Assembly: GCF_022348185.1 (NCBI RefSeq)
Contig: NZ_JAKRFD010000001.1
Span: 372,001 to 436,000 of the forward strand
DNA length: 64,000 nt
Reading direction: 5' to 3'
Source of the DNA: Epibacterium sp. Ofav1-8
GTDB taxonomy: Bacteria > Pseudomonadota > Alphaproteobacteria > Rhodobacterales > Rhodobacteraceae
Shown here one piece after another: positions 1-64,000 of the stretch. Made by a program: the position numbers and the translations under genes. Every line of letters begins with the position of its first letter. Within the stretch, counting starts at the first letter, position 1. The notes below the pieces were generated by a model, which was not told the origin of the DNA, made no database searches, and saw only the letters and a list, made by a program, of their open reading frames with translations.

Positions 1-493
1 CCGACTGATGCGGCATGGAGGAGGAGACACAGCCGTGGTCATCGCCCGCCACAACCAGAACGCCGCCTTTCGGCGATGATCCGTAGGCATTGCCGTGTTT
101 CAGCGCATCGCCGGAGCGGTCCACGCCGGGGCCCTTGCCGTACCACATGGAAAACACGCCCTCGACCTCGCAGTCGGGATCAAGAATGGCCTGTTGCGCG
201 CCCAGAACGGCCGTTGCGCCAAGGTCCTCGTTGACGGCGGGCATGAAGGTGATGCCGGCCTCGCTCATCCGGTCGCGGGCGCGCCAGAATTCCAGATCGA
301 CACCGCCAAGGGGAGAGCCGCGATAGCCGGAGACAAACCCGGCGGTGTTCAGCCCGGCGGCGCGGTCGCGGCGGGATTGGTCCAACATGATCCGGGCGAG
401 GGCTTGTGTTCCGGTCAGGAATACGCGGCCTTCGGTGCGGGCGTAGCGGTCCTCCAGCTGGTACGTGTCAAACGCGTGGGACAGCTCGGTCAT
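1..493 (-). CDS. Indolepyruvate ferredoxin oxidoreductase family protein, N-terminal part (cut by window edge)
   Basis: Read on the minus strand from an ATG at 493, the first 164 residues are open to the window edge. They begin MTELSHAFDTYQLEDRYAR and contain GFVSGYRGSPLGGVDLEFW and a MWYGKGPGVDRSGDALKHGN stretch, typical of the N-terminal half of large fused indolepyruvate:ferredoxin (or acceptor) oxidoreductases that use thiamine diphosphate and Fe-S clusters to decarboxylate aryl-pyruvates to aryl-acetyl-CoA. A GAAGGAG ribosome-binding site precedes the ATG. The divergent Lrp-type regulator 167 bp away fits control by an amino acid. The C-terminal domains lie outside the window, so fusion of the alpha and beta parts is inferred from the family only. 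Confidence 0.88.
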   Translation of the reverse strand, partial: MTELSHAFDTYQLEDRYARTEGRVFLTGTQALARIMLDQSRRDRAAGLNTAGFVSGYRGSPLGGVDLEFWRARDRMSEAGITFMPAVNEDLGATAVLGAQQAILDPDCEVEGVFSMWYGKGPGVDRSGDALKHGNAYGSSPKGGVLVVAGDDHGCVSSSMPHQS

Positions 494-660
494 GTCGGCT
501 CCTTCGTGGCTATCGGGCATGGCAATCGGGCGGGGATGGCTCGGCGATGCAATGATACGCCCCGTTCGGCGAAAAAACTTGCCAGATATGGTGCTTCCTT
601 GCAGTTATGTGGATAAACTGTCCGCGTGAGGCCGATTTTCTGAACAGGAGTTCCACGTCG

Positions 661-1119
661 ATGAAGCTGGATGACCGCGATCGTCGTATTCTGACGCTGC
701 TACAAGAGGATTGCCGCATGTCGAACGCCGATCTGGCCGATGCGGTTGGTATGTCGCCCTCGGCGCTCTGGCGTCGGGTGCGCGCGCTGGAAGAGGCCGG
801 TGTGATCGACCGCTATGGGGCCGTGGTGGTGCCCAAGGCGGTTGGATTGGGATTCGAGGCGCTGGTACAGGTCAATCTGACGCGGCACGCGCCCGAGCAT
901 CTGACCGAGTTCATCCATGCGGTGGAGGCCAATCCACATGTGGTCGACTGCTATGCGACCACCGGACAGGCGGACTATCATTTGCGGGTGCTGGCGCCGG
1001 ATCTGGAAGCCTACAACCAGTTTCTGGAGCAGTTCCTGTTTCAGCTGGCGGGGGTGGCCAGCGCGCAAACCCATGTCATCCTGAAAACGATCAAGCGGGA
1101 TACCCCAGTGGTGCCCTGA
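661..1119 (+). CDS. Lrp/AsnC family transcriptional regulator
   Basis: A 152-residue regulator. The N-terminal helix-turn-helix (LDDRDRRILTLLQEDCRMSN, then ADLADAVGMSPSALWRRV) is followed by an AsnC/RAM ligand domain with the usual YHLRVLAPDLEAYNQFLEQF segment. An in-frame ATG lies further upstream at 607, but the family always begins right before KLDDxDRxIL, so the ATG at 661 is preferred; an AGGAG lies about 11 nt upstream. It is divergent from the indolepyruvate oxidoreductase gene, which it probably controls in response to an aromatic or branched amino acid (inference). Confidence 0.93.
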   Translation: MKLDDRDRRILTLLQEDCRMSNADLADAVGMSPSALWRRVRALEEAGVIDRYGAVVVPKAVGLGFEALVQVNLTRHAPEHLTEFIHAVEANPHVVDCYATTGQADYHLRVLAPDLEAYNQFLEQFLFQLAGVASAQTHVILKTIKRDTPVVP

Positions 1120-1251
1120 GCGCGGCTGTGCGACGTCCCACTTTGCGACGCCTCGTGCGGGGGTGCGGGCATGCGCGGGGCTGGGTTTCCGGTTGTGCTA
1201 CCTGTATGTTCCCGATACGTTCCGAGTCGTGGTGAAGCGAGGAGTGAAGCG

Positions 1252-1842
1252 ATGGCCAGGGTTGCGGTGCTGCTGACGCAGGGGTTTGCGGATTGGGAAT
1301 ATGGTGTCTTGTGCGGCCTCGGACAGGGCTACTTCGGTCTTGAGATCCGCTATGTAGCCCCCGAGCCCGGCGTGGTGACCTCGATGGGCGGTCTGGTGGC
1401 GCGGGTGCAGGACGGATGTGAGGCGCTGGCGTCCTGGAACCCGGAGGCGTTGGTGGTGATCGGCGGCACGATCTGGGAGCAACCGAACGCGCCGGAGCTG
1501 TCCGCGTGGCTGCAAGACCTGCATGGGCGCGGCACGGTGATCGCGGGGATCTGCGGTGGAACTCTGGCGCTGGCGCGCGCCGGATTGTTGAATGCGCGGC
1601 GCCATACATCGAATGATCCGGCGTTTCTCGGCACCCACGCCGACAGCTATGCGGGCGCGGCACACTATGTGGACCAAGCCACGGGCGTTTCCGATGGCGG
1701 GGTGATCACTGCGGCGGGCACGGCACCGGTGAGCTTTGCTGCCGAGATCATGACCGCCGTCGATATCCCGCTGGAGACCGTGCATCAGTTGAAGTCGATG
1801 CTCGGCGCAGAGCACAAGGCAGGGCCGGTGCCGGTCTCCTGA
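1252..1842 (+). CDS. DJ-1/PfpI (class I glutamine amidotransferase-like) family protein
   Basis: A 196-residue single-domain DJ-1/PfpI protein. The nucleophile elbow is VIAGICGGTLALARAG, with Cys in the AGICGG context, and VVIGGTIWE marks the preceding strand. Members include glyoxalases, chaperones and proteases, and the sequence does not decide among them. The start is the ATG at 1252 behind GAGGAG; an earlier in-frame start at 1171 lacks a ribosome site and would add a non-family extension. It lies 130 bp after the Lrp gene on the same strand. Confidence 0.88.
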   Translation: MARVAVLLTQGFADWEYGVLCGLGQGYFGLEIRYVAPEPGVVTSMGGLVARVQDGCEALASWNPEALVVIGGTIWEQPNAPELSAWLQDLHGRGTVIAGICGGTLALARAGLLNARRHTSNDPAFLGTHADSYAGAAHYVDQATGVSDGGVITAAGTAPVSFAAEIMTAVDIPLETVHQLKSMLGAEHKAGPVPVS

Positions 1843-1914
1843 CCGGGGCGCTGCGGGCGGGAGGGTCAGGCACACAGGATCTGCGGCCCGATGATCCGGC
1901 CGCGGGGCGAGGTG

Positions 1915-2343
1915 TCAGAACGAGACCATTGCCCAGGCCGCGGCCATGCCCACGTAGGTCAGGTGATGCAGCAGTTGATCGGTGCCCATGGCGCGCCAGA
2001 ATGCCCCCTGGGTCGGGTCGAGCTTGTGGCACTCTGTGTGATGCGCCTTCCAGAAGTCGATATTGAAGTGGATCACCCATTCCGCGGCACAGACGGCAAC
2101 GATGAACCATGGGGGACTGCCGACAATGAACAGGACAACCACGGAGGCCAGAGCATGGACGCCCGCATGCTGCGCCCGGCCTGGATGAAAATACTGGCAC
2201 CGGCCTGACAGCATCTTTTTGGTCTGCAGGTAGAAGTCGGCAAACATATGCTTGACCTCGAGCAGGCAGATCAGCAGCAGGACGATCCCGACATTCTGAG
2301 GCAAAACAGGCGCTCCTCTTGCAGTTGCGTTTCGCGCGGGCAT
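1915..2343 (-). CDS. DUF3307 family integral membrane protein
   Basis: About 142 residues with three to four hydrophobic segments. Conserved DUF3307 features are visible: VKHMFADFYLQTKKM early, HAGVHA, WVIHFNIDFWKAHH and DQLLHHLTYV near the end. The family is an uncharacterised inner-membrane protein with conserved His and Asp residues. The start is placed at the ATG at 2343; the reading frame runs open to 2505, but the extra sequence is unlike the family. It is divergent from the ABC gene, and the intergenic region carries a CRP-type palindrome. Confidence 0.82.
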   Translation of the reverse strand: MPARNATARGAPVLPQNVGIVLLLICLLEVKHMFADFYLQTKKMLSGRCQYFHPGRAQHAGVHALASVVVLFIVGSPPWFIVAVCAAEWVIHFNIDFWKAHHTECHKLDPTQGAFWRAMGTDQLLHHLTYVGMAAAWAMVSF

Positions 2344-2399
2344 GTTACCCCGGCGGACCTTACGGTGTTTGTCCTGTATCGCAAATACCGCATTCGACT

Positions 2400-2421
2400 G
2401 TCTGTGACATAGCTCACAGAC
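2400..2421. promoter_or_regulatory. Perfect CRP-type palindrome (TGTGA-N6-TCACA)
   Basis: GTCTGTGA, six bases (CATAGC), then TCACAGAC: two perfectly complementary 8-base arms containing the exact CRP consensus half-sites TGTGA and TCACA. It lies 57 bp before the DUF3307 start at 2343 (minus) and about 150 bp before the ABC gene (plus), so it could control either or both. Binding by a CRP/FNR-family protein is inferred. Confidence 0.6.
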
Positions 2422-2572
2422 GCGTTCCAGCCAGCTTTCTAGGCTGGGATCGCGCCCGTGCCTGCGCCATTGCCTGCCATGGTCAAACCGCGCTACCCAT
2501 GGCAAAACACTGCATAATAACCGTCACATCCTACAGGCCGCGTCCTGTCACCTGATCTTTGGAGCTCCTCCC

Positions 2573-5500
2573 ATAGAACGCTCGCTTTTCCAATTCATCT
2601 GGAAGTACTCCAAGCGCGACCAGCTGATTCTCCTGGTGGTCACGGCCTGTCTGTTCCCGCTGCTCTATCTGACGCTGGAGCTGCCCAAGCGGATCATCAA
2701 TGACGCCATCGGGGCGCAGAGCTCCGTGGTCGAGGTCTGGGGCCATCAGGTGGATCAGCTCACCTACCTGTGGCTGCTTTGCGGTGCCTTTCTGCTTGCG
2801 GTGCTGGCGCATGGGCTGACCAAGATGCGCATCAACACCATGAAAGGTGTGCTGGCAGAGCGTATGCTGCGCCGGTTTCGCTACAGTCTGATCGCGCGGG
2901 TGTTGCGGTTTCCGCAGCCCTATTTCGAGCGCACCAGCCAGGGCGAACTGGTGTCGATGATCACCTCCGAATCCGAGCCCATGGGCGGGCTGATGGGGGA
3001 TGCGGTCAGTCAGCCGGTGCTCCAGGCCGGCCAGATGCTGACCATCCTCTATTTTCTGTTTGCGCAGAATGTCTGGTTCGGTCTTGCCGCGGTGGCCCTC
3101 ATACCCTTGCAGGGCTGGCTGATCCCGCTGTTGCAGCGGCGGATCAACAAGCTCAACAAGAAGCGCATCCAGCAGGTGCGGGCGCTGGCCTCGGAAATCG
3201 GCGAAAGCGCCGCCGGGGCGGCGACGCTGCGGGTGAACGGTGGCTGGCGCTACCGCATGGCGCGGGTGACGGATCGGCTGGGCCGCCTCTACGAGATCCG
3301 TTTCGAGATCTATCAGAAAAAGTTCTTCATGAAGTTCCTCAACAACTTCATCACCCAGCTGACGCCGTTCTTCTTCTACGCGGTCGGCGGCTATCTGGTG
3401 CTGGAGGGGAAGGTCTCGCTCGGGGCGCTGGTTGCGGCCCTGGCGGCCTACAAGGACCTTGCCTCGCCGTGGAAGGAACTGCTGACCTATTACAACCAGA
3501 CCCAGGACATGGCGCTGCGCTGGGAGGTGATCCTGGAGCGGTTCGCGCCGCCGGACATGGTGGATGAGCGCCTGATGCAGGGCGAGCCGGAGACGTTGCC
3601 GCATCTGGACGGCGACATCGTGCTGGATGGCGTCAGCGTGCGCGATGCGGATGGCAATCTGGTGCTGGAGGAGCTGACGGCGACCTTCCCCAAGGGCGAG
3701 TTGATCGGTATCGCCGCGCCGTCCGAAGAGGATCGCCGCGCCCTGGCGGAGGTTCTGACCCGTGAGGTGCTGCCCGCATCGGGCACGGTGACCCTGGCCG
3801 GACACAACATTCGCGAACTGCACCAGATGGTGCTGGCAACGCGGGTCGGCCATGCCACCTCGCGCCCGGCGCTGTTCCAGGGGTCATTCGGGGAAAACGT
3901 GCTGATGCCACTGCGGGTGCGCCCGTTGGAGGATCCTTCCGATCCACGCGTCCAGCGCGATGCCATCCGTGCGGGCAACAGCCCCGATCCCTTTGATGTG
4001 AACTGGGTCGATCCGCGCATTGCCGGGTTCGAGAAGCCGGAGGAGCTGCGCGACTGGTGGTTGCGCATCGTCGAGGGCATCGGCTCTGACACGGCGCTGC
4101 TGCGGCGGGGCATGGACCAGATCTTTGACCGGGCGGAGCATCCGAAACTGGCCGATGCGTTGGTGAAGCTGCGCCCGCATGTGCAGCTGGCGCTGATGGA
4201 TGCGGGGCTGGATGCCTTTGCCCATTTCAACAATCGCGAACAGTATAACCCCGCGTTGCCGGTGGTGGAGAACCTGCTCTATGCGACGCGCTCGGTGCCG
4301 ATCACCTACGAGCTGTTGCGACGGCAGAGCGACTTTCTGGAGACGGTGCGCCGTATCGGGCTCGACAAGGACCTGGTGATGCTGGCGCAGGACGTGCTGG
4401 AAATGCTGCGGCAGATCTTTGGCATGGACGGCACCGTGCATCCGTTGTTCCGCAAGCTGGGGCTGGAGGCCTCGGACTATGAGGCGGCACTGCAATTGCT
4501 GCAAAAGGTGAAATCCAAGGGCACCGAGGCGCTGGAGCCGGAGGAGCTGGCGCAGATGATGATCGTGCCCTTCTCGATTTCCGCCGAGTCGCTGGGGCCG
4601 GCATTCAGCACCGAGATCGAGGACCGCATCCTGTCCCTGCGCGACAGCCACGGGCGCGAGCTTCTGGACACGCTCGACGATATTTTTGTCCCGCTCTACG
4701 AGGGCGATTTCGCGCCCGGCTTCACCGTGCTGGAGAACGCCATCTTCGGCAAGATTTCCGACAGCGCCGGCGCGCGGGCCGAGGATCTGCGTAAGGCGGT
4801 TGCCGAGGTGATCGACGAGGCCGGCGTGCGCGAAATGGTGGTGGAGCTGATCTTCGACCTGCCGGTGTCCGTCGGCGGGCAGGGGCTGGGGCAGAGCTTT
4901 GCCGAGCCGCTGGCCTTTTGCCGCGCGTCGATCAAGCGCCCGGATGTGCTCATCCTAGACAGCGCCCTGGCCAGTTTTGATCGCGACACCCGCCGCGCCA
5001 TGCAGGACAATCTGCGCGAGCTGCTGCCGCACACCACGCTGATCTTCCTTGAACCGGCGTTCCGCGACCCGGATCGGTTCGATCACTATTTCGAGCTGCG
5101 GCAAGGACGCCTGAAGGACGAACGCGCCGACGACCGGGAGACTGGCGACGAGGACAGCGCCTCGGCGGCGGATCTGTCGCGCAAGCTGCGCGCGCTGGAA
5201 ACCACAGAGCTGTTCTCCGGCCTCAACCGCCGCCAGCTGCGGCTGCTGGCCTTTGGCGCGCGCTGGTATGAGGCGGCACCGGGCACTGCCGTGTTCCACA
5301 AGGACGATGCGGCCACCGATGGGGCCTATATGATCATCGAGGGCGAGGCGGGGCTCTACCTGCCGTCCGATGACGACGGCACGCAGGCGCAGATGATCGC
5401 ACGGGTCGGGCCGGGGCGGCTGGTCGGAGAGCTTGGCCTGATCCGCAAGGAGCCCCGCGCCCTGTCGATGGTCGCAGAGAGCGACCTGACCTGCCTGCGG

Positions 5501-5593
5501 ATCGGTGAGGAGGAGTTCCTCGCCGTGGTGGAGAATGATGCCAATACGGCCTTCAAGCTGTTGCAGGTGGTCGCGGGATACGTCTCCAGCTGA
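2573..5593 (+). CDS. Degenerate ABC transporter half-protein with long NBD insertion and C-terminal cyclic-nucleotide-binding domain
   Basis: About 1006 residues. An N-terminal ABC exporter membrane domain (roughly residues 1-330, several TM helices) is followed by a nucleotide-binding domain that looks non-catalytic: the Walker A position reads GIAAPSEEDRRAL, without GxxGxGKS. The signature is SVGGQGLGQS, Walker B is DVLILDSALAS with Ser where the catalytic Glu should be, and about 270 extra residues sit between the FQGSFGEN loop and the signature. A cNMP-binding fold (GRLVGELGLI, about residues 880-1005) ends the protein. The best N-terminus (ERSLFQFIWKYSKRDQ) follows an ATA codon at 2573 with GGAG 8 nt upstream; the first standard start is GTG at 2636, which would remove 21 conserved-looking residues. 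It is probably a regulatory or structural membrane protein rather than a pump (inference). Confidence 0.85.
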   Translation: MERSLFQFIWKYSKRDQLILLVVTACLFPLLYLTLELPKRIINDAIGAQSSVVEVWGHQVDQLTYLWLLCGAFLLAVLAHGLTKMRINTMKGVLAERMLRRFRYSLIARVLRFPQPYFERTSQGELVSMITSESEPMGGLMGDAVSQPVLQAGQMLTILYFLFAQNVWFGLAAVALIPLQGWLIPLLQRRINKLNKKRIQQVRALASEIGESAAGAATLRVNGGWRYRMARVTDRLGRLYEIRFEIYQKKFFMKFLNNFITQLTPFFFYAVGGYLVLEGKVSLGALVAALAAYKDLASPWKELLTYYNQTQDMALRWEVILERFAPPDMVDERLMQGEPETLPHLDGDIVLDGVSVRDADGNLVLEELTATFPKGELIGIAAPSEEDRRALAEVLTREVLPASGTVTLAGHNIRELHQMVLATRVGHATSRPALFQGSFGENVLMPLRVRPLEDPSDPRVQRDAIRAGNSPDPFDVNWVDPRIAGFEKPEELRDWWLRIVEGIGSDTALLRRGMDQIFDRAEHPKLADALVKLRPHVQLALMDAGLDAFAHFNNREQYNPALPVVENLLYATRSVPITYELLRRQSDFLETVRRIGLDKDLVMLAQDVLEMLRQIFGMDGTVHPLFRKLGLEASDYEAALQLLQKVKSKGTEALEPEELAQMMIVPFSISAESLGPAFSTEIEDRILSLRDSHGRELLDTLDDIFVPLYEGDFAPGFTVLENAIFGKISDSAGARAEDLRKAVAEVIDEAGVREMVVELIFDLPVSVGGQGLGQSFAEPLAFCRASIKRPDVLILDSALASFDRDTRRAMQDNLRELLPHTTLIFLEPAFRDPDRFDHYFELRQGRLKDERADDRETGDEDSASAADLSRKLRALETTELFSGLNRRQLRLLAFGARWYEAAPGTAVFHKDDAATDGAYMIIEGEAGLYLPSDDDGTQAQMIARVGPGRLVGELGLIRKEPRALSMVAESDLTCLRIGEEEFLAVVENDANTAFKLLQVVAGYVSS

Positions 5594-5691
5594 GATTGCG
5601 ATCCGGCGTGATGCGACAGGCGGCCCTCCGGGGTGCCAGGCGGGCCGCTCAGGCGGGCCAAACATACCAATGAAAATCAGGGAGAGAACGC

Positions 5692-6540
5692 ATGAAACTG
5701 TTTCGCTACCGGACCGCCGAAGGGGTCCGCCCCGGCTTGATCGACTCGGAGGGGGTGCCCCGGGATCTGGCCCAGCATGTCGCGGATGTCACGCCGGAGA
5801 CGCTGAACCCATCTGTGCTGGCGGCGATCGCGGCACTGGATGCGCGCGCGCTGCCCGAACTGGAGGGGGCGCTCGACTATGCGCCCTGTGTCGGGGGTAT
5901 CGGCAAGTTCCTCTGCATCGGACTCAACTATTCCGATCATGCCCAGGAAGTGGGGGCGTCCCCCCCGGCACACCCCATTCTTTTCATGAAAGCAAATTCG
6001 GCGATCATAGGCGCCTGCGATGACGTGTGCATTCCCCGAGGGTCGAAGGCGACGGATTGGGAAGTCGAGCTGGGCGTGGTGATCGGTCAGGCGGCAAAAT
6101 ACGTCACAGTGGAAGACGCGTTGGACCATGTGGCGGGTTATTGCGTTGTGAATGATGTCTCGGAACGCGACTTCCAGATGCAATTGACCGGGCAGTGGAC
6201 CAAGGGCAAGAGCTGCGACACCTTTGGCCCCATCGGTCCGTGGCTGGTCACCGCTGATGAGGTGCCCGACCCTCAGGCGCTCGACCTGTCATGCGATGTG
6301 AACGGCCAGCGGATGCAGACCGGGCATACCAGCCGGATGATCTTTTCCGTGGCCGAGATCATCAGCCATCTCAGCCAGCTGATGACGCTGCATCCCGGGG
6401 ATGTCATCGCCACCGGAACCCCGCCCGGGGTCGGCATGGGGCAGAAGCCCACGCCGATCTTTCTTCAGGAGGGCGATGTTATGGAGCTGGAAATTCAGGG
6501 GCTTGGCCGTCAGCGGCAAAACCTGCGCGCCGACCAATAA
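5692..6540 (+). CDS. Fumarylacetoacetate hydrolase family protein
   Basis: A 282-residue FAA-hydrolase-fold enzyme. Family features: FLCIGLNYSDHAQE, the metal-binding region WEVELGVVIG, GKSCDTFGPIGPWLV, and GDVIATGTPPGVGMGQKP near the C-terminus. The length and these blocks match the 2-hydroxyhepta-dienedioate isomerase, ureidoglycolate lyase and acylpyruvase-like group, which cleave C-C bonds in diketo or keto acids. GGGAGAGAACGC precedes the ATG. It follows the ABC gene by about 100 bp and is followed by a convergent ArsR gene; substrate unknown. Confidence 0.93.
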   Translation: MKLFRYRTAEGVRPGLIDSEGVPRDLAQHVADVTPETLNPSVLAAIAALDARALPELEGALDYAPCVGGIGKFLCIGLNYSDHAQEVGASPPAHPILFMKANSAIIGACDDVCIPRGSKATDWEVELGVVIGQAAKYVTVEDALDHVAGYCVVNDVSERDFQMQLTGQWTKGKSCDTFGPIGPWLVTADEVPDPQALDLSCDVNGQRMQTGHTSRMIFSVAEIISHLSQLMTLHPGDVIATGTPPGVGMGQKPTPIFLQEGDVMELEIQGLGRQRQNLRADQ

Positions 6541-6574
6541 ACCCGGGGCACCGCGCCCGCGCGGCGCGGCCCCG

Positions 6575-6889
6575 TCAGCTGCAATAGATGTCCTGCAGGG
6601 TATTGAGGATGCTTGTGGCCGGTCCGTCGGCAAGGGAATAATAGACCGTCTTGCCTTCGCGCCGGGCCACAACCAGCCGATCTTCGCGCAGGCGGGAGAG
6701 CAGCTGGCTGACCGCGGCCTGCCGCTTGCCCAGCCTGTCTTCAAGTGCGCCCACCGAAAGCTCCTGCTCGCCGGCGAGATAGCACAGGATCATCAGGCGT
6801 CCCTCATGCGCCAGGGCTTTCAACAGGGTTGCAGCGTCAGACGCGCGATCTGCCATGTCGGGGGCGGGCATGTCCAGTGTTTCAGTCAT
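6575..6889 (-). CDS. ArsR/SmtB family regulator, SqrR/BigR-like (two-cysteine)
   Basis: A 104-residue winged-helix ArsR protein: LLKALAHEGRLMILCYLAG, a recognition helix KRQAAVSQLLSRLRED and the wing RREGKTVYYSLAD. It lacks the ELCVCDL metal site. Instead it has Cys36 in helix 2 and Cys103 at the C-terminus (NTLQDIYCS), the arrangement of the persulfide-sensing subgroup SqrR/BigR/YgaV, where the two cysteines form a sulfur bridge. Function as a reactive-sulfur sensor is therefore inferred; no sulfide-oxidation gene lies beside it. Confidence 0.88.
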   Translation of the reverse strand: MTETLDMPAPDMADRASDAATLLKALAHEGRLMILCYLAGEQELSVGALEDRLGKRQAAVSQLLSRLREDRLVVARREGKTVYYSLADGPATSILNTLQDIYCS

Positions 6890-7365
6890 GGTCAGGGTCT
6901 ACTCTCGGGGCCGTCGTTGATCCTGCACGGGCGCAGGCTGAGTGTGTCAGGCCATTGGGCTGACGCTAACTAGAGTAAGTTCACGTCTTGTAGGGGGATC
7001 GCAAGAGTTTTGGCAAATATTTATTCATTTTAGCAAACCTCCGCTCACTTTTTGCGGGAACGCCTCGCCGGATCTGGCGAGGTTGGAAAAGATGTCCTAG
7101 CGGCAATGCGCTGGAAATGTCCAGACACGTCGCCGTGAGGACAGGCTCCGGGCGCAAGGTTGCGACTGGTGCGGGGCCACCCGAGCGGGGCATTGCCTGT
7201 CTGGGTACATGCGGGAATCAGGCGCTGTGCGCGGCAGCCGGCGGACTGTTGCTGGTCCGCCGGCTGGTTTGGGAGGGGCAGGGCTGATGCGTCGGTGCGG
7301 TTGTACCGGTGCAGTGGTACCGGCGCTGCGTGTGGCGCTGGGGGACCTGCGGTCCAGGGGAACCG
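6890..7365. other. 476-bp intergenic stretch upstream of the ArsR gene
   Basis: No convincing gene. Near 7008-7047 there is an AT-rich block (TTTGGCAAATATTTATTC followed by ATTTTAGCAAAC) inside otherwise GC-rich DNA, with two copies of a TTGGCAAA/TTAGCAAA-like word, a reasonable place for the arsR promoter and operator. The rest (7100-7365) is GC-rich and shows only antisense-style open frames. Confidence 0.4.
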
Positions 7366-8604
7366 CTAGGTGTCGCCGTCCAGAACCGGAGCGCCCCCCT
7401 GAAACGCATTGCCGTTTGCATAGTCGCAGGGCGCTTCCTGCATGTTGAGGTGCAGGTCGTCGCCGGTAAACGGATGCGCGCGGGCGAGGTCCTCGTCCAC
7501 CTCGATGCCGAGGCCCGCCGAGGTTGGCGGCGTGACATAGCCCTGTTCGACCTGGATCGAGGATTTGATCAGCGCATCGTGAAAGGGGGTTTCGATGGTT
7601 TCCGCCATCAGAAGGTTGGGGATGGAGGCGGCGAACTGGATATTGGCCGCCCATTCCACCGGCCCGGCGTAGAGATGTGGCGCCATCTGGGCATTGAACA
7701 CTTCGGCCATGGCGGCGACTTTCTTCATTTCCCAGATCCCGCCGGCGCGTCCGAGTGCGGGTTGCAGGATTTCCGCGGCACCGGCCCGCAGCAGCGCGCC
7801 GAATTCGGCCTTGGTGGACAGGCGTTCCCCGGCGGAAACCGGGATGCGGACCTGTCTGGCTACGCGGGCCATGTCCTCGACCATATCCGGCGGGGTGGGT
7901 TCTTCGTACCAGAGCGGGCTATAGGGTTCGAGCGCCTGGCCCATGCGGATTGCGCCTGCGGTGTTGAACTGGCCATGGGTGCCGAACAGGAGATCTGCCC
8001 TGTCGCCAACCGCGTCGCGGATCGCCTTGCAGAAGGCGACCGAGAGGCTGATGTCCGACATGGCAGGCATGTGGCCGCCGCGGATCGTGTAGGGGCCGGC
8101 GGGATCGAATTTCACCGCCGTATATCCGCGCGCGACGGCATCGCGGGCGGAGTCGGCGGCCATTTCGGGGGAGGTCCAGAAGGTGCTGATATCGTGGTGC
8201 GGCAAGGGGTAGAGGTAGGTATAGGCGCGGATACGGTCGTTCATCCGCCCCCCGAGCAGTGCATGCACCGGTCGGTCGCGATCCTTGCCGAGGATGTCCC
8301 AGCAGGCGATTTCGAGACCGGAGAAAGCTCCCATCACGGTTGGATCCGGGCGTTGGGTGAAGCCGGAGGAATAGGCCCGGCGGAACATCAGCTCGATGTT
8401 CTCGGGGTTTTCACCCTGCATATGGCGGGCAAAGACGTCCTCGATCACGGCGGTCATTGCCTTGGGGCCGACAGTGGAGGCATAGCATTCCCCCCAGCCG
8501 GTAATGCCGGTGTCGGTGGTGAGTTTGACGAGAATCCAGTAGCGCCCGCCCCAGCCCGGAGCGGGGGGCGCGGTGATGATGATGTCGAGGTCCTGGAGTT
8601 TCAT
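7366..8604 (-). CDS. Mandelate racemase/muconate-lactonizing enzyme family protein (enolase superfamily)
   Basis: A 412-residue enolase-superfamily sugar-acid dehydratase or cycloisomerase. The capping domain (WGECYASTVGPKAM) is followed by the barrel with LEIACWDILGKDRDRPVHALLGG, KFDPAG, the ligand glutamates in LWYEEPTPP and SAGERLST, and MAPHLYAGPVEWAA. The usual first Asp ligand region reads LLFGTHGQFN, as in a subgroup of gluconate/galactonate dehydratase-like proteins, so the exact chemistry is unclear. It is downstream of an alcohol dehydrogenase on the same strand, suggesting a sugar-acid or polyol catabolic pair. Confidence 0.92.
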   Translation of the reverse strand: MKLQDLDIIITAPPAPGWGGRYWILVKLTTDTGITGWGECYASTVGPKAMTAVIEDVFARHMQGENPENIELMFRRAYSSGFTQRPDPTVMGAFSGLEIACWDILGKDRDRPVHALLGGRMNDRIRAYTYLYPLPHHDISTFWTSPEMAADSARDAVARGYTAVKFDPAGPYTIRGGHMPAMSDISLSVAFCKAIRDAVGDRADLLFGTHGQFNTAGAIRMGQALEPYSPLWYEEPTPPDMVEDMARVARQVRIPVSAGERLSTKAEFGALLRAGAAEILQPALGRAGGIWEMKKVAAMAEVFNAQMAPHLYAGPVEWAANIQFAASIPNLLMAETIETPFHDALIKSSIQVEQGYVTPPTSAGLGIEVDEDLARAHPFTGDDLHLNMQEAPCDYANGNAFQGGAPVLDGDT

Positions 8605-8648
8605 ATCTCTCGGTCCTTTGATGGTCTGCAGATCGGGTGGAGGCGGGA

Positions 8649-8714
8649 GCGCGCGCCGGGGCCATCGAGGCCCCGGCGCGCGCGGGTCCGGGCCTGGTGG
8701 CCCGGATCCCTGCG
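8649..8714. repeat. Two tandem strong hairpins between co-oriented genes
   Basis: At 8649-8683 a 15-bp perfect stem (GCGCGCGCCGGGGCC / GGCCCCGGCGCGCGC) closes a 5-nt loop, ATCGA. It is followed at about 8684-8710 by a second stem (GGGTCCGGGCC with GGCCCGGATCCC, one bulged base) around TGGT. There is no T-tract on either side, so this is more likely an mRNA-stabilising or processing structure between adh (8729-9820) and the enolase-family gene than a simple terminator. Confidence 0.7.
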
Positions 8715-8728
8715 TCAGGTTGCAATCC

Positions 8729-9820
8729 TCAGCGGTCGAAAAGGATCACATTGCGTTTGGCGCTGCCGGTTCTGGTATCGGCGATGGCGTCGTTGATCTG
8801 CGCCAGCGACCAGCGCCCCGAGATCAGTTCGTCCAGCTTCAGGCGGCCCTGCTGGTAGAGATCGACGATCCAGGGCACGTCCCGCTGGATCACCACATCT
8901 CCCATCTTGGAGCCTAGAAACCCCTGGCCCAGGGCGGCCATCACCACGGGTTCGTAGCGGGCCGTCTGGCCGGAGTGCGGCATTCCGATCATCACCGCGC
9001 GTCCCCCCGCTCCGAGATAGCGGGGGGCCTGCTCGTAGGCGGGAATGGCGCCGACGGTAATCAGCACAACTTCCGCGCCCTTCCCGCCGAGCGCCTCGAA
9101 GGCAGCGCGCCAGGGTTTCGGCTCGGTTGCGAGGATGCCGTGGGTTGCGCCGAACTCCCGTGCAATCGCGAGCTTTTCGGAACTCATGTCGACCGCCACG
9201 ATACGGCGGGCGCCGGCGATGCGCGCACCCTGGATCGCGTTGAGCCCGACGCCGCCGGCGCCGATGACCACCACGTCCTCGCCGGCTCTCAGATGGGCGG
9301 TGTTGACCGCTCCGCCGATGCCGGTGATCACGCCACAGGAGATCAGCGCCGCCACGTCCTTCGGGATCTGCGCGGGGATCTTCACGATCTGTCGGGCGCT
9401 GACCACGACCTTTTCGGCAAATGCACCGCAGTCCATCGCCTGAAGCATGGGGCGTCCCTCCGCGGTGGTGAGCGGCCCGTCGGTCCCGTCCCGGGGCGTG
9501 GCACAGTTGACGGGGCGACCCGCGGCACATGTGGGGCAGCTGCCGCAGGCCCGGATCAGGGTCACGATCACATCATCGCCGGGGGCGAACCCTTCGACAC
9601 CGGCGCCAACCGCGGTGACGCGACCGGCGGCCTCATGTCCGAAGACCGCAGGCAGGGAGCCGCCCCAGGCCCCGTCGGCATAGGAGATGTCGCTATGGCA
9701 GATCGCGACGGCATCGAGGGTGACTTCGACTTCGCCCGCTCCGGGTGGTGCGATCCGGATTTCTTCGATCACAAGCGGGGCGCCATGTGTGTGGCACACT
9801 GCGGCCTTGATCAACTGCAT
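8729..9820 (-). CDS. Zinc-dependent alcohol dehydrogenase (class III-like MDR family)
   Basis: A 363-residue medium-chain dehydrogenase. Catalytic zinc ligands appear as CHSD and GHEAAG, with ISCGVITGIGG later; the structural zinc loop ACGSCPTCAAGRPVNC carries all four cysteines. The Rossmann motif is VVVIGAGGVGLNAIQGA with VAVDMSSEKL as the NAD-selective acid. Length and motifs match NAD-dependent class III-type alcohol/formaldehyde dehydrogenases, but the GSH-specific context is absent, so a generic alcohol or polyol substrate is more likely. Transcribed toward the enolase-family gene. Confidence 0.94.
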   Translation of the reverse strand: MQLIKAAVCHTHGAPLVIEEIRIAPPGAGEVEVTLDAVAICHSDISYADGAWGGSLPAVFGHEAAGRVTAVGAGVEGFAPGDDVIVTLIRACGSCPTCAAGRPVNCATPRDGTDGPLTTAEGRPMLQAMDCGAFAEKVVVSARQIVKIPAQIPKDVAALISCGVITGIGGAVNTAHLRAGEDVVVIGAGGVGLNAIQGARIAGARRIVAVDMSSEKLAIAREFGATHGILATEPKPWRAAFEALGGKGAEVVLITVGAIPAYEQAPRYLGAGGRAVMIGMPHSGQTARYEPVVMAALGQGFLGSKMGDVVIQRDVPWIVDLYQQGRLKLDELISGRWSLAQINDAIADTRTGSAKRNVILFDR

Positions 9821-10054
9821 GGTTCGTCTCCTCGTCGGTTGAGGTCAGGGTGACGGGCGCTCTGGTGCACTGCAATGCGGAAAACGGCGCTGAAGTGTCG
9901 GTTTTACGCTACGGCATCGGGTGGGACGTTGGAGAGGCGCGCCGAACGGGGCCGCCGGGCCCGGGGAGCGGTGCGGGGCATGGCGCAGCTTGGGGGAGGC
10001 GAACACGCGGTGATCCGGCCCGCGTGCACGCCTTCCCGAACGGCGGGTGTTCCC

Positions 10055-10783
10055 TTAACGTCGCGGCTCCGACGGGTCCGGGATATTGGCCGTGATCTGG
10101 TCGATCAATCTGGCCAGCGGGCCAGGCGCGGCGAAGAACGGGGAGTGAGCGCTGTCCAGAACATGGACCTGCGCGTCCGGCCAGTCCGCAGTCATGCTGG
10201 CCTGATACTCCGGCGGGATGGTCCGGTCCTGTGTACAGCGGATGTAGTGCTTGGGCAGGCTGCTCCAGCGGTCGGGAACGGTGAGGGGCGTCGCCTGTGG
10301 CCGGATCGGCTGCGGGCAGATATGGTCCAGCGCGAAAGACACCGCGTCGGGCGGGCAGTCGTGATAGAACAGCTCCGGCGCAGCATCCGGGTGGATTGTA
10401 TAGCTGTGCCCGTCCTCGGATTTGACCGCGGCGCTGCCGATGGTCTGGCGTGGACCGGCCCGGCGCATGTCGATCAGCGACATGCCGGAGATCGGGACAT
10501 AGGCGCAGAGGTAGATCAGCCCGCGTGGGCAGGCGTGGGCCACGGCACCGGTGATTGGAAAACCGGCCCAGGAGTGTCCGACGACAATTGTGTCGGGCGT
10601 GATCTGGGCGGCCACTGCCCGGCAGCTGTCGTCCAGGCTGACATCTGCCGGCGAACGCCCGTCGCCGTGGCCGGGCAGGTCGATGGTGCGCACGGTATGG
10701 CCATATGCGGTCAGAGCCGGGATCAGGTCGCGCCAGCACCAGGCGCCGTGGCAGGACCCGTGTACGAGAAGAATATCAGCCAA
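10055..10783 (-). CDS. Alpha/beta hydrolase (salicylate-esterase/EstC-like)
   Basis: A 242-residue hydrolase starting (M)ADILLVHGSCHGAWCW, with nucleophile elbow GHSWAGF and catalytic His in DSAHSPFFAAP. This layout resembles plant-type methylesterases and EstC esterases. The frame is open further upstream, but a TTG at 10783 behind AGGAG gives the family-typical N-terminus and overlaps the stop of the upstream hydrolase gene by 8 bp, which suggests translational coupling. Substrate unknown. Confidence 0.86.
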   Translation of the reverse strand: MADILLVHGSCHGAWCWRDLIPALTAYGHTVRTIDLPGHGDGRSPADVSLDDSCRAVAAQITPDTIVVGHSWAGFPITGAVAHACPRGLIYLCAYVPISGMSLIDMRRAGPRQTIGSAAVKSEDGHSYTIHPDAAPELFYHDCPPDAVSFALDHICPQPIRPQATPLTVPDRWSSLPKHYIRCTQDRTIPPEYQASMTADWPDAQVHVLDSAHSPFFAAPGPLARLIDQITANIPDPSEPRR

Positions 10784-11567
10784 GGTGAGCGATCTCCTGC
10801 ATGAAATGTGTGAGCCGTTCGGCATAGGTTTCGGGCTGGTCGATGGGCGGCACATGCCCGGTCCGGCGCAACAGGGTGAACTGCGAGCCGGGGATCAGAT
10901 CGACGGTCTCGCGCACCAGATCCGGCGGCGTCGAGCTGTCCTCGGAGCCGGCAATCCCGAGGGCTGGGAGCCGCAGGCCGGAGGTCGGCGTGTAGAAATC
11001 GGTTCCGGCGATGGCGGCGCAGCAGCCCAGATATCCTTCCGGCGGGCAGCTCTCGATCTGTGCCTGTGTCGGGGCGTGGGCACCGGATTTCACATAGGCC
11101 CGGGGGAACCAGCGCTGCATGGTGTCTGTGCTTATGGCGGTCATGCCGCCGCTGCGGATCGCCGCCATCCGGCGCTGCCAGATTTCTGGCGTGCCGATCT
11201 TTGCGGCGGTGTTCGACAGCACCAGCGCCCGGATCTGATCCAGCCGTTTGACCGCAAGACCCTGGGCGATCATGCCGCCGATGGAGAGGCCAACAAAGAG
11301 GCTGTCGCGGATCTCGCAGAACTCCATCAATCGTTCCGTATCGCGCACCAGCGTGCCCATGGAGTAGGGACCGTCGGGCACCGAGGACCCTCCGTGACCG
11401 CGCAGGTCGAAGGTCAGGATGCGCAGGCCGTCGGGCAGAAGTTCGATGACGCGATCCCAGATGTGCTGATCGGTGCCAAGCGCATGGGCAAACACCACCG
11501 GTGGGGCCGTCTCCGGACCGCGTAGGGTGTAGTTCAACTGGACGTCGCCGAGGTCTGCGAGGGGCAT
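10776..11567 (-). CDS. pcaD: Alpha/beta hydrolase, 3-oxoadipate enol-lactonase-like
   Basis: A 263-residue alpha/beta hydrolase whose motifs follow the PcaD group: FAHALGTDQHIWDRV, FDLRGHGGSSVPDG, nucleophile elbow GLSIGGMIAQGLA, LVLSNTAAKIG and TGHVPPIDQPE for the His. PcaD hydrolyses 3-oxoadipate enol-lactone in the protocatechuate branch of the beta-ketoadipate pathway. No other pca gene is visible, so the lactonase activity is a family-based guess. It overlaps the next hydrolase gene by 8 bp. Confidence 0.85.
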   Translation of the reverse strand: MPLADLGDVQLNYTLRGPETAPPVVFAHALGTDQHIWDRVIELLPDGLRILTFDLRGHGGSSVPDGPYSMGTLVRDTERLMEFCEIRDSLFVGLSIGGMIAQGLAVKRLDQIRALVLSNTAAKIGTPEIWQRRMAAIRSGGMTAISTDTMQRWFPRAYVKSGAHAPTQAQIESCPPEGYLGCCAAIAGTDFYTPTSGLRLPALGIAGSEDSSTPPDLVRETVDLIPGSQFTLLRRTGHVPPIDQPETYAERLTHFMQEIAHLG

Positions 11568-11717
11568 GGGTGGGGCTCTTTGGTTCTGCGCTGTGCGGAC
11601 CGGACGCCGGGTCCGATCAGGGTGGGGTGAGGTCCCCGACCCTAGCCGGATCTGTCAGAAGTGGCCAGCGACCCGGACACCTCGAATGACGGTTGCACAA
11701 GCACGGCAGGGGCCGTC

Positions 11718-12695
11718 TCAGCCAAAGCGCGCGAGCGCCTCGGTAAAGGTCTCGGTGTCCACATTGCCGCCGGTGGCAACGGCGATCACGGTATCGCCCT
11801 CAAGGTCCGAACCATGGAACAGAGCTGCGGCCAGAGAGGCGGCGCCGCCGGGTTCCAGCACGATCTTGAGGCGCTGAAAGGCCAGAGCCATGGCCTGTTG
11901 TGCTTCGGCATCGGTGATGGTGATGCCCGGCGCGCAGAGGCGGGACAGCAGCGGCCAGGTGATTTCGCCCGGGGCCGGGGTCAGGATCGCATCGCAGATG
12001 GAGCCGGTGGGCGCGGCATTGGTCTCGATCCGGCCCGCAGCCTGCGAGCGCACCACGTCATCGAACCCTTCTGGCTCTGTCGGGCGCACGCGCATCGCCG
12101 GCGCGCGATCTTCCAGTGCCAGTGCGATGCCGGAGGTCAGGCCTCCGCCGCCGCAGCAGACCAGGACGTCGGCTTGCGTGATGCCAAGCTCTGCGGCCTG
12201 TTCGGCGATCTCCAGGCCGGTGGTGCCCTGACCTGCGATCACCTCGGGTTCGTCATAGGGTTTGATCAGGGTGAGGCCGCGGCTCTCGACCAGCGGTGCG
12301 GCGGCAGCTTCGCGGCTCTCACCGGCGGCGCGGTCATAGAGAACGACCTCGGCGCCGAGGGCGCGGGTGTTGTCGATCTTGAGGCGGGGCGCATCGGCAG
12401 GCATCACGATGACCGCAGGCGCGCCATGGGCCTTGGCGGCGGCGGCGACGCCCTGTGCGTGGTTGCCGGAGGAATAGGCGATGACGCCGCGTGTGCGCAG
12501 CTCCGGGGAAAGCGCCGAGAGCGCCGCCCAGCCGCCGCGGAACTTGAACGATCCGGTGTGTTGCAGGCACTCGGCCTTCACCAGCAGACGGCGGCCCGCG
12601 ATCTCGTCAAGAAAGGGCGAGGACAGCAAGGGCGTGCGACGGGCATGGCCCTTGAGCCGCGCGGCGGCGGCCTCGATCATGGCGAGTGTGGTCAT
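11718..12695 (-). CDS. Threonine/serine dehydratase (PLP fold type II)
   Basis: A 325-residue beta-family PLP enzyme: the Schiff-base lysine is in HTGSFKFRGGWAAL, SSGNHAQGVA binds the substrate carboxylate, and VCCGGGGLTSG forms the phosphate-binding glycine loop. There is no C-terminal ACT regulatory domain, so it is of the catabolic threonine/serine dehydratase, serine racemase or hydroxyaspartate dehydratase type rather than biosynthetic IlvA. Its ATG overlaps the stop of the upstream alpha/beta hydrolase (ATGA, 12692-12695), indicating a two-gene operon. Confidence 0.92.
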   Translation of the reverse strand: MTTLAMIEAAAARLKGHARRTPLLSSPFLDEIAGRRLLVKAECLQHTGSFKFRGGWAALSALSPELRTRGVIAYSSGNHAQGVAAAAKAHGAPAVIVMPADAPRLKIDNTRALGAEVVLYDRAAGESREAAAAPLVESRGLTLIKPYDEPEVIAGQGTTGLEIAEQAAELGITQADVLVCCGGGGLTSGIALALEDRAPAMRVRPTEPEGFDDVVRSQAAGRIETNAAPTGSICDAILTPAPGEITWPLLSRLCAPGITITDAEAQQAMALAFQRLKIVLEPGGAASLAAALFHGSDLEGDTVIAVATGGNVDTETFTEALARFG

Positions 12696-13540
12696 TGGGC
12701 GTCTTTCAATACGTCGTGGATAAGGGACAGGGCAGCGGGTTCATCGAGAAAGGGCACATGGCCGCGATCCGGCAGTTCCACCGCGCGCAGCGCGGGCAGG
12801 CGGCGCTGCATTTCTGCATAGGTCTCGGCCGAGAAGATATCGGACTGTGCGCCGCGGATGACGCCGCAGGGCAGGCCGTCGAGAGCGGCGAACCATGGCC
12901 AGAGGCTCGGTTTCTCCTCCATCTCTGCCACGGCCTCGGCCTGGGCGAGCATCGCGTCCCGCAGGCGTGCATCATAGCGCAGCTCCAGCCCGTCCGGGGT
13001 TTCCTTGTAGAAGGTCTGGGCCTCTTCCAGCCAGCGCTGTGACGGGACGCCGGAAAAGGCCGGAGACATCGCGGCCTCGAGCGCCTGTGCAGCCTGCGCG
13101 TGGGTTTTTGCGGCTGGTCGCCGCCCCAGATAGTCGAAGATGCGCCCGAGCCCCGTGTCGGCGATGTCGGGGCCGACATCATTCAGGATCACCGCCGACA
13201 AACGGTCCCGGGTGGTGCCGGCCATGGCCATGGCGACGAGCCCGCCGCGCGAGGTGCCCAGGATGGCGGCACGGGACAGGTCGAGATGATCCATCAGCGC
13301 GACCACATCCCCGGCTTCGGTCAGGATGTTGTAGCTGCCGGGGTCCTCGGCATAGTCGGAACGCCCCCGGCCGCGCAGGTCCAGCAGGATCACGTGGTAA
13401 TCGGCAAGATGCGGCAGAACATAGCGGAAATCCTGCCCGTCGCGGGTCAGCCCGGGCAGGCAGATCAGCGGCAATCCATCGCGGTTGCCGTGGGTTTCAT
13501 AGTAGAGCGACAGCCCGTCGGGCGTGGTGAAACGGCTCAT
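12692..13540 (-). CDS. Alpha/beta fold hydrolase
   Basis: A 282-residue hydrolase: oxyanion region LICLPGLTRDGQDF, DLRGRGRSDYAEDP, nucleophile elbow GTSRGGLVAMAMA, and the catalytic His in DRGHVPFLDEPAAL. The fold is certain, the substrate is not; epoxide hydrolases, haloalkane dehalogenases and lactonases share these blocks, but the SRGG elbow argues for an esterase or lactonase. It precedes the PLP dehydratase with a 4-bp overlap and follows the haloacid dehalogenase gene by 15 bp, so the three probably form one transcript. Confidence 0.9.
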   Translation of the reverse strand: MSRFTTPDGLSLYYETHGNRDGLPLICLPGLTRDGQDFRYVLPHLADYHVILLDLRGRGRSDYAEDPGSYNILTEAGDVVALMDHLDLSRAAILGTSRGGLVAMAMAGTTRDRLSAVILNDVGPDIADTGLGRIFDYLGRRPAAKTHAQAAQALEAAMSPAFSGVPSQRWLEEAQTFYKETPDGLELRYDARLRDAMLAQAEAVAEMEEKPSLWPWFAALDGLPCGVIRGAQSDIFSAETYAEMQRRLPALRAVELPDRGHVPFLDEPAALSLIHDVLKDAQ

Positions 13541-13555
13541 GTAACAGGGTCTTTC

Positions 13556-14245
13556 TCAGCAGGAGGCGGCAATGTCGGGCACGGTGCTCAGGTCGGTCAG
13601 GATATGTGTGGGACGCCAGGGCAGCCGATCGACCGGCTCTTTGCCCCGGTTGACCCAGACCGTGGTAAAGCCATAGCCGGTTGCACAACCGGCGTCCCAG
13701 CCGTTGGAGGACACAAACAGCACGTCGGATGGGGCATCGCCAAAATGCGCGCCCACCAGATCATAGACGGCAGCAGCGGGTTTGAAGACGCCGACGCTTT
13801 CGACCGACAGCACCGCATCGAGGCATTCGGAAATCCCGGCCGAGTCCACCGCCCCCGTCAGCATGTCGGGCGAGCCGTTCGACAGGATTGCGGTGTTGTA
13901 GCCTGCCGCCTTCAGCGCCTGCAGCATCGCCGGAACCTCCGGATAGGCGGCGAGCTGCCAATAGAGGTCGAGCAACCGTTGCCGCAACGCCGGCTGGTCG
14001 GCCAGGCCGGCAGCCTCCAACGCCCAGTCGAGGCCGTCCTGTGTGATCTGCCAGAAATCTGCATGGGCGCCGACGACCGCACGCAACCAGGTGTATTGCA
14101 GCTGCTTCAGCCGCCAGTCCTGCGCCAGTGTCGCCCAGCTGTCGGCAAGCTGCGGAAACGCTGGGTCTGCGGCGGCCTGCCGGGCGGCAGCCGTGACATC
14201 GAACAACGTGCCATAGGCGTCGAAGATGCAGGTCTTGAGTGTCAT
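13556..14245 (-). CDS. Haloacid dehalogenase type II (L-2-haloacid dehalogenase)
   Basis: A 229-residue HAD-superfamily enzyme. Nucleophile Asp in IFDAYGTLFDV, Ser in LSNGSPDML, Lys in VFKPAAAVYDL, and the type II dehalogenase signature VSSNGWDAG. The family hydrolyses L-2-haloalkanoic acids to D-2-hydroxy acids through an aspartyl ester. The start is the ATG at 14245 just before TLKTCIFDAYG; an upstream ATG at 14281 would add a non-family extension. First gene of the probable hydrolase/dehydratase operon. Confidence 0.92.
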   Translation of the reverse strand: MTLKTCIFDAYGTLFDVTAAARQAAADPAFPQLADSWATLAQDWRLKQLQYTWLRAVVGAHADFWQITQDGLDWALEAAGLADQPALRQRLLDLYWQLAAYPEVPAMLQALKAAGYNTAILSNGSPDMLTGAVDSAGISECLDAVLSVESVGVFKPAAAVYDLVGAHFGDAPSDVLFVSSNGWDAGCATGYGFTTVWVNRGKEPVDRLPWRPTHILTDLSTVPDIAASC

Positions 14246-14409
14246 CTCTTGGGTCTCCCTGTCGCGGCAAAGGTGCCACAAGCGGGGCCGGTCTCAATGG
14301 GCTAAATTGTGTTGGTACGGGTTTACTCTGCCGACATGGCCGTTAGGGTGGCGCTTTATCATTGGGCGTTGGGCCTGAAATACACCAGAGAACCCGAAAG
14401 GGGGTCATT

Positions 14410-14838
14410 ATGACCGCGGTAAAAAATGGCGACACGGTTCGCATCCACTACACCGGAAAACTGACGGACGGCACCGTGTTTGACAGTTCCGAAGGGCGCG
14501 ATCCGCTAGAGTTCACCGTCGGCGCCGGCCACGTGATCAAGGGCATGGACGAAGGCATGCTGGAGATGGCCGAAGGCGACACCAAGACGCTGGAGATTGC
14601 CTGCGAAGATGCCTACGGTCCGATCAACCCGTCGGCGCGCCAGGCGGTGCCGCGCGAGGGGATCCCGGACGATATTCCGCTGGAAATCGGCACCATGCTC
14701 CAGATGCAGACCCCCGAAGGCCAGGTGCTGCCGGTGACAGTGGTCGAGGTGGACGAGGCGAATGTGACCCTGGACGCCAACCATCGTCTGGCGGGCCAGG
14801 ACCTGGTCTTTGACGTGGAGCTGGTGGCGATCGCCTGA
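14410..14838 (+). CDS. FKBP-type peptidyl-prolyl cis-trans isomerase (SlyD-like)
   Basis: A 142-residue FKBP with the SlyD-type insert-in-flap domain: VRIHYTGKLTDGTVFDSSEG, then FTVGAGHVIKGMDEGMLEM, the insert (DAYGPINPSARQAVPREGIP) and a closing NHRLAGQDLVFDVELVAI. The protein catalyses prolyl isomerisation and acts as a chaperone. The metal-binding His-rich tail of E. coli SlyD is absent. The ATG at 14410 follows AAAGGGGG; the longer open frame from 14362 has no support. Followed by repeat copy A. Confidence 0.92.
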   Translation: MTAVKNGDTVRIHYTGKLTDGTVFDSSEGRDPLEFTVGAGHVIKGMDEGMLEMAEGDTKTLEIACEDAYGPINPSARQAVPREGIPDDIPLEIGTMLQMQTPEGQVLPVTVVEVDEANVTLDANHRLAGQDLVFDVELVAIA

Positions 14839-15281
14839 GGCCAGGCATCACTGCCACTGCTTTGAAAGCCGGGCAGGCGGTGCTCCCGCCCGCTCGGGAC
14901 GCGGCAAGCGCATCCTTCCCGGTTGGGCCCGGCGCCGCGCCTGCGGCGCGGCGGGGACAGGCCGCAGCCCGCCCACGTGATCGCCGCCAAAACCTGTGTG
15001 GCGGTCGCTTCTTCCCCCCTCCGTCTGCGCGCGTCCCTTGTACGCCTCGTTAGCCTCGCGTCACGAGCGCATTCCGCCCCGGGCGATCACCCGCAACTTA
15101 CTTCAATTGCGCCGCGCATTTCTGAAGCGCGGTGATCGGGATTCACGTCCTGTTCATTTCTCTCGGCGACCTTCCCCACAGACCCGCTGCCGCGCTGGCG
15201 TGATGCCGCGTTTTGTTCCCGGCCCGATCGAACGGCCGGTTGGCCTGCGGGTGGGTTTTTATCTAACGGGAGTTCTCTCAC
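14839..15281. other. 443-bp intergenic stretch before the orphan binding-protein gene
   Basis: Contains repeat copy A (14869-14955) and no convincing gene. Further on, CGATCACCCGC (about 15083) and GCGGTGATCG (about 15130) form complementary arms about 40 bp apart, which could fold in the leader of the following gene or mark a regulator site. No clear sigma-70 promoter could be fixed by eye. Confidence 0.4.
14869..14955. repeat. Dispersed intergenic repeat, copy A
   Basis: GCTCCCGCCCG at 14882-14892, a 29-nt variable middle, then GTTGGGCCCGGC followed by a GC-only hairpin (GCCGCGCC/GGCGCGGC). The same arrangement occurs at 34985-35078 and 45561-45660. It lies 31 bp downstream of the FKBP gene stop. 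Confidence 0.65.
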
Positions 15282-16355
15282 ATGCGGAATCTGCTTCTTG
15301 GCGCAATGTTCACCATTGGCGGCACCATGGCGCATGCCACCGAATATCTGAATGTTTTCACCTGGGACGGCTATGTCCTGCCGGCCGAGGTCGCGGCGGT
15401 GAACGACATCCTCAAGTCCGAAGGCTATGATGTCGAGGTGCGCGTCATGGACACGCTGGCCGAGGGGCCGGAGCAGATGTTCGACGTGATCCGTTCCGGT
15501 GATGTGGACGTGTCCTTCCTGACGCTGAACTACATCCAGATGGAGGGCTTTCCCTTCTCCAACCTGTTGCAGCCCATCGATCTGTCCTCGCCACGGCTGA
15601 GCAACGCTGCGGCGCTGCTGCCGGAGCTGAGCGCAATCCCGATGGGCATGTCGGATGCGGGTCCGCTCTACCTGCCGTTCGGTGGCGGGTCCTACGGGAT
15701 CTGGGCCAATGACGATGTGGTGTCGGAGCACCCCGCCTCTGTCGCCGATCTTCTGAAGCCGGAATGGAAGGGCCGCCTCTCGCTGACCGAGGGTCAGGTG
15801 CAGCCCAACGTGGCGCTGGCGCTGATGGCGATGGGCGAGGCGCCGTTTGCGGTGCAGGATGCCTCCGGAGATCGCAAGAAGATGGCGGAGATGCAGAAGG
15901 CCGATGGCGCGCTCCAGCAGACCATGAACACGCTCTACGATCAGGTCGGTTTCTTCTGGAGCGCCGGTCCGGAATTCCGCGACGATCTGGCGTTTGTGGC
16001 CTCTTACGGGCCGGGTGCAGCGGCGCATGTGGCCGAAGGTGGCAACTGGAGCATCGTGAACTTCGAGGAAGGCAACACCGTCTGGCTCGACACCATCAAC
16101 TTCTCCAAGAAGCTTGAGGGTGAGAAGCTGGAAGCGGCAGAGATCTTTGCCAACTATTTCATCGGCAAGGACGTGCAGGAGCGCATCGTGAATGGTCTTG
16201 GCATGGTGGCGGCGACGACGCAGGTCGATGCCAACCCAATGCTGGACGAGAATCCGGAGTTCTTTGCCGAAGAGCTGTTCTGGCCGCCCTATACCAAGGT
16301 TGCCAACAACGTGATGAACATGCTGTCCAAACGCGCCTCGGGCGGCGACAGCTGA
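15282..16355 (+). CDS. Extracellular substrate-binding protein (spermidine/putrescine-type), orphan
   Basis: A 357-residue periplasmic binding protein with a short signal peptide (MRNLLLGAMFTIGGTMAHA) followed by TEYLNVFTWDGYVLPAEV, the start typical of polyamine-type PotD/PotF binding proteins. FFWSAGPEFRDDLAFVASYG and the NFEEGNTVWLDT strand are in the second lobe. No permease or ATPase gene lies nearby and a strong terminator follows, so it is either a partner for a distant transporter or a sensor-type binding protein. Ligand not determinable. Confidence 0.88.
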   Translation: MRNLLLGAMFTIGGTMAHATEYLNVFTWDGYVLPAEVAAVNDILKSEGYDVEVRVMDTLAEGPEQMFDVIRSGDVDVSFLTLNYIQMEGFPFSNLLQPIDLSSPRLSNAAALLPELSAIPMGMSDAGPLYLPFGGGSYGIWANDDVVSEHPASVADLLKPEWKGRLSLTEGQVQPNVALALMAMGEAPFAVQDASGDRKKMAEMQKADGALQQTMNTLYDQVGFFWSAGPEFRDDLAFVASYGPGAAAHVAEGGNWSIVNFEEGNTVWLDTINFSKKLEGEKLEAAEIFANYFIGKDVQERIVNGLGMVAATTQVDANPMLDENPEFFAEELFWPPYTKVANNVMNMLSKRASGGDS

Positions 16356-16380
16356 TCAGGTCCATTGGATCGTGACGGAG

Positions 16381-16409
16381 AAGGGGGCGCCAGGGCGTCC
16401 CCTTTTTTT
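16381..16409 (+). terminator. Rho-independent terminator of the binding-protein gene
   Basis: A 10-bp stem, AAGGGGGCGC with GCGTCCCCTT (one G-T pair), closes a CAGG loop and runs into seven T residues. Confidence 0.88.
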
Positions 16410-16475
16410 GTTTGCCGGGGCAGATTGTGGCCCGGTGTCTGAGGGTGCCAGCTTGGGCGGGGTAGGCGCTGCGCG

Positions 16476-17090
16476 TTACAGCAGTGACGCGATGCTGCGG
16501 GCCGAGCGCTGGAGGAAGACCCGCAATCCTTCGATGTCGCTGCCGGCCCGGACGCGCAGCCCAAGGGAATGCAGAGTTGCGGCGGCGAGGTCTGCGGCGG
16601 CTGCGCGGGAGGCCTCCGGCGCAGCCGGTGCCAGGTGGTCAAAAAGACAGCGGAACTGGTGATCTGTTTGGGCAATCCGGGCGCGCAACGCAGTGCGGAT
16701 CTCGGGGTGCATGGGGGCTTCGGCAATGGCGGTCGAAAACACCAGGCAGCCCCGTGCGCCGGAAGCGCCGTCCTCCTGATAGTTCGCCAGCATCGCGGTA
16801 AAAACCGCCAGAAGCGCGTCTTCGGGCGCGGCATCGCGCGGCACCTGACGGCGCAGATCGCCCTGCACGCGGCTGACAAAATCATCCATCGCGCGCAGGA
16901 ACATCTCTTCCTTGTTGCCAAAGGCGGCATAGAGGCTGGGGCGGACAAGGCCGGTTGCCTTGGAGAGATCATCCAGCGAGGTGGCCGCATAGCCCTTCTG
17001 CCAGAAGGTCTCCATGATGGTCTGCCGTACCGCGCGTTCATCGAACTTGCGCGGACGGCCTCGACCGCGTGTCTGCCCCGCCTTGCTCAT
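16476..17090 (-). CDS. TetR/AcrR family transcriptional regulator
   Basis: A 204-residue TetR protein: a basic start (GRGRPRKFDERAVRQTIMET), then the helix-turn-helix GYAATSLDDLSKATGLVRPS and LYAAFGNKEEMFLRAMDDF. The C-terminal ligand domain is of the TetR_C type seen in regulators of small electrophile or xenobiotic detoxification (RGCLVFSTAIAEAP). Its ATG overlaps the stop of the HD-domain gene (ATGA, 17087-17090), so the two are co-transcribed and the regulator probably controls its own operon. Confidence 0.93.
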   Translation of the reverse strand: MSKAGQTRGRGRPRKFDERAVRQTIMETFWQKGYAATSLDDLSKATGLVRPSLYAAFGNKEEMFLRAMDDFVSRVQGDLRRQVPRDAAPEDALLAVFTAMLANYQEDGASGARGCLVFSTAIAEAPMHPEIRTALRARIAQTDHQFRCLFDHLAPAAPEASRAAAADLAAATLHSLGLRVRAGSDIEGLRVFLQRSARSIASLL

Positions 17091-17719
17091 TCGGGGAAAT
17101 CCGCCCCATGCAGCACATCGCAGAAATGCGGCTGGTGAAAGCCCGGCACATGGCGATGGGCCACATCAGCGCCAAAATTATGCATCGCGGTCATGGGCTT
17201 GGCTTTGTAGATCCGGGTGAGCGCGTGTTCCATGGCCTTTTTGAAACCCAGACGGGGGTAGGCGTCAAGCACCTGTTCCATCACCTCCGGCGTGATGTGG
17301 TCATGTGGGATAACGCCCACGTCCAGCCCTGCACCGATCTGCACCAGCGCGGCCTCGGGCGATTTCTTCTGCGGGATCGAAAACGTCGTGTGCAGCGCAA
17401 TCGCGTCCCAGACCCGGTCAATGCGCGATTGCTCTACGTTTTGCGCCGCAAGGAACGTGGCGGCGGCATCGGCGGCGTCCACCTCAAAACGATCCTCTGC
17501 CATATAGGTTTCGGTGAGGCCGAGATCATGCAGCATGGAGGCGATGTAGAACAGCTCCGGGTCATACTGCATGCCCGTCGCGCGCGCCGCCAGCGCGCCA
17601 AACACATATGAGCGACTGACATGGTTATAAAGGAAGGGATCGCTTGCCATGCGCGCCATCTCTTCGGCGGCGGCGCACAGGGCCGTGTCGGGCGGGGTGA
17701 CGAGGTCAGTGAGGAGCAT
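17087..17719 (-). CDS. HD-domain hydrolase, cyanamide-hydratase-like
   Basis: A 210-residue HD phosphohydrolase-fold protein: HVSRSYVFGALAA gives the first metal His, YIASMLHDLGLTE the HD pair, and WDAIALHTTF a further conserved His. This pattern matches the cyanamide hydratase-like HD group rather than nucleotidases. It is upstream of and overlaps a TetR regulator gene, the common arrangement of a small inducible detoxification unit. Substrate unknown. Confidence 0.85.
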   Translation of the reverse strand: MLLTDLVTPPDTALCAAAEEMARMASDPFLYNHVSRSYVFGALAARATGMQYDPELFYIASMLHDLGLTETYMAEDRFEVDAADAAATFLAAQNVEQSRIDRVWDAIALHTTFSIPQKKSPEAALVQIGAGLDVGVIPHDHITPEVMEQVLDAYPRLGFKKAMEHALTRIYKAKPMTAMHNFGADVAHRHVPGFHQPHFCDVLHGADFPE

Positions 17720-17747
17720 CGAAAGTATCCTGTCTTGAAAGGTTCGC

Positions 17748-17779
17748 CTTTTATTATGCGATTCGGTATAAAATAAAAG
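17748..17779. promoter_or_regulatory. Inverted repeat upstream of the HD/TetR operon (candidate operator)
   Basis: CTTTTATT at 17748-17755 and AATAAAAG at 17772-17779 are perfectly complementary 8-base arms 16 nt apart, ending 28-60 bp before the HD gene start, in a locally AT-rich block. Placement fits an autoregulatory TetR operator overlapping the promoter; this is inference. Confidence 0.35.
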
Positions 17780-17804
17780 AGCCGATACTCAAAACGACCT
17801 GCGA

Positions 17805-17835
17805 CAAAAAGAAAAGGCACCCCGAAGGGTGCCTT
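17805..17835 (-). terminator. Rho-independent terminator of the fabA-fabB-fabI operon
   Basis: Nine-bp perfect stem AAGGCACCC / GGGTGCCTT with a CGAA tetraloop at 17814-17835; on the minus strand it runs into a T-rich tail (TTTTCTTTTTG). It lies 23 bp past the fabI stop. Confidence 0.9.
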
Positions 17836-17858
17836 AACAGTCTGAATTCTAATTGAAA

Positions 17859-18662
17859 TCAGAGGTGTTCTTGCTGCGGCATGCCAAGGATGTGAAAGCC
17901 GCCATCGACGCGGATGATCTCACCCGTGGTGTAGGCCCCTGCATCCGAGGCCAGATAGACCGCTGTGCCGCCCACCGCCTCAAGGGTGGCATTGGACCGC
18001 AAGGGGGCGTTCTGTTCGGTGTGCTTGTATGTCTTGCGTGCCCCACCGATCGCAGCCCCGGCGAGCGTTTTCATCGGGCCGGGAGAGATCGCATTGACGC
18101 GGATGCCATCGGGGCCGAGGTCATTGGCCAGATAGCGCGTGGCACTTTCCAGCGCGGCCTTGGCCACACCCATCACATTGTAGTTCGGCGTCACCCGGTT
18201 GGAGCCACCATAGGTCAGCGTCATCATGGTGCCGCCGCCGTTTTCCTGCATCAACGGATAGGCGCGACGCGCCACCTCGATGAAGGAATAGGCGGAGATA
18301 TCCATGGAGTTCTTGAAGTTCGCGCGGCTGGTGTTGATGAACCGGCCGGTGAGTTCGGTCTTGTCCGAATAGGCAATCGCGTGAACGAGGAAATCAATCG
18401 TCGGCCAGCGCGCGCTCAGCTGTTCGAACGCGGTGTCGAGCGAGGCATCATCGGTGACATCCACATCCACCATGAAATCGCTGCCCACAGAGGCCGCGAG
18501 CGGCTCCAGACGTTTGCCAAAGGCTTCACCCTGATAGGTAAAGGCCAGCTCGGCCCCTGCCTCATGCATCGCCTTGGCGATCCCCCAAGCGATGGAGCGG
18601 TCATTTGCCACCCCCATGATCAGGCCCCGTTTGCCGGCCAATACTCCTGTCACGGTCGTCAA
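17859..18662 (-). CDS. fabI: Enoyl-[acyl-carrier-protein] reductase (NADH) FabI
   Basis: A 267-residue short-chain-dehydrogenase-type enoyl-ACP reductase that reduces trans-2-enoyl-ACP in the last step of each fatty-acid elongation cycle. Features: GKRGLIMGVANDRSIAWGIA for the cofactor loop, HAIAYSDKTELTG, the catalytic Tyr-x6-Lys in YNVMGVAKAALES, and AISPGPMKTLAGAAIGG. The ATG overlaps the fabB stop (18659-18662). Third gene of fabA-fabB-fabI, ended by a strong terminator. Confidence 0.98.
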   Translation of the reverse strand: MTTVTGVLAGKRGLIMGVANDRSIAWGIAKAMHEAGAELAFTYQGEAFGKRLEPLAASVGSDFMVDVDVTDDASLDTAFEQLSARWPTIDFLVHAIAYSDKTELTGRFINTSRANFKNSMDISAYSFIEVARRAYPLMQENGGGTMMTLTYGGSNRVTPNYNVMGVAKAALESATRYLANDLGPDGIRVNAISPGPMKTLAGAAIGGARKTYKHTEQNAPLRSNATLEAVGGTAVYLASDAGAYTTGEIIRVDGGFHILGMPQQEHL

Positions 18663-19888
18663 TCCTTGTACTTGCTCAGAACCATGGAGCCGTTGGTGCC
18701 GCCAAAGCCGAAGCTGTTGGTCATGACACTGTCGAGTCCTGCGTTTTCAACATATTGCGTGGCCACTTCGCCCTCCTCGATGCCCTCGGCGAGGGTGTCG
18801 ACGTTGATGGACGGCGTGATGAAATCATTGTCCAGCATAAGGAGGCAGAAGATCGCCTCCAGCGCGCCCGCCGCGCCCTGTGCGTGGCCGGTCATGGATT
18901 TGGTCGAGGAAATCGGCGGCACATTGCCTGCGCCGAACAGCCGACGGGCGGCCTCAACCTCGCCCACATCGCCCACTGGCGTCGAGGTGCCATGCGCGTT
19001 GATGTAGGAAACCTTGCGGCCTTCGGGCAGGGTTTGCAGCGCCAGACGCATCGCGCGCTCGCCGCCCTCGCCAGAGGGGGCCACCATGTCGTGACCGTCG
19101 GAGGTCGCGGCAAAACCGGTTACTTCGGCATAGATCTTGGCCCCACGCGCCAGCGCATGTTCAAGATCCTCAAGCACCACAATGCCGCCACCGCCGGAGA
19201 TCACAAACCCATCGCGGTCCTGATCGAACGCACGGGAGGCTTTTTCCGGCGTGTCGTTAAACTTCGAGGACATCGCGCCCATGGCGTCAAACAGACAGGA
19301 CAGGGTCCAGTCCAGCTCCTCGCCGCCACCGGCAAACATCACGTCTTGCTTGCCCATCATGATCTGCTCAGCCGCGTTGCCGATGCAATGCAGCGAGGTA
19401 GAGCAGGCGGAGGTAATCGAGTAGTTGATGCCCTTGATCTTGAACGCGGTCGCAAGGTTCGCGGAGATCGTGGAGGACATGCATTTCGGCACCGCAAAGG
19501 GGCCGATGCGCTTGGTTGCGCCGGTTTTCAACACGGTCTGATGCGCGGTCAGCATCGACGAGGTCGATGGCCCGCCAGAGCCGGCCACGAGGCCGGTGCG
19601 CTCGTTGACGACCTGATCGTCCGAGAGGCCCGCATCCGCAATCGCCTGGCTCATGGCGATATGGGCATAGGCGGCACCCGGACCCATGAACCGCAGGGTG
19701 CGCTTGTCCACATGCTCGGCCGGATCAATTTTCAGCGTGCCCGCGATCTGGCTGCGAAAGCCGTGTTCGGCCATCTCTTCGCTGGCGACGATGCCGGATT
19801 TCCCGGCCTTCAAGGAGGCGATGACCTCCTCGGCATTGTTCCCGATCGAGGAAACGATCCCCAAGCCGGTGACGACGACGCGACGCAT
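18659..19888 (-). CDS. fabB: 3-oxoacyl-[acyl-carrier-protein] synthase I FabB
   Basis: A 409-residue ketoacyl-ACP synthase starting MRRVVVTGLGIVSSIGNN. Catalytic Cys in ITSACSTSLHCIGNA, the two histidines in NAHGTSTPVGD and KSMTGHAQGAAG, and FGFGGTNGSMV at the C-terminus. Together with FabA it elongates the cis-3-decenoyl branch that gives unsaturated fatty acids. The start at 19888 is chosen because the longer frame to 19951 adds residues unlike the family. Lies between fabA and fabI. Confidence 0.97.
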   Translation of the reverse strand: MRRVVVTGLGIVSSIGNNAEEVIASLKAGKSGIVASEEMAEHGFRSQIAGTLKIDPAEHVDKRTLRFMGPGAAYAHIAMSQAIADAGLSDDQVVNERTGLVAGSGGPSTSSMLTAHQTVLKTGATKRIGPFAVPKCMSSTISANLATAFKIKGINYSITSACSTSLHCIGNAAEQIMMGKQDVMFAGGGEELDWTLSCLFDAMGAMSSKFNDTPEKASRAFDQDRDGFVISGGGGIVVLEDLEHALARGAKIYAEVTGFAATSDGHDMVAPSGEGGERAMRLALQTLPEGRKVSYINAHGTSTPVGDVGEVEAARRLFGAGNVPPISSTKSMTGHAQGAAGALEAIFCLLMLDNDFITPSINVDTLAEGIEEGEVATQYVENAGLDSVMTNSFGFGGTNGSMVLSKYKD

Positions 19889-19969
19889 GTTGCGTACTCC
19901 TGTAACTGGTGTGAAGGGGGCGCACCCCGCATCATGGGCCCGAAGCCCCAAGCTGATCCGGAGGGCGGA

Positions 19970-20479
19970 TCAGGTCTCGGAGAGGGCCACCTTCATATCC
20001 TTAACCTGATAAATCACTTCTCCATCCGCCTCCACGATCCCGTCTGCGACGCCCATGGTCAAGCGGCGGGTCTGTACGGCTTTGGTGAAATTGACGCGAT
20101 AGGTCAGCATTTTGCGATCCGGGCGCACCATGCCGGTCAGTTTGACCTCACCAACGCCAAGCGCATAGCCGCGACCCTGCCAGCCACGCCAGCCGAGGTT
20201 GAAGCCGGTGAGCTGCCACAGGCCGTCGAGGCCAAGGCAGCCGGGCATGATCGGGTTGCCGGGGAAGTGGCAATCAAAGAACCACAGGTCCGGGGTGATG
20301 TCGAATTCCGCGAGGATATGGCCCTTGCCATGCTCGCCGCCATCGGCGCTGACTTCGGTGATGCGGTCCATCATCAGCATGGGCGGCGCGGGCAGCTGCG
20401 CATTGCCGGGTCCGAACAGCTCGCCTCTTGCACATTTAAGCAGGTCTTCCTTGTCAAAGCTGCTGGGATATTGGGTCAT
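19970..20479 (-). CDS. fabA: 3-hydroxydecanoyl-[acyl-carrier-protein] dehydratase/isomerase FabA
   Basis: A 169-residue hot-dog-fold enzyme that dehydrates 3-hydroxydecanoyl-ACP and isomerises the product to cis-3-decenoyl-ACP, the branch point of anaerobic unsaturated fatty-acid synthesis. The active-site His is in [18 protein letters not shown], where the Asp also lies, followed by [13 protein letters not shown]. The ATG at 20479 gives the standard [14 protein letters not shown] start. First gene of the fab operon, divergent from irr. Confidence 0.97.
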
Positions 20480-20528
20480 GTGCGGGGCAACTCCTGCCTG
20501 TGGGGTCTGATATTTGTTCACTGCCCCC

Positions 20529-20556
20529 ATTAGCACCGCGTTTACATATCCTGCAA
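20529..20556 (-). promoter_or_regulatory. Candidate sigma-70 promoter of fabA-fabB-fabI
   Basis: On the minus strand TTGCAG (20556-20551) and GCTAAT (20534-20529) are separated by 16 bp, 50 bp before the fabA start. Confidence 0.5.
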
Positions 20557-20645
20557 GGGCAGCGCGTTGCCGCAGGTGCGAGGGTCCGCGCCGCAAATCC
20601 GGGACGGTGCCGCGTTCGTGTCGCATGCCCACTTTGCAAATCCGT

Positions 20646-20675
20646 TTGAAAAAGGGCAGTATTCTATCCTATAAG
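20646..20675 (+). promoter_or_regulatory. Candidate sigma-70 promoter of irr
   Basis: TTGAAA at 20646-20651 and TATAAG at 20670-20675, spacer 18 bp, about 34 bp before the irr start codon. Confidence 0.55.
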
Positions 20676-20708
20676 GCCCCGGTAGCAGTGAACGGTAGGA
20701 AGGTGATC

Positions 20709-21125
20709 ATGACACCGACCCATGAAGAGAACGCCAACAAGTGGCTGATGGAGGCGGGCCTGCGCCCGACCCGCCAGCGCGTGACGCTGGCCTCGCTGCT
20801 GGTGGGCGACGGTCAGCACCGGCACGTCACCGCCGAAAGCCTGTTTGATGCGGCCAAGGACGATGGCGCTGCGGTGTCTCTGGCCACGGTCTACAACACG
20901 CTGCGGGCGTTCTGCGATGCCGGCGTCTTGCAGGAAATCACCGTGGACGGCTCCAAGAGCTACTTCGACACCAATGTGCACGACCATCCGCATTACTACT
21001 GGGAAGGCGAGGGGCGCGTGACCGATGCCCCTTCCGAGGAGCTGGTGATCCAGTCCCTGCCGCAGCCGCCCGAGGGGATGGAGATCGCCTCGGTGGATGT
21101 GGTCATCCGCCTGCGCAAGAAGTAA
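20709..21125 (+). CDS. irr: Iron response regulator Irr (Fur family)
   Basis: A 138-residue Fur-superfamily protein beginning MTPTHEENANKWLMEAGLRP with the winged helix TRQRVTLASLLVG and LATVYNTLRAFCDAGVLQE. The HDHPHYY segment is the His-rich haem-binding site of alphaproteobacterial Irr; the N-terminal GCPWHD haem motif of Bradyrhizobium is absent. Irr represses or activates iron genes according to haem status. Its position opposite fabA is the usual one in this group. The upstream open frame to 20514 is not coding. Confidence 0.95.
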   Translation: MTPTHEENANKWLMEAGLRPTRQRVTLASLLVGDGQHRHVTAESLFDAAKDDGAAVSLATVYNTLRAFCDAGVLQEITVDGSKSYFDTNVHDHPHYYWEGEGRVTDAPSEELVIQSLPQPPEGMEIASVDVVIRLRKK

Positions 21126-21130
21126 GCCTC

Positions 21131-22039
21131 TCAACTTAAACCAGAATTTGCAGCCAAACCCTTGGCCAGCGCTGACATGGCGCGTTCGGTTGTCGACCTG
21201 GGCACAGGGGTGGCGTGGCAGCTCAGCACGACGGATTCCGTGGCCTGCGGATCACGTAGCGGGCGACTGGCGAGCGGCATGCCATCATAGGTGGTGTCGC
21301 TGGCGGGCAGGCTGTAGGCTAGTCCGACCCCTTCGCCGCGTGCCGCCATGCTGCGAAGCAGTTCGAGCGACGCCACGCGGTAGGCAACCTGCGGCACCAG
21401 ATCCGCGGATTTGAACATTTGCATCATATGGGCGCTGGACAGACCGTCGCGCGACAGGATCAGGGGCACCTCTGCCAGCGCGGCCAGATTGGTGTCGGGC
21501 TGTTGGGCGAGCCGGTGATCCGGCGGCATCAGCGCCCGGGGCGTGACCTGATAGAGCGGCGTCCGGGTGATGCTCGAATCAAGTCCGAGGTCATAGGTCA
21601 ATGCCAAGTCGCAGGTGCCGGCCTTCAACGCGGCAATCAGCGCCTCAAACCCACCCTCGAATACATCGAGCTGCACGTGGGGCAGGGTCGCGCGCAGAAG
21701 GCCGAGCGCCCGGGGAATCAGGAAGGGCGCCAGGTCGCTGAAACACCCGATGGTGAGAGACAGCGGCGGGTGCGCCGCCGTGCCGGCCTGTTCGAGCCGC
21801 GCGGCCTCTGCCAGCAGGGAATCCGCTCGCGCGACGAAATCCCGCCCTGCCGGTGTCAGTTCCAGCGGCGCGCCCTTGCGGCGCAGGAACAGCACCCGCC
21901 CCAGATGCGCCTCGATCCGCGACAGTGCCGTCGACAGCGCGGGCTGGCTGACATGCAGGGCCTGGGCGGCGCCCGACAGGCTGCCGTGACGCGCGATGGC
22001 GGTGACATATTCGTAGTGCCGAAGTGTAAGGTATAACAT
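21131..22039 (-). CDS. LysR family transcriptional regulator
   Basis: A 302-residue LysR protein: N-terminal helix-turn-helix HGSLSGAAQALHVSQPALST with ALSRIEAHLGRVLFLR, then a substrate-binding domain starting SLTIGCFSDLAPFLIPRA. It ends 5 bp from the convergent irr stop and starts 92 bp from the divergent phytanoyl-CoA dioxygenase-like gene, which it most likely regulates (the usual LysR layout). Confidence 0.93.
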   Translation of the reverse strand: MLYLTLRHYEYVTAIARHGSLSGAAQALHVSQPALSTALSRIEAHLGRVLFLRRKGAPLELTPAGRDFVARADSLLAEAARLEQAGTAAHPPLSLTIGCFSDLAPFLIPRALGLLRATLPHVQLDVFEGGFEALIAALKAGTCDLALTYDLGLDSSITRTPLYQVTPRALMPPDHRLAQQPDTNLAALAEVPLILSRDGLSSAHMMQMFKSADLVPQVAYRVASLELLRSMAARGEGVGLAYSLPASDTTYDGMPLASRPLRDPQATESVVLSCHATPVPRSTTERAMSALAKGLAANSGLS

Positions 22040-22070
22040 CAGTGAAATAGTGCCTTAGGTAACTATGATT

Positions 22071-22084
22071 TGAATTTATATTCA
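22071..22084. promoter_or_regulatory. Inverted repeat in the LysR/dioxygenase intergenic region
   Basis: TGAAT-TTAT-ATTCA, a 5-base-arm dyad in an AT-rich patch between the divergent starts at 22039 and 22132; a plausible LysR binding site. Confidence 0.35.
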
Positions 22085-22131
22085 GGCGCACAGAAGATCC
22101 AGCTGACAGCGATCATCAAGGGAGAGCGATC

Positions 22132-22929
22132 ATGGCACATGCGATGCTGAGCGAGGATCAGGTTGAGGCGTTTCAGCGCGATGGTGCGGTCCTGATCAAG
22201 GGGCTGTTCAAGGATCAGGTGGATCTGCTGCGCGCGGGCGTGGCCGCGAATATGGCGCAGCCGGGCCCCTATGCGTCCAACAACGAAAAGGCCGGCGAAA
22301 GCGGGCGTTTCTTTGACGACTATTGCAACTGGACCCGCATCCCCGAGTTCGCCGCCGCCATCGAGGCCGCGCCGGTGGCGGAGGTCGCGGCCGATCTGAT
22401 GCGTTCGGACCGTGTGCAGATGTTTCACGACCATGTGCTGGTCAAGGAGCCGGGCACCTCGATGGCGACCCCCTGGCATCAGGATGGTCCCTACTATTTT
22501 GTCGAGGGACAGCAGACCGTGAGCTTCTGGTCCCCGCTTGACCCGGTGCGGGAGGCGTCGCTGCGCTGTGTCGCCGGATCGCATCGCTGGGAAAAGGAGG
22601 TGCTGCCGACCCGCTGGGTATCCGAACAGGGGTTCTTTCCCGATGAGGGGCAATACATGCCCGTGCCCGATCCGGACGCCGAGGGCATGCGGGTGCTGGA
22701 GTGGCAGATGGAGCCGGGGGATGCGGTTGCCTTCAACTATCGCACCCTGCACGGCGCCCGCGGCAACACCTCCGCGCAGCGGCGGCGGGCGTTCTCCCTG
22801 CGGCTGGTGGGGGCGGATGCACGCTATGTGGAGCGTCCGGGCCCGACCTCACCGCCCTTTCCGGGGCATGATATGGTTCCGGGGCAGCGCCTGCGCGAAG
22901 ACTGGTTCCCGGTGCTGTTGCAACGCTAG
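22132..22929 (+). CDS. Phytanoyl-CoA dioxygenase (PhyH) family protein
   Basis: A 265-residue Fe(II)/2-oxoglutarate dioxygenase of the PhyH family. The metal triad is visible as PWHQDGPYY (HxD) and the distal His in RTLHGARGN; AFSLRLVG supplies the 2-oxoglutarate Arg region. Bacterial members hydroxylate diverse small molecules (ectoine, phosphonates, chlorinated amino acids). The divergent LysR gene suggests substrate-induced expression. GGGAGAG precedes the ATG. Substrate not determinable. Confidence 0.92.
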   Translation: MAHAMLSEDQVEAFQRDGAVLIKGLFKDQVDLLRAGVAANMAQPGPYASNNEKAGESGRFFDDYCNWTRIPEFAAAIEAAPVAEVAADLMRSDRVQMFHDHVLVKEPGTSMATPWHQDGPYYFVEGQQTVSFWSPLDPVREASLRCVAGSHRWEKEVLPTRWVSEQGFFPDEGQYMPVPDPDAEGMRVLEWQMEPGDAVAFNYRTLHGARGNTSAQRRRAFSLRLVGADARYVERPGPTSPPFPGHDMVPGQRLREDWFPVLLQR

Positions 22930-23016
22930 GAGCAGGGGGGGAGCGCCCCTTGCGTCGGTGCGCAACGTCGCTCAGGTCCGCAGGGATTGGGTGGAGCGGC
23001 AATGGTGTTCAGCGGT

Positions 23017-23886
23017 TTAGAACCACTGTCCCGGCTCCATCAGCCCTAGGTCGAGCAGCTGCCGGGAGTGCCATTCAAACGGTGCGGAATTGTGCCATTT
23101 GAAGCTCTTGATGTCGAAGGTGGAGCCCGGGTTGCGCTTCAGCGCCTTGGCGGCCCGAAAGGAGCAGATCGCCGCGGTCAGATTGTGGTGCCACGGGCAG
23201 GCATAGGTATTGTATTCCTGCGCATTGAACGTGTGGTCGGGTTGCAGCACCAGCCCCTTGTCAGTGCGGAACAGGGCGATGCGGTCGATCTTGCGGCTGG
23301 CCTCGGGGATATGTTCTTCGTGCCGCCAGCGGATACCGCCAAAGAAATCCAGTTGCCGATCACGCGGCTCTCCGGTGGTCGGATCCTTGCGCCCCTGCGC
23401 ATAATAGCCGGAGCGGTCGAGGCAGGCATCCTCGATCGAAACCGCAGTCGGATGCGCGGTCAGGTCGCCGGCGTAGAGATCGATCACATAGGTCAGCATC
23501 GCGGCGCGCCGCTCTTCCATGTGAAAGCTCAGCATCTCGGTCACGGAACGCGTTTCGCAGAACGGGTAGAACAGATATTCGGCGTTGTAGCAGTAATAGA
23601 GCCAGCAGCCCGGGGTCGCCGCTGCGATCACCTTGTTCACCGCGTTGGTCACCGCCTCCGGCGGCGTGCAATCATAGGGAACGCGGTGGACAAGTGCCTC
23701 CACATCCGGCGGCAGGGCAAAGGCATCGGGCATCAGGGCGACCACCTGCTTGAAGCCACAGTTGAGGTGATGGCGCAGCGTGGTGGCGATTTCCACCTCG
23801 TCCTCGATGAAGATCAACGCCACCGGCCCCTTGCGCAGCAGCGGTTTGCCGGTCTGCAGGAAATCCTCCAGGGAGGCATACATCAT
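23017..23886 (-). CDS. Conserved protein of unknown function (glycosyltransferase-2-like)
   Basis: About 289 residues starting MMYASLEDFLQTGKPLLRKG; AAGGA lies 8 nt before the ATG at 23886. Readable landmarks are ALIFIEDEVEIATTLRHHLN, GCWLYYCYNAEYLFYPF, DLYAGDLTAHPTAVSIEDAC and CPWHHNLTAAICSFRAAKAL. The opening beta-strand and EDE pattern resemble the glycosyltransferase family 2-like proteins of roseobacters, with no signal peptide or TM segment. A frame extension to 24015 overlaps the miaB leader and is not credible. Divergent from miaB. Confidence 0.8.
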   Translation of the reverse strand: MMYASLEDFLQTGKPLLRKGPVALIFIEDEVEIATTLRHHLNCGFKQVVALMPDAFALPPDVEALVHRVPYDCTPPEAVTNAVNKVIAAATPGCWLYYCYNAEYLFYPFCETRSVTEMLSFHMEERRAAMLTYVIDLYAGDLTAHPTAVSIEDACLDRSGYYAQGRKDPTTGEPRDRQLDFFGGIRWRHEEHIPEASRKIDRIALFRTDKGLVLQPDHTFNAQEYNTYACPWHHNLTAAICSFRAAKALKRNPGSTFDIKSFKWHNSAPFEWHSRQLLDLGLMEPGQWF

Positions 23887-24048
23887 CGGCGCGATCCTTG
23901 TGTTCTGTCCCGGTTCACACCCGGCGCGTTGTCTGGTCTTTGCCGGTAAAATCGGGTAAACGCCTCGCCATTGCAAGCGGTCGGAATTCGCGCTATGCGC
24001 AGCCGCTGTTTCCACGCCCGCCCTCCGTCCCTAGAAGGTAGCCCCGCC

Positions 24049-25371
24049 ATGTCCGCGCCCAAGAAGCTCTATATCAAGACCTACGGCTGTCAGATGAACG
24101 TCTATGACAGCGAACGCATGTCGGAAGCGCTGGGCGGGCAGGGCTATGTCGAGACCAAGTCGCCAGATGACGCGGATATGATCCTGCTGAACACCTGCCA
24201 TATTCGCGAAAAGGCCGCCGAGAAGGTCTATTCCGAACTGGGGCGGTTCAAGGGGCTGAAGGCCGAGAAACCTGACCTGAAGATCGGCGTGGCGGGCTGT
24301 GTCGCGCAGGCCGAGGGCGAGGAAATCATGCGTCGTCAGCCGCTGGTGGATCTGGTGGTTGGCCCGCAGAGCTATCACCGTCTGCCCGAGATGGAAGCCA
24401 AGGCAGGCGCGGGTGAAAAGGTGCTCGACACCGATTTCCCCGAGGAAGACAAGTTCGAGCAGTTGAAACGCCGCCCCAAGGCCAAGCGCGGCCCCACCGC
24501 GTTTTTGACCGTGCAAGAGGGCTGCGACAAGTTCTGCGCCTTCTGTGTGGTGCCCTATACGCGCGGGGCCGAAGTGTCTCGCCCTGCCGATCGTATCCTG
24601 CGCGAAGCCGAGGATCTGGTTGAGCGCGGCGTGCGCGAAATCACCCTGCTGGGCCAGAACGTCAACGCCTATCACGGCGCGGGCCCCAACGGGGATATGA
24701 CGCTGGCGCAGTTGATCTGGGAACTCGACAAGGTGGAGGGGCTGGAGCGCATCCGGTTTACCACCTCGCACCCCAATGACATGATGGATGACCTCATTGA
24801 GGCCCATGGCACTTGCGCCAAGCTGATGCCCTATCTGCATCTGCCGGTGCAGGCGGGATCGGACAAGATCCTGAAGCGGATGAACCGCAGCCACACCGCC
24901 GAGAGCTACGTCCGCCTGATCGAGCGTATCCGCGCCGCGCGCCCCGACATCCTGATTTCCGGCGATTTCATCGTGGGCTTCCCCGAAGAAACCGAAGAGG
25001 ATTTTCAGGCGACGCTCGACTTGGTGGAAGAAGTAAAATACGGCACCGCCTATTCCTTCAAATACTCCACACGTCCCGGCACGCCAGCGGCAGAACGCGC
25101 GCAGGTGGACCCCAAGGAAGCCGACGACCGGTTGCAGCGGCTCCAGGCGCTGCTGACCCGTCAGCAACGCGAGGTGCAGGACAGCATGGTCGGGCGTGAA
25201 CTCGGCGTGTTGTTCGAAAAGCAGGGCCGCTTTCCGGGGCAGATGGTCGGCAAGTCCGACTACCTCCACGCGGTGCATGTGGCCGATTGCGACGCCGCGG
25301 TCGGCGATCTGCGCCGGGTCCGGATTGTGTCCTCGGGCGCCAACTCGCTGGCCGGCGAGCTGATCGACTAA
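24049..25371 (+). CDS. miaB: tRNA-2-methylthio-N6-dimethylallyladenosine synthase MiaB
   Basis: A 440-residue radical-SAM methylthiotransferase that adds a methylthio group to C2 of i6A37 in tRNAs reading UNN codons. The N-terminal UPF0004 domain ([33 protein letters not shown]) holds three cluster cysteines; the radical-SAM motif CxxxCxxC is in [17 protein letters not shown]; a C-terminal TRAM domain ends [17 protein letters not shown]. The start at 24049 gives [17 protein letters not shown]. First member of the miaB-phoH-ybeY-corC-lnt neighbourhood. Confidence 0.97.
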
Positions 25372-25713
25372 GCGCGCGGCCGGTCTCGGGGTGCCGTGTA
25401 TGGGGGCGCGGCCCGGCAGTGGCAGCGCCCCTCTGTGTGTCTGGCAGCTGTGCTTGGGACGCGAGGCGGGCCCGCGCGACTCAGGGTCTGCCGGGGTGTC
25501 ATTCATATTTTCGAATTTATGATCGATTGGCCGCGCGGCGTGGGTAATCGCTGGCCGGGTTTGGGACTGTTTCTCAGAATCGCCCTTTGGGCGGAATTTT
25601 TCCCCTTTAAGTCCCGGATATTCAGGGAAAATTAGCATAAACTGGTGAAGTAATTAGGACCGGAGAGGCCAGAAGGACGCTCTCTGAAGTGGGCCAACTG
25701 AAGGAAGCCTGTT
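25372..25713. other. 342-bp intergenic stretch between miaB and the OmpA gene
   Basis: No convincing gene. A small stem CGCCC-TTT-GGGCG at 25581-25593 followed by AATTTTT may be a weak terminator. The last 100 bp are AT-richer (about 25610-25655) and probably hold the promoter of the OmpA/lipoprotein pair, but no clear boxes can be fixed. Confidence 0.4.
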
Positions 25714-26292
25714 GTGTTGAAACGAATTTTAGGCAAAGCCAGCGCGGCCCTCGCTTGCGCTGTGATCGCCGTCTCGCTCGCGGGTGTTTCATCCGCGGTT
25801 GCGCAGGATGAAAATCCGATCCGGGTAGAGCGCTATGTCCCCACGATCTGGGTCGATCCCGATGGATGCGAGCACTGGGTCATGGATGATGGCGCCGAAG
25901 GGTATATGACCACCCATATGACGCCGGATGGCAAACCCGTCTGTCGACGCGGTCGCCTCTGCGGCATGATGCCCACGGACCAGTTCTTTCCGACCAATCA
26001 GCATGGAATCAACGCGGCCGGGCGCAAGCGGCTTCAGGAGTGGTTTCAGAAGACCATGCCAGGCACACGCGCGTTTGTGATTGCGGGGCATACGGACAGC
26101 CGGGCGTCGGATGAATACAACATGGCCCTTTCCCAACGCCGGGCCGATGCGGTGGCGCGGGTTGCGCGCTCTGTCGGGGCACGCATCGACGACGTGCGCG
26201 CCTATGGCGAGCGCAGCCCGCGCGTACCCAACCGGGGCGCTGCAAACATGGCACAGAATCGCCGTGTCGAAATCTACTGCATCAGCCGCTGA
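25714..26292 (+). CDS. OmpA-family peptidoglycan-binding protein with an N-terminal CEHW module
   Basis: A 192-residue exported protein. A signal peptide (cleavage after SSAVA) is followed by a short module, IWVDPDGCEHWVMDDGAEGY, then TPDGKPVC. The C-terminal OmpA domain holds FVIAGHTDSRASDEYNMALS with QRRADAVARVARSVG and NRRVEIYCIS, the diaminopimelate-binding loops. The start is GTG at 25714 after AAGGAAG (TTG at 25717 is possible). It lies 11 bp before a lipoprotein gene that carries the same module, so the pair is probably an operon acting at the outer membrane/peptidoglycan boundary. Confidence 0.9.
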   Translation: MLKRILGKASAALACAVIAVSLAGVSSAVAQDENPIRVERYVPTIWVDPDGCEHWVMDDGAEGYMTTHMTPDGKPVCRRGRLCGMMPTDQFFPTNQHGINAAGRKRLQEWFQKTMPGTRAFVIAGHTDSRASDEYNMALSQRRADAVARVARSVGARIDDVRAYGERSPRVPNRGAANMAQNRRVEIYCISR

Positions 26293-26303
26293 GGGGGCAA
26301 AAT

Positions 26304-26609
26304 ATGACAATTCTCAAGGGATTTTCCGCCCTGGCGCTTGCTCTTGCTGTCGCGGCCTGTGGTGATGTGTCCGACAAGACCCGCGACCAGAACATCTTTG
26401 ACGGTGGCAATGGCGATCTGGCCGGCCTGAGCGCCGGCATCTGGGTCGATCCGCAGGGCTGTGAGCACTGGATTATCGACGATGGTGTCGAGGGGTACAT
26501 GGATCCGCGCCTGACGCCGGATGGCAAGCCGGTGTGCAACAGCGAGCTGCCGCGCAACACCGCGAGCGGGCCGTTCAAGGCGGGATCGCAGTTCTCCGAC
26601 GCGATTTGA
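26304..26609 (+). CDS. Small lipoprotein sharing the CEHW module of the upstream OmpA protein
   Basis: A 101-residue lipoprotein with lipobox AVAAC (cysteine at about residue 19). Its body carries IWVDPQGCEHWIIDDGVEGY and then TPDGKPVC, nearly the same as the module in the preceding OmpA protein but without the OmpA domain. Length and lipobox are convincing; function unknown. It may anchor or regulate the OmpA partner through the shared module. Eleven bp downstream of the OmpA gene. Confidence 0.85.
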   Translation: MTILKGFSALALALAVAACGDVSDKTRDQNIFDGGNGDLAGLSAGIWVDPQGCEHWIIDDGVEGYMDPRLTPDGKPVCNSELPRNTASGPFKAGSQFSDAI

Positions 26610-26829
26610 CGCAGCGCTGACGGATCGACCCGTCGCCTGCCCGACCATCGATGGTCGTTGACGCCAGCCGAGCGGGGCTGGCGTTCCTGCGTCTGCAGGA
26701 CTTCGGCGGAGCTTTGCCGGGAAATTGTTTCAGTTGCGTGAAATTGAGGCCACCGATCCGGGCGAGCCCTTGCGCGCGCAGGGCATTCGGGGGCAGACTG
26801 GGAGGGCAATACCAAAACAGGAGAGCCGT

Positions 26830-27846
26830 TTGGCCACCAGTGTTCTGCCCCCGTCCTCCGAGCACGCCCAGCCAGCCGAAGTGCTGCTGGAATTTCCTGA
26901 CAACCGACTACTGATCGAGCTGTGCGGCGAATTTGACCGCAACCTCGCCGAGATCGAGCAACGCATGGGCGTGCAGATCATCCGGCGCGGCAATCAGCTG
27001 ATTGTGCACGGTGATGCCGAACTTCGCGTGCAGGCCGGTGAGTTGTTGCAGGCGCTTTATGAGCGCTTGGAAAGCGGTCGCCCGGTGGAGCGCGAAGACA
27101 TCGACCGGGAAATCCGTCTGGATCGCTCGGACGAAGACAGCGACGCAGGCCCCGACAGCCAGCTGGAGATGTTCTCGGGCGGCAAGGTCGAGATCAAGAC
27201 CCGCAAGAAGCTGGTGGAGCCGCGCACCGACGCGCAGAAGGTCTATGTAAAGAACCTCTTTGAACACGAGATGGCCTTTGGCATCGGGCCGGCAGGGACG
27301 GGCAAGACCTATCTCGCCGTGGCCGTTGGGGTCTCGATGTTCATTCAGGGGCATGTGGACAAGATTATCCTGTGTCGTCCGGCGGTTGAGGCGGGCGAAC
27401 GTCTCGGATTTTTGCCCGGTACCCAGGAGGAGAAAGTCGACCCCTACATGCAGCCGCTCTATGATGCACTGAATGACTTCCTGCCGGGCAAGCAGCTGGC
27501 CAAGCTCAAGGAAGAAAAGACCATTGAGATCGCGCCGCTGGCCTTCATGCGTGGGCGCACGCTCTCCAATGCCTTTGTGGTGCTGGATGAGGCGCAGAAC
27601 GCCACCACCATGCAGATGAAGATGTTCCTGACCCGTCTGGGCGAAGGATCGCGTATGGTGATCACCGGTGACCGCTCTCAGGTCGATTTGCCGCGCGGGG
27701 TGCAATCGGGCTTGCAGGATGCCGAACGCCTGCTGACGCCCATCCCCAAGATCTCGTTCAATTATTTCACCGCCAAGGATGTGGTGCGCCACCCGCTGGT
27801 GGCGGCGATCATCGAGGCCTACGACAAGGACGAAATCTCCGGCTGA
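26830..27846 (+). CDS. PhoH family protein (predicted ATPase/RNA helicase)
   Basis: A 338-residue PhoH-like P-loop ATPase. Walker A is GIGPAGTGKTYLAVA, Walker B is NAFVVLDEAQNATTMQM, with GDRSQVDLPRG downstream; the N-terminus holds an SpoIIIAA/KH-like region (IEQRMGVQIIRRGNQLIVHG). PhoH proteins are linked to RNA processing with YbeY. The start is TTG at 26830, with AGGAGA 6 nt upstream; an earlier TTG at 26725 lacks a ribosome site. Same strand as ybeY, but a convergent GNAT gene separates them here. Confidence 0.93.
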   Translation: MATSVLPPSSEHAQPAEVLLEFPDNRLLIELCGEFDRNLAEIEQRMGVQIIRRGNQLIVHGDAELRVQAGELLQALYERLESGRPVEREDIDREIRLDRSDEDSDAGPDSQLEMFSGGKVEIKTRKKLVEPRTDAQKVYVKNLFEHEMAFGIGPAGTGKTYLAVAVGVSMFIQGHVDKIILCRPAVEAGERLGFLPGTQEEKVDPYMQPLYDALNDFLPGKQLAKLKEEKTIEIAPLAFMRGRTLSNAFVVLDEAQNATTMQMKMFLTRLGEGSRMVITGDRSQVDLPRGVQSGLQDAERLLTPIPKISFNYFTAKDVVRHPLVAAIIEAYDKDEISG

Positions 27847-27939
27847 GGGCGCCTGTGCGCTTCGCCCCTGCCGCGGCCGGTGGTGGTTGCGGGCAAGGCA
27901 GATGCCTTCGGCGAGGATATTTAAGAGAAGTTGAAGGGC

Positions 27940-28419
27940 TCAGTCTGCAAGGTCGTATCGCATAAAAGCGCTCTCGGGGTGGGCTTTGTAGTTGCCGAAC
28001 GGGGCGCAGTATTGGTAACCGAGGCGCTCGTAGAGGGCGCGGGCCGCGTCGAAGGGCGGCAATTGGTCGGAGCCGGTTTCCAGCAGCAGCACTTGGGCGC
28101 CCGAGTGCGCGGCAACCTCATGAAGCCTCTGCATCAGGGCGCGGGCGATGCCGCGTCCGCGGGCGGCGGAGGCAACATGCACGGATTTGACTTCCATTCG
28201 CCCCGCCCCGAGATCCTTCAGCGCGCCGCATCCTACGGCGACGTCACCGTCATAGGCGGCATAGAACCGGATGTCCGCCGCTTGCAGGCCCGCAAGATCC
28301 AGCGCGTGGCAGGCCTCCGGCGTGCTAGTATGTGATGTATGTGTCAGATGCGCCTCCAGCAGCGGCCGGATCGCGGGGCTGGCGGGATCTGCGGGGCGGA
28401 TGTCGAAGCGGGCGGTCAT
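27940..28419 (-). CDS. GNAT family N-acetyltransferase
   Basis: A 159-residue acetyltransferase: acetyl-CoA binding motif VHVASAARGRGIARALMQRL, preceded by GCGALKDLGAGRMEVKSV, and YERLGYQYCAPFGNYKAHPE at the end. The substrate is unknown. It starts MTARFDIRPADPASP at 28419; a longer frame to 28482 is unlikely. It lies on the opposite strand between phoH and ybeY, interrupting an otherwise conserved gene string. Confidence 0.92.
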   Translation of the reverse strand: MTARFDIRPADPASPAIRPLLEAHLTHTSHTSTPEACHALDLAGLQAADIRFYAAYDGDVAVGCGALKDLGAGRMEVKSVHVASAARGRGIARALMQRLHEVAAHSGAQVLLLETGSDQLPPFDAARALYERLGYQYCAPFGNYKAHPESAFMRYDLAD

Positions 28420-28496
28420 CGGCGGGGGCTTTCTTGTGACGGGGTGCAGGGGGAAAGGTTCTTTTTTTCCCAGCCGCGTCAAGCTATGGCGGCAGT

Positions 28497-29009
28497 ATGA
28501 TATTGGATGTTGTGATCGAAGATGCCCGCTGGGATGCGGCGGCGCTGAATAAACAGGCAGAAGTCGCCGTGGCGGCTACGCTTGCGTATCTGGAGCTGCC
28601 GGCTGAGGACTGGGAAGTCACTGTGCTGGGCTGTGATGATGCGCGGATTGCGGATCTCAATGCCGAATTTCGCGACAAGCCAAAGCCGACCAACGTGCTG
28701 AGCTGGCCTGCGCAGGAGCTTGCCGCCGCGGAGGAGGGCGGTCAGCCTGCGCCGCCGGAGGTGGATTTCATGGGCGACGCGGCCTTGGGCGACATCGCGA
28801 TTTCCTATGAAACCTGCATGAAAGAAGCCGATCTGGCGCAAAAACCGCCCGAGGATCATATCCGCCATCTGCTTGTTCACGGAACCTTGCATCTTTTGGG
28901 GTATGATCACATTCGTGACGGCGACGCCACGGTTATGGAAAGATTGGAAGTCGGGATACTTGGCAAACTGGGTATCCCTGACCCATATATCATAGAGGAC
29001 GGGCCGTAG
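28497..29009 (+). CDS. ybeY: Endoribonuclease YbeY (rRNA maturation factor)
   Basis: A 170-residue UPF0054 protein with the zinc motif HLLVHGTLHLLGYDHIRDGD (HxxxHxxxxxH) and the conserved FRDKPKPTNVLSWPAQE. YbeY is a single-strand endoribonuclease needed for 16S rRNA 3'-end maturation and ribosome quality control. The ATG at 28497 follows GGCAGT without a strong ribosome site. It begins the ybeY-corC-lnt run, with 22 bp to the CBS-domain gene. Confidence 0.96.
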   Translation: MILDVVIEDARWDAAALNKQAEVAVAATLAYLELPAEDWEVTVLGCDDARIADLNAEFRDKPKPTNVLSWPAQELAAAEEGGQPAPPEVDFMGDAALGDIAISYETCMKEADLAQKPPEDHIRHLLVHGTLHLLGYDHIRDGDATVMERLEVGILGKLGIPDPYIIEDGP

Positions 29010-29031
29010 GCGGCCTTTTTGGAATGGATCA

Positions 29032-29934
29032 ATGGGCGATATAGAAGGCAGTTCTAACGCAGCGCATGGCGCGCTGCAGGATATTGAAGCGACGGAGCCG
29101 AAGCTGAATGGGGCGGAGACGCCCGGGTTCCTGAGCAAGATTTTGGGGAGTTTCTCCCAGACCGCTGAAGACGAGGCTCCCAAAAACGGGACCGAAGAAG
29201 TTTTGGCGGACCCGCCACCCGGCATGATGAACCTGCGCCGTTTGCGGGTCGAGGACGTCGCCATTCCCACGGCGGAGATCGATGCCGTGCCGGTGACCAT
29301 CTCGCGCGATGAGCTGGTGCAGGTGTTCCGCGACACCGGGTTCACCCGCATCCCCGTCTATGAGGGCACGCTTGATACGCCCCTGGGGTTTGTTCACCTT
29401 AAGGATCTGGCACTGACCTACGGGTTTGATTGCGAGAACGACGATTTCCAGCTGGCGCGTATGGTGCGCCCCTTGCTGTTTGTGCCCCCGTCGATGCCGA
29501 TTGGCGTGTTGCTGACCAAGATGCAGGCAGAGCGCCGGCATATGGCGTTGGTGATCGACGAATACGGCGGTGTTGACGGGCTGCTGACGATCGAGGACCT
29601 GATCGAACAGGTTGTTGGCGAGATCGAGGATGAACACGACAGTGGCGAGGATCAGACCTGGGTGCAGGAAAAGCCCGGCTGCTATGTGGCACAGGCCCGA
29701 ACGCCGCTCGGTGAGTTCGAGGGCGAGATCGGCATTCCGCTGACGCAGCACGAGGATGTGGACGGCGAGGAGATCGATACGCTTGGGGGGCTGGTGTTCA
29801 TGCTTTCTGGCCGGGTTCCGGCGCGTGGCGAAGTTATCCAGCATCCCGAAGGTCCCGAGTTCGAAGTGATCGACGCCGATCCGCGCCGGATCAAACGTTT
29901 GCGGGTGCGCTTGCCGGGCATCGCCGCCGAATGA
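29032..29934 (+). CDS. CorC/HlyC-type CBS-domain protein (hemolysin family)
   Basis: A 300-residue cytoplasmic protein with an unusual low-complexity start, then two CBS domains (VEDVAIPTAEIDAVPVTISR and FVPPSMPIGVLLTKMQAERR) and a C-terminal CorC/HlyC transporter-associated domain (EIDTLGGLVFMLSGRVPARG). The canonical YGGVDGLLTIEDLIEQVVGE segment is present. Such proteins have been called Co/Mg efflux accessory or hemolysin; here it lies between ybeY and lnt and overlaps lnt by 4 bp, the usual alphaproteobacterial order. Confidence 0.94.
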   Translation: MGDIEGSSNAAHGALQDIEATEPKLNGAETPGFLSKILGSFSQTAEDEAPKNGTEEVLADPPPGMMNLRRLRVEDVAIPTAEIDAVPVTISRDELVQVFRDTGFTRIPVYEGTLDTPLGFVHLKDLALTYGFDCENDDFQLARMVRPLLFVPPSMPIGVLLTKMQAERRHMALVIDEYGGVDGLLTIEDLIEQVVGEIEDEHDSGEDQTWVQEKPGCYVAQARTPLGEFEGEIGIPLTQHEDVDGEEIDTLGGLVFMLSGRVPARGEVIQHPEGPEFEVIDADPRRIKRLRVRLPGIAAE

Positions 29935-31463
29935 AGCTGGCGCGTGCGGTGCGGCCTGTGGCAGCGCTGATGCCGGCCTTTGTTGCGGGCGCGATCCTCG
30001 CGCAGGGGTTAGCGCCTGTGGCGGCGGTTTGGGCGGCTCCCTTGGCGTTGTTGGGCGTGGCGTTGCTCTATCTTCATGCCGGGTCCGCGCGTCGGTCCGG
30101 CTGGATCGGCTGGCTGCTTGGCTGCGGCTACTTTGGCTTTGGCCTGTCCTGGATCATGGAGCCGTTTCAGGTTGATGCGGCCACCTACGGGTGGATGGCC
30201 CCGTTTGCGCTGGCGCTGCTGGCATCCGGGTTGTCGCTGTTCTGGGCTGTGGCCTTTTGGGGGGCTGCACGGCTGGGGCGCGGAGACTGGCGGATGTTCA
30301 CGCTGATCGGCTGCTGGAGCCTGGCGGAGTTGGCGCGCGCCTATGTGTTGACGGGGTTCCCGTGGGCCGGGATGGCGCAGCTTGCCATGCCGGGGGAGTT
30401 GGCTTTGCGAGCGGTGCCGTGGGTCGGGTCGCACGGGTTTGCGATCCTGTTGCTGCTGTGCGTGCTGCCCCTGGTGCTGGTCTTGCGCCGGCCAGTGGTC
30501 GCGCTTGCGCCGCCGCTGGTCGTGATCTGCGCGGTGGCCTGGATGCCGGATGGCCGACAATTTGGTGGCCGCTTGCCCCTGACCGAGCAAACGATACGGC
30601 TTGTGCAGCCCAATGCACCGCAGTCCGAAAAATGGATGCCGGAGAAGCGCTGGACCTTTGTGCAGCGCATGCTGGAGTTCACGGCCGCCCCGGTGTCCAC
30701 CGGGCTGGCGGCAGGGGGGCGGCCGGATCTGGTGATCTGGCCGGAGACGGCGATCCCCACCTTGCAGAATTACATCGCCGACCTGCGCCCGGCACTGGTC
30801 GAGGCCGCGGGAGGGGCGGAGCTGATCTATGGCATTCAGCGGCAGGAAAACGGTCGCTACATGAACTCTGCCGTGGTGATGAGTGCAGAGGGAGAGGCGC
30901 TCGACATCTATGACAAGATGCATCTGGTGCCCTTTGGGGAATACATGCCGCTCCCGGCGCTTTGGGAACGGTTCGGCGTCTTCGGCCTCGCCTCCCGCGT
31001 CCGCGGTGGCTATGCGCCCGGCACGCAACGCAGGCTTCTTGATACGACCGCCGGCCGGGCGCTGCCGTTGATCTGCTATGAGGCGGTTTTTGCGCAGGAC
31101 GTGAACGCCGCGCCGGACCGCCCCGACTATCTTGTTCTGATCACCAATGATGCCTGGTTCGGGAGCTATTCCGGCCCCTATCAGCATCTCGTGCAGGCGC
31201 AGCTGCGGGCGGCAGAGCAGGGATTGCCGATGGTGCGGGCGGCCAACACCGGGATTTCGGCCATCATCGGACCTTATGGCCAGATCCGCGACAGCCTGGC
31301 GCTTGATACTGCGGGATATCTCGACGCCCGGTTGCCTGCTGCCTTGCCGGCAACGGTCTACAGCCGCAGCGGCGATTGGCCGGCATTGGTCCTGGCCCTG
31401 CTGCTGACAGGTGTCGCAGCGCTGCCACGTCTGGGCATGAAACGCCGGCAAACACTTGCTTAA
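29931..31463 (+). CDS. lnt: Apolipoprotein N-acyltransferase
   Basis: A 510-residue inner-membrane enzyme that transfers a fatty acid to the N-terminal cysteine of lipoproteins. Several N-terminal TM helices are followed by a periplasmic nitrilase domain with Glu in DLVIWPETAIPT, Lys in IYDKMHLVPFGEYMPL and the nucleophile Cys in PLICYEAVFAQD. A last TM helix (WPALVLALLLTGVAAL) ends the protein. Its ATGA overlaps the stop of the CBS-domain gene. The next gene is metK. Confidence 0.97.
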   Translation: MKLARAVRPVAALMPAFVAGAILAQGLAPVAAVWAAPLALLGVALLYLHAGSARRSGWIGWLLGCGYFGFGLSWIMEPFQVDAATYGWMAPFALALLASGLSLFWAVAFWGAARLGRGDWRMFTLIGCWSLAELARAYVLTGFPWAGMAQLAMPGELALRAVPWVGSHGFAILLLLCVLPLVLVLRRPVVALAPPLVVICAVAWMPDGRQFGGRLPLTEQTIRLVQPNAPQSEKWMPEKRWTFVQRMLEFTAAPVSTGLAAGGRPDLVIWPETAIPTLQNYIADLRPALVEAAGGAELIYGIQRQENGRYMNSAVVMSAEGEALDIYDKMHLVPFGEYMPLPALWERFGVFGLASRVRGGYAPGTQRRLLDTTAGRALPLICYEAVFAQDVNAAPDRPDYLVLITNDAWFGSYSGPYQHLVQAQLRAAEQGLPMVRAANTGISAIIGPYGQIRDSLALDTAGYLDARLPAALPATVYSRSGDWPALVLALLLTGVAALPRLGMKRRQTLA

Positions 31464-31519
31464 TCTCTTCAAGCTATAGATTGACCAAGATCATGAACGC
31501 GCGTACTGCGTTCCGATTG

Positions 31520-31566
31520 CCGCCACAACGGCTTCCTGGCGTGGCGGTCTTACATTCAATGGAGCA
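31520..31566 (+). promoter_or_regulatory. SAM/SAH riboswitch upstream of metK
   Basis: The short leader matches the Rhodobacterales SAM/SAH-binding riboswitch: stem CCGCCAC (31520-31526) / GTGGCGG (31541-31547), loop ACAACGGCTTCCTGGC and a tail TGGAGCA. GCTTC of the loop (31531-31535) can pair with GGAGC (31561-31565, one U-G), forming the pseudoknot that buries the GGAG ribosome site about 10 nt before the metK ATG. Binding of SAM/SAH would thus shut off translation of SAM synthetase. Confidence 0.92.
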
Positions 31567-31574
31567 CATCTCTT

Positions 31575-32756
31575 ATGAGCCGCACTACCTATACCTTCAC
31601 CTCGGAATCCGTTTCCGAGGGTCACCCGGACAAAGTCTGTGACCGGATTTCCGATGCCGTTCTGGATGCGCTGATCGCCGAAGAACCCGAGGCGCGTGTC
31701 GCTGCCGAGACGTTCGCCACCACCAATCGCGTGGTGATCGGCGGCGAGGTCGGGCTGGCCGATCAGGCCAAGCTGAAGGACTATATGGGCAAGATCGACG
31801 AGATCGCGCGCGCCTGTATCAAGGATATCGGCTACGAGCAGGACAAGTTCCATCACGAGACTGTCGAGATCACGAACCTCCTGCATGAGCAGTCCGCCCA
31901 TATCGCCCAGGGTGTCGATGCCTCTGGCGACAAGGACGAAGGTGCGGGTGATCAGGGGATCATGTTCGGGTTTGCAACCGATGAGACCGATGCGCTGATG
32001 CCGGCGCCGATCCAGTTCTCCCATGCGATCCTGCGCCGCCTCGCCGAGGTGCGCAAGAATGGCAGCGAGCCCGTGCTGGGCCCGGATGCGAAGTCTCAGA
32101 TCTCGGTGCGCTATGAGAATGGCAAGCCTGTCGAAGTCTCCTCCTTGGTGCTGTCGACCCAGCATCTGGACGAGACCCTGACGTCGAACGACATTCGCGC
32201 CATCGTCGAGCCCTATATTCGCGAAACCCTGCCCGACGGGTGGCTGACCGACAACACCGTCTGGCACGTGAACCCGACCGGAAAATTCGTGATCGGCGGT
32301 CCGGATGGGGATGCCGGGCTGACCGGGCGCAAGATCATCGTCGACACCTATGGCGGCGCAGCTCCCCATGGCGGCGGTGCCTTCTCCGGCAAGGATCCGA
32401 CCAAGGTGGACCGGTCCGCCGCCTATGCCGCGCGTTATCTGGCCAAGAACATCGTTGCCGCCGGGCTGGCGCATAAGTGCACCTTGCAGCTGTCCTATGC
32501 GATCGGCGTCGCCGCGCCGCTGTCGATCTATGTGAACACGCATGACACCGGCGCCGTCCCCGATGAACGGATCGAGGCAGCTGTGCGTCAGTGCATGGAC
32601 CTGACGCCGCGCGGCATCCGGACCCATCTGGAGCTGAACCGGCCGATCTACCAGCGTACCGCCGCCTATGGCCACTTTGGTCGCGCGCCCGAAGCGGATG
32701 GTGGGTTCTCCTGGGAACGCACCGACTTGACCGAGGCGCTGAAGGCGGCCGTCTGA
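31575..32756 (+). CDS. metK: S-adenosylmethionine synthetase
   Basis: A 393-residue enzyme making SAM from methionine and ATP. Signature segments: [37 protein letters not shown], the phosphate loop [19 protein letters not shown], and [11 protein letters not shown]. Metal and ATP residues appear intact. It is preceded by a SAM/SAH riboswitch that overlaps its ribosome-binding site, giving feedback control, and is followed by a strong terminator. Confidence 0.98.
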
Positions 32757-32787
32757 AACGGTTGGGCAATGCAATCCAAGTGAAGGA

Positions 32788-32812
32788 GGGCGGGCTATCC
32801 CGCCCTTTTTTT
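32788..32812 (+). terminator. Rho-independent terminator of metK
   Basis: Perfect 7-bp stem GGGCGGG / CCCGCCC with loop CTAT and seven T residues. Confidence 0.92.
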
Positions 32813-32941
32813 GCGCGCGGCGTTTGGTCCCCTGCCTGCGGTTGCTCGGTGCGTGCGGCTGAGGGGAGAAAAGGAACTGGCATGCCCGGGGGCGACGGCG
32901 TTATGCAGGGGGCGATAGGTTTCATCAGGGGTATTTCCAAA

Positions 32942-33604
32942 ATGACCACCCGTTTCCGACCGGCATCTGTCCTCAGCTTTCTGTGTCTTGTGGGGATGGC
33001 GCTCCCGGCAGTGGCGCTTGATCCTGGCGGGGAGCGCCTGCGTGTGGCAGGTGAGACGCTGATTTTTGACACCGAGGGGGGTGGCGAGGACCAGCCGGGA
33101 GAGATCGTGGTCGAGGACATCGACCGGGTCCGCGCCCTGTTGCAGGCGCATCCCGATGTCAGCATCTTGCGCCTGAATTCCAGCGGTGGCAGCATCTACG
33201 CCAGTTCCGAGATCGCCTGGATCATCGCCGACTACGGCCTTGATACGCAGGTGGACGGAGAATGCGTGAGCGCCTGCGTCGACATCTTTCTCGCCGGGGC
33301 GCGACGTCAGATGACGCTGGGGTCCAAGATCGGGTTTCACCGCCGCTCCTGGTCACCCGGGGCCGTCGAGAGCTATTATAACGACCTGCGTCAGAGCCGG
33401 GGCTGGGATACCCCCTTTGTTTTTGGGTCCTGGATCTACGAAGATACCCAGCGTGAGATGTATGAGTATCTCCGCTACATGCTGAGGCGCGGGGTCGAGG
33501 CCGAGTTTGCCATCGAGACCTTGCAGGTGGATTCGGGAGATGAGTGGTATCCCTCGCGTCTGCGGTTGATCGCGGCAGGTGTCTTGCGCGAGGAAGCTCC
33601 GTGA
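32942..33604 (+). CDS. Exported ClpP/crotonase-fold protein
   Basis: A 220-residue secreted protein: signal peptide MTTRFRPASVLSFLCLVGMA to about residue 25 (ALPAVA-LD), then a ClpP-like fold with LRLNSSGGSIYASSEIAWII, a Ser in GECVSACVDIFLAG that would be the nucleophile (CVSAC) and a His in KIGFHRRSWSP. This is the predicted periplasmic protease family seen in COG3904-like proteins. An upstream extension (from 32591) overlaps metK and is not used. Function unknown; a catalytic acid could not be assigned. Confidence 0.8.
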   Translation: MTTRFRPASVLSFLCLVGMALPAVALDPGGERLRVAGETLIFDTEGGGEDQPGEIVVEDIDRVRALLQAHPDVSILRLNSSGGSIYASSEIAWIIADYGLDTQVDGECVSACVDIFLAGARRQMTLGSKIGFHRRSWSPGAVESYYNDLRQSRGWDTPFVFGSWIYEDTQREMYEYLRYMLRRGVEAEFAIETLQVDSGDEWYPSRLRLIAAGVLREEAP

Positions 33605-33670
33605 GGAACTGCGTTGCGCTGACTGCGCGGCAGAGCCAGCGCATGCCTGCGGTGCTGGGGGGCAGGGTTC

Positions 33671-34054
33671 ATGTATGAAACGCGCCGCACCCCGCCGATC
33701 TCGCGAGGTCGGTTCCTGCGCCGGATGGGCTGTCATGTCGGGGCGGCGGCGGCCCTGGTCGTGGGGTCGATCACGGCGGGGGCATTGTTCCTGATGCACC
33801 TGGAGCAGATCGCGCTCTCGGAGGCGTTGCTGCACGCCGCAACCCTGGTGAGCGGCCTGGGGCTTGTGCAGATGCCGGGTACCATGCAGGCGCAGGTGTT
33901 TGTCAGCCTGTTTGCGCTCTATAGCGGATTTGTCGCGCTGGCGGTGTCTGGGCTCATCGTGGCACCGGTCGCACACCGGTTGTTGCATTGGTTCCATTGG
34001 GAGGACGCGGCCGAGCAAGACAGGAGCGGCCCCGACGCCACCACTGACGACTGA
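33671..34054 (+). CDS. Small two-TM membrane protein, ion-channel-like
   Basis: A 127-residue protein with two hydrophobic segments (AAAALVVGSITAGALFLMHL and VSLFALYSGFVALAVSGLIV), an amphipathic stretch between them (LLHAATLVSGLGLVQMPGTM), and a basic end, VAPVAHRLLHWFHWEDAAEQ. The TM-pore helix-TM layout recalls two-TM potassium-channel-like proteins, but the selectivity-filter TVGYG is replaced by VSGLGLV, so conduction is doubtful. The gene sits between the ClpP-like gene and trmB. Confidence 0.75.
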   Translation: MYETRRTPPISRGRFLRRMGCHVGAAAALVVGSITAGALFLMHLEQIALSEALLHAATLVSGLGLVQMPGTMQAQVFVSLFALYSGFVALAVSGLIVAPVAHRLLHWFHWEDAAEQDRSGPDATTDD

Positions 34055-34174
34055 GGGCGGCACGATGGCGGGCGACTTGACGGCGGGCTTGCTCTGCGGC
34101 ACAGGGAAGCGCGATTTTTCAGGTGGCTCTATTGCATCCGCGATACCCGCCATCATCAGAGGACACCAGCCCCG

Positions 34175-34945
34175 ATGTCAGACAAGGATGCCCCGGCCGG
34201 CGCGGCTGCTGCGCGTAGCGAAGATATGGATGCGGCGGACAAGCATGCCTCCGGTGCGCCCTGGCGTAACTTCTACGGGCGCTTCAAAGGCAAGCAGTTG
34301 AAGCCAAACCAGGTGCGGGACCTCGACGAGATGTTGCCCGGGCTCAGCCCGGGAGCTGTCGGCTGGGACGAAAACCCGGATCGGGTGCCGCTGGATCTGG
34401 CGCGCCTGTTTGACGGGCGCGAGGTCTGGCTCGAAGTGGGGTTTGGCGGCGGCGAACATCTGGTGCACCAGGCCCAGTCCAACCCGGATGTCGGCATCAT
34501 TGGCGCAGAGCCATATGTGAATGGGGTTGCGATGCTGCTGGGGAAGCTGCGCAAAGCGGGTTTGGGCAATGTGCGCGTGCACCCCGGCGACGCCCGGGAT
34601 CTGATGGATGTGCTGCCGGAGCAGAGCCTGTCGCGGGCGTTTCTTCTGTATCCGGACCCTTGGCCCAAGGCGCGCCATCACCGTCGCCGTTTTGTAACGC
34701 CCGAGCACCTCGAACCGCTTGCTCGTGCGCTGAAGCCCGGCGCGCTGTTTCGCGTGGCAACGGACATTCCGGATTATGTGCGTCAGACCCTGGAGGAAGT
34801 GCCCAAGGCCGGATTTGAGTGGCTTGCGGACGGGCCGTCCGACTGGCGCCAGCCCTGGGTGGACTGGATTTCGACCCGCTACGAACAAAAGGCTCTGCGC
34901 GAGGGGCGCACGCCGCATTACCTTACCTTCCGCCGCAAGGGGTAG
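34175..34945 (+). CDS. trmB: tRNA (guanine-N7-)-methyltransferase TrmB
   Basis: A 256-residue SAM-dependent methyltransferase that forms m7G46 in the variable loop of tRNAs. The SAM loop is WLEVGFGGGEHLVHQAQ, and the TrmB signature FLLYPDPWPKARHHRRRFV is present. About 30 residues precede the conserved YGRFKGKQLKPNQ segment, a low-complexity N-terminus common in this group. Metk-trmB adjacency is usual; two accessory genes lie between them here. Repeat copy B lies directly downstream. Confidence 0.96.
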   Translation: MSDKDAPAGAAAARSEDMDAADKHASGAPWRNFYGRFKGKQLKPNQVRDLDEMLPGLSPGAVGWDENPDRVPLDLARLFDGREVWLEVGFGGGEHLVHQAQSNPDVGIIGAEPYVNGVAMLLGKLRKAGLGNVRVHPGDARDLMDVLPEQSLSRAFLLYPDPWPKARHHRRRFVTPEHLEPLARALKPGALFRVATDIPDYVRQTLEEVPKAGFEWLADGPSDWRQPWVDWISTRYEQKALREGRTPHYLTFRRKG

Positions 34946-34984
34946 CGGGTCCAACCGTGGCGACCGAGCCCGATCGCTGTTCCG

Positions 34985-35078
34985 GAGACGGGGGCGCTCC
35001 CGCCCGTCGCCCCTGCATATGAAATGCACGGCCTCCCGTTGGGCCCGGCAGGCCGCGCCGGAGGCGCGGCCTGCCCCA
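34985..35078. repeat. Dispersed intergenic repeat, copy B
   Basis: GCTCCCGCCCG at about 34996-35006, a 31-nt middle that contains its own palindrome (GCATATGAAATGC), then GTTGGGCCCGGC and a hairpin GGCCGCGCC/GGCGCGGCC. Forty bp downstream of the trmB stop, between co-oriented trmB and aroA. Confidence 0.65.
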
Positions 35079-35203
35079 CCGCGACTTGCGGAGCAAAGCG
35101 CAACACCTTGGACCTTGCGCCATGTGGTCAGGTGCTTGACGATGGACGACCGTTGCGTCTTGCGCTAACAGCCTTGCAAACGACTGCTCAGAGAGGAACC
35201 GCC

Positions 35204-36556
35204 ATGTCCGGCCACGGTACGCCCATCCCGATGACCTCCCGCCGCGCCACTGCGCTCAAGGGCGAGGCCCATGTTCCGGGGGACAAGTCGATCTCGCATC
35301 GGGCCTTGATCCTGGGCGCGATGGCGGTGGGGGAAACCCGCATTTCCGGTCTTCTGGAGGGCGAGGACGTTCTGGATACGGCCAAGGCGATGCAGGCGTT
35401 TGGCGCAGAGGTCATCAATCATGGCGGCGGCGAATGGTCCGTCTTTGGGGTCGGTGTCGGCGGTTTTGCCGAGCCGGAGAACGTGATCGATTGCGGCAAC
35501 TCCGGAACCGGCGTGCGCTTGATTATGGGCGCGATGGCGACGTCCCCGATCACCGCAACCTTCACCGGGGATGCCTCGTTGAACAAGCGGCCGATGGCAC
35601 GGGTTACTGATCCGCTGGCCCTGTTTGGGGCGCAATCGGTGGGCCGCGAAGGCGGTCGCCTGCCGATGACCATTGTCGGCGCGGCGGATCCGGTTCCGGT
35701 CCGCTACGAGGTGCCGGTGCCGTCGGCGCAGGTGAAATCTGCCGTTTTGCTCGCCGGGCTCAACGCCCCCGGCCAGACCGTTGTGATCGAACGCGAAGCC
35801 ACCCGGGACCATTCGGAGCGGATGCTGGCGGGCTTTGGCGCAACGATTGCCACCGAAACCACGGATGAGGGGCGCGTCATCACCCTCACCGGTCAGCCGG
35901 AACTGAAGCCGCAGGTGATCGCCGTCCCGCGCGATCCATCCTCTGCCGCCTTCCCGGTGTGCGCGGCGCTGATCACGCCCGGATCGGATGTGCTGGTTCC
36001 CGGCATCGGTTTGAACCCGACCCGGGCCGGCCTATTCTACACGCTCCAGGACATGGGCGCCGACCTCAGCTTCGAGAACCCGCGCGAAGAAGGCGGCGAG
36101 CCAGTCGCCGATCTGCGCGCGCGATACTCTCCCGACATGAAGGGGATCGAGGTGCCACCCGAACGCGCCGCCTCCATGATCGACGAATATCCGGTGCTGT
36201 CGGTGGTTGCGGCCTTTGCCACAGGCACCACCATGATGGCCGGCGTCAAGGAGTTGCGCGTCAAGGAGAGCGACCGCATCGACGCCATGGCCCGCGGCTT
36301 GCGTGCAAATGGTGTTTCCGTTGATGAAGGCGAAGACTGGTGGAGCGTCGAGGGGTGCGGCCCCGATGGCGTCAAGGGCGGCGCAACCGCCGAAAGCTTC
36401 CTGGATCACCGCATCGCCATGTCCTTCATGGTGATGGGGATGGGCGCGCAAAACCCGGTGTCCGTCGATGACGGCAGTCCCATTGCCACGTCCTTTCCGA
36501 TTTTTGAACGGCTGATGGGGGATCTCGGGGCGAACCTCAGCCGCGACAATCAATGA
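35204..36556 (+). CDS. aroA: 3-phosphoshikimate 1-carboxyvinyltransferase (EPSP synthase, class II-like)
   Basis: A 450-residue shikimate-pathway enzyme joining PEP to shikimate-3-phosphate. [54 protein letters not shown], and [19 protein letters not shown] with [14 protein letters not shown] are visible and place it with the class II (Agrobacterium CP4-like) enzymes. In CP4 the position after GNA is Ala (the glyphosate-tolerance residue); here the segment reads [10 protein letters not shown] with Gly. The start at 35204 ([18 protein letters not shown]) follows AGAGAGGAAC. Followed by cmk. Confidence 0.96.
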
Positions 36557-36649
36557 TATACCACCTGTCGAGCAAATTCCCGGGAGAGGTCAGCGCCTCC
36601 TGCCGGGGGTGGCATCGCCAGCCCAAGTTGCTGTGAGGAGAAGGGTCTG

Positions 36650-37261
36650 ATGAGTTTTACCGTTGCAATTGATGGCCCCGCAGCTGCGGGCAAGGGCACC
36701 ATTTCGAAGGCGGTCGCGGCGCACTTCGGCTTTGGGCATCTCGACACCGGATTGCTGTACCGCGCGGTCGGCGCGCGGATGCTGGACGGGGCCGAGCCGG
36801 TTGCCGCCGCCGAGGCGCTGGAGGTGACGGACCTGGATCGCACGGATCTGCGCACCGCCGAGGTGGCCCAGGCTGCATCAAAGGTTGCGGTGATTGCCGG
36901 AGTGCGGGCGGCCTTGGTGGATTTTCAACGCGCCTTCGCCCGCCGCTCCGGCGGGGCTGTCATGGACGGGCGTGACATCGGCACGGTGATCTGCCCGGAG
37001 GCGGAGGTGAAGCTCTTCGTCACCGCCAGCGCCGAAGTGCGCGCCACGCGCCGGTTCCGGGAGTTGACCGGCAACGGCGGGATCATCACGCTTGAAGAGG
37101 TGCTGGCGGATGTCCGCGCGCGGGACGAGCGCGACATGCACCGGGCCGAAGCGCCCCTGAAACCGGCTGATGATGCGGTGACACTGGATACCAGCAGCCT
37201 CAGCATTGACGAGGCGGTGGGGCAGGCGGTTGCTCTGGTGGAGGCCCGCCGGGGCGCCTGA
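36650..37261 (+). CDS. cmk: Cytidylate kinase
   Basis: A 203-residue P-loop kinase phosphorylating CMP and dCMP. Walker [33 protein letters not shown] and [20 protein letters not shown] are the nucleotide-binding blocks, and [20 protein letters not shown] is the lid/Arg region. A GGAGAAGG ribosome site precedes the ATG. It follows aroA by 93 bp in the usual aroA-cmk-rpsA order; a terminator ends the transcript. Confidence 0.96.
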
Positions 37262-37292
37262 GCCGGTTACCACGCCTCATTGCTGCGTGTGG

Positions 37293-37315
37293 CGCCCCCT
37301 GCAGGGGCGTCTTTT
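37293..37315 (+). terminator. Rho-independent terminator after cmk
   Basis: Stem CGCCCC / GGGGCG with loop CTGCA followed by TCTTTT. Confidence 0.75.
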
Positions 37316-37368
37316 CATTTCACCTAGAGGCAGGCGGGTTGAAACCGGATCGCATGGCGCATAATTAA

Positions 37369-37384
37369 ATCTCGACGTCGAGAT
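37369..37384. promoter_or_regulatory. 16-bp perfect palindrome upstream of the nitroreductase gene
   Basis: ATCTCGACGTCGAGAT reads the same on both strands, flanked by AT-rich sequence. MarR-family operators often have this length and shape; 68 bp before the start at 37453. Confidence 0.6.
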
Positions 37385-37394
37385 AATAGCGACT

Positions 37395-37410
37395 TGAACC
37401 GAACGGTTCA
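37395..37410. promoter_or_regulatory. Second palindrome upstream of the nitroreductase gene
   Basis: TGAACCG-AA-CGGTTCA, two perfect 7-base arms, only 10 bp from the first palindrome and 42 bp before the start. TetR-like in shape and unrelated in sequence to the first. Confidence 0.6.
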
Positions 37411-37452
37411 GTTGTTATGTGACCTGCCATACCGATCAAAAAGGACTGACCG

Positions 37453-38082
37453 ATGTTTCTCGAAAAGCTCAACTGGCGCTATGCAGCCAAGAAGATGGAT
37501 CCCTCTAAAACGGTCCCGGAAGGCCTGGTTGCGCAGATTGTCGAAGCAATCCGCATGGCGCCGACCTCCAGCGGCGTACAGCCGTTTGAGCTGTTTGTGA
37601 TCCGCAACAAGGAGATCCGCGAGGCGATCCGCCCCGTGGCCTGGGATCAGGCGCAGATCACCGACGGGTCCCACCTCTTGGTCTTTGCCTCCTGGGACAA
37701 CTACACCGAAGACCGGATTGATGCGGTGGTGGCGCAGATGGTGGAGGAACGCGGCGACTCGGAGTTGCTTCAGGCCTACTACAGCAACCTCAAGGACATG
37801 CTGCTGCCGCGCCCGGCAGAGCAGAACGCGGCGCATGCGGCGCATCAGGCCTATATCGCGCTGGGTTTCGCGCTGGCGGCAGCAGCTGAGCTGGGCGTCG
37901 ACAGCACCCCGATGGAGGGCTTTGACCCCGATCAGGTGGATGAGATCCTCGACCTGAAATCAAAGGGGCTGCGGTCCAAGGTGCTGTTGCCACTCGGGTA
38001 TCGCCAGGAAGAGGGCGACTGGTTGTTGCCAATGCCTAAGGTGCGCAAGAGCAAGGCGGCGCTGGTTACTGAGATCAACTGA
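37453..38082 (+). CDS. Nitroreductase family NAD(P)H-dependent oxidoreductase (NfsB-like)
   Basis: A 209-residue FMN flavoprotein: AAKKMDPSKTVPEG start, AIRMAPTSSGVQPFELFVIR for FMN binding, AYIALGFALAAAAELGVDST, and KVLLPLGYRQEEGDW at the end. NfsB-type enzymes reduce nitroaromatics and quinones. Double operators upstream suggest tight induction by an aromatic or oxidative signal (inference). A terminator follows; located between cmk and rpsA. Confidence 0.93.
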   Translation: MFLEKLNWRYAAKKMDPSKTVPEGLVAQIVEAIRMAPTSSGVQPFELFVIRNKEIREAIRPVAWDQAQITDGSHLLVFASWDNYTEDRIDAVVAQMVEERGDSELLQAYYSNLKDMLLPRPAEQNAAHAAHQAYIALGFALAAAAELGVDSTPMEGFDPDQVDEILDLKSKGLRSKVLLPLGYRQEEGDWLLPMPKVRKSKAALVTEIN

Positions 38083-38100
38083 TCTAGGTTTGACGAAATC

Positions 38101-38139
38101 AGAAGGGGCGGGGACGCTATGCTCCGCCTTCTTGTTTTT
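38101..38139 (+). terminator. Terminator after the nitroreductase gene
   Basis: AGAAGGGGCGG pairs with CCGCCTTCT (two bulged bases) around a GGACGCTATGCT loop, followed by TGTTTTTG. Confidence 0.7.
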
Positions 38140-38179
38140 GAGGTAGCTAGGTGTCTAGAGCCCGATTGGGAGGGTAGCC

Positions 38180-38434
38180 CTAGAACCAATGCCGTTTCAT
38201 TCTTCCCAGGAATTTCAGATCGTGCACGGGACATTTGGAAGCATCGCCAATGACAGAATCGATGCCGCAGCGTGGGCACTGCGCTGTACGTCCGTCGTCA
38301 CACCAATCGAGAATTTCTTCTGGGGCGAAAACTGAAGAACAGTAAAAGCAGCCACATTGACGGCTCGCTTCGATCTCGGAGCGGTGGTTTGAAGAATGCG
38401 TGTGCGCGAATCGAATTTGTTCGTCCATGGCCAA
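38180..38434 (-). CDS. Small zinc-ribbon cytoplasmic protein
   Basis: An 84-residue protein with a zinc ribbon: CGCFYCSSVFAPEEILDWCD gives the first cysteine cluster and AQCPRCGIDSVIGD the second. SNHRSEIEASRQCGCFYC precedes it. The same layout occurs as a conserved small protein in many proteobacteria, function unknown. Another in-frame ATG at 38428 could be the start. Convergent with the nitroreductase gene and divergent from rpsA. Confidence 0.82.
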   Translation of the reverse strand: MAMDEQIRFAHTHSSNHRSEIEASRQCGCFYCSSVFAPEEILDWCDDGRTAQCPRCGIDSVIGDASKCPVHDLKFLGRMKRHWF

Positions 38435-38835
38435 ACGGTGCCATGCAAAATGGTACTGTCCAATGGCTGATTGTTCGCCCGTTTTGGCGCGCAGGGCGGA
38501 AGGCTGGCCAATTCGTTCTCCGGGATTGGGGCACCTTGTCTGTCCTGGATGACGAGAGACACACTTGCTATTGGCCCCGGTCCCGCCTCAAGGCCGTGCC
38601 CACTGCCAATGCCCCTTGCCAGCAAGGCCAAAACCGCCTATACAGCGCCTTGTCAACAGAGATGCGAAAACGCACCAGGACAGTCGGAGCAGGGTCGGGG
38701 CATACCTCGGCCCTTTGTGTTTGTTTGTGGCTCCCGATTCGTTTGCGTACCGCTTTTCGGACCGACCAACCCCGTTCAGACCGGTGGAGACAACCACTCG
38801 GCCAGCAAAACTTTGAAAAGGAAACCTGAGACCAC
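38435..38835. other. 401-bp region upstream of rpsA: promoter and long leader
   Basis: No convincing gene; several open frames in other phases have no family resemblance. It contains the rpsA promoter (38616-38644) and, after the predicted start of transcription near 38651, an untranslated leader of about 185 nt ending in AAAAGGAAACCTGAGACCAC before the ATG. Confidence 0.5.
38616..38644 (+). promoter_or_regulatory. Sigma-70 promoter of rpsA
   Basis: TTGCCA (38616-38621) and TATACA (38639-38644) with an ideal 17-bp spacer. Confidence 0.7.
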
Positions 38836-40512
38836 ATGGCTCAAAACACATCGATGGAGGAATTCGAAGCCCTCCTGCAAGAAAGCTTCGAAATGGACAC
38901 CCCCGAAGAGGGTTCCGTAGTCAAAGGCAAAATCATTGCCATTGAGGCCGGTCAGGCCATCATCGACGTCGGCTACAAGATGGAAGGTCGCGTCGAGCTC
39001 AAAGAATTCGCAAATCCCGGCGAAGCGGCAGACGTCACCGTTGGCGACGAAGTCGAAGTCTACCTGCGCGCGGCTGAAAACGCCCGTGGCGAAGCTGTCA
39101 TCTCCCGCGAGATGGCGCGCCGCGAAGAAGCATGGGACCGCCTGGAAAAAGCATACGCAGACGATCAGCGCGTCGAAGGCGCGATCTTCGGCCGCGTCAA
39201 GGGGGGCTTCACCGTCGACCTCGGCGGCGCCGTGGCCTTCCTGCCCGGCTCGCAAGTTGACGTCCGCCCCGTGCGCGACGCTGGCCCGCTGATGGGTCTG
39301 AAGCAGCCGTTCCAGATCCTGAAGATGGACCGTCGTCGTGGCAACATCGTTGTGTCCCGTCGCGCAATCCTCGAAGAGTCCCGCGCCGAGCAGCGTGCCG
39401 AAGTCATCGGCAACCTGTCCGAAGGCCAGGCGGTCGAGGGTGTGGTCAAGAACATCACCGAATACGGTGCGTTTGTTGACCTCGGCGGTGTTGACGGGCT
39501 GCTGCACGTCACCGACATGGCATGGCGCCGTGTGAACCACCCTTCCGAGATCCTGTCCATCGGCGAAACCGTCAAGGTCCAGGTGATCAAGATCAACAAA
39601 GAGACCCACCGTATCTCCCTCGGCATGAAGCAGCTGCAGGAAGATCCGTGGGATCTGGTTGGCGCCAAGTACCCGCTGGCCTCCGTTCACAAGGGTCGCG
39701 TCACCAACATCACCGATTACGGTGCATTTGTTGAGCTGGAGCCCGGTGTCGAAGGTCTGGTCCACGTCTCCGAGATGTCCTGGACCAAGAAGAACGTGCA
39801 CCCCGGCAAGATCGTCTCCACCTCGCAGGAAGTGGACGTCATGGTTCTGGAAATCGACGGCGCCAAGCGTCGCGTGTCCCTGGGCCTCAAGCAGACCATG
39901 CGCAACCCGTGGGAAGTGTTTGCAGAAACACACCCCGAGGGCACTCAGGTCGAAGGCGAAGTCAAGAACATCACCGAATTCGGTCTGTTCATCGGCCTCG
40001 AAGGCGACATCGACGGCATGGTTCACCTCTCCGACCTGTCCTGGGACGAGCGTGGCGAAGATGCGATCCAGAACTACCGCAAAGGCGACGTGGTTCAGGC
40101 CGTTGTCTCCGAAGTGGACGTCGAGAAGGAGCGCATCTCGCTCTCCATCAAGGCGCTGGGCGGTGACAAGTTCGCAGACGCCGTTGGCGGCGTGAAGCGT
40201 GGCTCCATCGTGACCGTGGAAGTGACCGCGATCGAAGACGGTGGCATCGAAGTGGAATACGAAGGCATGAAGTCCTTCATCCGCCGCTCCGATCTGTCCC
40301 GTGACCGTGCAGAGCAGCGCCCTGAGCGTTTCTCGGTCGGTGACAAGGTCGACGTGCGCGTCACCAACATCGACTCCAAGACCCGTCGTCTGGGCCTGTC
40401 GATCAAGGCACGCGAGATCGCAGAAGAGAAAGAAGCCGTCGAACAGTATGGTTCTTCCGACTCCGGCGCGTCCCTCGGCGATATCCTTGGCGCAGCGCTG
40501 AAGAGCGAATAA
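38836..40512 (+). CDS. rpsA: 30S ribosomal protein S1
   Basis: A 558-residue S1 protein built of six S1/OB-fold repeats; VVKNITEYGAFVDLGGVDGL, RVTNITDYGAFVELEPGVEG and EVKNITEFGLFIGLEGDIDG are repeats 3, 4 and 5. S1 binds mRNA and unwinds it during initiation. Codon use is strongly biased to C/G third positions and differs from neighbours, as expected of a highly expressed gene. The long leader suggests autoregulation. A strong terminator follows; ihfB, its usual neighbour, is 2.6 kb downstream. Confidence 0.98.
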   Translation: MAQNTSMEEFEALLQESFEMDTPEEGSVVKGKIIAIEAGQAIIDVGYKMEGRVELKEFANPGEAADVTVGDEVEVYLRAAENARGEAVISREMARREEAWDRLEKAYADDQRVEGAIFGRVKGGFTVDLGGAVAFLPGSQVDVRPVRDAGPLMGLKQPFQILKMDRRRGNIVVSRRAILEESRAEQRAEVIGNLSEGQAVEGVVKNITEYGAFVDLGGVDGLLHVTDMAWRRVNHPSEILSIGETVKVQVIKINKETHRISLGMKQLQEDPWDLVGAKYPLASVHKGRVTNITDYGAFVELEPGVEGLVHVSEMSWTKKNVHPGKIVSTSQEVDVMVLEIDGAKRRVSLGLKQTMRNPWEVFAETHPEGTQVEGEVKNITEFGLFIGLEGDIDGMVHLSDLSWDERGEDAIQNYRKGDVVQAVVSEVDVEKERISLSIKALGGDKFADAVGGVKRGSIVTVEVTAIEDGGIEVEYEGMKSFIRRSDLSRDRAEQRPERFSVGDKVDVRVTNIDSKTRRLGLSIKAREIAEEKEAVEQYGSSDSGASLGDILGAALKSE

Positions 40513-40535
40513 GTCGCTCTGACAGAGATCAGAAA

Positions 40536-40567
40536 GCCCCGCAGGAGCGATCCTGCGGGGCTTTTTT
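40536..40567 (+). terminator. Rho-independent terminator of rpsA
   Basis: Perfect 11-bp stem GCCCCGCAGGA / TCCTGCGGGGC with a GCGA tetraloop and six T residues. Confidence 0.95.
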
Positions 40568-40627
40568 ATGTGTGAGAGATGTCTTGGGCGGGGGCCGCCG
40601 GTCAGGCGGAACCCCGGGATGTCAGGT

Positions 40628-41287
40628 TCAGTGCGCGATCATCTCATGCACGATGTCGTCGGCGCTGTAGCTTGCCGGGTAATAGGTCGGCCAGTTGGTC
40701 AGCTCTTCCAGAACCTCGGCACGGTCCTCCCCCCAATAGAGGTGGTAGTGCGACACGGCTTTCGGCGCGATGTGGTGATCGCTGAATTGGATGTAGGTCG
40801 GTGCCTTGTCGTCGCCGCTGTCTTTTTTGAAGATGTAGCGAACGCCGCGATTGCCCTTCTTGTAGGTCAGCACCTCGTAGCCGTCGGACACATAGGTGCC
40901 GCTGTAGCTCTCTCCGCCGGCCGTGAAGGTCACTGTGTCACCATCAAAGCGGATGGCGTCCACATCGGTTGCATAGCCGGTCTCGTAGTAGGCGCGATAC
41001 TCTGCGGCGGTCTTGTCGCCATGCTCGGCCTTATGCGCCATCACCGGATCCAGCGTCCCGTCGACGAGGTAAGGATAGACGGATTGCCAGTCACCTTGCC
41101 AGTCGGACAGGGTGCGCGGCTGGATCTGTTCGTCTTCGAAATACCCTTTGTAGATCTCTTTGTTGTGCGCGTGCTCATGTGCATGGTCGTGGTCGTGGTC
41201 GTGTCCGGAGCCTGCGAAGGCCGGGGCGGAGAATGCCAGGGTGGCCGCGCTCAGCAAGGCGATGCTTGTGCGAGAGAGGGTGGGCAT
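40628..41287 (-). CDS. zinT: ZinT-family metal-binding protein
   Basis: A 219-residue periplasmic protein: signal peptide MPTLSRTSIALLSAATLAFS (cleaved after APAFA), a His-rich metal loop (HDHDHDHAHEHAH), then the ZinT/YodA lipocalin-like domain with LSDWQGDWQSVYPYLVDGTL and the metal histidines in DHHIAPKAVSHYHLYWG. ZinT binds zinc and passes it to ZnuA under starvation. The ATG at 41287 is preferred; the frame extends to 41311. A Zur-like box lies upstream. Confidence 0.94.
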   Translation of the reverse strand: MPTLSRTSIALLSAATLAFSAPAFAGSGHDHDHDHAHEHAHNKEIYKGYFEDEQIQPRTLSDWQGDWQSVYPYLVDGTLDPVMAHKAEHGDKTAAEYRAYYETGYATDVDAIRFDGDTVTFTAGGESYSGTYVSDGYEVLTYKKGNRGVRYIFKKDSGDDKAPTYIQFSDHHIAPKAVSHYHLYWGEDRAEVLEELTNWPTYYPASYSADDIVHEMIAH

Positions 41288-41309
41288 GCGGAATAATCCT
41301 CTGTGATTC

Positions 41310-41326
41310 ATATGTAATAACGTAAC
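41310..41326. promoter_or_regulatory. Candidate Zur box upstream of zinT
   Basis: ATGTAATAACGT (41312-41323) differs at two positions from the alphaproteobacterial Zur core ATGTTATAACAT, which I quote from memory. It lies 25 bp before the zinT start, where a repressor would block the promoter. Confidence 0.5.
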
Positions 41327-41401
41327 ACTTATTGGAGGTGCCCCGGCCCTGCAATAGCAACCGGTTGGCCATTCCCTTGCCGCCGTGGACAGGGGGTCCG
41401 C

Positions 41402-42316
41402 TCAGCCGAAGACGGACCAGCCGGTCTCTTGCGCGAAGCGCTCTACCGCTAGGGTTCCGAGTTGCGAATTGCCATGGCGGTTGAGGCCGGGAGACCAGAC
41501 GGCGATCGATGCGCGCCCGGGGGCGATGACCAGAATGCCGCCCCCCACGCCGCTCTTGCCCGGGAGCCCGACCCGATAGGCAAAATCGCCCGAGCCGTCG
41601 TAATGCCCGCAGGTCAGCATGAGCGCATTGATCCGGCGCACGCGATCTCGTGCGATCATCGTCGGCAAATCCGGTGCCCCCACAAGGAACCGACCCGCCA
41701 TGGCCAGCTGGCGCGGCGTCATCTCGATCGCGCATTGGTGAAAATAGGTGCCACAGGTGAGCTCGGGGCTGTTTTCGAAATTGCCATGCGCTGCCATGAA
41801 GTGGCTGAGCGCCATGTTGCGATTGCCATGCTCCGTCTCGGATCGCGCAACAGCCTCATCGATATGGATGTTCTCATCCTCGGCAGCGGCGCGGATGAAC
41901 CGCAGGATCTCGCCGAGCACTTCGCGCGGGGCATGGCCGGCCAGAATGGCATCGGTCACCACCAGGGCGCCGGCATTGATGAACGGGTTCCGGGGAATGC
42001 CGTGTTCATGTTCGAGCTGAAGGATCGAGTTGAAGGGCAGGCCGGAGGGTTCTCGCCCGACCCGGCGCCACAGGTCTTCGCCCAGACGCCCCAACGCAAG
42101 GGCCAGGGTAAAGACCTTTGATACCGACTGGATCGAGAACCGCGTATCGGCGTCGCCCACGGCAAAGCTGCGGCCATCGGCCAAGGCGACGACCATGCCG
42201 AACTGGCCGGTGTCGACGTTGGCAAGCTCGGGGATATAGCTTGCGGCCGCGCCGCGGTCGACCTGCTCCTGCATCTCGGCTGCGATCTGTTGCAATATGC
42301 CGTCAAAATCCATCAT
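41402..42316 (-). CDS. glsA: Glutaminase
   Basis: A 304-residue serine-dependent glutaminase converting glutamine to glutamate and ammonia. The Ser-x-x-Lys dyad is in [49 protein letters not shown] and [20 protein letters not shown] are family blocks. The start at 42316 (MMDFDGIL) is used; a far longer open frame upstream is spurious. It releases ammonium, which may be of note given the ammonium receptor at 47 kb, but no operon link is seen. Confidence 0.95.
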
Positions 42317-42603
42317 CTGCGTGTCTCGTTCTCCCATGTGCCCAGCCATAGGCGAGCCACCGCGGAGAGGCAAAGCCTGTTTGCGCTGACGGTGGTGCTG
42401 TTGCTCAGGCCAGGGGGCCACGGATATGTGGGATGCGCAGCCCGCAGCAGGAGAATGCTCGCCCTCAATCCGGGGCGTGCCACATCGGCAACGTAGATTT
42501 TGCACCGAAGATGTCGCATCAATGGCGCAGATGCAGAAAACAGCGCCTGTCCGCCCGTACAACAGGGCAGGGGCGCGCCCGGAGGCCGTGAGGAGTGCGA
42601 CTG

Positions 42604-42879
42604 ATGAAGACGAAACCGATCCGACTGTTGGTGGTCCTGGCCCTTGGCGGCTGTGCCGCCCCGATGGCGCCGGAGTCCATGAGTATGAATCTGGCACGCG
42701 ATGGCGCGACATATAAGGTGTCAGGCCGATATGGTCCGGGCTGGTCCGAGGGGGACGTGCGCGGCGAGGTCGAGGCCGCCTGTCGTGCAAAGGCAATGCG
42801 GCTGAGCCGGTTCCGGGGGCAGCCCTACACCGAAACCGGTGGCACCGCGTATGAGGCGCGCTGCAGCCCGGCCCATTGA
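42604..42879 (+). CDS. Small putative lipoprotein
   Basis: A 91-residue lipoprotein with lipobox LALGGC (cysteine at about residue 17) after a basic start [11 protein letters not shown]. The mature part [20 protein letters not shown] and [14 protein letters not shown] is not recognised. GTGAGGAG lies about 10 nt before the ATG at 42604, which is preferred over GTG at 42595. Isolated between glsA and ihfB. Confidence 0.72.
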
Positions 42880-43148
42880 TCCGGGCCGCAGCTGCGCACC
42901 GCGATCTTCTGCCGGTGAAGGCTTGCGAATCAATAACTTCGCGGATGCAGCATTCCCAGCCGGTTTGCCTGAAACTTGTGCGGCGGGAGACGATGGCGCC
43001 TGTGAAATTGCGTGTTTCTCCGCTCAAATCAGCCGACAGTCGATGATTTTGGCCTCAAGCCCCTGCCTAACCTGTTTTCGCTGAACAACTTTCTTCCTAT
43101 AGTTCACGTACCCTATGTGTCAGACACGGGCTTTGGGAGGGCCACTAC

Positions 43149-43436
43149 ATGATCCGTTCGGAACTGATCCAGAAGATTGCAGACGAAAACCCGCACTTGT
43201 ATCAGCGGGATGTGGAGCGGATCGTCAACACGGTCTTTGAGGAGGTCACCACTGCCATGTCGCGGGGGGACCGGGTCGAGCTCAGGGGGTTTGGCGCTTT
43301 TTCTGTAAAGAAGCGTGATGCTCGGGTTGGACGCAACCCTCGCACCGGTGAGACGGTTCATGTTGAGGAGAAGCACGTGCCCTTCTTCAAGACGGGCAAG
43401 CTGCTCCGTGATCGATTGAACGGAAAAGAAGAGTAA
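43149..43436 (+). CDS. ihfB: Integration host factor subunit beta
   Basis: A 95-residue DNA-bending protein. [20 protein letters not shown], the dimer core [20 protein letters not shown] and the beta-arm [20 protein letters not shown] match IHF-beta. A weak promoter (TTTTCG, 17 bp, TATAGT at 43098-43103) and GGGAGG precede it. It is immediately followed by the lapA-like gene and trpF. Confidence 0.97.
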
Positions 43437-43787
43437 ATGCGTTACATCCGCTATGCTGTCTGGGGCGTTCTGGCTGTTGTTCTGGTCTCTGTCAGCCTCG
43501 CCAATCGTGGGTTTGTGAACCTGAAGCTGATGCCGGAGGCCTTGGCGGAGCTGGTCGGGTTCAATCCCGCCATCACCCTGCCGCTGTTTGTCGTGGTCCT
43601 GGGTGGTCTGGCCCTTGGGGTGGCGCTGGGCTACGTGCTGGAATACCTGCGCGAGCACAAGCACCGGCGCGAGGCCCGGGTCAAACATGGCGAAGTCAAG
43701 AAACTCTCGCGCGAAGTCAAGCGCCTGAAGCGGCAAAAGCACGAAGGCAAGGACGAGGTTCTCGCGCTACTGGACGACGCCTCCTGA
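43437..43787 (+). CDS. LapA family (DUF1049) membrane protein
   Basis: A 116-residue protein with two TM segments ([20 protein letters not shown] and [20 protein letters not shown]) and a basic coiled-coil tail ([18 protein letters not shown]). LapA/YciS proteins help assemble lipopolysaccharide in other bacteria. Its start abuts the ihfB stop and trpF follows 1 bp after its stop, so all three are co-transcribed. Confidence 0.9.
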
Positions 43788-43788
43788 T

Positions 43789-44436
43789 ATGTCGGGGATC
43801 AGGGTCAAGATCTGCGGCATGAAAACCCGCGCCGATATGGAGGCTGCGGCGGCAGCCGGTGCAGCCTATGTTGGCCTGAATTTCTTTTCAAAATCAGCCC
43901 GTTCCGTCACGATTGCGCAGGCGGCAGCGCTGGCGGTGGATGCGCCGGTCGGGCTGGCGAAGGTCGGGTTGGTGGTGAACCCCACAGATGCCGATCTCGA
44001 TGCGATCGCCGGTTCGGTGCCGCTGGATATGATCCAGCTGCACGGTCGGGAAAGCGTGGAACGTGTGGCCGAGATCAAGACCCGCTATGGTTTGCCGGTG
44101 ATGAAGGTGATCGGCGTGGCCGAAGCCTCCGATCTGGCGCCCATCGATCTTTACGCGCAAGTTGCGGACCAGATCATGATCGATGCCAAGGCGCCAAAGG
44201 GGGCAAAGCTGCCCGGGGGCAATGGCATCGCCTTTGATTGGCAATTGCTGGCGGACAAGAAATACTGGCAGGCGCCTTGGATGCTGGCGGGGGGCCTGAC
44301 GCCCGGGAACGTCGCGGAGGCGATCCGCAAGACCGGCGCGCGTCAGGTCGATGTGGCCTCTGGCGTAGAAAGCGCTCCCGCACAAAAGGACCCTGATCTG
44401 ATGCGTGCGTTTGTCGACGCCACGCAGGCGGTTTGA
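43789..44436 (+). CDS. trpF: Phosphoribosylanthranilate isomerase
   Basis: A 215-residue TIM-barrel enzyme for the third step of tryptophan synthesis. [20 protein letters not shown] carries the catalytic Cys; [20 protein letters not shown] and [17 protein letters not shown] are the conserved phosphate-binding parts, ending [17 protein letters not shown]. Third gene of ihfB-lapA-trpF; trpB follows after an inserted LysR gene. Confidence 0.97.
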
Positions 44437-44709
44437 CGGAGTTTACGGGTTCGATTTCCAACATCGCTTGATCCATCTGAGCGCCCTCAGGCGGCGCAGC
44501 CGCCGTTTGCGTTTGCGATAGGAGGCGAGGCGACGGTGGGCCGTGTTGCGCTCGATCTGCCAGACGCTTTGGTGGGGCGGTTGGGGTGTGCGCGGCCGCG
44601 TGTAAGAAAGAAACATGCCGGCAGGCTTTCATTTGTGGTAAGATGTGATCAGGATTGCTGATGTTTTTCAGCAGTTGGAGAGCGCATCTGTGCAAGTGGC
44701 ATTTCAAAA

Positions 44710-45555
44710 ATGAAAGAGACTCCATCGCTTGATGATCTGGAGCTGTTCGCGCGTGTCGGTCACGCGGGCGGGTTGGCCGCCGTCGCGCAGCAGACCGGTG
44801 TGAGTGTTCCCACACTCAGCCGACGCATGCGCGCCTTCGAGCGTCAGGTCGGCGCGCAGGTGTTCGAGCGGGGTCCCCATGGTTATCGCCTGACAGCGCA
44901 GGGGCGGGCGCTCCTTGGCGAAACCCGTAATCTTCAGGCCGAGGCGCAGCGCTTGCGGCGCCTGGTTGCGACGCCCCTTGCGGCAGAGGTGCGCATCACG
45001 GCGGGCAGTTGGACCTCGGCCTATCTCGCCCGGCACCTGCCGCGCTGGTGGCAAGCAGAGGCGCACTGGCGCCCGGTCTTTCTGGAAGCGGATGCGCGGC
45101 TGGATATCGCACGGCGGGGCGCTGATATCGGCGTTCGCAACCATCGCCCGGATCAGAGTTGGCTGGCCGGGCGATGCACGGGGCGGGTTTCCTATGCATG
45201 CTATGCCGTTGATGAGACCGTGCGCGGCTTTGCAGCAGTACCAGAGCACGCCGCAGTGACACCTTCCGCACGTTGGATCTGGGCACATCATGGGGCTGAG
45301 GTCTCCGTCACCGCTGGCACCCCGCGCATGCTGGTCGATCTGGCCTGCGCCGGTGCGGGGCGGGTGGTCTTGCCACAGTTTGCGGCGGCCTGGTTTCCGC
45401 CTTTGCGGCAGATCGGACCTGAGATCGCCGAGCTTTCGCATGAGGAATGGCTGGTGAGCCATCATGACGCGCGGCATGATCCACCAGTTCGGGCCGCGCT
45501 TGAGGCGGTTGCAGCCGTTCTGACTGATCTGAACCTGCGCCCCAAACAGGACTGA
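44710..45555 (+). CDS. LysR family transcriptional regulator (between trpF and trpB)
   Basis: A 281-residue LysR protein: ARVGHAGGLAAVAQQTGVSV and PTLSRRMRAFERQVGAQVFE form the helix-turn-helix, followed by an effector domain that looks short and divergent (VRITAGSWTSAYLARHLPRW). There is no divergent partner. It interrupts the conserved trpF-trpB order and is followed by repeat copy C. Its target is unknown; trpB is a candidate only by position. Confidence 0.88.
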   Translation: MKETPSLDDLELFARVGHAGGLAAVAQQTGVSVPTLSRRMRAFERQVGAQVFERGPHGYRLTAQGRALLGETRNLQAEAQRLRRLVATPLAAEVRITAGSWTSAYLARHLPRWWQAEAHWRPVFLEADARLDIARRGADIGVRNHRPDQSWLAGRCTGRVSYACYAVDETVRGFAAVPEHAAVTPSARWIWAHHGAEVSVTAGTPRMLVDLACAGAGRVVLPQFAAAWFPPLRQIGPEIAELSHEEWLVSHHDARHDPPVRAALEAVAAVLTDLNLRPKQD

Positions 45556-45560
45556 CGCAG

Positions 45561-45660
45561 CCGGGGGTGGCTCCCGCCCGCTCTTGTGCTTCCCTTTGGG
45601 AAGCCCATCGTGCCGTTGGGCCTGGCGCCGCGCGCGCCCGAAGGGCGCGCGCGGCGCGGG
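45561..45660. repeat. Dispersed intergenic repeat, copy C
   Basis: GCTCCCGCCCG at 45570-45580, a 34-nt middle with its own hairpin (CTTCCCTTTGGGAAG), then GTTGGGCCTGGC and a long GC-only hairpin (GCCGCGCGCGCCC / GGGCGCGCGCGGC). It begins 5 bp after the LysR stop. A second palindrome-like pair (CGCTTCGGGC / GCCCGAAGCG) follows at about 45662-45683. Confidence 0.65.
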
Positions 45661-45802
45661 TCGCTTCGGGCTCTGCCCGAAGCGAAACCGTTCACGAAAC
45701 CCCGGTTTCTGACACAGGGGTCAGGAAATTACCGAGAAAACTGTTTCTCTTGTCCTAAATGCGCTTTAGAACCAGCGCATACGGAAGACGGAGACACCAC
45801 CC

Positions 45803-47062
<1,260 letters not shown>

Positions 47063-47093
47063 TCAGGCAGCTGATGTGCCTGTCCGGATTGAG

Positions 47094-47122
47094 AGGCGTG
47101 GCCGCAGGGCCGCGCCTTTTTT
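47094..47122 (+). terminator. Rho-independent terminator of trpB
   Basis: AGGCGTGGCC / GGCCGCGCCT (one T-G pair), loop GCAG, then six T residues. Confidence 0.88.
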
Positions 47123-47251
47123 CGTTCTTTTTCTGCTGCGGATTAGCAGACAACGGGCCATCCAGGTCAGGGCCGGATCCGGACTTAACACCTTTTTATG
47201 AGAGTTTGAGTAATCCTGAGACCGTTTCGGGTAACGATTTTCGGGTTTGCG

Positions 47252-49687
47252 ATGCAGCAAGACGCCTTACACGCCGTGCAGCAGCTTCAGCTTGCGGCGG
47301 ACCACATGTGGACACTCATCGCCGCGGCTCTGGTCTTGCTGATGCAGCTGGGCTTTCTTCTGGTCGAAGCGGGCATGGCGCGGTCCAAGAACAGCATCAA
47401 CGTTGCGCAGAAGAACATCACCGATTTCCTGATGTCGGTCAGTGCCTTCTATGTGCTCGGCTTCGGGTTGATGTTTGGCGCTTCTTATGGCGGCTGGTTC
47501 GGAACCGATACATTTGCCTTTGAGCAGGCAGATGACTGGCAATACACGTTTTTTGTGTTCCAGGCGGTCTTTGCGGGCACCGCTGCAACAATCATGTCCG
47601 GCGCGGTGGCAGAGCGGATGCGCTACGGTGTCTATGTGGCGGCGGCCCTGTTCATCGGGTTGCTGATCTATCCGGTGAGCGGCCATTGGGCGTGGGGAAA
47701 CCTGCTCAACGGGGACAACGCGGCTTATCTCGCGGACCGGGGATTCATCGATTTTGCAGGCTCGACCGTGGTGCATTCGGTTGGTGCTTGGGTTGCGCTT
47801 GCAGGCATCGTGGTGTTGGGCGCGCGTATCGGCAAATTCAATGCGGACGGAAGTCCGAATGTTCTGCACGGGCACAGCTATGTGCTGGCAACTGCGGGGG
47901 CCATCATTCTCTGGGTTGGCTGGATCGGCTTCAACGGCGGCTCAACCACGGCGGCGAGCCCCGATCTGGCGCATATCGTGCTGAATACCCTGCTGGCCGC
48001 CTGTTTCGGTGGCGTGATGGGGATCTTGACCGGGCGGGTCATCGATCCCGTGAACATTCCGCATCGCCCCATCAACGGTAGTCTCGCCGGGCTGGTCGCG
48101 ATCACAGCCGGCTGTGATGCGGTTTCGGTGCAGGGCGCTGCCGTCATCGGTGCCAGCGCCGGTTTGCTGGTGGTTGTGTCCGAATGGGTCATGGAAAACA
48201 AGCTGAAGCTGGACGATGTGGTCGGGGCTGTTTCGGTACATGGTGTCTGCGGAGCATTCGGCACTGTTGTCTTCCCACTCTTTGCACTGCCGGGAAAGCT
48301 CGCTGCGGGCAGCGTCGGCGCGCAGGTGCTGGTGCAGATGGAGGGGGTCGTGCTGGTCTTTGCCTGGGCGTTTGGGCTGAGCTGGGTGTTCTTCAAGGCA
48401 ATCGATATGGCGGTGGGCATCCGCGTGCCGCGTGAGGATGAGATGATCGGTCTCAACAGCACCGAACACGGGGCAACGCTGGGGACCGGGGGGCTTCAGA
48501 AACAGATCGAGGCGATGACGGAAAACGGGGTCGATCTTACGCGGCGTTTGGATGCGAGCACTGGCGACGAGGCCGCGGAGCTGGCGGCGCTGTTCAATCC
48601 GTTCATCGATCAAGTGCACGATCTGGTGTGTGATATTCATGAAAACGCGCGGCGGATGAAACGGTCGTCGTCGGGGCTGGAAACCCTCTCGGGGGCCTTC
48701 CGGGAGGGCGCAGAGAGAACCGGTGCGCTGACGGGACTGGTCAGCAACAGCTCGACCGAGGTCGCGGGGCAGGCGCGAAACAACCGCGAAATTGCCGAGC
48801 AGATCCTGGCAGAGATGACCCGGATCGCCAGCAGCGCGGAGGGCATGTCAGAAGAGGTGACGGCAGTCTCCGAAGCGATCGCTGAGATGATGAACTCGAT
48901 CAGCCAGATTTCCGGAAACGCCAGCGCAACCAGCGGTGTCACCAAGGAAGCCAACGTTCTGTCGGGAGAGGCGGTCGAGACAATGCAGGCGCTCTCCAAG
49001 GCCTCTGAGGAGATCGAGGCCGTGGTCGGGCTGATCCAGAAGATCACCATGCAGACAAATATGCTGGCCATCAATGCCGCGGTTGAGGCGGCGCGCGCCG
49101 GCGATGCGGGCAAGGGGTTTGCGATCGTTGCCGGGCAGGTGCGCAGCCTGGCTGCGGAAACCGACAAGGCGGCGGAGGAGATCCGCCAGCGGATCTCTCA
49201 TATGCGCAGCCAGTCGGATGATGCGTCGAGCGTGATTGGCGGCATCACGGAGCTGATGCAGTCCATTCATGCCTCCGTCGAAGGGATCACGGCCGAGGTC
49301 GAGAGCCAACGTCGCGCGGCAGGCCGCGTGTCCGAGCGCATGACAAGCGCATCAAACAGTGCGCAAACGGTGACGCAATCCATTCAGGATGTGCAGCAAC
49401 GGGCTGAAACCGTGCGCAGCAACGCGACGCGCAACGAAGAAAGACTGTCGGAGAACGCGAAAACCGCCGGGGACCTGCAGGCGGACGCACGTCAGAGCAT
49501 GCAGCAATCCACCGACCTTGCCAAAGAAGCCAATGCGATCAACACGCTCTCGGCCGAATTGACGACATCGGTTGAACGTTTTGGCCTGCGCGGGGAGGAA
49601 GCGGATCGCGACGCGGACTGGCTGGCACAAGAGGCGCGGCAGGGACGTGTTCCCCCCGGCGATCTGAAGGCAGAGGGCGGCGCCTGA
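47252..49687 (+). CDS. Ammonium transporter (Amt) fused to a methyl-accepting chemotaxis signalling domain
   Basis: An 811-residue fusion. Residues 1 to about 405 are a complete Amt/AmtB channel: gate Phe in FQAVFAGTAATIMSGAVAER, Asp167 in GFIDFAG, twin histidines His175 (VVHSVGAW) and His330 (VSVHGVCGAFGT), and GFNGGS. After a short linker (LNSTEHGATLGTGGL) the C-terminal half is a cytoplasmic coiled-coil MCP domain whose hairpin tip reads ITMQTNMLAINAAVEAARAG and DAGKGFAIVAGQVRSLA at about residues 598-630. No separate sensor domain exists, so ammonium binding or flux through Amt is the likely input for the chemotaxis kinase CheA. The ATG at 47252 lacks a clear ribosome site. No glnK is adjacent. 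Confidence 0.93.
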   Translation: MQQDALHAVQQLQLAADHMWTLIAAALVLLMQLGFLLVEAGMARSKNSINVAQKNITDFLMSVSAFYVLGFGLMFGASYGGWFGTDTFAFEQADDWQYTFFVFQAVFAGTAATIMSGAVAERMRYGVYVAAALFIGLLIYPVSGHWAWGNLLNGDNAAYLADRGFIDFAGSTVVHSVGAWVALAGIVVLGARIGKFNADGSPNVLHGHSYVLATAGAIILWVGWIGFNGGSTTAASPDLAHIVLNTLLAACFGGVMGILTGRVIDPVNIPHRPINGSLAGLVAITAGCDAVSVQGAAVIGASAGLLVVVSEWVMENKLKLDDVVGAVSVHGVCGAFGTVVFPLFALPGKLAAGSVGAQVLVQMEGVVLVFAWAFGLSWVFFKAIDMAVGIRVPREDEMIGLNSTEHGATLGTGGLQKQIEAMTENGVDLTRRLDASTGDEAAELAALFNPFIDQVHDLVCDIHENARRMKRSSSGLETLSGAFREGAERTGALTGLVSNSSTEVAGQARNNREIAEQILAEMTRIASSAEGMSEEVTAVSEAIAEMMNSISQISGNASATSGVTKEANVLSGEAVETMQALSKASEEIEAVVGLIQKITMQTNMLAINAAVEAARAGDAGKGFAIVAGQVRSLAAETDKAAEEIRQRISHMRSQSDDASSVIGGITELMQSIHASVEGITAEVESQRRAAGRVSERMTSASNSAQTVTQSIQDVQQRAETVRSNATRNEERLSENAKTAGDLQADARQSMQQSTDLAKEANAINTLSAELTTSVERFGLRGEEADRDADWLAQEARQGRVPPGDLKAEGGA

Positions 49688-49710
49688 GCCCTGACGGGCA
49701 AGCGGCGGGG

Positions 49711-49737
49711 CCTGTCTCGCCGATGGGGCGAGACAGG
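49711..49737. terminator. Hairpin between convergent genes
   Basis: Perfect 11-bp stem CCTGTCTCGCC / GGCGAGACAGG around a 5-nt loop, between the convergent Amt-MCP gene and the monooxygenase-like gene; no T-tract, so a weak bidirectional terminator at best. Confidence 0.55.
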
Positions 49738-49744
49738 GGCTGCA

Positions 49745-50068
49745 TTACGAAGCGTCGTGGAGCACGGTCTCAAATCCTTCGAATTGAGGTGCGCCTAGTA
49801 TCGGGCTCTCGCCCTCGCGTTTCCCGGCATTGCGGTGAGCGGCGCGAAACTGGTCTGATTTGGTCCAGGCCTCGAAATCCGCGCGGCTGTCCCAGATCAC
49901 ATGGCTGGAGTAGAGCGTGTGATCCTCGTGTTGGGGGCCCTTCAGAAGGCGAAACTCGCGAAAGCCCTGCATCTCCGAGAGGCGGCTTTCACGTTCCTTC
50001 CAGATGGTTTCGAAGTCGGTTTCCCGGCCGGGACGAATTTTGAAACGGTTCATGGCAATGAAGCCCAT
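49745..50068 (-). CDS. Antibiotic biosynthesis monooxygenase (ABM)-domain protein
   Basis: A 107-residue dimeric alpha-beta-barrel protein: NRFKIRPGRETDFETIWKER, SRLSEMQGFREFRLLKG, DHTLYSSHVIWDSRADFEAW and TKSDQFRAAHRNAGKREGE. The pattern is close to the haem-degrading IsdG/HmuD-like group, but the catalytic Asn/Trp/His cannot be confirmed by eye. The start at 50068 is used; MNRFKI at 50053 is possible. Confidence 0.85.
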   Translation of the reverse strand: MGFIAMNRFKIRPGRETDFETIWKERESRLSEMQGFREFRLLKGPQHEDHTLYSSHVIWDSRADFEAWTKSDQFRAAHRNAGKREGESPILGAPQFEGFETVLHDAS

Positions 50069-50253
50069 GGGATTTTCCAGTCCTGTCTGTGTACGCTGAG
50101 TGAGGCTGGCAAGGAGGCTAAGGATCCGGCTGGCCGACACATTCAGTAATCTGACCCGCCACCGCAATCAAGCGACTGCCCCATCGCAGCTGGCACATTC
50201 GTGGGCGGCAGGGGGGGGGCGGGCGCCCGAGACGGCGTTGCCCCGCTGCGCGA

Positions 50254-50637
50254 TCAGGTCGGGGAGGTGACGGCATGGGCGCGCAGGACCGGGAGTGGGA
50301 TGATCTCCAATGCGCGCCTGTGGGTTGCTTCCAGGTGCACGGCGGGGGCGCAGCCTTCTTCTGCCGCTTGCATGAAACGGGACGCGCACAGGCACCACCG
50401 GTCCCCCGGTTTCAATCCCGGGAAGTGAAACGCGGGCAGCGCGGTCGACAGATCATTGCCAACATATTTCGAGTAGGCGAGAAACTCTGACGTCATCACC
50501 GCGCAGACCGTATGGCTGCCGTGATCTTCGACGCAGGTGTTGCAGTGCCCATCGCGGAAGAACCCCGTGACCGGATCCTCTGCGCAGGGGAGCAAAGGGC
50601 CTCCCAAGACATTTATCGCAGGGTCTTTGTCCATCAT
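50254..50637 (-). CDS. DUF2237 family protein
   Basis: A 127-residue conserved protein of unknown function: INVLGGPLLPCAEDPVTGFF, GHCNTCVEDHGSHTVCAVMT, AFHFPGLKPGDRWCLCASRF, and EEGCAPAVHLEATHRRALEI. Conserved cysteines (LPC, CNTC, CLC) may bind a metal. No signal peptide. Stands alone with no operon partner. Confidence 0.9.
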   Translation of the reverse strand: MMDKDPAINVLGGPLLPCAEDPVTGFFRDGHCNTCVEDHGSHTVCAVMTSEFLAYSKYVGNDLSTALPAFHFPGLKPGDRWCLCASRFMQAAEEGCAPAVHLEATHRRALEIIPLPVLRAHAVTSPT

Positions 50638-50856
50638 GTCCGTTTCTCCGTCGTGCCGTTCGCGTCGGCGCGCGCCCGCGCTCTCTCACACTCTATGTTA
50701 GTGCGCTGTTCTGCGTTTTCACGCAATGGCGAGTTCCGCCGCGCGACGTTCCGCCATATGCGGGGGGCGGTTTGACCGTACGCGTGGACGCATCGCAGCC
50801 TGATCGGCGCGATCACAGGTCAGCACTGGCGGGGATCGCTGTGCCGAACGGCGAGG

Positions 50857-51582
50857 TTATTTGAACTTGTCGAGAAGCTTCTGCATCGGGGTCCGGTTAT
50901 CCGCAGCAGAGGGGGCGGGGGCGTCCTCGGTTGCGGGCTTGGCACGGCCTTGTTCCGCCCCCGCGCGCGACTGTTGGTTTGTCTTGCCCGTGTTGGACCC
51001 GCTGGCGCTGCGACCGGGAGCCACTCTGAGGGCCACGGCATTCATGAACCGACCGCTGTCGCCACGGGCCAGATCCGCGGCGCCGTCGGACAGGCCCCGC
51101 AGGAGATCGTCGAGCCAGGTCTGATCCGCCTTGGGGAAATCACGCAGCACATACCCTGCAACCGCGTCCTTGTGACCGGGGTGTCCGACGCCGAGGCGGA
51201 CGCGCCCGTAGTCTGCGCCGATGTGGGCATGGATCGACCTGAGCCCATTGTGCCCCGCATGACCGCCGCCGTGCTTGACGCGGCATTTGCCCGGCGCAAG
51301 GTCCAGTTCATCGTGGAACACCACCACATCCGCAGGCGTCAGCTTGAAAAAGCGCAGCGCCTCTCCCACCGACTGTCCGGAATTGTTCATGAAGGTCTGG
51401 GGCTTGAGGAGGACCACCTTTTCCGTGCCGAGGGTGCCGTCGCACATGTGCCCCTGAAACTTTGACTTCCAGGGAGAGAACCCATGATCCGTCGCAATCT
51501 GATCCAGGGCCATGAAGCCGATATTGTGCCGATTTCCCGCATATTTTGCGCCCGGGTTTCCGAGGCCGACGAGGAGTTTCAT
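50857..51582 (-). CDS. pth: Peptidyl-tRNA hydrolase
   Basis: A 241-residue enzyme that frees tRNA from prematurely released peptidyl-tRNA. MKLLVGLGNPGAKYAGNRHN gives the catalytic His; TFMNNSGQSVGEAL, VFHDELDLAPGKCRVK and GGGHAGHNGLRSIHAHIG carry the conserved Asn and Asp. A C-terminal tail of about 50 low-complexity residues is extra compared with E. coli Pth. The ATG at 51582 follows CAGGAGAG. Usually next to rplY, but a plus-strand lipoprotein gene separates them here. Confidence 0.97.
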   Translation of the reverse strand: MKLLVGLGNPGAKYAGNRHNIGFMALDQIATDHGFSPWKSKFQGHMCDGTLGTEKVVLLKPQTFMNNSGQSVGEALRFFKLTPADVVVFHDELDLAPGKCRVKHGGGHAGHNGLRSIHAHIGADYGRVRLGVGHPGHKDAVAGYVLRDFPKADQTWLDDLLRGLSDGAADLARGDSGRFMNAVALRVAPGRSASGSNTGKTNQQSRAGAEQGRAKPATEDAPAPSAADNRTPMQKLLDKFK

Positions 51583-51773
51583 AACCTGCTCTCCTGGTGA
51601 CTGATGTGGGCAGTCATGCCCGGTTTTGGCCCGAAGATCCAGTCCGTGACCTCTGCCGCGGTTTTGTGATGCCAGTGCCATAAATCGGCCCGGTTCCGTT
51701 GCGAGTTCAGAGCATTGGATTGGAGTGGTCCGGACGATCAGGTTCGGGGGTTGAGATGAAGGATATTTGGGAC

Positions 51774-52259
51774 ATGAACAACAACGTTCAGGCACAGAAC
51801 ACGCCGTCACGTGGTGGATTTCGCAAGGGCGCGTTGGTTCCGCGCATGGTGGGCATTCTGGCGTCTGCCGCGATGCTGTCGGGATGCGCGGTCGAGCCCG
51901 GGCCGTCGGTGCCGACCAAATCCGGCAGTACCGTTTTTGAGGCACGCGAATCCCTGGCGTTCTGTGCGCCGCGTGGACCAAGGGCCGGTCAGGCCGCGGT
52001 CACGTCCAGCTATATCGCGGGCATCATTTTCCTCGGCGTTCTGCCGGGGACGATAGCAGCCGTCAGCGGCGCGGAGAACTCTCGGCGTCAGGGGGCGATA
52101 AACGCAGTGGATGACTGCCTGGCGGAGCAAGGGTTCGAGCGTCGCGAACTGACCGCGCAGGAGGCGATCGCCATCAAGCAGCGGGATCGCTATGCGCGTG
52201 AGCAGTTGCTCAATCACTTGATCAATGGCGGCACGCTCGCCTCTTATGAAGGGCCCTGA
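51774..52259 (+). CDS. Putative lipoprotein with a hydrophobic segment
   Basis: About 161 residues with lipobox MLSGC (AAMLSGCAVEPGPSVP) after a long basic N-terminus, and a second hydrophobic segment SSYIAGIIFLGVLPGTIAAV. The end EQGFERRELTAQEAIAIKQR is charged. No family is recognised. The start may instead be at 51756; the ATG at 51774 has AAGGA upstream. Encoded opposite pth and rplY, between them. Confidence 0.72.
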   Translation: MNNNVQAQNTPSRGGFRKGALVPRMVGILASAAMLSGCAVEPGPSVPTKSGSTVFEARESLAFCAPRGPRAGQAAVTSSYIAGIIFLGVLPGTIAAVSGAENSRRQGAINAVDDCLAEQGFERRELTAQEAIAIKQRDRYAREQLLNHLINGGTLASYEGP

Positions 52260-52325
52260 CCGGCGCGCAGGCTCTTGTGCGGCAGGCCGGACGCGCATCG
52301 CAGCGGGCCGGGCAATAAAAAAGGC

Positions 52326-52356
52326 AATAAAAAAACGGGCTCCTGAGGAGCCCGTT
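52326..52356 (-). terminator. Rho-independent terminator of rplY
   Basis: Ten-bp stem AACGGGCTCC / GGAGCCCGTT with loop TGA; on the minus strand it is followed by TTTTTTTATTGCC, so it serves rplY rather than the plus-strand lipoprotein gene. Confidence 0.9.
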
Positions 52357-52389
52357 TCAAAGGTCGCCTTCCCGCGTTCGGGAGAGGGA

Positions 52390-53031
52390 TTATTCTTCGG
52401 CTGCCGCTGCGGCTTCCGCCTCTTCGCCTTCACCTTCGGCTTCGTCATCCGCGGACTTGAGGCCGGAGGGCGCGGAGATGTTCGCAATCACGAAATCCCG
52501 GTCGATCGTCGGTTTGGTGCCTGCGGGCAGCTGTACTTCGGAGATGTGGATCACATCGCCAATGGCTTTGCCGGCGAGGTCGACGGTCAGCTTTTCCGGA
52601 ATGTCACCAGCGGTCACCACCAGTTCGACTTCGGCGCGCACCACGGTCAGAACGCCGCCGCGCTTGAGGCCAACGCATTCTTCCTCGTTGATGAACTCAA
52701 CCGGAATGAACAGGTTGATCTTCGAGGTGCGACGCAGGCGCATCAGGTCGAAGTGGGTCGGCAGGTCCTTTACAACGTCACGCTGAACGTCGCGGCAGAT
52801 GACGCGCACGTCATCGTGGCCTTCAACCTTGAGGTTGAACAGGGTCGACTTGAAGCGGCCGGCCTTCAGTTTCTTCAGCAGTTCGTTGAAGGGGATCTGG
52901 ATGGACAGCGGGTCAACGTCGCCACCAAATACAACACCAGGAACCATGCCTTCGCGGCGGGCTGCGCGAGCGGCGCCCTTGCCCGTCCCCGCACGTTCCT
53001 GGCATACGAGATCAGGAATCTCATTCGCCAT
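52390..53031 (-). CDS. rplY: 50S ribosomal protein L25/general stress protein Ctc
   Basis: A 213-residue long-form L25 binding 5S rRNA: an N-terminal L25 domain ([38 protein letters not shown]) and a C-terminal TL5-type beta domain ([40 protein letters not shown]), with an acidic Ala/Glu tail. The ATG at 53031 follows TATGGAG. Transcribed toward pth but ended by its own terminator. Confidence 0.96.
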
Positions 53032-53137
53032 TTTATATCTCCATAAGCAATCGGGGGTGCCTCCAAGGCTGTCACCCCGCGTGAAGCCGTTTTGGTAGAC
53101 GGAAACATGCTGTTTGGAAAGACCTAAACTGTGACAA

Positions 53138-53755
53138 TCATCCGCGCGGGGCGAGTTTTCCACCTGCATCGCGCAGTCTGGCGTGCAGATCGAACTCTGC
53201 CGCGCGGGCGGCCCGCAGACGATCACGGTTTCGCGGCGACAGCTCGGCGGGAACCGCGGGTGACACGTTGCGCGGCGCGAAGGTGATTCTCTCCTCGAAG
53301 CGCTGGCTGAGAAAGGTCTCGAGCAGGTCCAGCTGTTCGTAGGCGAACAGGTGATCGACCAGAATGCGGCCGCCCCGGCCGGACAGCATGCGATACTGGC
53401 TGCCGATGCGGGCGCAGGGGGGCGGGTCGTCGGACAGGAGCGCTTCGACAAAGGCGTCAAAGCTCAGATGGCCAGCGTATTCCGGTTTGTCCTTGATGTC
53501 GTCACGACTGCGATACTTGTACCAGCTGCGGATCTGGTCTTCCGGGTCGCGCAGCACGGCAAAGCACCGCAGTTTGGCCCCGAAGGTGTCGCGGACGAAG
53601 GGGCGGATGCGCCGGTGCAGGCGCCGCGCCGAGGTATGCTTGCGGGATTTGCGGAAAACAATATCGGCATGGGGCCGCAACGCCTGTTCGATGGCGGTTG
53701 TCCCGGTCTTTGGCACGGCAACAAAAGCAAGGGCCTGCGGCGTGAAGATCAGCAT
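53138..53755 (-). CDS. Sulfotransferase family protein
   Basis: A 205-residue PAPS-dependent sulfotransferase-like protein. The 5'-phosphosulfate loop reads [20 protein letters not shown] and the 3'-phosphate motif [20 protein letters not shown]. Such enzymes sulfate carbohydrates or lipids at the envelope; here neither signal peptide nor neighbouring polysaccharide genes indicate a substrate. Divergent from an MFS gene. Confidence 0.88.
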
Positions 53756-53849
53756 GGCAACGGGATAGCGCGCCGCGCTGCGCGGCGCCAGCGTGTAACG
53801 GTACAATTTGGCGATTGTGACCCAACGCGCACTGTGCATTCTCGCGGCT

Positions 53850-55019
53850 ATGGAATTCATGACGGATATGCGCACCAGTGCGGTGCATGGGCGGGCCTTT
53901 GCGGTGATGGGGTTCTGTGTCGGTACCTTCGCGGCCTATGCGCCGCAGCTGAAGGCGCAGGCCGGGTTGGGCGATGCAGACTTTGGCCTGGCGCTGCTGG
54001 TTGGTGCTGCAGGGGCGGTGGGGGCCATGTGGGTCGCGCCGCGGATCGACCGCCTGCTGGGGGCCTCGGCGATGACGGTCTGTGCCCTGATGTTGGCGGC
54101 AGGTTTCCTGCTGCCCGGCCTTGCCACCAGCTGGGCCGCATTTGCCGCTGCGATCTTTGTCGCCTCCAGCGCGGCAGGCCTGCTGGATGTGGTGATGAAT
54201 GCGCGGCTGAGCGGCCATGAGGCGCGCACGGGACGGTCGCTGATGAACCTCAACCACGGGCTGTTTTCGCTCGCCTATGCGCTGGCGGCCCTGGTCGCGG
54301 GGCTGGTGCGAGAGGCTGGCGTCGCCCCGGTCTGGTGTTTTGCCGGGGTGTTGGCGGTCACGGTCATTCTGGCGTTTGGCATGCGGGACGTTGTGGAGCC
54401 GGAGCTGACAGAGGCGACCGATCAGAACCTTGCGCCGGTTGTCCTGCCCTGGGTCATGGTGACCCTGGCGGGGTTGATCGTGTTGATCTCCTTTACCGCC
54501 GAGCAGGCCACCGAAAATTGGTCCGCCCTGCATCTGGAGCGGGCCTTTGGGGCCAGCGCCGCAGAAGGTGCCTTGGGACCGGCAGTGCTCGGGCTGACGA
54601 TGGGGATCGGGCGATTGTCCGGTCAGGAAGTGTTGCGCCGGGTGGCCGAAGGCACGTTGATGCAGATCGCCGCAGCACTGGCCGCCACCGGGCTGATCCT
54701 GGCGGCCTTTGCTCCGGTACAGGGGCTGGCCTATGCGGGGTTTGCAATCCTGGGATTGGGTGTTTCGACGATCGGGCCCACGGCGCTGGCCTGGGTCGGC
54801 AAGACCATATCCGCGCAACTGCGCGGCGCGGCGATTTCGCGAATGGTGATGATCGGCTACTGCGGCTTTTTTGTGGGTCCACCGGTGATCGGCTTCATGG
54901 CAGAAGCCTTTGGGCTGCGTCTGGCGCTGGCGACCATGGGGGGCATGCTCCTGTGCATCACCGTCATTCTGGTGCCGGCGCTGCGGGCCTCGGCCCGGCG
55001 GAGTGGTGTCACTGCCTGA
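53850..55019 (+). CDS. MFS transporter
   Basis: About 389 residues with roughly 12 hydrophobic segments; GFCVGTFAAYAPQLKAQAGL with GDADFGLALLVGAAGAVGAM opens the protein, and AARTGRSL-like loop motifs (GHEARTGRSLMNLNHGLFSL) match the FucP/YfkF-like sugar transporter group. The start is between 53808 and 53859; 53850 is chosen. Substrate unknown; divergent from the sulfotransferase gene. Confidence 0.9.
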   Translation: MEFMTDMRTSAVHGRAFAVMGFCVGTFAAYAPQLKAQAGLGDADFGLALLVGAAGAVGAMWVAPRIDRLLGASAMTVCALMLAAGFLLPGLATSWAAFAAAIFVASSAAGLLDVVMNARLSGHEARTGRSLMNLNHGLFSLAYALAALVAGLVREAGVAPVWCFAGVLAVTVILAFGMRDVVEPELTEATDQNLAPVVLPWVMVTLAGLIVLISFTAEQATENWSALHLERAFGASAAEGALGPAVLGLTMGIGRLSGQEVLRRVAEGTLMQIAAALAATGLILAAFAPVQGLAYAGFAILGLGVSTIGPTALAWVGKTISAQLRGAAISRMVMIGYCGFFVGPPVIGFMAEAFGLRLALATMGGMLLCITVILVPALRASARRSGVTA

Positions 55020-55058
55020 ACAGCGGCGCACCGCGGCCCAACCCGCCAGGTCCCGCCG

Positions 55059-56222
55059 TCACGCCCAGCGGCCGGTGAAATCCTCCGGCACCAGCAGGTT
55101 GTGACGGCCCAGGTTGGTCACGGCCTTCTCGCCGCAGAGCGCCATAGATGTGTCGAGCTCCTTGTGGATCACCTCAAGCGCCCGTGTCACGCCCTGCTGG
55201 CCCATGGCACCGAGACCATAGACAAAAGCACGGCCGATCATGGTGCCGCTGGCGCCGAGGGCCAGCGCCTTGAGCACATCCTGACCGGACCGGATGCCGC
55301 TATCCAGATGCACTTCGACCTGATCGCCGACCGCGTCCATGATCCGCGGCAGCATCCGGATGGAGGAGAGCGCCCCGTCCAACTGGCGGCCGCCATGGTT
55401 GGAGACGGTAATGGCATCAGCGCCCACTTTGGCCGCCATCCTGGCATCCTCTTCGTCCAGAATGCCCTTCAGGATCACCTTGCCGCCCCACATGTCCTTG
55501 AGCTTTTCGATCTTGCCCCAATCCAGCGAGGGATCGAATTGCTCGGCGGTCCAGGCGCCCAGGGAGGACGCATCGGAGATACCCTCGACGTGGCCGACGA
55601 TATTGCCGAAATGGCGCCGTTTTGCCCCCAGCATCTCAAGGCCCCACGACCATTTGGTCATCAGGTTGGCGATCGTTTTTGGCGTCAGCTTTGGCGGCGC
55701 GGAAAGACCGTTTTTCAGGTCCTTGTGGCGCTGGCCGAGGATCTGCAGGTCGAGCGTGATCACCAGCGCCGAACAGCGGGCGGCCTTGGCGCGTTCGATC
55801 AGGCGCCGCACGTAGTCCTCGTCCCGCATGGTATAAAGCTGAAACCAGAAGGGTTTGGTGGTTGCTTCGGCGACGTCTTCGATCGAGTTGATCGACATGG
55901 TCGACAGCGTAAAGGGCACGCCAAAGGCTTCGGCGGCGCGCGCGGCTTTTATTTCGCCATCGGCGCACTGCATGCCGGTCAGCCCGACCGGAGCCAGGGC
56001 CACCGGCATGCTGACATCCTGCCCGATCATCTGGCTGGCCGTGGACCGGCCTGCCATGTCCACCGCAACCCGCTGGCGCAGGCGTATCTTGTCAAAATCC
56101 GTGGTGTTCTCGCGGAAGGTCTGCTCGGTCCAGGAGCCGCTCTCGGTGTAGTCGTAGAACATCTTGGGCACGCGGCGGGCATAGATCCGTTTCAGGTCGC
56201 CGATATTGGTGATGACGGGCAT
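55059..56222 (-). CDS. lldD: FMN-dependent alpha-hydroxy acid dehydrogenase (L-lactate dehydrogenase type)
   Basis: A 387-residue flavoprotein oxidising L-2-hydroxy acids such as L-lactate to the keto acid. PKMFYDYTESGSWTEQTFRE, APVGLTGMQ, TLSTMSINSIEDVAEATTKP, KGILDEEDARMAAKVGADAI, the catalytic His in SNHGGRQLDGA, and VHLDSGIRSGQDVLKALALG are all present. A TTGGTAA/TTACCAA inverted repeat 23-43 bp upstream of the start suggests GntR-type (LldR-like) control. Confidence 0.94.
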   Translation of the reverse strand: MPVITNIGDLKRIYARRVPKMFYDYTESGSWTEQTFRENTTDFDKIRLRQRVAVDMAGRSTASQMIGQDVSMPVALAPVGLTGMQCADGEIKAARAAEAFGVPFTLSTMSINSIEDVAEATTKPFWFQLYTMRDEDYVRRLIERAKAARCSALVITLDLQILGQRHKDLKNGLSAPPKLTPKTIANLMTKWSWGLEMLGAKRRHFGNIVGHVEGISDASSLGAWTAEQFDPSLDWGKIEKLKDMWGGKVILKGILDEEDARMAAKVGADAITVSNHGGRQLDGALSSIRMLPRIMDAVGDQVEVHLDSGIRSGQDVLKALALGASGTMIGRAFVYGLGAMGQQGVTRALEVIHKELDTSMALCGEKAVTNLGRHNLLVPEDFTGRWA

Positions 56223-56244
56223 GAAGATCTCCTCGACCGCGCAG

Positions 56245-56265
56245 TTGGTAATGTTTTCTTACCAA
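56245..56265. promoter_or_regulatory. Candidate GntR-type operator of lldD
   Basis: TTGGTAA - seven bases - TTACCAA, perfect 7-base arms, immediately upstream of lldD. FadR/LldR-type regulators bind TTGGT/ACCAA half-sites. Confidence 0.5.
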
Positions 56266-56563
56266 TCGTATCTGGCCATGGCAAGCGAGGTAATCGTAAT
56301 CTTGCATTTACGGTTTTGTGCAACTTTATCGGTGAACACCTCCCAGAATCGCGATGTGACAGCGCGGGTCCGGGTGGGAAACTTCCGGAGAACAGCCGAA
56401 GTTTCATCTGCTGACCATCGCGCAGCCCTGAATTCCTAAATTCCGAACGGGGACCGTTCGGGGTGGTTTATTGATTTTGGACCAGATGCACGCCAGATCG
56501 GGATTTTGCCCGGGCGGGCACCGGCCGCGTCAGCTGTCGGTTTTCACTGGAGGGTGGAGCAAC
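56266..56563. other. Non-coding stretch upstream of the kinase operon
   Basis: With the operator just before it, this fills the 341 bp between lldD and the next start. There is no gene I can support. A possible short dyad GAACGG-GGA-CCGTTC at 56446-56460 is visible but unassigned. Confidence 0.35.
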
Positions 56564-56698
56564 ATGAGTGTTGTGTTCATATCTGAAGAGATTCCCAGGG
56601 GCCTTGGCGCCCCTGCCTCCGGAGTCGCCGACACAGCCCCAGACACCGGACGCGCGCCAGGGGCCTGGGTCCGGATCCGGCGCCAGAGGCTGTCATGA
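56564..56698 (+). CDS. Short leader open reading frame coupled to the hybrid kinase
   Basis: A 44-codon frame (MSVVFISEEIPRGLGAPASG...) with a strong GGTGGAG site 6 nt upstream. Its stop overlaps the kinase ATG (ATGA, 56695-56698), the arrangement of translational coupling, while the kinase itself has no good ribosome site. It could be a genuine small protein, a leader peptide or the remnant of a partner gene; no family is recognised. Confidence 0.4.
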   Translation: MSVVFISEEIPRGLGAPASGVADTAPDTGRAPGAWVRIRRQRLS

Positions 56699-58083
56699 CG
56701 CTGCATCCCGATGATCCCCTTGTGCCGGAACGGTCTTCTGATGATCCGTCGTATCAGGACCTGCTGGTCGAACTGCAGCGCGAGCGGCTGCTGCGGCAGG
56801 ATCTGCAGTCGAAACTAGACAAGACCGGTCAATCGCTGCGACATGCCAACAGATCGCTGGTGTCGCTGGCGCGGCAGGTGGACCGCATGGTCAAGGAACG
56901 CACGGAGGACCTGGCGCGGGATCGCGCCGCTGCCGAGGCCGAGAATGCGGCAAAAACCCAGTTTCTGGCCACGATGAGCCATGAAATTCGCACGCCCCTG
57001 AACGGGGTGCTCGGGATGGCGTCGGCCCTGTCGGATACGCCGCTGAGGGAGGAGCAGGCCCAGATCCTGGGCGTGCTTCACGACAGCGGTCGGCTGCTCT
57101 TGAGCATTGTCGACGATATTCTGGATCTGTCGAAGATCGAGGAAGGCAAGCTGGAACTGGAGCGCTTGCCAACCGATGCGGTGGCTTTGGTCAAGGCGGT
57201 GTACCGCCAGTTCGAGGCCCGTGTCAGCGCCAAGGGGCTGAACTTCAGCAGGATGTGCAGCGGCCGGTTGGCGCGCGGTGAGGTCTGGGTCAACATTGAT
57301 CCGACCCGGTTTCAGCAGGTCCTGAGCAATCTGCTCTCCAATGCGATCAAGTTCACGGATCGCGGCTCGATTGCCGTGATCGCGGATCTGGAGCCGGAGT
57401 GCGGCGGCACGATGATGCTGTCCGTCACCGTGCGCGACACCGGCATCGGATTGACCCCGCAACAGCTTGACTGCTTGTTCGAACCCTACATGCAGGCGGA
57501 CGCCAGCGTGCACCGAAATCACGGCGGCACAGGGCTGGGCCTCGCGATTGCCCGGCAGATCTGCCAGCGCATGGGCGGAGACCTGACCTGCCGCAGCGTG
57601 GAAGGGGAGGGCAGTGAATTTCGCGCCAGCTTCCGCGTGACGCGCGCCGAGCCTCTGCCTGAGGACCTTGAGGTCGATACCAAGATCGACAATGCGGTGC
57701 TGTCAGCCCGCCGCTGGCGCGTCCTGGTGGCGGAGGACAATCGCACCAACCGTATGGTCCTGCACCACATGTTGAAGGACTTCGACCTGGAGCTGGTTTG
57801 GGTGCAGAACGGCGAGGAGGCGGTGGAGGCCTGTTTCCAGATCCGGCCCGATCTGGTGCTGATGGATGTGAACATGCCGGTGCTTGACGGGCTGACGGCG
57901 ACGGCCCGCATTCGGGCGCGCGAACAGCGGGAAAACCTGGACCCGGTTCCCGTGATTGCGGTGTCGGCGAACGCCCTGCTGCACCAGGTGAACAGCTATC
58001 TGGATCAGGGCATGACCGATCATGTCGCCAAGCCGCTGCGCAAGCGCCGGCTGTTGCAGGTCATGGCAAAGGCATTGTCCTGA
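56695..58083 (+). CDS. Soluble hybrid histidine kinase (coiled-coil, HisKA, HATPase, receiver)
   Basis: A 462-residue cytoplasmic kinase without a TM or recognisable sensor domain. A coiled coil (LLVELQRERLLRQDLQSKLD, residues 20-90) leads to the HisKA with His96 (ATMSHEIRTPLNGVLGMA), an N-box LLSNAIKFT, G-boxes VRDTGIGL and GGTGLGLAIA, and a C-terminal receiver with VLVAEDNRTN, phospho-acceptor Asp391 (LVLMDVNMPVLDG) and Lys in VAKPLRK. The output of such hybrids needs a separate phosphotransfer protein. Sensing must come through a partner bound to the coiled coil (inference). Confidence 0.93.
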   Translation: MTLHPDDPLVPERSSDDPSYQDLLVELQRERLLRQDLQSKLDKTGQSLRHANRSLVSLARQVDRMVKERTEDLARDRAAAEAENAAKTQFLATMSHEIRTPLNGVLGMASALSDTPLREEQAQILGVLHDSGRLLLSIVDDILDLSKIEEGKLELERLPTDAVALVKAVYRQFEARVSAKGLNFSRMCSGRLARGEVWVNIDPTRFQQVLSNLLSNAIKFTDRGSIAVIADLEPECGGTMMLSVTVRDTGIGLTPQQLDCLFEPYMQADASVHRNHGGTGLGLAIARQICQRMGGDLTCRSVEGEGSEFRASFRVTRAEPLPEDLEVDTKIDNAVLSARRWRVLVAEDNRTNRMVLHHMLKDFDLELVWVQNGEEAVEACFQIRPDLVLMDVNMPVLDGLTATARIRAREQRENLDPVPVIAVSANALLHQVNSYLDQGMTDHVAKPLRKRRLLQVMAKALS

Positions 58084-58086
58084 CGG

Positions 58087-58890
58087 TCAGCCGGCGTGGG
58101 CGCCATCCGCCAGAGATTTCACAAATGCCAGCACCTCGGCCGGGGATTTGCCCGCGCCGATTTCGGCAACGATCGCGCTGCCGACAACGGCGCCGTCTGA
58201 CACCGAGGCGATGGTTTGAGCGCGTTCCGGGGTTTTGATGCCGAACCCCACGATGATCGGCAGATCGGTGGCGGCCTTAATGCGGGCAACCTCGGGGCCA
58301 ACATCGGCGGCTTCTGCCTCGGCGGCACCGGTGATGCCGGTGATCGAGACATAATAGACAAACCCCGATGTGTTCTGCAGCACCCGCGGCAGGCGCGCGT
58401 CATCGGTGGTGGGGGTGGCAAGACGAATGAAGTTCAGACCCGCAGCCTGTGCAGGCAGGCAGAGTTCGCTGTCTTCTTCCGGCGGCAAATCCACCACAAT
58501 CAGCCCGTCGATGCCTGCCTCCTTGGCGTCGCTCAGGAATTTGTCGACGCCGCGCGAATAGATCGGGTTGTAATAGCCCATCAAAACGATGGGGGTGGTG
58601 GTGTCTTCCTTGCGGAAATCCCGTGCAAGCTGCAGTGTGCGCTCCAACGTCATGCCGGCTTCCAGGGCGCGCTGGCCGGCGAGCTGAATGGTGGGGCCGT
58701 CCGCCATGGGATCGGTGAAGGGCAGGCCGAGTTCGATGACGTCAACGCCTGCTGCTGGCAGGCCTTTGACCACCTCGAGCGAGGTGTCATAATCGGGGTC
58801 GCCTGCCATCACATAGGTCACGAAGGCCTTCTTGCCCGCGGCAGAGAGTTCAGCAAACTTGGCATCGATGCGTGTGGTGGGGCGGGTCAT
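58087..58890 (-). CDS. trpA: Tryptophan synthase alpha chain
   Basis: A 267-residue TIM barrel that cleaves indole-3-glycerol phosphate. [20 protein letters not shown] with the catalytic Glu and Asp, [30 protein letters not shown] and [15 protein letters not shown] are present. Convergent with the hybrid kinase, their stops 3 bp apart, and far from trpB and trpF, so trp genes are split into at least two loci in this window. Confidence 0.97.
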
Positions 58891-58989
58891 GGGCTGGCCT
58901 TTATAGATCTCTGTTGCCTGCCTGATGTGCCGAAACTTGTCGGCAAAATCAATCCCGCACGACAGTCATGATCGCAGAGCGGCGCAGCT

Positions 58990-59502
58990 TTAGCCGGGTG
59001 GGGTGCGGCCAAGGGGCATGTGCAGGCGCAAGGCGATGGTATTCAGCCCCGGGTTCACGTCGCCCACCGAGGCGTTGGAGATATGCGTCAGCGCCAGCGA
59101 CACGCGCCGGCCGCCACGCAGATCGCGCCCGATGCCCAGCAGGGAGCGGATTTCAAAGGTCGACCCCAGATCGTTGCGCGCCGAGCTTTCGAAAAACACG
59201 CCGGGCATGATGCTGGCCTCTATGAACCAGCCCTCTCCAATCGGGCGATGCGCCTGGAGCCCCCCGCCCAGAAAGGCGTCGCCGGTCTCATGGATCTGGC
59301 CGGCCAGCCCAAGCCCGGCGTCAAAGCCCAGGATCTGCCAATCGCGGGGGCCCAGATACTCGGCGGAGAAATAGGGACCGCTGTCGGCTTGGTCTTCATG
59401 AAAGTCGGCATACCCCAATCCAAACGTCAGTTCTTGCGCCCGGAGTGTGGAGGGAAGCAACAGCATGGAAACAAATGTCAAAACGGAGATCGTGTTACGC
59501 AT
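58990..59502 (-). CDS. Acyloxyacyl hydrolase (PagL-like lipid A 3-O-deacylase)
   Basis: A 170-residue outer-membrane barrel-like protein with a signal peptide (MRNTISVLTFVSMLLLPSTL, cleaved after RAQ). The catalytic HxSN motif is in LALTHISNASVGDVNPGLN, as in PagL, which removes the 3-O acyl chain of lipid A and so dampens host recognition. FGLGYADFHEDQADSGPYFS and the alternating hydrophobic strands fit the 8-strand barrel. GAGG precedes the ATG at 59502. Confidence 0.87.
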   Translation of the reverse strand: MRNTISVLTFVSMLLLPSTLRAQELTFGLGYADFHEDQADSGPYFSAEYLGPRDWQILGFDAGLGLAGQIHETGDAFLGGGLQAHRPIGEGWFIEASIMPGVFFESSARNDLGSTFEIRSLLGIGRDLRGGRRVSLALTHISNASVGDVNPGLNTIALRLHMPLGRTPPG

Positions 59503-59688
59503 ACGGACCTCGCTACTTGTGAACCGCCTGCGCCGGGACATCCGGCGCTGTAAGGCATAAAATCAGGATAAATGAATATGTATGGTTTGTGTCAATGCTC
59601 TGGTTCTGCCTGTCACACACGCTGTGCGCTTGCGAAAAGGCCCGTGAGAGCCTAAGTGCTGGCTCCCAAATGGCATCAGGAGGCCGGT

Positions 59689-60786
59689 ATGGGCTTTAAA
59701 ATGGGAATCGTGGGTCTGCCGAATGTGGGCAAGTCGACCCTGTTCAACGCGCTGACCAAAACCGCCTCGGCGCAGGCGGCCAACTTTCCGTTCTGCACGA
59801 TCGAGCCGAACGTGGGCGAGGTGGGGGTTCCCGACGCACGCCTGGAGAAACTGGCAGCGATTGCGCAGTCCAAGCAGATCATCCCCACGCGCATGACGTT
59901 TGTGGATATCGCGGGCCTTGTGAAAGGTGCATCCAAGGGCGAAGGCCTGGGCAATCAGTTCCTCGCCAATATTCGCGAAGTAGACGCGATCGCCCATGTT
60001 TTGCGGTGTTTTGAGGACGGTGACGTCACCCATGTGGACGGTCGTGTGGACCCGGTTGCGGACGCGGACACCATCGAAACCGAGCTGATGCTGGCGGATC
60101 TCGAGAGCATCGAAAAACGCCGCGCCAACCTCGTGCGTAAACTCAAGGGCAACGACAAGGAAGCCCAGCAGCAGGACCGTCTGCTGGCAGAGGCTCAGGC
60201 GATGCTCGAAGACGGCAAACCCGCCCGGCTGGTCGAGGTCGATGCCGAGGATCAGAAAGCCTGGGCCATGCTGCAGCTTCTGACCACCAAACCGGTGCTT
60301 TACGTCTGCAACGTCGGCGAAAGCGAGAGCGTTGAAGGCAATGCGCATTCCACCAAAGTGGCCGAGATGGCCGCGGCCCAAGGTAACGCGCATGTGATCA
60401 TTTCGGCGCAGATCGAGGAAGAAATCAGCCAGTTGGAGGCAGAAGAGGCGCAGATGTTCCTCGATGAGATGGGTCTGGCAGAGGCTGGGCTCGACCGTCT
60501 GATCCGCGCTGGCTACGAGTTGTTGCATCTTGAGACCTATTTCACCGTCGGCCCCAAGGAGGCGCGCGCCTGGACGATCCGTTCGGGCACTGCAGCGCCG
60601 CAGGCGGCGGGTGTGATCCACGGTGATTTCGAAAAAGGGTTCATCCGCGCCGAGACCATTGCCTACGACGATTTTGTTGCCTGTGGTGGCGAAAGCGGTG
60701 CAAAGGACGCCGGCAAGATGCGGGCCGAAGGCAAGAGCTATATCGTCAAGGATGGCGATGTGATGCACTTCCTGTTCAACACCTGA
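59689..60786 (+). CDS. ychF: Redox-regulated ATPase YchF
   Basis: A 365-residue Obg-related P-loop protein that prefers [23 protein letters not shown] is the P-loop, [20 protein letters not shown] the switch I region, [20 protein letters not shown] the G3 motif; the TGS-like C-terminus ([20 protein letters not shown]) completes it. The ATG at 59689 follows CAGGAGG. A strong terminator follows. Confidence 0.97.
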
Positions 60787-60814
60787 TCCCGCTCAGTTGA
60801 CGTTGAATTCCTGA

Positions 60815-60845
60815 TGCCCGCCTTCCCAAGAAGGCGGGCATTTTT
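60815..60845 (+). terminator. Rho-independent terminator of ychF
   Basis: Perfect 11-bp stem TGCCCGCCTTC / GAAGGCGGGCA with a CCAA loop and five T residues. Confidence 0.93.
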
Positions 60846-60942
60846 CTGATACAGTTGTCGGATATTCGAAACGCTGACAGGCTTGAGTTGCCGCTAACGG
60901 AAATGCTACACCCGCTCGATTAATCAGTCGTAGGTATAAAAA

Positions 60943-61866
60943 ATGACAACGAAACTCATCATCGACACGGATCCCGGCATCGACGATGCAATGGCGATCT
61001 TCTACGCTGCCGCCGCCCCGGATGTCGAGCTTCTGGGCCTGACAACCATCTTTGGCAATGTGACCACCAAGATGGCCACCCGCAATGCGCTGCGCCTGCT
61101 GGAAGCCGCCGATCTGGACCTGCCTGTCGCGCATGGCGCCGAAAAGCCCATGGTGTTGCCGCCGTTTGAACCGTCAGCCCATGTGCATGGCGACGAGGGG
61201 TTTGGTGATATCCCTGCTGCCCAGCCCAAGGGGCAGGCGGTTTCCGAAGAAGCCGCCGATTTCCTGATCCGCATGGCGCGCGAGCACAAAGGCGAGCTGG
61301 TGGTGTGCCCGGTGGGTCCGCTTACCAATATCGCCCTTGCCGTTCAGCGTGACCCGGAGTTTGTGAAAAACTGCAAACGCATCGTCATCATGGGGGGCTC
61401 GCTTGAGGCAGGCGGCAATATCACACCCCACGCCGAGGCCAATATCTACCACGATCCCCATGCCGCCGAAGTGGTTTTTGCCGCCGCTGCGGGCAAGGTG
61501 GTGATGGTGGGGCTGGATGTGACGCTCAAGATCCTCTGCACCCCCGAGGATTTCGACGGCATCAAGGAACGTTCGCCGGAACTGGGTGGCATGCTCAAGG
61601 ATATGAGCGTGTTCTACATCAAGTTTTATCAGGAGGTTGCAAACCTCAACGGCTGTTCCCTGCATGATCCCGCAGCAGTGATTGCCTGCACGCATGCGGA
61701 TCTGTTCAAAACCCGCGCTGTCAAGCTTGGGGTTTCGGTCGAGGAAGACACCTCTGGCAAGACGCAGCTGGCGGATGACGCCCGGGGCGAAACCCATGTG
61801 GCGATGGAGGTCGATGCCGATGCGGTAAAGGCCTTGTTCCTGAAGCGCCTGTCACTGCTGCCCTGA
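60943..61866 (+). CDS. Nucleoside hydrolase (inosine-uridine-preferring type)
   Basis: A 307-residue N-ribohydrolase. The calcium/ribose motif is IIDTDPGIDDAMAIFYAAAA at the N-terminus; VCPVGPLTNIALAVQRDP, MGGSLEAGGNITPHAEANIY and the Asp in LHDPAAVIACTHADLF complete the active site. It splits nucleosides to base and ribose. No transport genes are adjacent. Confidence 0.94.
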   Translation: MTTKLIIDTDPGIDDAMAIFYAAAAPDVELLGLTTIFGNVTTKMATRNALRLLEAADLDLPVAHGAEKPMVLPPFEPSAHVHGDEGFGDIPAAQPKGQAVSEEAADFLIRMAREHKGELVVCPVGPLTNIALAVQRDPEFVKNCKRIVIMGGSLEAGGNITPHAEANIYHDPHAAEVVFAAAAGKVVMVGLDVTLKILCTPEDFDGIKERSPELGGMLKDMSVFYIKFYQEVANLNGCSLHDPAAVIACTHADLFKTRAVKLGVSVEEDTSGKTQLADDARGETHVAMEVDADAVKALFLKRLSLLP

Positions 61867-62233
61867 TTGCAGCCTGATCGGTGCCTGGAACGTCGCGGGT
61901 TGTTGGGGGCAAGATCACGTGATCCGATGCCAGCCCGTGATCGTCTCTGCAAATCGGGGCACAAAAACGCGGATAGGGGCACTCTGCCTCCTTCCGCGGC
62001 CCCGGTTTGAGGGGCTGGGCGAGGGTGGCCAACCTGTTGCCACGGGCCTTCGGTTTCGTGCCAGCAGGCAGCCCCGAGCATGCGGCGCGCGGGATGGTCA
62101 ATAAGCGAGGCCGCACCGTGTAAGCGGTCGCAAAGCCCTCGTAAATCATTCCGTATTTCCGGGGTTGATGTTCGTCACAGAAATTCCAAAAAACGCCTTG
62201 TCTCTCCTGACGGTGGCACATATACGGGTCAGC
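61867..62233. other. 367-bp stretch between the nucleoside hydrolase gene and tRNA-Ser
   Basis: No gene I can support; only overlapping frames on the minus strand without family resemblance. Ends with the tRNA promoter. Confidence 0.5.
62198..62226 (+). promoter_or_regulatory. Sigma-70 promoter of tRNA-Ser
   Basis: TTGTCT (62198-62203), 17-bp spacer, TATACG (62221-62226); the tRNA begins 8 bp after the -10 box. Confidence 0.75.
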
Positions 62234-62323
62234 GGAGACGTGGCCGAGTGGTCGAAGGCGCTCCCCTGCTAAGGGAGTAGGCGGGAAACCGTCTCGAGGG
62301 TTCGAATCCCTTCGTCTCCGCCA
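62234..62323 (+). tRNA. tRNA-Ser (anticodon GCU)
   Basis: Cloverleaf with acceptor GGAGACG / CGTCTCC, discriminator G and encoded CCA; anticodon stem CTCCC/GGGAG around the loop CTGCTAA gives anticodon GCU for AGC/AGU serine codons. The long variable arm (TAGGCGGGAAACCGTCTC) is of class II, and the T-arm has GGGTTCGAATCCC. Confidence 0.97.
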
Positions 62324-62474
62324 TAACCATAAATGAAGCCCATATATATCAGTGAGGTAGGGCTTTGCTGCTGCCGAAAGCGGCTCTTCTCCCCCCGTTT
62401 CAGCGTCTGCCTTCTTGGCAGCGAGACGCTTGAAGCGCGCTCACGCTCTTCTTGAGCCACCTGAACGTATATGG

Positions 62475-62838
62475 CTTTCCGTCATCCGTCCTGTGGTGCA
62501 CAAAATCATACGACCATACGTGATTGCGATATTCTGGCCTCAGCCGGACATATGCGCCATCGTTAAGCCAGAGACTTCACTTTTTGGGTTGTTTCACCGG
62601 CACTTTGAGCCCGCCACAGAGGTTCGACACGCTTGTCGTGCACAAACCATCCTGCATCCCTTAGCAGGGCGGCAATCCGACGATACTCGTATCGACCATA
62701 CTGCCGGGTCAGCTCGATCATGTCGGTCATTAGACCATCCTCGTCGGCACGCCCAACGGGCAGCCGTCTCTGTGTGGATCGGTGCTGCCCTATCCTCGCC
62801 CTCTGCCACCAGGTTTCCGTTGGGATTACAACTGGCAT
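62475..62838 (-). pseudogene. Decayed IS3-family (IS407-like) transposase orfB fragment
   Basis: On the minus strand the segment IGQHRSTQRRLPVGR, DMIELTRQYGRYEYRRIAAL and LRDAGWFVHDKRVEPLW matches the N-terminal part of IS3-type OrfB transposases. After a frameshift near 62612 the reading continues as GLKVPVKQPKK, an in-frame TGA at 62577-62579, then LWLNDGAYVRLRPEYRNHVW and SYDFVHHRTDDGKP, after which similarity ends. The DDE core is missing. Inactive; no terminal repeats could be fixed. It lies between tRNA-Ser and the sigma factor gene. Confidence 0.82.
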
Positions 62839-62893
62839 AATCTGAACTGTTGAGGCATGGTCGCGTCAGCCAGGGGACAGGAAGCACAGCCTT

Positions 62894-63436
62894 TTGACAG
62901 ACGCGAATGACATTGAGAACGCGATCATGCGTGTGAGCCTTGGCGACCGCGAGGCGTTTTCTTTGCTCTATGACGCGACCTCTGCGAAACTTTTTGGCGT
63001 GTGCCTTCGTGTCTTGAATGACAGGGCAGAAGCCGAAGACACGCTCCAGGAGGTTTTTGTGAAGGTTTGGCACAAAGCCGACCAATACAAAGCCAACGGA
63101 TACAGTCCGATGACCTGGCTGATCACGCTGACGCGGAATACGGCCATTGATCGGTTGCGGTCGAAAAAGGCCGTGAATGTGGACATCGCGGATGTGCATG
63201 ATCTGTCGGATGCGGCGCCGACACCGGAGGCAGATGCCATTGCTTCATCAGAGCGACAAAGGCTGAACAACTGCCTGAATGAACTGGATGCAGACAGATC
63301 GGACGCGGTGCGCCGGGCGTATCTGGACGGCGACAGCTACAAAGACCTGGCGGCGCGTTACGATGTGCCGCTGAACACGATGCGAACCTGGCTGCGTCGC
63401 AGCCTGCTGACCCTGAAGGACTGCCTGAGCCGATGA
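62894..63436 (+). CDS. ECF-type RNA polymerase sigma factor (SigK-like)
   Basis: A 180-residue ECF sigma factor: region 2 with LGDREAFSLLYDATSAKLFG, LNDRAEAEDTLQEVFVKVWH and PMTWLITLTRNTAIDRLRSK; region 4 with RRAYLDGDSYKDLAARYDVP and LNTMRTWLRRSLLTLKDCLS. The only usable start is TTG at 62894. It overlaps the downstream anti-sigma gene by 4 bp (ATGA), the typical sigma/anti-sigma pair responding to an envelope or oxidative stress. Confidence 0.93.
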   Translation: MTDANDIENAIMRVSLGDREAFSLLYDATSAKLFGVCLRVLNDRAEAEDTLQEVFVKVWHKADQYKANGYSPMTWLITLTRNTAIDRLRSKKAVNVDIADVHDLSDAAPTPEADAIASSERQRLNNCLNELDADRSDAVRRAYLDGDSYKDLAARYDVPLNTMRTWLRRSLLTLKDCLSR

Positions 63437-64000
63437 GCCAAGAAGAAGATCATAACGACGACACGGCCCTGGCCGGTGAGTACGTCCTGAATCTTCTGGA
63501 GGATGACGAGCGTGCGGCGTTCGAGGCACGGCTGGTTGCAGAGGCGGCGTTGCGGGACCGCGTGCGCGAATGGGACGAGTCTCTCGTGGACCTCACCGAT
63601 GGGATCTCGCCCGTGCCGCCGCCCCCCATGGTGAAGGACAGGCTCCAGGCAACACTTTTCCCGGAAACGATCAGGCGAAAACGCTCACTCTGGACCTGGC
63701 TGGCCGGAAGCATTGCTGCCGCGATAATCGTCGGTTTTGTCGTGCTGATGCCTTCGCTGCTGCAGGAGACGGCCTATGAGCCGACCTTAACCGCCAGCGT
63801 CGCGGCGGAAGACGGCACGCTTGTGGTTGCGGCCCAGTTCATCGCTGAAACGAAAGCGCTTGAGCTTGTGCGCGAAACGGGCGATGCGCGCCCCGGCCGC
63901 GTGTTGGAGCTTTGGTTGATTGCCGAGGGCTCCGATGCGCCGATGTCTCTTGGGGTGCTCCCTGATGACGCCGAAACGCGATTCACACTCTCACTCGACG
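63433..64000 (+). CDS. Anti-sigma K factor (RskA-like), 3' end beyond the window
   Basis: The first 189 residues are visible: a cytoplasmic N-terminal anti-sigma domain (LAGEYVLNLLEDDERAAFEA), a single TM helix (LWTWLAGSIAAAIIVGFVVL, residues about 81-100) and the start of a periplasmic RskA domain (GDARPGRVLELWLIAEGSDA). Its ATG overlaps the sigma factor stop. Such proteins hold the ECF sigma inactive at the membrane until a signal triggers release. Confidence 0.9.
   Translation, partial: MSQEEDHNDDTALAGEYVLNLLEDDERAAFEARLVAEAALRDRVREWDESLVDLTDGISPVPPPPMVKDRLQATLFPETIRRKRSLWTWLAGSIAAAIIVGFVVLMPSLLQETAYEPTLTASVAAEDGTLVVAAQFIAETKALELVRETGDARPGRVLELWLIAEGSDAPMSLGVLPDDAETRFTLSLD

Follow-up and report, generated by a model that had tools for sequence, protein, structure and literature searches.

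A candidate ammonium-binding chemoreceptor made from an ammonium channel in Epibacterium sp. Ofav1-8

In Epibacterium sp. Ofav1-8, a single gene joins an ammonium transporter (Amt) to the signaling domain of a methyl-accepting chemotaxis protein (MCP), and comparison with studied relatives makes its product a probable ammonium-binding chemoreceptor made from a repurposed ammonium channel. The Amt half bears most of the NH4+ site of a studied sensor, and hence the protein probably lets the cell steer by ammonium. Judged from sequence, the fusion is a real, conserved and widespread architecture of putative ammonium receptors. The host bacterium is probably marine, and the gene lies within a 64,000-nucleotide stretch of its contig NZ_JAKRFD010000001.1 (positions 372,001 to 436,000), referred to here as the window.

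The frame is open throughout, from its ATG to its stop codon, and the ATG at position 47252 is the likely start, since an in-frame TGA lies at 47207-47209 and no ATG, GTG or TTG codon occurs from there to the ATG (Table 1). Pfam recognized both parts of the protein, with 328 bits for the Ammonium_transp family (cutoff 23) and 107 bits for MCPsignal (PF00015; cutoff 34.6), confirming the uninterrupted frame from Amt to MCP signaling domain that the earlier note had described, and the gate Phe, Asp and twin His residues that it named are all found (F107, D167, H175 and H330). In an AlphaFold2 model built from 45 sequences (mean pLDDT 82, pTM 0.62), the Amt helices are of high confidence, and a weak break at approximately residues 483-500 precedes a long helical stretch, 502-741, that contains the hairpin. 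The MCP coiled coil had been said to follow Amt directly, but a degenerate HAMP-like connector (approximately residues 413-485) intervenes: the Pfam HAMP family aligns with residues 415-455 at 18.8 bits (E 0.0021), below its cutoff of 25, and in the model a short connector separates helix 413-424 from helix 440-485. Of the 55 rows of our alignment A3, 24 match HAMP at an E value of at most 0.01.

Table 1. Features of the fusion gene and its upstream flank, in window positions
Feature	Position	Strand	Basis
Amt-MCP fusion gene, 811 aa, single frame	47252..49687	+	ORF list, Pfam
Amt domain, residues 20-409	47309..48478	+	Pfam PF00909; Foldseek best 6eu6, 8qj3, 8qj4
Ks-Amt5-type NH4+ site stretch (Q32, E39, N55, D58, T113, S116)	47345..47599	+	6eu6 alignment, PMC5764959, conservation
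C-terminal GLN hinge (N402) and HAMP-like connector, residues 400-485	48449..48706	+	Pfam, model, survey
Chemoreceptor coiled-coil hairpin, residues 502-741; MCPsignal 560-721 inside	48755..49474	+	Pfam, model
Hairpin tip, residues 608-627 (NAAVEAARAGDAGKGFAIVA)	49073..49132	+	receptor comparison
Terminator-like hairpin after trpB, before fusion gene	47091..47120	+	consensus match, 2 found vs 0.5 expected

The terminator-like hairpin downstream of trpB suggests that the fusion gene may have its own promoter. A pattern scan of positions 47000-47300 detected no sigma-70-like site, and a sigma-54-like pattern occurred at chance level across the whole window (316 found versus 307.5 expected).

The closest solved chains by sequence were 6eu6 (E 1.2e-95) and 8qj3 (E 3.6e-85), compared with 1.8e-41 for the best E. 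coli AmtB. Foldseek likewise placed 6eu6 first (target-normalized TM score 0.96, 43% identity), followed by 8qj3, 'Receptor Sd-Amt1 (OFF-state)', and 8qj4, '(ON-state)', with E. coli AmtB at 27-30% identity. The nearest structures are thus those of an ammonium sensor and an ammonium receptor, ahead of transporters. Pfam detected no periplasmic ligand domain in the fusion protein at E 0.001, and the Amt part stands as the sole candidate sensor found, as the earlier note had argued. The first of these structures, Ks-Amt5, an ammonium sensor histidine kinase of Ca. Kuenenia stuttgartiensis, shares with the fusion the Amt fold, the GLN hinge and a cytoplasmic output on the C terminus, but this output is a kinase rather than an MCP, and, according to its description (PMC5764959), Ks-Amt5 has no HAMP domain. 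The same study reports two NH4+ ions bound within the membrane at Q24, E31, N47, D50, T51, T109 and T112, a site that assimilatory Amts lack according to its authors. The equivalent residues of the fusion are Q32, E39, N55, D58, F59, T113 and S116, so that five are identical, T112 is replaced by Ser and T51 by Phe, the latter also being found in Sd-Amt1 and most fusions.

Sd-Amt1, an ammonium receptor of Shewanella denitrificans, shares the QENDTS site (Q32, E39, N55, D58, T113 and S116 in the fusion), the filter residues and the GLN hinge, and its similarity extends into the connector (fusion residues 18-458). Its output domain, which we take to be a diguanylate cyclase, differs from the MCP of the fusion. 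Fusions of Amt to histidine kinase (HK) or GGDEF/EAL outputs, assigned by motif and mostly from Alphaproteobacteria, have the same receptor site and fall on the same side of the tree but again differ in output domain. E. coli AmtB and the only ordinary Amt of the host genome (L001) share the fold, filter, gate and twin His but have no output domain; moreover, L001 carries A at position 32, L at 58 and S at 113, and its hinge reads GLD, in contrast to the GLN (N402) of the fusion.

The distribution of these residues was analyzed in 80 Pseudomonadota genomes, from which Amts were collected with the family profile, irrespective of any likeness to the fusion. Comparison covered 131 of the 138 matches (30 loci, one own and 100 fetched), the other seven being the window fusion itself, the C33 match, two G828 fragments and one match each from G809, G829 and G833. 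C33, the third Amt match of the host genome (E 2e-6), has a frame unlike Amt by eye and was not counted. The whole QENDTS site was present in all six survey fusions (frames longer than 650 aa) and in none of the 125 ordinary Amts, a split that chance would produce roughly once in 6 billion were the rows independent, which they are not. For five of these fusions the Amt part alone was fetched, and the sixth, from G433, is the kinase fusion L059. By contrast, the filter, gate and twin-His residues occur in 125/125 ordinary Amts, so that the gate Phe, D167 and the twin His, the residues named in the earlier note, do not distinguish a sensor. Across nine receptors (the six survey fusions, the window fusion, Ks-Amt5 and Sd-Amt1), 83 columns are invariant, and solely Q32, in the ligand site, and N402, in the hinge before the output, are absent from all 125 ordinary Amts; T113 is found in one of the latter and A147 in five. 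Partial versions of the site do occur among ordinary Amts, 26 of which read AENLSS and 24 of which have E, D and S at positions 39, 58 and 116. Loop 5 length, an extension of which had been suggested as a mark in the case of Ks-Amt5, was rejected as diagnostic of receptors: the 24 residues of the fusion, equal to Ks-Amt5 between the columns used, recur in five of the six survey fusions (22 in the sixth) but also in 41 of 50 AE/HE-type ordinary Amts, the other nine having 23, whereas 73 of the 75 remaining ordinary Amts have 19.

In a set of 119 distinct long-frame proteins, biased in that it was collected by likeness to the fusion, N55, D58 and T113 are invariant, and E39 (118), Q32 (117), N402 (118), H175 (117), H330 (117) and S231 (114) nearly so. 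Row comparisons left out the duplicates L021 and L075, L051 at a contig edge, and the broken L076, L077, L084 and L131; L095, without its N terminus, was scored as a gap at Q32 and E39, and L155 is cut by a contig end. Sequence comparison thus suggests that the intramembrane site and the GLD-to-GLN change at the hinge, unlike the pore residues, mark a sensor. From the interpretation put forward in the earlier note, the Amt part as candidate sensor stands, whereas the direct junction does not.

A quick tree of 104 rows (including all 56 MCP, 13 of 25 HK, 14 of 39 GGDEF/EAL and 14 standalone rows), computed without bootstrap or an inferred root, contains a receptor group of 92 rows (SH-aLRT 93), two identical standalone rows among them, and places the fusion in an MCP-only group of 31 (SH-aLRT 97). 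The tree requires the MCP label to change at least four times on its starred branches, so that output domains have been swapped among Amt fusions. The QENDTS site could mark descent instead of function, given that the receptor-type Amts fall together to one side of a branch and that two distinct standalone Amts, L026 and L049 (the latter with GLD), share it. L026, of which row L037 is the same sequence, is one of two neighboring standalone Amts in G141 and combines a receptor-type site and a GLN hinge with no output domain.

Within the genus, the fusion is intact in 3 of 18 genomes, the host included, and broken in 2, that is, in two of five same-genus carriers, which we count against the ammonium-chemoreceptor reading. 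The two intact copies in other genomes match that of the host at 88% and 80%, and a TAG counted in the latter is its terminal stop. Broken copies with in-frame stops and frames shifted between pieces were observed at L084 and L131, from an uncultured Rhodobacteraceae bacterium and Epibacterium ulvae. Samples of the family, order and class, which overlap and each include the host, yielded the fusion in at least 5 of 149, at least 4 of 292 and at least 5 of 385 genomes, respectively, these being lower bounds from 2 to 6 candidates scored per genome. Pursued across genomes, as the earlier note had proposed, the pairing of Amt with MCPsignal proved widespread: among 80 loci kept from at least 547 confirmed matches in a contig scan, 46 encode Amt-MCP, 33 have GGDEF and/or EAL motifs and a single one is cut, and 44 of the 46 have no internal stop (among them L095, without its N terminus), the other 2 being broken. 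Going by record titles, the Amt-MCP loci, many from metagenome-assembled genomes (MAGs), belong to Pseudomonadota, Bacillota, Campylobacterota, Spirochaetota, Myxococcota, Planctomycetota, Verrucomicrobiota, Thermodesulfobacteriota and Bdellovibrionota. Both Pfam families were matched in every row of A3 (54 of the 55 distinct, from several phyla; rows L022, L025 and L055 reach the end of their sequence stretch), and this conservation, together with the intact copies in relatives, rules out a sequencing error joining two genes.

Among the matches listed, the nearest named relative is Tritonibacter mobilis (88%), and two T. mobilis records of approximately 1.2 Mb each in a plasmid collection also carry the fusion. 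A copy 67-68% identical to that of the window is found in Phaeobacter inhibens P88 (L303:5923-8388) on a plasmid typed as conjugative, where it adjoins a recombinase and an IS481 transposase. It is annotated solely as 'amt, ammonium transporter', an instance of the way in which public records can conceal the receptor part.

The host genome (4.76 Mb, 99.99% complete) contains 17 MCPsignal matches, counting that of the window and one fragment, six flagellin-family matches and, in an H-kinase_dim search, a single CheA, around which lie genes for CheR, CheW, CheB and CheD, all of them, including CheA, confirmed by Pfam. Measured against the MCPsignal model, each of the 15 other full-length receptors is a net 14 residues short, and so is E. 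coli Tsr, with 158 residues spanning 172 positions, whereas the fusion lacks none, the simplest reading being one extra heptad per hairpin arm. The profile-based count is used here without a class name, because coiled-coil gaps in pairwise alignments were too noisy to assign a heptad class. Among nine other Amt-MCPs scanned, L083, L039, L107, L108 and L099 lack none, L085 has 7 additional residues, and L104, L023 and L022 have 7, 11 and 14 fewer, so the longer signaling domain appears to be common, not fixed, in the family. At the tip, N608, E612 and R615 are kept, and MQTNMLAIN, D618 and Q629 depart from the other receptors of the genome; these departures and the 14-residue difference in length make it uncertain that the protein couples to the sole CheA. 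The fusion has no match to the strict methylation consensus and two loose matches. In L023, L024 and L040, 3, 6 and 7 extra residues, respectively, are present at the hairpin tip, where receptors normally vary least (EAIRGGNGGGSGQDSAKGF in L040). Approximately 76 kb from the fusion gene, on contig 11, the genome encodes a receptor of 918 aa in which five PAS matches accompany an MCP domain (L168:9381-13671), adjoined by a 509-aa protein with three CheW-domain matches.

Three other explanations were weighed against an ammonium-binding chemoreceptor. A true transceptor, the term used in the earlier note, which would conduct ammonium and signal its flux or transport cycle rather than the occupancy of a separate site, is unlikely. 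The intact filter, gate and twin His are in its favor. According to PMC5764959, Ks-Amt5, a close relative, binds NH4+ and conducts it inefficiently, its pore being blocked by F27, Y30 and F34, which speaks against the transceptor; in the fusion, however, only the first of these is kept, as F35, itself present in 17/17 standalone rows, and the other two positions, V38 and M42, are not bulky aromatics. With one of three blockers, the fusion was not filed with the non-conducting subtype, and pore-blocking residues were rejected as a receptor mark. Against the transceptor, two Amt-MCPs from MAGs, L099 and L104, have lost H175, H330 and the filter residue S231, yet retain E39, N55, D58 and T113; if they still signal ammonium, conduction is dispensable. 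The two group together and, as a single clade, count as one event. This counterpoint is weakened in that they may sense something else, and L104 has Lys at position 32, the amino group of which might, speculatively, stand in for the ion. That the fusion is a chance product, or a dying one without function, is highly improbable. The copies in G796, interrupted by an in-frame TAG, and in G799, which has stops and pieces in different frames, would fit decay, but dN/dS is 0.055 for Amt and 0.065 for MCP against T. mobilis, and from 0.05 to 0.15 for both halves against four relatives, values that are approximate, dS exceeding 1 wherever computed; purifying selection acts on both halves. For the connector, the corresponding values are 0.05, 0.12 and 0.28, with one not computable. 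Of 55 other Amt-MCP rows, 26 (25 distinct) resemble the MCP half more closely than does any of the 15 receptors of its own genome, indicating that the pairing of Amt with MCP is old, and the remaining 29 rows rank among or below these receptors. The order trpB, fusion, ABM is also common to two genera (L083 and L038 of the same genus, L039 of another), with no trpB match at L084, L131 and L303.

There is, finally, a small chance that ammonium is sensed but that the signal feeds something other than swimming via the common array, the receptor instead forming its own cluster or acting through a partner like the triple-CheW protein. Receptors that differ in length tend to function in units of their own, and the fusion lacks none of the residues missing from the 15 other receptors and Tsr; the triple-CheW protein, on the same contig beside a soluble PAS-MCP, would be an available partner. 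Against this, one CheA was found in the genome, and the PAS-MCP next to the triple-CheW protein shares the 14-residue lack of the other receptors. Furthermore, searches of the flanks with five che proteins of the host genome placed che-like genes near just 2 of 47 Amt-MCP loci (L094 and L111; some flanks are short, so that distant genes could be missed), suggesting that partners are rarely encoded beside Amt-MCPs.

Taxis to ammonia occurs in Rhodobacter sphaeroides, and we know of no dedicated receptor for bacterial steering by ammonium. The MCP type of Amt fusion may already appear in a 2009 review by Tremblay and Hallenbeck. Among the papers listed in full-text searches of open-license literature, outside which most subscription journals fall, none dealt with Amt-MCP. 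Within the available parts of PMC8788690, PMC6978683, PMC12918730, PMC11109136, PMC8534201, PMC12363192 and PMC10433425, the Amt-MCP type is not described, and the available part of PMC1183210 mentions neither it nor ammonium. Fusions of Amt to other outputs had already been described, as the earlier note stated: besides Ks-Amt5 and Sd-Amt1, PMC5764959 cites earlier sightings, and PMC10433425 says likewise. The 5TMR (S-component-like) receptors also have a transporter-linked membrane fold and are in some cases joined to MCPsignal, but this fold is other than Amt, which goes unmentioned in the available part of their description (PMC11109136). Amt receptors are thus a known kind, of which the fusion is a chemotaxis variant.

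By analogy with Ks-Amt5, external NH4+ would be recruited at the periplasmic filter (W148, S231, D167) and pass the Phe gate to the intramembrane site, where its binding would alter the cytoplasmic end of the Amt trimer, namely, loop 5 and the GLN-x-x-EH hinge. The HAMP-like connector would then convert this alteration into one of the MCP hairpin, which would control CheA through CheW. Our guess is that ammonium is an attractant, and some of it may also pass through the channel. It is possible, albeit doubtful, that the fusions constitute a chemoreceptor class that senses with a threefold channel in place of a twofold ligand-binding dimer, NH4+ being read by intramembrane binding and not by transport. 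As the hairpins of MCPs associate in pairs, three of which make up a trimer of dimers, two Amt trimers would then supply exactly the six chains of one signaling unit. Neighboring channels would in that case be linked by their receptor tails, and the rods, which exceed the others by two heptads, may assemble into a separate array.

Structurally, the fusion raises the question of how a threefold-symmetric channel can act on receptor rods that function in pairs, and comparison singles out Q32, D58, T113 and N402, not the pore residues, as those to change. Ammonium is a main nitrogen currency of the sea, and the fusion gene is a candidate for the receptor by which bacteria such as this one would steer by it.
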